DNA of 26,444 bases from contig CAMLSD010000071.1 in assembly GCA_946482595.1 (NCBI GenBank), positions 1 to 26,444 on the forward strand, given 5' to 3'. This DNA comes from an uncultured Comamonadaceae bacterium (lineage in GTDB: Bacteria > Pseudomonadota > Gammaproteobacteria > Burkholderiales > Burkholderiaceae). Positions 1-26,444 of the stretch are shown here, piece after piece. Position 1 is the stretch's first letter. Each line of letters begins with the position of its first letter. The notes below the pieces were generated by a model, which was given only the letters and a program-made list of their open reading frames with translations, was not told where the DNA came from and searched no databases. Position numbers and translations under genes: made by a program.

Positions 1-1
1 C

Positions 2-78
2 TGGCCTGCCCGGAGGGACTCGAACCCCCGACCTGCCGCTTAGAAGGCGGCTGCTCTATCCAGTTGAGCTACGGGCAG
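2..78 (-). tRNA. tRNA-Arg (anticodon UCU)
   Basis: Read on the minus strand this folds into a complete cloverleaf of 77 nt. The acceptor stem CTGCCCG pairs with CGGGCAG, and the canonical T8, A9 and G10 follow. The anticodon stem GCCGC/GCGGC encloses the loop CTTCTAA with anticodon TCT (plus-strand AGA at 42-44). The T arm is GGGGG-TTCGAGT-CCCTC, with one G-U pair. The CCA end is encoded (plus-strand TGG at 2-4). It reads AGA codons, which are rare in GC-rich genomes. It lies 103 bp downstream of the patatin gene on the same strand. A TAGAAT hexamer at 122-127 (minus) with a GC-rich stretch after it could be its -10 element, but I see no matching -35. Confidence 0.97.
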
Positions 79-181
79 ACGTTGGGTGGTGGTGCCTTGG
101 CAGCACCGTCACGCGTGCGCGATTCTACGATGTGGGCTGGCTGCGCCATGGGGCCTGGGCCTGGGGCGGCTGGGGTGCGGC

Positions 182-2485
182 TCAGGGCTGGCCCAGAAAG
201 AAGTACACCGCCCGGTTGCCGCCCTCGGCCTGACCGTAGGCAAGATAGACCGGGCCGAGCGGGGAGTCGAAGGCGAAATAGAGCGAACCCCCGCGCCGGA
301 CCGAAGTGCGGTTGCGCCCGAAGGCCGATTCGCCGATACGGCCCAGTTCGAGCGATGCGCCCAGGTACGTCCCGTCCAGGATCGACGGCCCGGCCAGGCG
401 GTAGCTGTAGCCCAGGCGGCCGAACGACATCTCGCGGCCCAGCAGCTGGCCGGTCTGGTAGCCCGACAACTGCAGGAAGCCGCCCAGCGTGAACAGTTCG
501 TACTCCGGCAGCGGGCGATCGTCGCTGAGGCTGCCGCCGGCTCGGGCGTGGACGGTGAAGGCGTGGGCCCCCACCGAGGTGGCGGCCGTGACGGTGCCGG
601 CCACGCGGGTGTAGTCGTCCTGTGCACCGAGCGCGCGTTTCGAGGCGAACATGCGGAACTCGCCGGCCACGCCGCTGCGCGGGAAGCGCAGGTTGTCCAG
701 CGTGTCGAACGCCAGGCTGCCGGCGACACCCGCGGCCTGCACGTTGAGCAGCGGCACCGCACCGGCGATCAGGCTGGTGTCTTCGGTGAGTTTGATCCTG
801 CCGCGCATCAGTCCCAGACGCACTTCGCCGGAGGTGCCGATCGGGGTGCCCACGTCCAGGCCGAGGCCGTAGGTCAGGCGCCGGTAGCGTGCCAGTCGGT
901 TGCCGGCCGCGTCGAAGATGGAAAAGGGATCACGCACATACTCGGCCCGCGCCGCCACGAACACCCGCTGGCGGTCGGTGAGCGGCTGGACCCACTCGGT
1001 GCGCAGGATGTCGGTGCGTCCGATCTGCGCGTCATTGCGCCACTGCGCGCCCAGACGGTTCAACCAGGTCCAGCGGTGGGTGGCCAGCAGGTTGAAGTAG
1101 GAATTGCCCTCGAAGTCGGACGACAGGCCCAGCCCGAAGCGCAGGTAGCTCGGCCCCCAGGACTTTTCGGTCACTTCGGCGACGAGCACGGTGCGTTCGC
1201 CGTTTTCGTCCACCAGCGTGTAGTTGACGGCCTCGAAGTCGCCTCGACCATAGATGCGCTTGAGGTCGGCATCCACGACGGCCGGGTCGAAGGCCTGGCC
1301 CGGGCGGGAGTCCATGCTCGCCAGCACGGCCTCGGGGTTCACGCGCTGCGTTCCGGTCACGCGGACTTCGTCGATGCGTGTGGCTCGCGCCCGGTCGGTC
1401 GGAAAGCGCGACAGCATGCGCGCCACGTAGCGGGGTTCGTCGAGCTGCAGCGCGGCCAGGCGCGGCGCCAGGGCCCGGGTGGCGCTTTCGCCGGCCAGTG
1501 CGGCCTGCGAGAGGCGGTCGAAATCGGCCGCGGTCAGGTCGTCGAGGGCCGGCATGACGAGGATGTCGTCAGGCAGGATTTCCTTCAGTGACTGATTCAC
1601 GTTGACCTGGGTCAGGATGCCCAGCATCTGTTCCGACACCGACAGGAAGGACGTGATCTGTTCGCGCTTGAGCAGCGGCGTGCCGACGTTGACGGCAATC
1701 ACGATGTCGGCCCCCATGCGCCGGGCGACGTCGACCGGCAGGTTGCGGGTGAGCCCGCCATCGACCAGCAGCCGGCCCTCGATCTCGACCGGGTTGACCG
1801 CCCCGGGAATGGCCATGCTGGCCCGGATGGCCTGGGCCAGGCTGCCTTGTGACAGCACGATCATGTCACCGGTGGCCAGGTCGGTGGCCACCGCGCGGAA
1901 GGGGATGGGCAGCCGGTCGAACTCGCTGGCCGACTGCCGGCGCGTCAGCCGGCGCAGCACCGCTTCGAGCGAGACGCCGGCCACCGCGCCCTTGGGCAGC
2001 GCCAGCCCGTCGCGGCCCACGCCGAATTCCGGGCCGATGTAGTTGAGGGCGTCGTCGGCCTTGCGGCGGTAGGGCACTTCGGGGCGCGCCATGTCGCGCA
2101 CCAGCACGGCCGTGTTCAGCGCCTTCATCTCGGTCTCGATCTCGGCCAGCGGCAGGCCACTGGCATAGGCCGCCCCCACGATCGCTCCGGCGCTGGTGCC
2201 CACGATGACGTCCACCGGAATGCGCATTTCCTCCAGCACCTTGAGCACACCGATGTGGGCGCCGCCGCGCGCTCCGCCGCCGGACAGCACCAGGCCGATG
2301 CGTTGGCGGGGGGCATCGGCCGGCGTCTGCGCCTCGACGGCCTGTGCAGCGGCGGGGCCGGCACCGGCGGCCAGACCCAGGCCGAGGGAACAGGCCGCAG
2401 CCGCGGCGATCAGCCTGCCGGCGAGGCTCAGGCGCCAGGGCAGGGGTGTCGTGCGGTGAGGTTCACACGACCGTCGAATCGACAC
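182..2485 (-). CDS. Patatin-like phospholipase with POTRA and outer-membrane beta-barrel (PlpD-like, type Vd)
   Basis: Predicted secreted lipase anchored by its own outer-membrane barrel; about 767 residues. A basic N-terminus and hydrophobic Ala/Leu segment (about 18-47, ending AAAQA) look like a signal peptide. The patatin domain follows: oxyanion loop GGGARG at 69-74, nucleophile motif GTSAG at 96-100 with Ser98, and the dyad Asp242 in DGG. After it comes a POTRA-like segment (IDEVRVTGTQRVNPEAVL onward) and a BamA/TamA-type barrel rich in alternating aromatic strands, ending YFFLGQP. This architecture defines the PlpD (type Vd) family of about 730-770 residues. I chose the GTG start at 2485 because it directly precedes the signal peptide; the frame stays open further upstream, but that part reads as the glutathione transferase gene on the same strand in another frame. 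The upstream gene ends at 2491, only 5 bp away, so the two are probably cotranscribed. No convincing ribosome binding site is seen. Confidence 0.9.
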   Translation of the reverse strand: MSIRRSCEPHRTTPLPWRLSLAGRLIAAAAACSLGLGLAAGAGPAAAQAVEAQTPADAPRQRIGLVLSGGGARGGAHIGVLKVLEEMRIPVDVIVGTSAGAIVGAAYASGLPLAEIETEMKALNTAVLVRDMARPEVPYRRKADDALNYIGPEFGVGRDGLALPKGAVAGVSLEAVLRRLTRRQSASEFDRLPIPFRAVATDLATGDMIVLSQGSLAQAIRASMAIPGAVNPVEIEGRLLVDGGLTRNLPVDVARRMGADIVIAVNVGTPLLKREQITSFLSVSEQMLGILTQVNVNQSLKEILPDDILVMPALDDLTAADFDRLSQAALAGESATRALAPRLAALQLDEPRYVARMLSRFPTDRARATRIDEVRVTGTQRVNPEAVLASMDSRPGQAFDPAVVDADLKRIYGRGDFEAVNYTLVDENGERTVLVAEVTEKSWGPSYLRFGLGLSSDFEGNSYFNLLATHRWTWLNRLGAQWRNDAQIGRTDILRTEWVQPLTDRQRVFVAARAEYVRDPFSIFDAAGNRLARYRRLTYGLGLDVGTPIGTSGEVRLGLMRGRIKLTEDTSLIAGAVPLLNVQAAGVAGSLAFDTLDNLRFPRSGVAGEFRMFASKRALGAQDDYTRVAGTVTAATSVGAHAFTVHARAGGSLSDDRPLPEYELFTLGGFLQLSGYQTGQLLGREMSFGRLGYSYRLAGPSILDGTYLGASLELGRIGESAFGRNRTSVRRGGSLYFAFDSPLGPVYLAYGQAEGGNRAVYFFLGQP

Positions 2486-2490
2486 CGTGT

Positions 2491-3183
2491 TCAATGGCGC
2501 TTGTACTGCTCGGCGCCGAAGAGCACTTCGCGGGCCTTGTCGTCGGTGATGGGCTTGCGCTGGTCGGCCAGCACCTCGACACCCCGCATCACGGCAGGGC
2601 GTGCGGCAATCTCGTCGAACCAGCCCTTGAGGTGCGGGTAGTCGTTCCAGTCGATGCCCTGGTTCTTCCAGGAGCGCAGCCACGGGAAGATCGCGATGTC
2701 GGCGATCGAGTATTCAGGCCCGCCGATGTACTTGCTGCGTGCCAGCCGCTTGTCCATCACGCCGTACAGCCGTTTGGCCTCGTTGGTGTAGCGGTTGATC
2801 GCGTAGTCGATCTTCTCGGGGGCGTAGATCCTGAAGTGGTGGGTCTGGCCCAGCATGGGCCCCACCCCCCCCATCTGGAACATCAGCCACTGCAGGACCT
2901 CGAACTTGTCCCGGTCGGAACGTGGCAGGAACTGACCCGTCTTGGACGCGAGGTAGAGCAGGATGGCGCCCGACTCGAACACCGCAAACGGCTTGCCGTC
3001 CGGGCCCACCGGGTCGACGATCGCGGGGATCTTGTTGTTCGGGCTGATGGCCAGGAACTCCGGCTTGAACTGGTCACCCGTGCCGATGTTGACGGGAATC
3101 ACCTTGTACGGCAGGCCGCACTCTTCCAGCATGATGTGGACTTTGTGACCATTCGGTGTGGCCCACGAATACACTTCAATCAT
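2491..3183 (-). CDS. Glutathione S-transferase, YfcG/Ure2-like disulfide-bond oxidoreductase
   Basis: A 230-residue cytosolic thioredoxin-fold enzyme with the N-terminal signature TPNGHK (Thr9, Asn11) that replaces the usual Tyr or Ser in the YfcG/YghU class. E. coli YfcG is very similar along its length: PEFLAISPNNKIPAIVD, ESGAILLYLA, GGVGPMLGQTHHF and YSIADIA are all recognisable. Family members have disulfide reductase activity with glutathione and low classical transferase activity. The ATG at 3183 is preceded by GGAGG with an 8-nt spacer, so the start is secure. It is divergent from the unknown gene at 3256 (72 bp between starts). The patatin gene follows 5 bp downstream. Confidence 0.95.
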   Translation of the reverse strand: MIEVYSWATPNGHKVHIMLEECGLPYKVIPVNIGTGDQFKPEFLAISPNNKIPAIVDPVGPDGKPFAVFESGAILLYLASKTGQFLPRSDRDKFEVLQWLMFQMGGVGPMLGQTHHFRIYAPEKIDYAINRYTNEAKRLYGVMDKRLARSKYIGGPEYSIADIAIFPWLRSWKNQGIDWNDYPHLKGWFDEIAARPAVMRGVEVLADQRKPITDDKAREVLFGAEQYKRH

Positions 3184-3255
3184 CTGATGACCTCCGTCGG
3201 CGTGTGTCGGTTCTGGATGGTGTGAGTGACGAAATCTAGCTGATCGAAAGGATCC

Positions 3256-3999
3256 ATGCTCAAGGCGCTCAAACGCTGGTTTGCTGGTTCGGACCCCGCG
3301 GTGGACCTGTCCGCCGTGCAGGCCTGGGCGAGCGGAGCAGGATACGAGGTGCGCCGCGACAAGGAAACCGGCAAACTCACGGTCGAGGGCGAGTTCGACC
3401 AGCAGCGCTGGCGCTTCGAGTATGGCGCGCCGCAGCGCAGCTACGTGCAAGGGGGCGAGGCCCGCATGCGCATGGAGCTGGCGCTGCCCCCCGACCTGCA
3501 CCTGCTGCTGATGTCGCGTGGGCTCGTCGAGCAACTCGAGGCGGCAGCCTATGAGCGCTACACCAAGTCGGTCGAAACCTACATCGACGGTGCGGCCCCC
3601 GAAGAGCTTCGATGGCTGGCGATGTACCCGAAGGTGGCGCTGCCGGCGGAGCCTCCGCTGAATCGGATGTTCGGCATGGTGGCCAGCCTGCCGAATGCCG
3701 GGCGAGCCTGGGTGAATGGTCGTCTGGCCGAGCGGCTCTCGGACTTCGGCCACGGCGCGCTGCACGGTGCGCCGTTTCTCATCATGACCCTGCGCGGGCG
3801 CATGTACCTGCGCATGCAGGCGCCCACCCTGCCGGTGGCATTGCTTGAAGAGATCGTGGCGCTGTTCCGCGTGGCCAGCGGCCGCGCGCGCGAGGTGCTG
3901 ATCGGCTGGGCCGAGGAGGGCGATGGCGCCTGGACCAGCACCACCTCCACCGCCTGGCACAACGAGCTGCACATCGAGCTGCCGCTGGACAAGCGCTGA
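3256..3999 (+). CDS. Uncharacterised 247-residue protein
   Basis: I do not recognise a named family. The protein appears soluble, with no signal peptide or membrane segment. It begins MLKALKRWF, has a central run of Arg/Glu-rich strands (RWRFEYGAPQRSYVQGGEARMRMELALP) and Leu-rich helices, and ends LHIELPLDKR. It has the amino acid usage and codon use of a real gene in this genome and a GAAAGGA ribosome binding site 4-5 nt before the ATG. It is alone on its strand, divergent from the glutathione transferase gene and convergent with the acyl-CoA dehydrogenase gene. It could be a conserved Burkholderiales hypothetical; I infer no function. Confidence 0.8.
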   Translation: MLKALKRWFAGSDPAVDLSAVQAWASGAGYEVRRDKETGKLTVEGEFDQQRWRFEYGAPQRSYVQGGEARMRMELALPPDLHLLLMSRGLVEQLEAAAYERYTKSVETYIDGAAPEELRWLAMYPKVALPAEPPLNRMFGMVASLPNAGRAWVNGRLAERLSDFGHGALHGAPFLIMTLRGRMYLRMQAPTLPVALLEEIVALFRVASGRAREVLIGWAEEGDGAWTSTTSTAWHNELHIELPLDKR

Positions 4000-4004
4000 G
4001 GGCC

Positions 4005-4040
4005 CATCCGCACCGCAGGTTCAGGCCTGCAGCACGGATG
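4005..4040. terminator. Bidirectional hairpin between convergent genes
   Basis: A nested perfect inverted repeat lies 5 bp after the stop of the unknown gene. The outer arms are CATCCG (4005-4010) and CGGATG (4035-4040); the inner arms are GCAGG (4015-4019) and CCTGC (4026-4030). A symmetric 4x4 internal loop separates the outer and inner stems, and the apical loop is 6 nt. No T-run follows on either strand, so intrinsic termination is possible but not proven. It would sit between two convergent transcripts. Confidence 0.5.
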
Positions 4041-4046
4041 AGTAAC

Positions 4047-4070
4047 GGTCTCACTGAGGGTCTCACTGAG
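4047..4070. repeat. Perfect tandem duplication of 12 bp at the acyl-CoA dehydrogenase stop
   Basis: The unit GGTCTCACTGAG occurs twice head to tail (4047-4058 and 4059-4070). On the minus strand each copy contains CTCAGTGA, so the dehydrogenase ends at the TGA of the first copy it meets (4063-4065), and a second identical CAG-TGA follows 12 bp later in the same frame. This looks like a small slippage duplication that doubled the stop codon. Confidence 0.85.
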
Positions 4071-5280
4071 CGTGTCGACCCAGTTCGATCTTGGCGATCG
4101 CGTTGCGATGGACTTCGTCCGGCCCGTCGGCAAAGCGCAGGGTGCGCGCGGCCGTGTAGAAGTAGGCCAGCGGGAAGTCCTCGCACATGCCGGCGCCGCC
4201 GTGCACCTGCATGGCCCAGTCGATGACCTGGCAGGCCATGCTGGGGGCCACCACCTTGATCATCGCAATCTCGGCCTTGGCGGTCTTGTTGCCGGCCACG
4301 TCCATCATCCAGGCCGCCTTGAGCGTGAGCAGGCGGGCCTGCTCGATCATGCAGCGGGCCTCGGCGATGCGCTCCTGCGTGACGGTCTGCGCGGCCACCG
4401 GCTTGCCGAAGGCCACCCGGGCGCTGGCGCGCTTGCACATCAGCGACAAGGCGCGTTCGGCCAGTCCGATGAGTCGCATGCAGTGATGGATGCGGCCCGG
4501 GCCGAGGCGGCCCTGGGCAATCTCGAAGCCGCGTCCCTCGCCCAGCAGCATGTTCGAGGCCGGCACGCGCACGTTCTCGAAGGCGACCTCCATGTGGCCG
4601 TGCGGTGCATCGTCATAGCCGAACACCGACAGCGGCCGGATCACCTTGACCCCCGGCGTGTCGGCCGGCACGAGGATCATCGACTGCTGGCTGTGGCGCG
4701 GCGCGTCCGGGTCGGACTTGCCCATGAAGATGTAGATCTTGCAGCGGGGGTCGCCGGCACCGGAGGTCCACCACTTGCGGCCGTTGATGACGTACTCGTC
4801 GCCCTGGCGCTCGATGCGCGACTCGATGTTGGTCGCATCCGACGACGCCACGGCCGGTTCGGTCATCGCAAAGGCGCTGCGAATGCGGCCTTCGAGCAGC
4901 GGTTGCAGCCACTGGCGCTTGTGCTCCTCGGTGCCGTAGCGCACCAGCACTTCCATGTTGCCGGTGTCGGGGGCCGAGCAGTTGAACACCTCGCTGGCCC
5001 AGGGCACGGCGCCCATGATCTCGGCCAGCGGCGCGTACTCCTGGTTCTTCAGGCCGGCGCCGAGTTCACTTTCGGGCAGAAACAGGTTCCACAGGCCGGC
5101 AGCGCGCGCCTTGGGCTTGAGATCCTCGATCACCTGCAGCGGTGTCCAGCGCTTGCCGGCCGCCGTGTTGGCCTCGATTTCCGCCGCGTACCGGGCTTCA
5201 GCCGGGTAGACGTGTTCATCCATGAAGGCGCGCACTTGCGCCTGCAGGCTCTTGGTTCGGGGAGAGAAGTCGAAGTCCAT
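4063..5280 (-). CDS. Acyl-CoA dehydrogenase of the ACAD10/ACAD11 (LvaC-like) group
   Basis: A flavoenzyme of 405 residues acting on acyl-CoA thioesters. Recognisable ACAD blocks are [16 protein letters not shown], the FAD-contacting [23 protein letters not shown] and [15 protein letters not shown]. Where MCAD has its catalytic Glu in YEG, this protein reads ADGPDEVH, with Asp385 at that position, as I recall for ACAD10/ACAD11. The start at 5280 (MDFDFS) has GGAGA about 7 nt upstream; the frame stays open further upstream, but that part overlaps the kinase gene and is not protein-like. The kinase gene ends 50 bp upstream, so the two probably form an operon. In levulinate and 4-hydroxy-acid catabolism such a pair removes a gamma-hydroxyl through a phosphate intermediate. 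Substrate here is inferred only. Confidence 0.95.
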
Positions 5281-5330
5281 GGGATCTCCGTGAAGGGGGA
5301 GGGGTCGATCGGGACGCGGCAGGGCGCGTG

Positions 5331-6407
5331 TCAGACTTTCTGGGCAAAGCGCCAGCCCATCTCGGCCAGCGGGCGAGCACCGGCGCCGGCCTGGCGGGCC
5401 TGCGCGCTGGCCGCCGTGCCGTCGACAACACGCTTGGCGATGCCCTGCAGGATGCCGGCGATGCGGAACAGGTTGTAGGCGAGGTAGAAGTTCCAGTCGG
5501 CCATCACGGCGTCGGGGTCGGCCCGCCCGGTGCGCTCGCAGTAGCGACGCACGTAGTCGCGCTCGGACGGGATGCCCAGCGAGTCGATGTCCAGGCCGCC
5601 GATGCCGCGGAACGCGCCAGGCGGAATGTGCCAGGCCATGCAGTGGTAGCTGAAGTCGGCCAGCGGGTGGCCAAGTGTCGACAGTTCCCAGTCCAGCACC
5701 GCGAGCACACGCGGCTCGGTGGGGTGGAAGATCAGGTTGTCCAGGCGGTAGTCGCCATGGACGATGGCCACCTGGGATTCGTCGCGTGCGCTGTCGGGAA
5801 TGTGCGCCGGCAGCCACTCGATCAGGCGGTCCATCGCCTCGATGGGTTCGGTGATCGACGCCTGGTACTGCTTGGTCCAGCGTGCGATCTGGCGCTCGAA
5901 GTAGTTGCCCGGCTTGCCGTAGCCGGCCAGGCCCCGGCCGGCAAAGTCGACGCGGTGCAAGGCGGCGATCACGCGGTTCATCTCGTCGTAGATCTGCGCG
6001 CGCTGCTCGCGGCTCATGCCCGGCAGTGACTGATCCCAGAGCACGCGCCCTTCGACGAACTCCATCACATAGAAGGCCCGCCCGATGACCGACTCGTCCT
6101 CGCACAGCAGGTGCATGCGGGCCACCGGCACGTCGGTGCCGTGCAGCCCGCTCATCACCGCAAACTCGCGCTCGATCGCGTGGGCCGAGGGCAGCAGTCT
6201 GGCCACCGGGCCGGGCTTGGCCCGCATCACATAGCTGCAGCCGGGGGTGATCAGCTTGTAGGTCGGGTTCGACTGACCGCCCTTGAACTGCTCGACGCTC
6301 AGCGGGCCGGCAAAGCCCGGCAGGCGGGATTCGAGGTAAAGCGCCAGCGCAGTCACATCGAAACTGTGCTGCTCGGCGACGGGCCGGGTACCGGTGTAGG
6401 CTTCCAT
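5331..6407 (-). CDS. Phosphotransferase family protein (APH-like kinase, LvaA/ACAD10-type)
   Basis: A 358-residue aminoglycoside-phosphotransferase-fold kinase. The ATP-binding Lys lies in VMRAKP (about residue 64). The Brenner motif VHGDYRLDN at 216-224 has catalytic Asp219, and the metal-binding motif is LDWE (Asp239). It shares the [10 protein letters not shown] loop typical of the kinase half of ACAD10/ACAD11 and of bacterial partners of acyl-CoA dehydrogenases, which phosphorylate hydroxyacyl-CoAs rather than antibiotics. Two adjacent ATGs exist (6410 and 6407). GGGAG sits only 2 nt from the first and 5 nt from the second, so I prefer 6407. The dehydrogenase gene follows after 50 bp, and the crp-like gene ends 70 bp upstream on the same strand. 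Confidence 0.93.
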
Positions 6408-6480
6408 CATGTCTCCCTGCGTGTCGGTTCGAAAGCGACGGGAAGCGCCGGGTGGCCCACCCCCGCAGGGGCCGGACAGG

Positions 6481-7185
6481 TCAGCCCTCCGAGATCGCGA
6501 TCAGCTTGTCTTTCGAGAGCACGACCAGCCGGGTGGGTTCGATCCTCACGGCTCCTTCGCGCTCGAAATTCTTCAGTTCCTGATTGACCCGCTGGCGCGA
6601 GGCACCCAGCAGCTGGGCCAGGTCTTCCTGGGCGAGCTGCAGTCCGATGCGGATCTCCTCGCCCTGCGTGATGCCGTAGCTGCGCGCCAGCAGCAGCAAC
6701 TGCTTGGCCAGCCGTGCCGCCAGAGGCAGGGTGTTGAGGTCCTCGACCACGTTGAACATCAGGCGCAGACGCCGGCAGTTCAGGCGCAGCAGGGCATCGT
6801 AGAGTTCGACGTGATGGCTCAGCAGGTCCTTGAAGTCGGGCTTGCGCACCACAAGCAGCGTGGTTTCGCCATGGGCATTCGCATCGTGCGTGCGCGGCAG
6901 GCCGTCGAACAAGGCGATGTCGCCGAACCACACGCCAGGCTCGGCATAGGTGAGCGTCACCTGCTTGCCCGACAGCGAGACCGAACTCACCCGCACGGCG
7001 CCCTTGGCCACACCGATCCACTCGTCGGCCGGTTCGCCGCGCGATGACAGCAACGCACCATCGGCCACGCGGCGCACGATGGCGCGCGACAGGATGGCTT
7101 GCTGCAGTGCGGGAGAAAGCTTCGAGAACCAAGGGCCGGACTCGATGGTGGATCGTTCAGCGATTGTAAGAATCGGGTTGTTCAT
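6481..7185 (-). CDS. Crp/Fnr-family transcriptional regulator
   Basis: A 234-residue protein with an N-terminal cyclic-nucleotide-binding fold (GVAKGAVRVSSVSLSGKQVTLTYAEPGVWFGDIALFDGLPRTHDANA) and a C-terminal winged helix (QEDLAQLLGASRQRVNQELKNFEREG). No cysteine cluster like that of Fnr is visible, so it is not an oxygen sensor of that type. The start at 7185 (MNNPIL) lacks a clear ribosome binding site; the open frame upstream to 7263 would overlap the divergent promoter region. It lies just upstream of the kinase/dehydrogenase pair on the same strand and divergent from the aldolase-like gene, so it may control either. Ligand and targets are unknown. Confidence 0.93.
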   Translation of the reverse strand: MNNPILTIAERSTIESGPWFSKLSPALQQAILSRAIVRRVADGALLSSRGEPADEWIGVAKGAVRVSSVSLSGKQVTLTYAEPGVWFGDIALFDGLPRTHDANAHGETTLLVVRKPDFKDLLSHHVELYDALLRLNCRRLRLMFNVVEDLNTLPLAARLAKQLLLLARSYGITQGEEIRIGLQLAQEDLAQLLGASRQRVNQELKNFEREGAVRIEPTRLVVLSKDKLIAISEG

Positions 7186-7222
7186 GGTTTGTCGCTGACG
7201 TGACAGTGGGCGCAAGCCAGCA

Positions 7223-7245
7223 AGGCGTATTTTCCACACACGCCT
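7223..7245. promoter_or_regulatory. Inverted repeat in the divergent crp-like/aldolase-like intergenic region
   Basis: AGGCGT (7223-7228) and ACGCCT (7240-7245) form perfect 6-bp arms with an 11-bp A/T-richer centre, in the 113-bp region between the regulator and the aldolase-like gene. It does not match the classical Crp (TGTGA-N6-TCACA) or Fnr (TTGAT-N4-ATCAA) sites. It could be an operator for the adjacent regulator or simply a chance palindrome. Confidence 0.25.
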
Positions 7246-7298
7246 GCCCACAGGCGCAGGCACAGGCCAAGGTGCACCGCACCCCCAAGGAGACAGGC

Positions 7299-8099
7299 AT
7301 GAACGACAAGACAGATACCCCTTCAGGCAACGCGGCGACGCTGCACATCCCGAGCCGACAGCACCAGGTCAGTGAGGCCGAATGGCGCACACGCGTCGAT
7401 CTCGCCGCGGCCTACAGGCTGGTGGCATGGTTCCGCTGGGACGACCTCGTGTTCACGCACATCACCGCGCGTGTGCCCGGGACCGAAGACCAGTTCCTGA
7501 TCAACCCTTACGGTCTGATGTTCGACGAGATCACGGCCTCCAGCCTGGTGAAGATCGACCTGAGCGGGCGCAAGCTCGACGATACGCCTTTCGACATCAA
7601 CCCGGCGGGCTTCACGATCCACAGCGCCATTCACGCGGCCCGTCACGATGCACAGTGCGTGCTGCATACCCACACGCTCAACGGCGTGGCCGTGTCGGCG
7701 CAGCAGCACGGGGTGTTGCCGCTGTCGCAACAGTCGATCTTTGTGCTCGGCAGCCTCGCGTATCACGACTATGAAGGCCTGGCCCTGCGCGACGACGAGA
7801 AGCCCCGGCTGGTGGCCGACCTGGGTGACTGCAACTACCTGATGCTGCGCAACCACGGACTGCTCACGCTGGGTCCGAGCGTGGCCGATGCGTTCCTGGC
7901 GATGTATCTGTTCGAGGCGGTCTGCACGATCCAGGTCCGCGCGCTGGCTGGCAGCCCGCTGATCCACGTCGACCCGGGCATCATCGCCACCTCCGGCCAG
8001 CAGGCGCGCCAGGTCACGCGGGGGCAGGGCGCCGGGGCACTGACCTGGCCTGGCCTGCTGCGCCGGCTCGATCGTGTGGATCCGGGCTATCGGAGCTGA
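7299..8099 (+). CDS. Class II aldolase/adducin-family protein
   Basis: A 266-residue cytosolic metalloprotein of the fuculose-phosphate-aldolase/adducin fold. The three expected zinc ligands are present: His123 and His125 in LHTHTLNG, and His186 in RNHGLL. The catalytic Glu73 of fuculose aldolase aligns by eye with His108 in FTIHSAIH, so ordinary aldolase chemistry is doubtful. It resembles the large group of bacterial adducin-like proteins of unknown reaction. The start at 7299 is supported by AAGGAGA with a 6-7-nt spacer. It is divergent from the crp-like gene and convergent with the histidine phosphatase gene. Confidence 0.92.
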   Translation: MNDKTDTPSGNAATLHIPSRQHQVSEAEWRTRVDLAAAYRLVAWFRWDDLVFTHITARVPGTEDQFLINPYGLMFDEITASSLVKIDLSGRKLDDTPFDINPAGFTIHSAIHAARHDAQCVLHTHTLNGVAVSAQQHGVLPLSQQSIFVLGSLAYHDYEGLALRDDEKPRLVADLGDCNYLMLRNHGLLTLGPSVADAFLAMYLFEAVCTIQVRALAGSPLIHVDPGIIATSGQQARQVTRGQGAGALTWPGLLRRLDRVDPGYRS

Positions 8100-8128
8100 G
8101 GAGCGCGGCGCAGTGCGCCGGGCTCAGC
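8095..8128. terminator. Composite hairpin carrying both stop codons of convergent genes
   Basis: Outer arms GCTGAG (8095-8100) and CTCAGC (8123-8128) flank an inner stem GGCGC (8107-8111) with loop AGT and GCGCC (8115-8119). The TGA of the aldolase-like gene lies in the left arm (8097-8099), and the TGA of the phosphatase gene (minus) lies in the right arm (8124-8126). The two genes thus end symmetrically in one palindrome. No T-run follows, so its strength as an intrinsic terminator is uncertain. Confidence 0.5.
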
Positions 8129-8840
8129 CGCGGGCGGTCAGGGCGTCCAGACGCAGGAACTGCGCGAGCAGTTTTTCCATCGTGGTGTGGCGTTCGCGCT
8201 CGTGCAGCCACTGGGTCGGTGCCAGGTTCACGGCGCGCACCACCATGTCGCCCGGGCCGACGTCGAGCACATTGATGCAGGCTGGCGCCTGCTCCATGCG
8301 GCCGAGGTAGCAGCGCTGGCCGGCCAGTGCGTAGGACAGCAGGCCGCGGTTGATGCCGCCGTGCAGCACCAGCAGCATCTGCTGCCATTGCGTGTCGGCC
8401 AGCAGCGCCTGAAAGGTCGGCAGGCTGCGGTCGAGCATCTCGCCGATCGATTCGCCGCCGAGAAAGCGCGCAGCCTCGTCGACCACCCCCTGAAAGGCGC
8501 CGAGAAAAGCCTGGTGCACCTCGTCGCGCGGGATGTCGGCCAGGCGGCCGGGGCGGATCTCCTGCAGCGACTCCTCGATCTGAAGCGCATGGGCCTGACC
8601 GGCCGCATCCAGCACCCTTTGCGCGGTTTCGACCGTGCGCGGCAGGCCGCTTGCGATCACGCGATCGAACCGCACGCCCGCAGCGCCGAACAGCGCGCCG
8701 GCCGCATCGGCCTGCGCGCGTCCGACCTCATTGAGCGGCACGGTGTCGGGCGGCACCGGGGTGCCGTCGGGCATGAAGTAATCGACCGAGCCATGGCGCA
8801 TCAGGTAGATGCGACGACGACGGGGCAGGCTCAGGCTCAT
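8124..8840 (-). CDS. Histidine phosphatase family protein (phosphoglycerate mutase-like)
   Basis: A 238-residue member of the histidine phosphatase superfamily. The N-terminal signature LMRHGS carries the phospho-accepting His16 and Arg15. SGLPRTVETA provides the second Arg (Arg68), and LVLHGGINRG carries the second catalytic His160. It acts on a small phosphorylated molecule or protein that cannot be named from sequence. It begins 15 bp after the crotonase gene, so the two are probably cotranscribed. Its position near a kinase/dehydrogenase pair that would make phosphorylated acyl-CoAs is suggestive, but the two operons are separated by the divergent crp-like and aldolase genes. Confidence 0.92.
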   Translation of the reverse strand: MSLSLPRRRRIYLMRHGSVDYFMPDGTPVPPDTVPLNEVGRAQADAAGALFGAAGVRFDRVIASGLPRTVETAQRVLDAAGQAHALQIEESLQEIRPGRLADIPRDEVHQAFLGAFQGVVDEAARFLGGESIGEMLDRSLPTFQALLADTQWQQMLLVLHGGINRGLLSYALAGQRCYLGRMEQAPACINVLDVGPGDMVVRAVNLAPTQWLHERERHTTMEKLLAQFLRLDALTARG

Positions 8841-8855
8841 GGTGCGAGCCCCCGT

Positions 8856-9635
8856 TCAGCGGTAGCGCGCCGGCCGCTTCTCGAAAAACGCGGCAATGCC
8901 TTCGGCCGCGTTCGGGTGCAGGAGGTTGTCGACAAAGGCGTCACGTTCGGCGTCCAGTTGTTGGGGCAGGCTGTGCATCGGCCAGTTGTTGAGCAGCTCC
9001 TTGCTGCTGGCCAGTGCATTGGGTGCCAGCGCGGACAGCCGCGCGGCCATGTCCAGAGCTTGCGCCAAGGCCTGGCCCTTGTCTGTCACCCGATTGACAA
9101 GGCCGTGGGTGTGCAGTTGCTGGGCGGTGACCGGCTCGCTGAGCCAGATCATCTCGGTGGCAAGCTGGCGGGGGAGCGTCTGCATCAGCTGCCAGGTGGC
9201 ACCGCCGTCCGGCGAGACACCGATGCGGTTGTAGGACAGCACGAAGCGGGCCTCGCGCGCCGCGACGAGCAGGTCGCAGGCCAGCGCCAGCGACAGGCCG
9301 CCACCGGCGGCCACCCCTTCGACCGCTGCGATCACGGGCTTGGGAAAGGTGCGGATCGCCTCGATCCAGCGATGGAAGATCTCCAGCCTCGACGTCTGGA
9401 CCTCGGGCCCGAGCTGGCTGTTGCGGGCCAGTTGATGCAGGTTGCCACCCGAACAGAACACGCCGTCGGCGCCCGTGATCACGACACAGGAGATGTCGTC
9501 GGAGGACTCGGCGACGTTCAGGGCCTCCACACCGGCCGAGGTGATTTCTTCAGAGAGCGCGTTGCGGGTGTCCGGATCGCTCAGCGTGAGCAGCAGGGTC
9601 CGGTCATGGCGTTCGGTACGGAGTTCGCTGGGCAT
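8856..9635 (-). CDS. Crotonase-fold enoyl-CoA hydratase/isomerase (oxepin-CoA hydrolase, alternative-type-like)
   Basis: A 259-residue crotonase. The oxyanion-hole regions are visible (CSGGNLHQLA and EGVAAGGGLSLALACD). Aligned by eye with rat enoyl-CoA hydratase, the catalytic Glu144 position is Ser115 and the Glu164 position is Tyr135, so it should not be a classical hydratase. It keeps an Asp in SPDGG (Asp143) where PaaG has its catalytic Asp in IPDCGG, which points to isomerase-type chemistry. From memory, close relatives are annotated as alternative-type oxepin-CoA hydrolase. I use the ATG at 9635 (MPSELR), where similarity to the family begins; upstream in-frame ATGs exist near 9692 and 9761, and no strong ribosome binding site decides. 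It is divergent from the FimV-like gene. Confidence 0.9.
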   Translation of the reverse strand: MPSELRTERHDRTLLLTLSDPDTRNALSEEITSAGVEALNVAESSDDISCVVITGADGVFCSGGNLHQLARNSQLGPEVQTSRLEIFHRWIEAIRTFPKPVIAAVEGVAAGGGLSLALACDLLVAAREARFVLSYNRIGVSPDGGATWQLMQTLPRQLATEMIWLSEPVTAQQLHTHGLVNRVTDKGQALAQALDMAARLSALAPNALASSKELLNNWPMHSLPQQLDAERDAFVDNLLHPNAAEGIAAFFEKRPARYR

Positions 9636-9810
9636 GATGCTGGACGCCGGTACGGCGGCTCTCGGTGGTCGATGCCACGGATTGTGCATGAGGCAGCGCG
9701 CATGCCGCACAGGGCCGAATTGCCTGGGTTTGTGCCCCTTGATCGGCCGCTTTCCGTGCAATTGTTCATGCTAGAGTGAAAGCAAAAGCGAAGGCGCAAG
9801 CACCGACGGC

Positions 9811-12027
9811 ATGAACCACAACCCAAGCAAACGGCTTCTCGTGGCCAGCACGCTCACGTGCATCGCCTCGACGGCCGCAGCACTTGGGTTCGGATCCGGC
9901 AGCAATACCGCGGTGCTGGGTCAGCCACTGGACTTCACCGTGCCGTTGCGGGTCGAGTCTGCGTCCGAGTTTTCTCCCGAATGCGTGTCAGCCGAGGTCT
10001 CCTTCGGCGACACACGCCTGGGATCGCTCGCGGTGACCGTGCGTACTGAAGGCCATGGCCCGGACTCTCCGGGGCGTGTGCGCGTGACCACCCGTCAGGT
10101 GATCGACGAGCCCATCGTCACGCTGCTGGTGCGTGCCGGATGCCGCTCTCCGGTGGCGCGTCAGTTCGTGCTGTTTGCCGACCCGCCCACCGTGCGCAGC
10201 CCGGCAGGGCCTGCCGCAGCCGACGCCCCGTCGATCGCCGCGCCCACCGCCGGCGCGTCTGGCGCCAGGGCTTCGGGCGCGCCCGCGGCCGCGCCCACAC
10301 CCGCACCCGCGACAGCGACCACGGCAGCCGGTCCGTCGGCAGGGGCGGGTGCGTCGGCCACACCACCGAAAAGCGAACGGCGTCGGCCGCCACGCACGGC
10401 CGCGCCATCGCCTTCACCCACACCGACGCAGCCCCGTGCCGCGCCTGCCAGCCGCGCCGCCGATGCCGGGGGTGCTGCGCGTGCGCGGCCGGGTGCGCGA
10501 CTGCAACTCGATCCGCTGGACCCGCTGGCCGAAGCGCCTCGCCCTTCGGCTGAAGCTGCAGTCGGCCCAGGCGGCCTGCGCATGAGCCAGGCCCTCGAAT
10601 CACCGGTGCCGGCCTCCGGTGCGCAGGCCGAGCAGCGGCGTGAGGTGGCCGCCGCGATGTGGAAGGCACTGAACACCGCGCCGGAAGACATCGTGCGCGA
10701 CAACGAACGGCTTGCCGCACTCGAGGCCAGCCTCAAGCAGTTGCGCGAGGACAGCGCCCAGACGCGGCGCAGCCTGGAGACCATGAACGCGCGCCTGCAG
10801 GCGGCCGAGTCGCAGCGCGGTGGCGGGTCGACACTGGTCTATGCGCTGATCGCACTGTGTGTCGCGCTGGGTGCACTGGTGCTGTGGTTGTGGGTGCGCG
10901 GGCGACGGGCAGCAGCCCATCAATGGTGGGATCCCGAAACCCAGGCCGCCATGGCGGCGCAGCGCGATTCCCGTCTTGCGGCCGAAGCGGCATCGTCGGT
11001 GATCGACGACGAAACCCCGCAGGACGCCTGGCATGAACCACCGTCACGGCTGGGCCGCGGCAAACCGGCCACGGCACCGGGCACCGCCGGCGCGCTGGAC
11101 ACCCCCGTCGCGCGCAGCGGCCCGATGACCACCCAGGCGGCACCATTCCTGGCCGAGCGCACGACGGTGCTGCCGCGACCGGCGCCCCAGGCCATCCCGC
11201 TGCCGCCCGCACCGGCACCGGACCTTGCACCCGCAGGCAAGGTCTCGGTCGAGGAACTGATCGACCTGGAGCAGCAGGCCGAGTTCTTCGAGGCACTGGG
11301 TCAGGACGAGTCGGCGATCGATCTGCTGCTCAGCCACGTGACGGAGCATCCCGACGCCTCGCCGCTGCCTTACCTCAAGCTGCTGGAGATCTACCGGCGC
11401 CGGGGCGACCGCGAAGCCTACGAAGGCACGCGCCAGCGCTTCAATGACCGCTTCAATGCCTATGCACCAGCCTGGGAGGAAGACCAGCGCGATGGCCGTT
11501 CGCTCGAAGACTACCCCTCTGTGATCTCGCGCCTGCAGGGTCTGTGGGAGGCCCCTCAGCGTGCACTCGACGTGCTGCAGGCCTCGCTGCTGCGACGCGA
11601 CGAGACCACCCAGACCTTCGATCTGCCGGCCTACCGCGAGCTGCTGATGCTTTACTCGGTCGCGCGCGACCGGGTCGGCATGGACGACGGCCGGACCGGT
11701 GTGGACGTACTCCTGCCGCTGGAGGGTGATGAGGTCGAGGACGACTACGCGACCCGCCTGGAGCCGCTCACGGCCACCACACCGGTACGACCCTACGATG
11801 GGCCCGAACCCGCCGTCGAGGTCGACCTGCAGCTTGAACTCGATGATGACTGGGGTCGCTCACACGTGCTGGTGCGTCCGAACGAGGCGGTCGAAACCCC
11901 CGAGCCGAATCCCGCACCGGCGGCGCCGGCAGAGCCGCCGATCTACGATCGCGGCATCGAATTCGAGCCCATCCACCTCGACCTGCCCGACACCGGCAAG
12001 CCACGCGGGCCTGAGCGCAAGGCGTGA
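9811..12027 (+). CDS. FimV-like membrane protein with TPR region
   Basis: A 738-residue inner-membrane protein resembling FimV/HubP polar-organising proteins. Order of parts: signal peptide (1-24, ends AAALG); a FimV-type N-terminal beta domain (LGFGSGSNTAVLGQPLDFTV to about 125) with a Cys pair near 59 and 111; a Pro/Ala/Thr-rich linker (about 130-260); a short coiled coil (about 275-335); one membrane helix (about 341-364, YALIALCVALGALVLWLWV); an acidic and Pro-rich linker; and a cytoplasmic TPR-like segment from about 478 (EELIDLEQQAEFFEALGQDESAI). FimV organises type IV pili and polar complexes through peptidoglycan and TPR contacts. I see no LysM module, which classical FimV has. A TAGAGT hexamer at 9772-9777 may be the -10. 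The gene stands alone. Confidence 0.8.
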   Translation: MNHNPSKRLLVASTLTCIASTAAALGFGSGSNTAVLGQPLDFTVPLRVESASEFSPECVSAEVSFGDTRLGSLAVTVRTEGHGPDSPGRVRVTTRQVIDEPIVTLLVRAGCRSPVARQFVLFADPPTVRSPAGPAAADAPSIAAPTAGASGARASGAPAAAPTPAPATATTAAGPSAGAGASATPPKSERRRPPRTAAPSPSPTPTQPRAAPASRAADAGGAARARPGARLQLDPLDPLAEAPRPSAEAAVGPGGLRMSQALESPVPASGAQAEQRREVAAAMWKALNTAPEDIVRDNERLAALEASLKQLREDSAQTRRSLETMNARLQAAESQRGGGSTLVYALIALCVALGALVLWLWVRGRRAAAHQWWDPETQAAMAAQRDSRLAAEAASSVIDDETPQDAWHEPPSRLGRGKPATAPGTAGALDTPVARSGPMTTQAAPFLAERTTVLPRPAPQAIPLPPAPAPDLAPAGKVSVEELIDLEQQAEFFEALGQDESAIDLLLSHVTEHPDASPLPYLKLLEIYRRRGDREAYEGTRQRFNDRFNAYAPAWEEDQRDGRSLEDYPSVISRLQGLWEAPQRALDVLQASLLRRDETTQTFDLPAYRELLMLYSVARDRVGMDDGRTGVDVLLPLEGDEVEDDYATRLEPLTATTPVRPYDGPEPAVEVDLQLELDDDWGRSHVLVRPNEAVETPEPNPAPAAPAEPPIYDRGIEFEPIHLDLPDTGKPRGPERKA

Positions 12028-12037
12028 GGCTGCCGCG

Positions 12038-12060
12038 CCCGGCCGGCCACGATGGCCGGG
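12038..12060. terminator. GC-rich hairpin between convergent genes
   Basis: CCGGCC (12043-12048), loop ACGAT, GGCCGG (12054-12059) forms a perfect stem-loop in the 39-bp gap between the FimV-like gene and the aminotransferase gene; an alternative 7-bp pairing uses CCCGGCC at 12038. No T-run is present on either side. It is a candidate bidirectional terminator or transcript end stabiliser. Confidence 0.4.
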
Positions 12061-12066
12061 GGCGTG

Positions 12067-13254
12067 TCAGATGCGCGCGAGACGTTCCAGCGCCGACTGC
12101 AGCGTCTCGTCACGCTTGGCAAAGCAGAACCGCACCACACGCTGCTCGAACCCTCCCTCGTAGAAGGCCGACAGTGGGATGGCGGCCACCCCGATCTCGC
12201 GGGTGAGCCAACGGCAGAAGTCCGCCTCGTTCAGGTCGCTGATGGCGCTGTAGTCGACACACTGGAAATAGCTGCCCTGGCTGGGCAGCACACGAAAGCG
12301 GGTGGCCGCCAGTCCCGCCCGGAACAGGTCGCGCTTGCGCTGGTAGAAGGCAGGCAGCTCGAGGTAGGGGGCCGGGTCGGCCATGTAGCGCGCCAGGGCG
12401 TGCTGCATCGGTGTATTGACGGTGAACACGTTGAACTGGTGCACCTTGCGGAACTCGGCCATCAGCGAGGCGGGAGCCGCGACGTAGCCCACCTTCCAGC
12501 CCGTGACGTGGTAGGTCTTGCCGAAACTCGACACGATGAAGCTGCGAGCCGCCAGGGCGGGGTGGCGTGCCACGCTCTCGTGCCGTGCACCGTCGAACAC
12601 CATGTGTTCGTAGACCTCGTCCGACACCACGACGATGTCGGTGGGCGCCAGCAGGTCGGCCAGGGCCTGCATGTCGGCGTCGGACCACACCGTGGCACTG
12701 GGGTTGTGCGGTGTGTTGATCACGAGGGCTCGCGTGCGCGGCGTGATGGCCGCGGCGATGCGCGCGATGTCGGGTCGAAAGCTTCCCGGTACGCCGGTCT
12801 CGCCCAGCGGGACGAACACCGCGCGGCCACCGGCCAGTTCGATGTTGGGCACGTAGCTGTCGTAGCAGGGCTCCAGCACGATGACCTCGTCCCCGGGCCG
12901 CACGACGGCCAGGAGGGTTGTGAGGATGCCCTGCGTGGCCCCCGCGGTGATCGTGATCTCGGAGCCAGCGTCATAGTGGCGACCGTACATCGCGTCGATC
13001 TTGGCCGCGATCGCCTCGCGCAAGGCCGGGATGCCGGCCATTGGCGGGTACTGGTTGTGCCCGGCCCGCATCGCGTCGCTCACATGGTCGAGCAGTTGCG
13101 GGTCGCAGGGGAAGTCCGGGAAGCCCTGGCCGAGGTTGACGGCGCCGTGCTCCTGAGCCAGGGCGGACATCACGGTGAAGATCGTGGTGCCGACCTTGGG
13201 CAGGCGGGTACCGATGTCCGGAGTGCGGTCAGACGTGACGGAGGTAGCGTTCAT
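12067..13254 (-). CDS. PLP-dependent aminotransferase, YbdL-like (methionine aminotransferase group)
   Basis: A 395-residue fold-type I class I/II aminotransferase. Key residues by position: substrate/PLP segments NLGQGFPDF and QYPPMAG; Asn184 in NTPHNP; Asp212 and Tyr215 in SDEVYEHMVF; and the Schiff-base Lys246 in SSFGKTYHVTGWKVGY. This last string is nearly identical to E. coli YbdL, a methionine-preferring aminotransferase. The likely reaction is transamination of methionine or an aromatic or kynurenine-like amino acid with a 2-oxo acid. The start at 13254 (MNATSV) has a weak AAGG upstream. It lies 65 bp after the cysB-like gene on the same strand, in keeping with a role in sulfur amino acid metabolism. 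Confidence 0.94.
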   Translation of the reverse strand: MNATSVTSDRTPDIGTRLPKVGTTIFTVMSALAQEHGAVNLGQGFPDFPCDPQLLDHVSDAMRAGHNQYPPMAGIPALREAIAAKIDAMYGRHYDAGSEITITAGATQGILTTLLAVVRPGDEVIVLEPCYDSYVPNIELAGGRAVFVPLGETGVPGSFRPDIARIAAAITPRTRALVINTPHNPSATVWSDADMQALADLLAPTDIVVVSDEVYEHMVFDGARHESVARHPALAARSFIVSSFGKTYHVTGWKVGYVAAPASLMAEFRKVHQFNVFTVNTPMQHALARYMADPAPYLELPAFYQRKRDLFRAGLAATRFRVLPSQGSYFQCVDYSAISDLNEADFCRWLTREIGVAAIPLSAFYEGGFEQRVVRFCFAKRDETLQSALERLARI

Positions 13255-13319
13255 TTGCGTGCGCCTTGCGGCGGTGAGTGGCGTTCTGGCGATGTGGTGC
13301 GCAGGGGCGGGCTTGAGGC

Positions 13320-14276
13320 CTAGAGGTCGTAGGAGGAATGGTCGTTGCCCATCGCGCGAATGATGAGGTTGCGCGTCAGACGTTCGGAGGTGAGCTCGGC
13401 AAACGCATACACGAAGTTGCGCAGGTAGGCCCCACGCTTGAAGGCGACCCGCGCCACGTTCTGGCCGAACAGGTGCCCGGCGGGCCGCCACACCAGATCG
13501 TTGGCAGCGGCCAGGAACAGCGGGTCGTCCCGCACGGCCATCTCGGCCACGATGCCCACGCCCAGTCCCAGACGGACATAGGTCTTGATGACGTCGGAGT
13601 CGATGGCCTCCAGCACGATGTTGGGCTTGAGCTGGCGGGTGGCGAAGGCCTGGTCGATCTTGGTGCGGCCGGTGAACGAAGGGTGGTAAGAGATGAGCGG
13701 CTCGGCGACCAAATGCTCCAGCGTCAGGCGCTCGACCTGCGCCAGCGGATGGGCGGCCGGCAGCACGACCACATGCTGCCATTCGTAGCACGGCAGGGTC
13801 ACCAGTTCGTCAAAACCCGCCAGCGATTCGGTGGCCAGCCCGATCTCGGCGGACTCTTCCAGCACCATCTGCGCGACCTGCTCCGGCGTGCCCTGGTGCA
13901 GGCTGACGTTCACTTTGGGAAAACGCTTGCGCAATTGGGCCACGGGCGCGGGCAAGACATAGCGTGCCTGGGTGTGTGTGGTGGCAATCGACAGCGTGCC
14001 GGCTTCCTGCTTGGAGAACTCGTCACCGATGCGCTTGAGGTTGCCGACCTCGCGCATGATGATCTCGATCGACTTGAGCACCTGCAGGCCGGGCTCGGTG
14101 ACGCGTTTGAGGCGCTTGCCGTGACGCGCAAAGATGTCCACGCCCAGTTCTTCCTCGAGTTCGAGGATGGCCTTGGAAATACCCGGTTGGGAGGTGTACA
14201 GCGCCTTGGCGGTTTCAGTCAGGTTGAGATTGCGGCGGACCGCCTCCTGGACAAACCGGAACTGGTGCAGGTTCAT
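13320..14276 (-). CDS. cysB: LysR-type regulator of the CysB family
   Basis: A 318-residue LysR-type activator. The N-terminal helix-turn-helix (LNLTETAKALYTSQPGISKAILELEEELG) is followed by the effector domain, which matches CysB closely: TTHTQARY with the anion-binding Thr residues, HQGTPEQVAQMV, TLPCYEW, FTGRTKID and SDVIKTYVRLGLGVGIVAEMAV. CysB proteins sense N-acetylserine, or sulfate/APS in the Cbl type, and activate sulfate assimilation. Cbl and CysB cannot be told apart from the sequence alone. The ATG at 14276 has no clear ribosome binding site. The siroheme chelatase gene lies just upstream on the same strand. Confidence 0.92.
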   Translation of the reverse strand: MNLHQFRFVQEAVRRNLNLTETAKALYTSQPGISKAILELEEELGVDIFARHGKRLKRVTEPGLQVLKSIEIIMREVGNLKRIGDEFSKQEAGTLSIATTHTQARYVLPAPVAQLRKRFPKVNVSLHQGTPEQVAQMVLEESAEIGLATESLAGFDELVTLPCYEWQHVVVLPAAHPLAQVERLTLEHLVAEPLISYHPSFTGRTKIDQAFATRQLKPNIVLEAIDSDVIKTYVRLGLGVGIVAEMAVRDDPLFLAAANDLVWRPAGHLFGQNVARVAFKRGAYLRNFVYAFAELTSERLTRNLIIRAMGNDHSSYDL

Positions 14277-14283
14277 ATTTCAA

Positions 14284-14302
14284 CCGAATCTGAAGAATTC
14301 GG
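14284..14302. promoter_or_regulatory. Inverted repeat just upstream of the cysB-like gene
   Basis: CCGAAT (14284-14289) and ATTCGG (14297-14302) are perfect arms around a 7-bp centre, 7 bp before the start codon of the cysB-like gene and in an AT-rich pocket unlike the surrounding DNA. LysR-type regulators often repress their own gene through such sites, so it may be an autoregulatory operator. The arms are short, so chance is possible. Confidence 0.35.
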
Positions 14303-14324
14303 AAATTATGTCACCTGAGAATTT

Positions 14325-14714
14325 TCATTGGGTGGCTGGGGGTTCGTCCAAGGCCATCGCCCTGGCCGTGGCCGCCATGGCGGCAATCACGGTTGGGGCC
14401 TCGCCCACGGCGGGATGCAGCCGCCACACCACACCCGGATGGGCCTGAGCGAGCGCGTCGACCAGGCGAGGCAGGTCCTTGCGCACATGGCCGCCCGCGC
14501 CAAGGAACAACGGGACGATGCTCACCTGCGTGCAGCCGGCGGCGGCAAGCTGTGCGCCGGCCTCGGCGAGGGTGGGGGTCATGAATTCCAGGTAGGCCAG
14601 CACGACAGGCACGGCCGGGCTGCGGGCGCGCAACTGGGTGGCCACCGCCTCGAACGGCCCGGCCCAGGCGGGGTCACGGGCGCCATGCGCAAAAAGGAGG
14701 ATGCCGTGGTTCAT
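14325..14714 (-). CDS. CbiX/SirB-type sirohydrochlorin chelatase
   Basis: A short 129-residue single-domain chelatase. It begins NHGILLFAHGARDPAW, with the active-site His in the FAHG motif, continues VVLAYLEFMTPTLAEA, and has the second motif IVPLFLGAGGHVRKDLP with its metal-binding His. Proteins of this size insert Fe or Co into sirohydrochlorin, as in siroheme or cobalamin synthesis. Siroheme is the cofactor of sulfite and nitrite reductases, and the next gene encodes a CysB-type regulator, so a siroheme role is likely but not shown. The start at 14714 is chosen by similarity; a longer frame to 14801 overlaps the lptG 3' end and is unlikely. No clear ribosome binding site. It follows lptG after 28 bp. 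Confidence 0.88.
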   Translation of the reverse strand: MNHGILLFAHGARDPAWAGPFEAVATQLRARSPAVPVVLAYLEFMTPTLAEAGAQLAAAGCTQVSIVPLFLGAGGHVRKDLPRLVDALAQAHPGVVWRLHPAVGEAPTVIAAMAATARAMALDEPPATQ

Positions 14715-14742
14715 GAGGTGAAGAGCGAAGGCGAGGGAGGGG

Positions 14743-15864
14743 TCAGCGATAACGTACCAGCCACTGGAAAGCCAGCAGTGAAATGAGCAGGTACAGCGCA
14801 CTGGGCGTGGCGGCCGCCACCCAGGGTGTCCAGTTCTGCAGCAGGCCGATGTGGTTGGCGATGTTGTTCAGCAGCACGAAGCTGATGCCCAGCATCACCC
14901 CACCAAACACCTTCAGGCTGATGCCGCCTGAGCGACTGTGGAGATACGCGAAGGGCAGGGCCAGGGCCACCATCACGAGACATGCGAAGGGGTACAGCGC
15001 CTTTTTCCAGAACTGGATCTCGTAGCGCTGCGCAGCCTGTTCGTTTTCGGCCAGATGGCCCATGTAGCGGAACAGGTCCACTGTCGACATGGTGTCCGGA
15101 GGCCGCACGGCTGCGGCGACCACGGCGCTGGTCAGGGTGCTGCGCCATTCCAGCTCCGGCAGTGTTTCGTCGATCACCTCGATCTCGTGGCGGTTGTCTG
15201 CCGATGGTGCCGGGCGCAGCGTGGTGCGCTGGGCCTGCTCGAGGCGCCACACGGCGCCCGGTTCGATGCGGCCGCGGTCGGCACTCGTGCGGGACACCAG
15301 CCGTCCCTCACGATCGAACTCGTACAAGCGGATGTTGCGCAGGTCGCCGTCGGTGGATGCGGTCGTCACCTGCACCGAATAGGTGTGTTCGACCCCGTTG
15401 ACCAGGCCGCGGTCCTTCAGCCAGGACCCCGGCTTGCCGAAGACCGTCCCAGCGCGGCTTTGCACGCGCAGCCACTCGGCCTGACGGTCGGCCCAGGGCG
15501 CCAAGTAGTCACCGACCACAAAGGTCACTGCGGCACAGGCCAGGCCCAGGCTGAGCAGCAGACCGAGTGCCAGGCCGGGGCCCAGCCCGCTGGTGCGCAG
15601 GATGGTGAACTCCGATGACTGCGCGAGCCGCGCCATGGCGTAGATGGTGCCGATCAGCACGGCAATGGGCATGAGCTCGTACAGATGCCCGGGCAGCAGC
15701 ATCGCGCAGTACAGCAGCGCGCGCTGGACGGTGTAGCCGCCCCGCCCGATCTTCTCGAGTTCGTCGACAACATCGATGAAAAAGAACAGCGCCAGAAAGG
15801 CCACCGCCACGAAGGTGATGGCCAGCAGGACGTCGCGGAAGATGAAGCGGCGGACGGTTCGCAT
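14743..15864 (-). CDS. lptG: LPS export ABC transporter permease LptG
   Basis: A 373-residue inner-membrane permease of the LptB2FGC complex, which extracts lipopolysaccharide from the inner membrane. It has N-terminal membrane helices (VLLAITFVAVAFLALFFFIDVVDELEKIG, LMPIAVLIGTIYAMARLAQSSEF), a periplasmic beta-jellyroll (about 130-270) and C-terminal helices with the conserved PFAYLHSRSGGISLKVFGGVMLGI segment. Length and order match the family. It begins 23 bp after lptF, so the two are one operon. Confidence 0.96.
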   Translation of the reverse strand: MRTVRRFIFRDVLLAITFVAVAFLALFFFIDVVDELEKIGRGGYTVQRALLYCAMLLPGHLYELMPIAVLIGTIYAMARLAQSSEFTILRTSGLGPGLALGLLLSLGLACAAVTFVVGDYLAPWADRQAEWLRVQSRAGTVFGKPGSWLKDRGLVNGVEHTYSVQVTTASTDGDLRNIRLYEFDREGRLVSRTSADRGRIEPGAVWRLEQAQRTTLRPAPSADNRHEIEVIDETLPELEWRSTLTSAVVAAAVRPPDTMSTVDLFRYMGHLAENEQAAQRYEIQFWKKALYPFACLVMVALALPFAYLHSRSGGISLKVFGGVMLGISFVLLNNIANHIGLLQNWTPWVAAATPSALYLLISLLAFQWLVRYR

Positions 15865-15887
15865 CGTGCGGTGTTGCCTTGGACAGT

Positions 15888-16991
15888 TCAGGCCGGGTCG
15901 GCAGGCGCGCGCCGAGGCAGCGGCAGCAAGGCACGCCAGCCCCCTTGGCGCGCCTGCAGGATCATCACCGCCAGCAACGCCGCGGTTCCATGCACGACAC
16001 CGATGGCCTGCAGCGGGGCCAGTTGCCCGTTCGACACCCAGGCCTGACTCAGGTTGAGCAGGTTGTAGTAGACGATGAATGTCAGCAGGGCGAGCAGGAG
16101 ATTCCAGCTGGAGCCGCGACGCGGGTTGGTCGCCGACAGCCCCACGCCCAGCAGCAGCAGATTCATGGCAGTCAGCGGCAGCCCGACGCGCCAGACCAGC
16201 TCGCCCAGGTGGCGTGTGGTCGGGTCGAGCACAAGCGCGATCGTGCTCTGTGCCTTGGGCGGCAGCGTGCCGGTGCGCGTGTCGACCCGATCGCCGGCAA
16301 GCACCTGGTAACTTTCGAAACGAGCGACCTTCTTTTCGTTGGTCTGCAGGTTGTAGTCGACGCGCTGGCCGTCGTTCAGCACCAGGAAGCGGTCTTCGCC
16401 GACGATGTGCACGCGGCCTTCACTGGCGGAGGTCACCGACTCGGTGACGCCGTCGCGCATCAGCACGAACACGTTGCGCCCGGTGCGGCCGTTGTCGGTG
16501 TTGCGCTCGATGAAAAACACGCGCCGCCCGTCGCTGGAGCTCTGGAACTGTCCGGGCATGACGCGGGAGAGGTCGGAGCGGCGCTCGTACAGTGCGCGCA
16601 AGTCGGCATTGTTCTGGTTGGCCCAGGGCCAGACCAGCAGCGCGAGCAGGGTGATCATCAGCAGCACCGGCCCGGCCACACGAAAGGCCGGCCGCACGAA
16701 ACGCACCAGTGACACACCACTGGAAAACCACACGGTCATCTCGCTGTCGCGGTACATGCGCGACAAGGCACTGACGGTGGCGATGAACAGCGACAACGTC
16801 AGGATGATGGGCAGGTAACCCAGCATCGTGTAGCCCAGCAGCAGCACCACGTGCGCCGGCGCCACCGCGCCGCTGGCGGCCTGGCCCAGCGTGCGGATCA
16901 GCATCATCGTGAGCACGATGGTCAGCAGCACCACCAGCGTGGCTCCGAAGCTGCGTGCCATCTCTCGGCGGACGGAGGAATCGAATAACAT
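15888..16991 (-). CDS. lptF: LPS export ABC transporter permease LptF
   Basis: A 367-residue inner-membrane permease, partner of LptG. N-terminal helices (SFGATLVVLLTIVLTMMLIRTLGQAASG and LGYLPIILTLSLFIATVSALSRMYRDSEMTVW) are followed by a periplasmic beta-jellyroll (about 130-260, with FIERNTDNGRTGRNVFV) and C-terminal helices (GLPLTAMNLLLLGVGLSATNPRRG). The ATG at 16991 (MLFDSS) is chosen by similarity; the frame extends far upstream, but that part is antisense to pepA. Only 27 bp separate this start from the pepA start. Confidence 0.95.
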   Translation of the reverse strand: MLFDSSVRREMARSFGATLVVLLTIVLTMMLIRTLGQAASGAVAPAHVVLLLGYTMLGYLPIILTLSLFIATVSALSRMYRDSEMTVWFSSGVSLVRFVRPAFRVAGPVLLMITLLALLVWPWANQNNADLRALYERRSDLSRVMPGQFQSSSDGRRVFFIERNTDNGRTGRNVFVLMRDGVTESVTSASEGRVHIVGEDRFLVLNDGQRVDYNLQTNEKKVARFESYQVLAGDRVDTRTGTLPPKAQSTIALVLDPTTRHLGELVWRVGLPLTAMNLLLLGVGLSATNPRRGSSWNLLLALLTFIVYYNLLNLSQAWVSNGQLAPLQAIGVVHGTAALLAVMILQARQGGWRALLPLPRRAPADPA

Positions 16992-17018
16992 CGGTCGGTT
17001 CAAAGTCAGCCTTGCATT

Positions 17019-18479
17019 ATGGACTTCCGCACTCAAACCGTTTCCCGTTCTGCCCTGGCCGATGTGGTCGCCGATGCCCTGCTCGTGGTGGTGGCCGGTG
17101 AACCCAAGGGCCTGCGACTCGATCCCACGCTGGCCCAGGCCCTGAAGGAGGCCGTGGCGCAAGGTGACCTGCAACTGAAGGCCGGTCGCACGCTGTACGT
17201 GCATCGCCCCCAGGGGGTGCGGGCGCCGCGCCTCGTGTGGGCTGTGGCGGCTGACGCCGGGGCCAAGGCGTTCCGTGCGGCCGTGGCGCAGGGTGTGGCC
17301 AGCCTCAAGTCCACCGGCGCCCGTCACGTGGCCGTCGTCAGCGCTGCCGATGCCGAGCTGGGTTCGGCCCATGCGCAGGCGCTGGTCACGGCGGTGTCCG
17401 ATGCAACCTACGTTTACCGCCACACCAAGCCCAGCGCACCGCCAGCGCCCCCCATGGCCAAGGTGACGCTGCTGGTCGACAAGCCGGACCTGAAGCCGGC
17501 CCAGGAAGGCCTGCGCCTGGGTCAGGCCATTGCGTCGGGCGTGACACTCGCTCGCGAATGCGCAAACCGCCCGGGCAACCACTGCACGCCCAGTTTCCTG
17601 GCCGAACAGGCGCGCAAGCTCGCGCGCGAGTTCTCGCTGAAGGTCGAGGTGCTGGACCGCAAGGCCGTCGAGAAGCTCGGCATGGGCGCCTTCCTGGCCG
17701 TGGCCCAGGGTTCTGAAGAGCCGCTGCGCTTCATCGTGCTGCGCCATGACGGTGCGGCGCGGACACAACCACCGCACGTCATCGTCGGCAAGGGCATCAC
17801 CTTCGACACGGGCGGCATCTCGATCAAGCCTGCCCCCGAGATGGACGAGATGAAGTTCGACATGGGAGGCGCCGCCAGTGTGCTGGGCACGATGCGCGCG
17901 GTCGGCGAGCTCAAGCCGCGACTGAACGTGATCGGTGTGATCCCGGCCTGCGAGAACATGCCCGATGGGCGTGCGGTCAAGCCGGGCGATGTGGTGACCA
18001 GCATGTCGGGGCAGACCATCGAGATCCTGAACACCGATGCCGAAGGCCGCCTGATCCTGTGCGACGCGTTGACCTACGTCGAGCGCTTCAAGCCGGCATC
18101 GGTCGTCGACATCGCCACCTTGACCGGTGCCTGCGTCATTGCACTCGGACACCACCACACCGGGCTGTTCAGCGCCGACGACACGCTGGCCGCTGCGCTG
18201 CAGGACGCCGGCCGGGCCGCACTCGATCCGTGCTGGCGCATGCCGCTCGACGAAGAGTACGAAGAGGGCCTGAAGAGCAATTTTGCCGACATGGGCAACG
18301 TTGCCGGCCGGGCCGGTGGCGCGATCACTGCGGCGATGTTCCTGCGCAAGTTCACCGGCAAGTACCGCTGGGCTCACCTCGACATCGCCGGCACAGCCTG
18401 GAAGAGCGGCGCAGCCAAGGGCGCCACCGGTCGCCCGGTAGGCCTGCTGACGCACTACCTGCTGTCGCAGGTCAAGTGA
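17019..18479 (+). CDS. pepA: Leucyl aminopeptidase (M17 family)
   Basis: A 486-residue cytosolic metallopeptidase that releases N-terminal residues from peptides; in E. coli the hexamer also binds DNA. The catalytic domain starts near 165. Metal and catalytic residues are all present: Lys258 and Asp263 in VGKGITFDTGGISIK (with Lys270), Asp281 in FDMGGAASV, and Asp340, Glu342 and Arg344 in NTDAEGRL. The N-terminal DNA-binding/regulatory domain is present. It is divergent from lptF and followed by holC, the same local order as in E. coli. No typical ribosome binding site precedes the ATG, which lies only 27 bp from the lptF start, so translation may use a very short or leaderless 5' end. Confidence 0.97.
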   Translation: MDFRTQTVSRSALADVVADALLVVVAGEPKGLRLDPTLAQALKEAVAQGDLQLKAGRTLYVHRPQGVRAPRLVWAVAADAGAKAFRAAVAQGVASLKSTGARHVAVVSAADAELGSAHAQALVTAVSDATYVYRHTKPSAPPAPPMAKVTLLVDKPDLKPAQEGLRLGQAIASGVTLARECANRPGNHCTPSFLAEQARKLAREFSLKVEVLDRKAVEKLGMGAFLAVAQGSEEPLRFIVLRHDGAARTQPPHVIVGKGITFDTGGISIKPAPEMDEMKFDMGGAASVLGTMRAVGELKPRLNVIGVIPACENMPDGRAVKPGDVVTSMSGQTIEILNTDAEGRLILCDALTYVERFKPASVVDIATLTGACVIALGHHHTGLFSADDTLAAALQDAGRAALDPCWRMPLDEEYEEGLKSNFADMGNVAGRAGGAITAAMFLRKFTGKYRWAHLDIAGTAWKSGAAKGATGRPVGLLTHYLLSQVK

Positions 18480-18542
18480 ACCGATGAACCATCGGGCCGT
18501 ACCTCACGACGCATGACTTGCTGAACGCACCGCTTGTCCGCC

Positions 18543-18983
18543 ATGACCGAGATTGCCTTTCACTTCAACGTGCAGGACCGCATCGCGTACGCCTGCAGGC
18601 TGCTGCGCAAGGCCTATCGCAGTGCGGCGCAGGTGGGGGTGGTCGGTGAGGCTGCGCTGCTCGAGCGGCTCGACCATGACCTGTGGTGCTTCGACCCGAT
18701 CGACTTCGTGCCGCATGCGCGTTGCCGGCCCGGCGCGGACGCGGCCACGCGCGAGCGCCAGGCGCAGCGCACGCCGATCTGGCTGGCTGAACGCGGTGCG
18801 GACCTGCCCCACACGGCTGTGCTGGTGAACCTGGGAGCCCAGGTGCCCGAGGGCTTCGAACGGTTCAGCAGACTCATCGAGGTCGTCACTGCAGATCCCC
18901 AGGAACGCCAGGCGGGCCGCATGCGCTGGAAGCACTACAGTGACCGCGGTTATGCCATCGAACGACATGAGGTGAACGCGTGA
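18543..18983 (+). CDS. holC: DNA polymerase III subunit chi
   Basis: A 146-residue protein of the HolC family, the clamp-loader-associated chi subunit that links the replisome to SSB. It starts MTEIAFHFNV and shows RLLRKAYRSAAQVGVVGE, LWCFDPIDFVPHARC, PIWLAE and the C-terminal RWKHYSDRGYAIERHEV, as in other chi proteins. The ATG at 18543 is preferred over an in-frame TTG 9 nt upstream; no clear ribosome binding site. It lies 63 bp after pepA on the same strand, as commonly seen, and is followed after 31 bp by the DUF2486-like gene. Confidence 0.95.
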   Translation: MTEIAFHFNVQDRIAYACRLLRKAYRSAAQVGVVGEAALLERLDHDLWCFDPIDFVPHARCRPGADAATRERQAQRTPIWLAERGADLPHTAVLVNLGAQVPEGFERFSRLIEVVTADPQERQAGRMRWKHYSDRGYAIERHEVNA

Positions 18984-19014
18984 GCCAGCGTCGACACCAT
19001 TGCGGAGCACCACG

Positions 19015-19545
19015 GTGAACAAGGTCCTTCCCCCCAGGCAGGTGCCCATCCTCACCGAGGTGGTGCAGTTCGAGGATCCGAATTCCGTGCAGGCTGCAGA
19101 CGCAGCCCCTTCCGCGCAGGCGGTCGTTGAACACGCGAGTGCCGAACACGCCTTGCCGGCTGCCAGCGTGGCTGCACCAGCAGCGCCTGCGGCCACGGCA
19201 GCCAACGCTGAGGGGCCGTCCGTGGTCGCGGCAACGGGGCCCGCACCGCAGGCTGCAGCACCCGCGCCGCAGGCAGCCGCGCAGCCTGCCGAGCTGCCAC
19301 CCGTGCCACCGCCGGCCTTCTTGCTGGCCGGCTCGCAGGAGCAGATCGCACACCGTGTGCTGACCGACCTGCAGCGTCAGATCGACTCGATGCTCGAGTA
19401 CCGGCTGCGCGAAACCCTCACACCCGCGTTGGCCCGCATGAGCGATCAGCTCATCCGCGAGACCCGCATCGAACTGGCCGACACCCTGCGTGACGTGATC
19501 GCGCGAGCCGTCGCCCAGGAGCTTGCTCGAACGCGCGACCGCTGA
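19015..19545 (+). CDS. DUF2486-like protein of unknown function
   Basis: A 176-residue protein with a short conserved N-terminus (PRQVPILTEVVQFEDP) typical of DUF2486 proteins encoded next to holC in Burkholderiales. This is followed by an Ala/Pro-rich low-complexity linker (about 30-105) and a C-terminal amphipathic helical segment (QEQIAHRVLTDLQRQIDSMLEYRLRETLTPALARMSDQLI to the end) that could form a coiled coil. No signal peptide or membrane segment. The GTG at 19015 is preferred because GGAG lies 8 nt upstream. The linkage to holC is suggestive of replication, but no function is known to me. Confidence 0.8.
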   Translation: MNKVLPPRQVPILTEVVQFEDPNSVQAADAAPSAQAVVEHASAEHALPAASVAAPAAPAATAANAEGPSVVAATGPAPQAAAPAPQAAAQPAELPPVPPPAFLLAGSQEQIAHRVLTDLQRQIDSMLEYRLRETLTPALARMSDQLIRETRIELADTLRDVIARAVAQELARTRDR

Positions 19546-19827
19546 GACGGTGTGAACGAGCCCGGCAGGGCTCTCGTCTGGCGCGGCTGCGCATCGCACG
19601 AGCGGCGCGTGTCTGGCCTGCCTCTTGCTAACTCGTTGGCATGCATCTCGATGTGCTGATGGGCAGCCCCGTACAAACCCCAGGTTCGACTCCGGACCGC
19701 ATCGCGCAGGCATGCCTTGCGTGCGTGCTGAAACAGGGTCCGCTCCCAGTGCAGGCAGGGAATCGCTAACGCAGGCCATACGACGTGGTTGACCCCACAT
19801 TGTTCGGTTTGCTTAGAGAATTCCCGC
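19546..19827. other. Intergenic region without a recognisable gene
   Basis: This is the first 282 bp of the 366-bp gap between the DUF2486-like gene and the Liv binding protein gene. It contains a stem GAGCCC-GGCA-GGGCTC (19558-19573) 12 bp after the stop codon, which lacks a T-run but may mark the end of the pepA-holC transcript. I see no tRNA and no convincing small open frame. A TTGACC at 19782-19787 has no good -10 partner. Confidence 0.6.
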
Positions 19828-19856
19828 TAGAGATGCTGATTTTTTTCGAGTATTGT
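19828..19856 (+). promoter_or_regulatory. Candidate sigma70 promoter of the Liv binding protein gene
   Basis: TAGAGA (19828-19833, 4 of 6 to TTGACA) and TATTGT (19851-19856, 4 of 6 to TATAAT) are separated by 17 bp that include a run of seven T. Transcription would start near 19863, at the base of the leader hairpin. Confidence 0.35.
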
Positions 19857-19863
19857 TCCGGCC

Positions 19864-19905
19864 GTTGAGTAATCAAACGGTCTCAACTTTCCGCAATCTA
19901 GGAGG
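19864..19905 (+). promoter_or_regulatory. 5' leader hairpin and strong ribosome binding site
   Basis: GTTGAG (19864-19869) and CTCAAC (19882-19887) form a perfect 6-bp stem with a 12-nt loop. They are followed by an AGGAGG Shine-Dalgarno (19900-19905) 6 nt from the ATG. The hairpin would sit near the 5' end of the transcript and leave the ribosome site open, a layout that can stabilise abundant mRNAs. Confidence 0.5.
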
Positions 19906-19911
19906 CTATTC

Positions 19912-21048
19912 ATGCAATTCAAACTGAACCTGATCGTGGGTGCTGCTGCGCTGACTCTGGCGGGCACGGCCATGGCACAGGAAGTCGTGAAGATCGGTCA
20001 CATCGGCCCGACCAGCGGCGGCATTGCCCACCTGGGCAAGGACAACGAAAACGGCGCCCGCATGGCCATCGACGAGCTGAACGCCAAGGGCGTGACGATC
20101 GGGGGCAAGAAGGTCAAGTTCGAGTTGCTCGCTGAGGACGATGCCGGTGATCCCAAGCAGGGCACCGCAGCCGCTCAGAAGCTGGTGGACTCCAAGGTCA
20201 ACGGCGTGATCGGCCACCTGAACTCGGGCACCACCATCCCGGCTTCCAAGATCTACAGCGACGCTGGCATTCCCCAGATCTCCCCGTCTGCCACCAACCC
20301 GAAGTACACCCGCCAAGGCTTCAAGACGGCCTTCCGCGTGGTGGCTGACGACGTGCACCTGGGCGGCACGCTGGGCCGTTATGCCGTCAAGGACCTGAAG
20401 GGCAAGTCCATCGCCGTCATCGACGACCGCACGGCCTACGGCCAGGGCGTCGCCGACGAGTTCGAGAAGGGCGTCAAGGGCGCGGGCGGCACCATCGTTG
20501 CTCGCGAATTCACCAACGACAAGGCAACGGACTTCACCGCCATCCTGACCTCCATCAAGGGCAAGAAGCCCGACGTGGTGTTCTACGGTGGCATGGACGC
20601 CGTGGCCGGTCCGATGCTGCGCCAGATGAAGTCGCTGGGCATCGAAGCCAAGTTCATGGGTGGCGATGGCATCTGCTCGGGCGAACTGCCCAAGCTGGCT
20701 GCCGGCACCATGGGTGACGGCCAGGTGGTGTGTGCTGAAGCCGGCGGTGTCGAAGGCTCGCAGAAGAAGGCCATGGACGACTTCAAGGCCGCCTTCAAGA
20801 AGAAGTTCAATGCCGACGTGCAGATCTACGCTCCGTACGTGTATGACGCCGTCAACACGATGGTGGCTGCCATGGTGAAGGCCGGTTCGACCGACCCCGC
20901 CAAGTACCTGCCTGAGCTGGCCAAGATCAAGCACACCGGCGTGACCGGCAACATCGAGTTCGACAACAAGGGCGACATCAAGAACGGCGCCCTGACCCTG
21001 TTCACCTACAAGGGTGGCAAGCGCGAACAGATTGCTGTGGTTCGCTGA
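19912..21048 (+). CDS. Branched-chain amino acid ABC transporter substrate-binding protein (LivJ/LivK-like)
   Basis: A 378-residue periplasmic binding protein. The signal peptide is clear (MQFKLNLIVGAAALTLAGTAMA, cleavage after residue 22). The mature part has the type I periplasmic-binding fold: VKIGHIGPTSGGIAHLGKDNENGARMAIDELNA, GVIGHLNSGTTIPASKIY, IPQISPSATNP, IDDRTAYGQGVADEF and YAPYVYDAVNTM. It collects leucine-type amino acids for an ABC importer. No permease or ATPase gene lies in this window, so it is a solitary binding protein that probably feeds a transporter encoded elsewhere. Codon use is strongly biased (AAG, CTG, GGC), and with the perfect AGGAGG and a strong terminator this suggests high expression. 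Confidence 0.96.
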   Translation: MQFKLNLIVGAAALTLAGTAMAQEVVKIGHIGPTSGGIAHLGKDNENGARMAIDELNAKGVTIGGKKVKFELLAEDDAGDPKQGTAAAQKLVDSKVNGVIGHLNSGTTIPASKIYSDAGIPQISPSATNPKYTRQGFKTAFRVVADDVHLGGTLGRYAVKDLKGKSIAVIDDRTAYGQGVADEFEKGVKGAGGTIVAREFTNDKATDFTAILTSIKGKKPDVVFYGGMDAVAGPMLRQMKSLGIEAKFMGGDGICSGELPKLAAGTMGDGQVVCAEAGGVEGSQKKAMDDFKAAFKKKFNADVQIYAPYVYDAVNTMVAAMVKAGSTDPAKYLPELAKIKHTGVTGNIEFDNKGDIKNGALTLFTYKGGKREQIAVVR

Positions 21049-21056
21049 TGATGCCC

Positions 21057-21077
21057 GCCCGGCCTGCATGGCCGGGC
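21057..21077 (+). repeat. Perfect 8-bp inverted repeat after the Liv gene
   Basis: GCCCGGCC (21057-21064), loop TGCAT, GGCCGGGC (21070-21077). It lies 8 bp after the stop codon and 20 bp before the true terminator. It has no T-run and probably protects the 3' end of the transcript or assists termination. Confidence 0.6.
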
Positions 21078-21097
21078 CTGTGTCACGCTTGAACGAC

Positions 21098-21122
21098 AAG
21101 GCGCCCTCGTGGCGCCTTTTTT
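21098..21122 (+). terminator. Rho-independent terminator of the Liv binding protein gene
   Basis: AAGGCGCC (21098-21105), loop CTCGT, GGCGCCTT (21111-21118), running into a stretch of six T (21117-21122). This is a textbook intrinsic terminator that isolates the Liv gene from the SOS promoter about 75 bp downstream. Confidence 0.93.
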
Positions 21123-21197
21123 CATGCCTGCACAGGCGCAGGCGAGATGTGTCCTGCTCGCTGCAGGGGCTGGAATTCCACGGGGCTTGCAGGGGAC

Positions 21198-21225
21198 TTG
21201 CAGGGCAGGGGCATTCGCATATACT
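21198..21225 (+). promoter_or_regulatory. Candidate sigma70 promoter of the radical SAM gene
   Basis: TTGCAG (21198-21203) and TATACT (21220-21225, 5 of 6 to consensus) are spaced by 16 bp. The -10 overlaps the left arm of the SOS box, so LexA binding would block RNA polymerase. A start near 21232 leaves a leader of about 20 nt with no visible Shine-Dalgarno. A second CTTGCAGGG copy lies 11 bp upstream. Confidence 0.6.
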
Positions 21226-21241
21226 GTGTTTTCATACAGTA
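21222..21241. promoter_or_regulatory. LexA (SOS) operator
   Basis: TACTGT (21222-21227), 8 bp, ACAGTA (21236-21241). Both half-sites match the LexA consensus CTGT-N8-ACAG exactly, including the flanking TA bases, and the symmetry extends one further pair (A at 21221, T at 21242). It ends 10 bp before the start codon of the radical SAM gene. Chance occurrence of such a match in this GC-rich DNA is very low. Confidence 0.92.
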
Positions 21242-21251
21242 TTCACCACGC

Positions 21252-22370
21252 ATGGCTGCCCCATCTGGAACGCCCCCGCTCAAGGGGCGCGGCACGTCGC
21301 TGAAGATCGCTCACCGCTTCGAGCGCACCGAACGTTCGGCCGCAGATGACGGCTGGGCACAGGGTTCGACGGAGCCTGTGCCCGATGATGCGGGTGACGC
21401 TCCGGCTCAAGCCGCCGCCGTCGGGCCGCACACCGAGGTGATGACCGAACAGGTCAAGTCCATCCTCAGTGAAAACGACTCACCCGACATCCCGTTCAGG
21501 CTCTCGATCAACCCGTATCGTGGCTGCGAACACGGGTGCATCTACTGCTACGCCCGGCCCACGCACAGCTACCTCGGCATGTCACCCGGGCTCGACTTCG
21601 AGACACGCCTGGTCGCCAAGGTCAATGCCGTCGAACGGCTGGAACATGAACTCTCGCGTCCGAGCTACGAGCCCAGCCCGATCAACATCGGCTCGGTGAC
21701 CGACGCCTACCAGCCCATTGAACGCAGGCTCAGGCTGACCCGGCGCCTGCTCGAACTGCTCGGCGACTGCCAGCACCCCTACACGATCATCACCAAGTCG
21801 GCCGGCATCGAGCGCGACATCGATCTCATCGGCGCGAGCGCACGCGCACGCCGGGCCCTCGTGTTCGTCAGCATCACCACGCTGGACCCAGCGCTGTGCC
21901 GCATCCTGGAGCCCCGCGCTGCAGCGCCCGCGCGGCGCCTGCAGACAGTGCGTCGGCTTGCCGATGCCGGGGTGCCGGTGGGCGTGAACGTGGCACCCAT
22001 CATTCCGTTCATCAACGAACCCGAGATCGAACGCCTGGTCGATGCGGCCGCGCAGGCTGGCGCCCGGTCCATCCACTACACCGTGCTTCGACTTCCCTGG
22101 GAGGTCAACCCACTGTTCCAGGACTGGCTCGCCACCCACTTTCCTGACCGTGCCGAGCGTGTCATGGCAAGGGTCCGTGACATGCGCGGCGGCACCGACT
22201 ACCGGGCTGAGTTCGGCCAGCGCATGAAGGGCACCGGCCTGTGGGCCGACCTGATCCGCCAGCGCATCGACAAGGCAGTGCGGCGCGCCGGACTCCGCCG
22301 CGAGACCCCTGCACTGGACAGCTCGGCCTTCACGCCGCCAAGGCAGGTAGGGCAGGGCAGGCTGTTCTGA
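21252..22370 (+). CDS. PA0069-family radical SAM protein (SplB-related), SOS-controlled
   Basis: A 372-residue radical SAM protein. The iron-sulfur cluster motif is CEHGCIYC (Cys92, Cys96, Cys99) in the context SINPYRGCEHGCIYCYARP. Downstream are GSVTDAYQPIER, TIITKSAGIERDI, FVSITTLDPALCRILEPRAAAPARR and GVNVAPIIPFINEPE, all hallmarks of the PA0069 family (COG1533, related to spore photoproduct lyase). A disordered, acidic N-terminus of about 65 residues precedes the catalytic domain. The reaction is unknown, though relation to SplB and SOS control suggest a response to DNA damage. I take the ATG at 21252; the open frame further upstream runs through the SOS promoter and the Liv terminator. 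There is no clear ribosome binding site. Confidence 0.94.
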   Translation: MAAPSGTPPLKGRGTSLKIAHRFERTERSAADDGWAQGSTEPVPDDAGDAPAQAAAVGPHTEVMTEQVKSILSENDSPDIPFRLSINPYRGCEHGCIYCYARPTHSYLGMSPGLDFETRLVAKVNAVERLEHELSRPSYEPSPINIGSVTDAYQPIERRLRLTRRLLELLGDCQHPYTIITKSAGIERDIDLIGASARARRALVFVSITTLDPALCRILEPRAAAPARRLQTVRRLADAGVPVGVNVAPIIPFINEPEIERLVDAAAQAGARSIHYTVLRLPWEVNPLFQDWLATHFPDRAERVMARVRDMRGGTDYRAEFGQRMKGTGLWADLIRQRIDKAVRRAGLRRETPALDSSAFTPPRQVGQGRLF

Positions 22371-22442
22371 CACCGGCGCATGGCGCCATGCGGGCGAACG
22401 CCGCTTAAGGCTGGCTTCACCCGCACGGCCCAGCATCGGTGC

Positions 22443-24470
22443 ATGGATCGCAAGAACTCTGTGCGCAGCTCGCTGCGCCATGGCCGCCAGTGGGTCTTGT
22501 CCGCACGCGATGTCCTGTTTGGCGGAATGCTGCACAACCTGCGGCCCATGCTGCTCGGCTTCCTGGGCGTCAACCTGGCGCTGCGCCTGGTTCTGGCGGC
22601 GGTCGCGGGCGAGCCGTCGTGGTGGCTGCCGTGGCGGCTGCTGCCGGCGTTGCTGATCGGCGCCGGGTTCGACCTGGCAGTTGCAAGCTTCATGATCGCG
22701 CCAGCGGCCCTGGTCCTGACGCTGTGGCCCACTCGCTGGCGCCGCGGTCTGCGGTGGCTGCTTCCTGCGGCATTCGTCCCGATCGCTCTGGCGTGCGTGT
22801 TTGTGGCCGTGGCCGAGTTCACGTTCTGGCAGGAATTCGCGTCGCGCTTCAACTTCATCGCCGTCGACTATCTCGTCTACACGAACGAGGTGATCGGCAA
22901 CATCCGCGAGTCCTACAACCTGCCGCTGCTGCTGGGCGGTGTGGTGGTCGGTGCGGCCTTGCTGTGGGCGTGGGTGGCGAAACGTCTTGTCCATGAACCG
23001 CTGGTCAGCCATGGTACGCCTCGCTTTTCGCGCCGCGCCGTGGCGGCCTGGCTTGCGTTGCCGCTGGTGGCAAGCGCTGCCATGGATGCCCGATACAAGT
23101 CGTTCTCGGACGACAGCCGGCTGAACGAACTGGCAGGCAATGGCTACTTCGACTTCTGGCACGCCTTCCGGCACAACGAGCTTGACTACGATCGCTTTTA
23201 TCTCACGATGCCTCGGGACCAGGCCCAGGCCGTGCTGGATTCGGAGCTTGGGCGTGCGGCCCCTGGGGCAACGACCGTGTACCGGGCCACCGAACGGGAG
23301 ATCCGCAACCCGGGGCCCGAGCAACATCTGAACGTCGTGATGGTGTCCGTCGAGAGCCTGAGTGCGGAGTTCATGGCGGCGTTCGGTGGCACACGCGGGC
23401 TCACACCCCACCTCGACGATCTGGCGTCGCGAGGGATGCTCTTCACGCAGGTGTATGCCACAGGGACCCGTACCGTGCGCGGGCTGGAGGCCTTGAGTCT
23501 GTCAGTCCCGCCCACCCCAGGCCACGCCATCATCAAGCGGGCCGACCATGCCGGGCTGTTCACGGCAGGCACGGTGTTCAGACAGAAGGGCTACGAGCCG
23601 ATCTTCCTCTATGGCGGCTACGGCTACTTCGACAACATGAATGCCTTCTACGGCAGCAATGGCTACACCGTCGTGGATCGCACGGCGCTGGATCGATCAC
23701 AGATCCACTTCGAGAACATCTGGGGCGTTGCCGACGAAGACCTCTTCGACCTGACGCTGCGCCAACTCGATGCGCGCGCTGCCGCGGGGCGCCCGTTTTT
23801 TGCGCACGTGATGACCACGTCGAACCATCGGCCGTTCAGCTACCCGGCTGGCCGCATCGACCTTCCCAGCGGCAGCGGGCGAGCCGGCGGCGTGAAGTAC
23901 ACGGACTGGTCGATCGGCCGCTTCATCCGGCAGGCCGAACAGCGCCCCTGGTTCCGGGACACGCTGTTCGTGATCGTGGCTGACCACACGCACAAGGCCC
24001 GGGGCCGGGTCGAACTGCCGCTGGAGAACTATCACATTCCCTTGATCGTGTTCAGCCCGGCGCATGTCGCGCCGCAGCGTGTCGACACACTGGCGTCGCA
24101 GATCGACGTTGCGCCGACGATCTTCGGCCTGCTGAACTTCAGCTACCGGTCCATGTTTTTTGGTCAGGACATCCTGCGTGAAGGACGTGAGCATCCTCGC
24201 GCCTTGCTGGCCAACTACCAGACGGTGGGGTATGTCGCCGACGGGATCGAAGTCGAGCTTCGCCCCAACCGTCAAAGCCGAGTGATCGATCTGGCCACCG
24301 GTCGAGCGCCGGCCGACGTCGAGGCCGGTCGTCGCGCGGTGCAACGAGCCGTTGCGCACTACCAGCTGGCCAGCCAGGCCTATCGCGATGGCCTGCTCAA
24401 GGAGCGCCATGACCTGGGAGGCAGCCAGGCCCGGGCCAGTGGCGGGGCAACCCAGGCCTTGCATCAATGA
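22443..24470 (+). CDS. LtaS-like membrane phosphoglycerol transferase/sulfatase family protein
   Basis: A 675-residue inner-membrane enzyme with an N-terminal block of about five membrane helices (about 35-210) and a C-terminal alkaline-phosphatase-fold domain in the periplasm. Metal and catalytic residues of the LtaS/OpgB family are visible: Glu304 in VVMVSVESLSAEF, probable nucleophile Thr344 in TGTRTVRGLEAL, and Asp514/His515 in VIVADHTHK. In Gram-negative bacteria such proteins transfer phosphoglycerol or phosphoethanolamine to glucans or envelope lipids, or act as hydrolases. The substrate here is unknown. The start is uncertain: ATG 22443 is used, with ATG 22380 and 22527 as alternatives. 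It begins 72 bp after the radical SAM gene on the same strand and could share its SOS promoter. Confidence 0.88.
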   Translation: MDRKNSVRSSLRHGRQWVLSARDVLFGGMLHNLRPMLLGFLGVNLALRLVLAAVAGEPSWWLPWRLLPALLIGAGFDLAVASFMIAPAALVLTLWPTRWRRGLRWLLPAAFVPIALACVFVAVAEFTFWQEFASRFNFIAVDYLVYTNEVIGNIRESYNLPLLLGGVVVGAALLWAWVAKRLVHEPLVSHGTPRFSRRAVAAWLALPLVASAAMDARYKSFSDDSRLNELAGNGYFDFWHAFRHNELDYDRFYLTMPRDQAQAVLDSELGRAAPGATTVYRATEREIRNPGPEQHLNVVMVSVESLSAEFMAAFGGTRGLTPHLDDLASRGMLFTQVYATGTRTVRGLEALSLSVPPTPGHAIIKRADHAGLFTAGTVFRQKGYEPIFLYGGYGYFDNMNAFYGSNGYTVVDRTALDRSQIHFENIWGVADEDLFDLTLRQLDARAAAGRPFFAHVMTTSNHRPFSYPAGRIDLPSGSGRAGGVKYTDWSIGRFIRQAEQRPWFRDTLFVIVADHTHKARGRVELPLENYHIPLIVFSPAHVAPQRVDTLASQIDVAPTIFGLLNFSYRSMFFGQDILREGREHPRALLANYQTVGYVADGIEVELRPNRQSRVIDLATGRAPADVEAGRRAVQRAVAHYQLASQAYRDGLLKERHDLGGSQARASGGATQALHQ

Positions 24471-24520
24471 GCCCGGCCCGGTGTGCCGGACCACCACGCT
24501 CCTGCGTCAGCGCACGCGAG

Positions 24521-25660
<1,140 letters not shown>

Positions 25661-25718
25661 GTCGGATGCCTTGTGGAATGACCGTCGTGCGATACGGAGC
25701 CCGCCTTGAAACGCGAAT

Positions 25719-25747
25719 CCCCCGTGTGCAGAAATTGCCCACGGGGG
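25719..25747 (-). repeat. Intercistronic hairpin between dnaK and dnaJ
   Basis: CCCCCGTG (25719-25726) and CACGGGGG (25740-25747) are perfect 8-bp arms around a 13-nt loop in the 116-bp gap. On the minus-strand transcript no U-run follows the stem, so it should not fully terminate. It could act as a partial terminator or as a block to RNA decay that keeps DnaK more abundant than DnaJ. Confidence 0.6.
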
Positions 25748-25776
25748 TTGCGCTGTGACGTGGGCTCAGGCGCCGA

Positions 25777-26444
25777 TCACTTCTTGTCCTTGACTTCGGT
25801 GAATTCGGCGTCGACAACGTTGTCATCGGCTGAACGGGCTGCCGAGGCACCGGCCGGCGCTTCGGTGCCGGCGCCTCCTGCCGCGCCCGCTGCGGCCTGG
25901 GCCGCCTGCATGTCGGCATACACCTTTTCACCCAGCTTCTGGCTGGCGGCCATCAGCGCTTCGGTCTTGGCCTCGATGGCGGCCTTGTCCTCGCCCTTGA
26001 GGGCTTCTTCGGTGTCCTTCAGGGCCGACTCGATCGCTTCCTTCTCGCTTGCCTCGAGCTTGTCGCCATGCTCGCTCAGCGACTTCTTCACGCTGTGCAC
26101 GAGTGCGTCAGCCTGATTGCGGGCCTGCACCAGCTCGAGCTTCTTCTTGTCCTCGGCTGCGTTCAGCTCGGCGTCCTTCACCATCTTCTGGATCTCTTCT
26201 TCGGAGAGACCCGAGTTCGCCTTGATGGTGATCTTGTTTTCCTTGCCGGTGCCCTTGTCCTTCGCGCCGACGTGCAGGATGCCGTTGGCGTCGATGTCGA
26301 AGCTCACCTCGATCTGCGGCACACCGCGCGGCGCCGGCGGAATGCCTTCCAGGTTGAACTCGCCCAGCATCTTGTTGCCCGAGGCCATCTCGCGCTCGCC
26401 CTGGTAGACCTTGATCGTCACGGCCGGCTGGTTGTCGTCGGCCG
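25777..26444 (-). CDS. dnaK: Chaperone protein DnaK, 3' part
   Basis: The gene runs off the right edge of the window; about 221 C-terminal residues are visible. They cover the end of the substrate-binding beta domain ([33 protein letters not shown] and [28 protein letters not shown]), the helical lid ([24 protein letters not shown] onward), and the disordered Ala/Gly-rich tail ending [13 protein letters not shown], which corresponds to the usual acidic C-terminal motif. DnaK is the ATP-dependent Hsp70. The ATPase domain and promoter lie outside the window. Confidence 0.98.

Follow-up and report, generated by a model that had tools for sequence, protein, structure and literature searches.

Genes labeled splB, COG1533 or radical SAM have been placed under SOS control in several bacterial groups. 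Such control is described for alpha- and betaproteobacteria, Bacteroidetes, Balneolaeota and Gram-positive bacteria (PMC3323433, PMC8565304, PMC7739468). In one of these papers, splB is predicted to be under LexA in alpha- and betaproteobacteria and is interpreted as a photoreactivation gene (PMC3323433); in another, the SOS networks of Gram-positive bacteria and Balneolaeota contain a radical SAM protein (PMC7739468). The LexA table of S. venezuelae likewise includes a radical SAM gene (PMC9380542), and SplB-like genes are described beside ImuB-C (PMC3765255). Judged by their labels, these published genes appear to be subject to the same kind of control as the gene studied here. Because this control is already in print for 'splB'/COG1533 genes, SOS regulation of our gene is not new. 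What differs is that PMC3323433 interprets its gene as a photoproduct lyase, whereas we separated the PA0069 family from spore photoproduct lyase (SPL) and counted operators with controls. In the open-licence literature, our search retrieved no paper containing both PA0069 and LexA and no description of an activity for a PA0069-family enzyme.

The DNA analyzed here is a stretch of 26,444 nt (the window), with a tRNA gene at its edge (5-78, minus strand). A radical SAM protein of 372 aa is encoded at 21252-22370 on the plus strand. It matched the full length of the NCBIfam hypothetical equivalog NF033668 (rSAM_PA0069; profile positions 1-348 of 348) with 450.8 bits against a curated cut-off of 360, and no difference from the family was found, in agreement with the PA0069-type assignment of an earlier note on this DNA. 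The family name gives no reaction. PF04055 was the only Pfam family listed for the protein (50.3 bits), and the Rv2578c family (NF038135) matched residues 67-304 with 217 bits, well below its 430-bit cut-off, so it represents a sister family. The AlphaFold2 model had a mean pLDDT of 77.3 and a pTM of 0.79. As expected for the radical SAM superfamily, the radical SAM domain contains a CxxxCxxC motif (CEHGCIYC, C92-x3-C96-x2-C99; 21525-21548, plus strand), predicted to bind the [4Fe-4S] cluster. These three cysteines were invariant in 46 aligned proteins and in 188 orthologues; beyond them, no alignment column held Cys in more than 59 of the 188.

A pattern scan located a predicted LexA operator, TACTGT-N8-ACAGTA with 0 mismatches, at 21222-21241 on the plus strand (TACTGTGTTTTCATACAGTA). 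It was the sole match in the window, even when 3 mismatches were allowed, a tolerance at which shuffled sequence gave a mean of 1.58 matches; by our own arithmetic, which assumes equal base use, 26 kb should contain about 0.002 perfect matches to the 12 bases by chance. The box overlaps the hexamer TATACT (21220-21225, plus strand), a candidate -10 element, and is separated by 10 bp from the start codon (ATG, 21252). The earlier note had described precisely this arrangement, and the extent that it gave, 21198-22370, is correct for the promoter region plus the gene. The longest mechanical ORF reaches upstream to 21147, and the start at 21252 is favored by the family alignment and by the position of the box. 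As a sigma-70 consensus scan of 21040-22560 gave 0 sites and no clear -35 for the candidate -10, the -10 reading comes from the hexamer itself; a TTGCAG-16-TATACT spacing was seen by eye only. The upstream gene, coding for a Peripla_BP_6 substrate-binding protein, is co-directional with the radical SAM gene and is followed by an intrinsic-terminator-like hairpin (21098-21118, plus strand; 8 pairs and a T tail, by consensus match only), and hence the box does not serve a divergent neighbor. With a predicted LexA operator at its promoter, the gene fits the LexA regulon, and the locus amounts to an ordinary SOS promoter in front of a gene already known, in outline, to be SOS-controlled. Downstream lies a sulfatase-domain gene (PF00884; 22380-24470, plus strand, its start probably near 22443). 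Since a plus-strand scan found no terminator-like site between the two genes, SOS read-through into it is possible.

The earlier note had proposed searching for LexA boxes upstream of orthologues. From a phylum-wide sample of 299 Pseudomonadota genomes, drawn evenly, 111 carried the radical SAM gene; all 111 upstream regions were read, and perfect boxes were counted within 250 bp. A perfect LexA-type box preceded 93 of the 111 orthologues. In controls that pooled named and unnamed loci, such a box occurred upstream of 6 of 618 other ORFs and in 18 of 3,430 random windows. When 108 of the 111 had been counted earlier, the number was 90. The boxes were of two types, CTGT-N8-ACAG (29 loci) and GTTC-N7-GTTC (64 loci), the latter being presumably the alphaproteobacterial LexA box, and no locus carried both. 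The enrichment confirmed what the earlier note had anticipated, namely conservation of SOS boxes at this gene between beta- and gammaproteobacteria, with a second type, GTTC-N7-GTTC, that is no less common. Among the 18 orthologues lacking a perfect box of either type, three carried the Xanthomonadales element described below, one a TTAG-N6-TACTA box (L155) and 14 none of these. When these 14 misses alone were followed up, with no matched control, a perfect box was found at 250-500 bp in four (L107, L110, L140, L189), GTTC-N7-GTTC with 1 mismatch in four (L114, L115, L116, L134) and the Xanthomonadales element with 1 mismatch in one (L172). About five of the 111 stay unexplained (L167, L185, L191, L193, L209); a 1-mismatch GTTC-N7-GTTC box in L193 and a 12/14 match to the Xanthomonadales palindrome in L167 may each be due to chance.

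Named records yielded at least 591 confirmed orthologous loci, and the best 80 of these, an uneven sample since they are the closest relatives and by title mostly Burkholderiales, carried a perfect CTGT-N8-ACAG within 300 bp upstream in 55 cases and the same box with 1 mismatch in a further 10. Random windows of the same 80 loci contained it in 2 of 1,463 cases when perfect and in 4.4% at 1 mismatch. Nine of the 80 were titled Pseudomonas, eight with a perfect box (L063-L066, L071, L072, L074, L080) and one with 1 mismatch (L079). PA0069 itself probably belongs to the LexA regulon of P. aeruginosa, as the earlier note also had it. Two others of the 80, L060 (Gallionellaceae) and L069 (Nitrosomonadales), carried GAAC-N4-GTTC instead. 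A non-canonical LexA motif of this kind occurs in Betaproteobacteria; as 10 of the 618 control regions carry it too, it constitutes weak evidence.

Of the 111 genomes that carry the radical SAM gene, 109 also gave a match to LexA itself (TIGR00498, E <1e-20); of the 188 that lack the gene, 123 did. The two carriers without a LexA match (G035 and G120) hold L193 and L209, both loci without a clear operator; an incomplete assembly or a divergent LexA may account for the missing match. Four genomes (G001, G002, G004 and G006) were scanned whole for TACTGT-N8-ACAGTA with up to 1 mismatch, which gave 2, 11, 9 and 12 sites, respectively, against 2, 4, 5 and 2 for the reversed-pattern control. The box of the radical SAM gene was among the sites in each genome. 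Perfect sites numbered 0, 6, 2 and 5, and the box of the radical SAM gene was perfect in G002 and G004.

The enzyme had been called related to SplB in the earlier note, which is supported at the level of the fold and fails as family membership. SPL (PDB 4fhc-4fhg, 4k9r, 4rh0) was the closest solved fold to the predicted model, with 13-14% identity over a structure alignment covering model residues 31-352, of which 31-58 are poorly predicted. In sequence comparisons, the single protein matched no PDB chain, and SPL was not listed for the family profile at E up to 1. SPL and the PA0069 family both have CxxxCxxC and, behind the catalytic position, a conserved T/S-D. Numbered by the alignment to 4fhc, the cluster cysteines are at 90, 94 and 97, the following Tyr at 98 and the Cys of EAACTSD at 140, a numbering that holds if the chain carries 27 extra N-terminal residues and that agrees with PDB titles naming C140 and Y98 mutants. 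In SPL, Cys140 is the hydrogen-donor Cys, and Tyr98 has a role as well. A profile-profile alignment (probability 90.7%) put S-C-Y-T-D of SPL on G-S-V-T-D of the window protein, hence Cys140 on Ser148 (codon 21693-21695, plus strand). Unlike SPL, the family has no Cys at this position: among the 188 orthologues, we counted T 76, S 37, V 32, I 16, A 16, G 7, M 3 and P 1, with Cys in 0/188, and the Tyr98 position was Phe in 126 and Tyr in 62. As no non-cluster Cys is invariant and the Cys140 position lacks Cys, the hydrogen-return route of SPL is not common to the PA0069 family.

The window protein gave no match to PF20903 (SPL) in the Pfam search, nor to TIGR04070 in the NCBIfam search at E 0.001. 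Other orthologues had TIGR04070 scores of 19-25 bits (cut-off 400); in nine genomes, such weak matches fell within the PA0069-family gene. Three of the 299 genomes contained a full-length TIGR04070 match (L213-L215), with 254-282 bits, below the 400-bit cut-off; one of these proteins, L213, reached 272 bits with PF20903 and 210 bits with 4fhc. All three retain the catalytic Cys in S-C-Y-T/A-D, and all three genomes also carry a PA0069 gene. None of these three SPL genes, a small set, had a perfect LexA box within 300 bp upstream, and L214 had GTTC-N7-GTTC with 1 mismatch. SPL membership of the PA0069 family was rejected on the Cys140 position and the absent PF20903 match. A second SPL-like family (PF20903, 112 bits), which by eye also lacks the catalytic Cys, was observed at L217:1285-2352 (minus strand).

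Five loci from Rhodanobacter, Dyella, Luteibacter and Frateuria (L058, L061, L075, L077, L078) had no LexA box at the radical SAM gene. They carried TCGC-N5-CTGAGAC before its start, exactly in four and with 1 mismatch in L078. Earlier patterns, with N6 spacing or an added GCG, did not clearly exceed the reversed control, and they missed the radical SAM gene, which the N5 form matched. Scanning the five genomes at 0 mismatches gave 12 sites versus one for the reversed pattern: four at the radical SAM gene, others by eye before rmuC and hrcA, and one about 220 bp before the start of UvrA (L268; confirmed by family search on a sequence truncated where the locus ends). Across 151 Xanthomonadales genomes, the pattern with -10-like A and T gave 57 sites versus 10 reversed. 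The downstream gene was read for 54 of the 57, and three more were the radical SAM gene by coordinates, which resulted in radical SAM (19, among them the truncated copy L324), recA (7), rmuC (4), radA (3), ssb (2), ligA (1), dnaE2 (1) and other or unassigned genes (20). Two of these assignments, radA at L330 and ssb at L280, were made by likeness of site and frame to L327 and L281, respectively, as automatic ORF calling had chosen a different frame. The palindrome-bearing repair loci include recA (L278), ligA (L279), ssb (L281), dnaE2 (L282), rmuC (L290) and radA (L326). Family searches confirmed representatives of RecA, SSB, LigA, RadA and RmuC; the error-prone DNA polymerase representative, cut by the locus end, matched its family below the cut-off. 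The pattern stood 5-7 bp from the start of the radical SAM gene in the cases listed, about 25-35 bp from that of recA and up to about 130 bp from those of ssb and rmuC.

These sites read as the palindrome GTCKCAG-N3-CTGMGAC. In a first count, 10 of 11 regions upstream of the radical SAM gene matched at least 11 of the 14 palindrome positions. This count was circular because most of these regions had revealed the motif, and gene copies were therefore chosen by family rather than by motif. The radical SAM gene was present in 83 of the 151 genomes at 85 places, of which 70 were read (L338-L407) and the 15 lowest-scoring left out. At 11/14 or better, the palindrome occurred at 47 of the 70 copies versus 132 of 1,531 control windows, at 12/14 or better at 38 versus 48, and the exact TCGC-N5-CTGAGAC at 21 versus one; the 70 copies partly overlap the earlier genes, and the counts ignore kinship. 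LexA-type boxes preceded 10 of the 70 (CTGT-N8-ACAG 5, TTAG-N6-TACTA type 4, GTTC-N7-GTTC 1), including L360, which has a LexA-type box plus the palindrome at 14. In genome G096, a truncated radical SAM copy (L324) lies behind the Xanthomonadales element about 550 bp upstream of the intact copy (L155), which has the TTAG-N6-TACTA box instead. Short proteins directly behind the element at L314, L318 and L319 look membrane-bound by eye and are, by position only, candidate damage-induced division inhibitors; that of L314 had no Pfam match.

In four genomes (L331-L334), lexA itself has a TTAGTAGTA-type palindrome, and recA beside it in L331, L332 and L333 has variants of GTCKCAG-N3-CTGMGAC with 1, 3 and 2 mismatches, respectively (hand count). 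As lexA keeps its own operator while the adjoining recA carries the other palindrome, the latter is disfavored as the LexA operator, although a LexA that binds both types is conceivable, and a second damage regulator is likely. Judging from these sites, a second damage regulon probably exists behind GTCKCAG-N3-CTGMGAC in Xanthomonadales. The palindrome may also be a natural-competence operator, since competence regulons too can include recA, ssb and radA. PafBC of mycobacteria and DriD of Caulobacter regulate damage genes independently of LexA, a mode of control to which the Xanthomonadales palindrome also points. A subject search of open-licence papers listed no such regulon for Xanthomonadales.

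Taken together, these results make it probable that the radical SAM gene encodes an SOS-induced enzyme with an SPL-like fold that would repair a nucleic-acid lesion other than the spore photoproduct. Within the SOS regulon, the gene would stand alone. LexA bound to the operator covering the -10 region would block transcription, and DNA damage would free the operator through RecA-stimulated cleavage of LexA. C92, C96 and C99 would hold a [4Fe-4S] cluster and the enzyme would make a 5'-deoxyadenosyl radical, most likely directing it at damaged nucleic acid so that a lesion arising in vegetative cells is reversed or processed. Similarity of fold does not by itself settle the substrate. That the box is instead a chance occurrence or belongs to another gene is very improbable. 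The whole-genome scan of G001, with as many sites as its reversed control, would agree with chance, but conservation of the box lies far above the controls, no neighbor is conserved, and the upstream gene in the window is co-directional and ends in the terminator-like hairpin; as a general claim, chance or a neighbor's box is refuted by the count of 93/111 versus 6/618. An unlikely reading, implied by the splB label of the SOS literature, is a vegetative spore photoproduct lyase, with UV producing 5-thyminyl-5,6-dihydrothymine and the enzyme splitting it. The closest solved fold, the weak TIGR04070 matches and the interpretation given in PMC3323433 speak for it. It is opposed by the Cys140 and Tyr98 positions, by the missing PF20903 match and by the coexistence of a separate, Cys-bearing SPL family with the PA0069 gene, one that in its three genes has no perfect LexA box. 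Lacking the hydrogen-returning Cys, the PA0069 enzyme is not SPL, and its reaction must end by another route.

Somewhat less unlikely, although still doubtful, is an enzyme that leaves DNA alone and, as part of the response to damage, modifies RNA, protein or the nucleotide pool. Against this reading, SPL scored 5 Z units above the other folds compared, with an alignment spanning most of the model, and two kinds of operators group the radical SAM gene with DNA-repair genes. Returning to the preferred reading of a damage-induced repair enzyme, that it repairs or senses an undescribed lesion, as the earlier note had it, is plausible. More than one class of damage operator, presence in 111 of 299 genomes and no known reaction together suggest a lesion that bacteria may meet often and for which there is no named repair enzyme. 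Tentatively, PA0069 enzymes could reverse a common undescribed DNA lesion without the SPL Cys, a function that could be important enough for the second, undescribed Xanthomonadales regulator to have taken the radical SAM gene over, with recA, ssb, radA, rmuC, ligA and dnaE2, off LexA. Separating the PA0069 family from SPL removes a misleading label, and the palindrome offers a defined operator with which a damage regulator other than LexA can be tested. The question is thereby sharpened to the reaction of an SPL-fold enzyme without the SPL Cys, placed under damage operators phylum-wide and under a different one in Xanthomonadales.

The gene neighborhood was also compared. Among 870 neighboring ORFs of the 188 loci, the widest neighbor family occurred in 17 loci, with no conserved partner; some of these families are probably antisense frames, because ORFs were called by a crude longest-ORF rule. 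An operon partner as a clue to function was accordingly rejected, no neighbor family extending beyond 17/188 loci. In 16 loci (including L093), the radical SAM gene is followed downstream by a gene resembling ribonuclease HII by eye, most of those seen having the GTTC-N7-GTTC box. As for mobile elements, 50,697 phage records contained one partial match (E up to 1e-10), and the gene was found in 27 plasmid records (E up to 1e-30), of which 24 belong to alphaproteobacterial genera.
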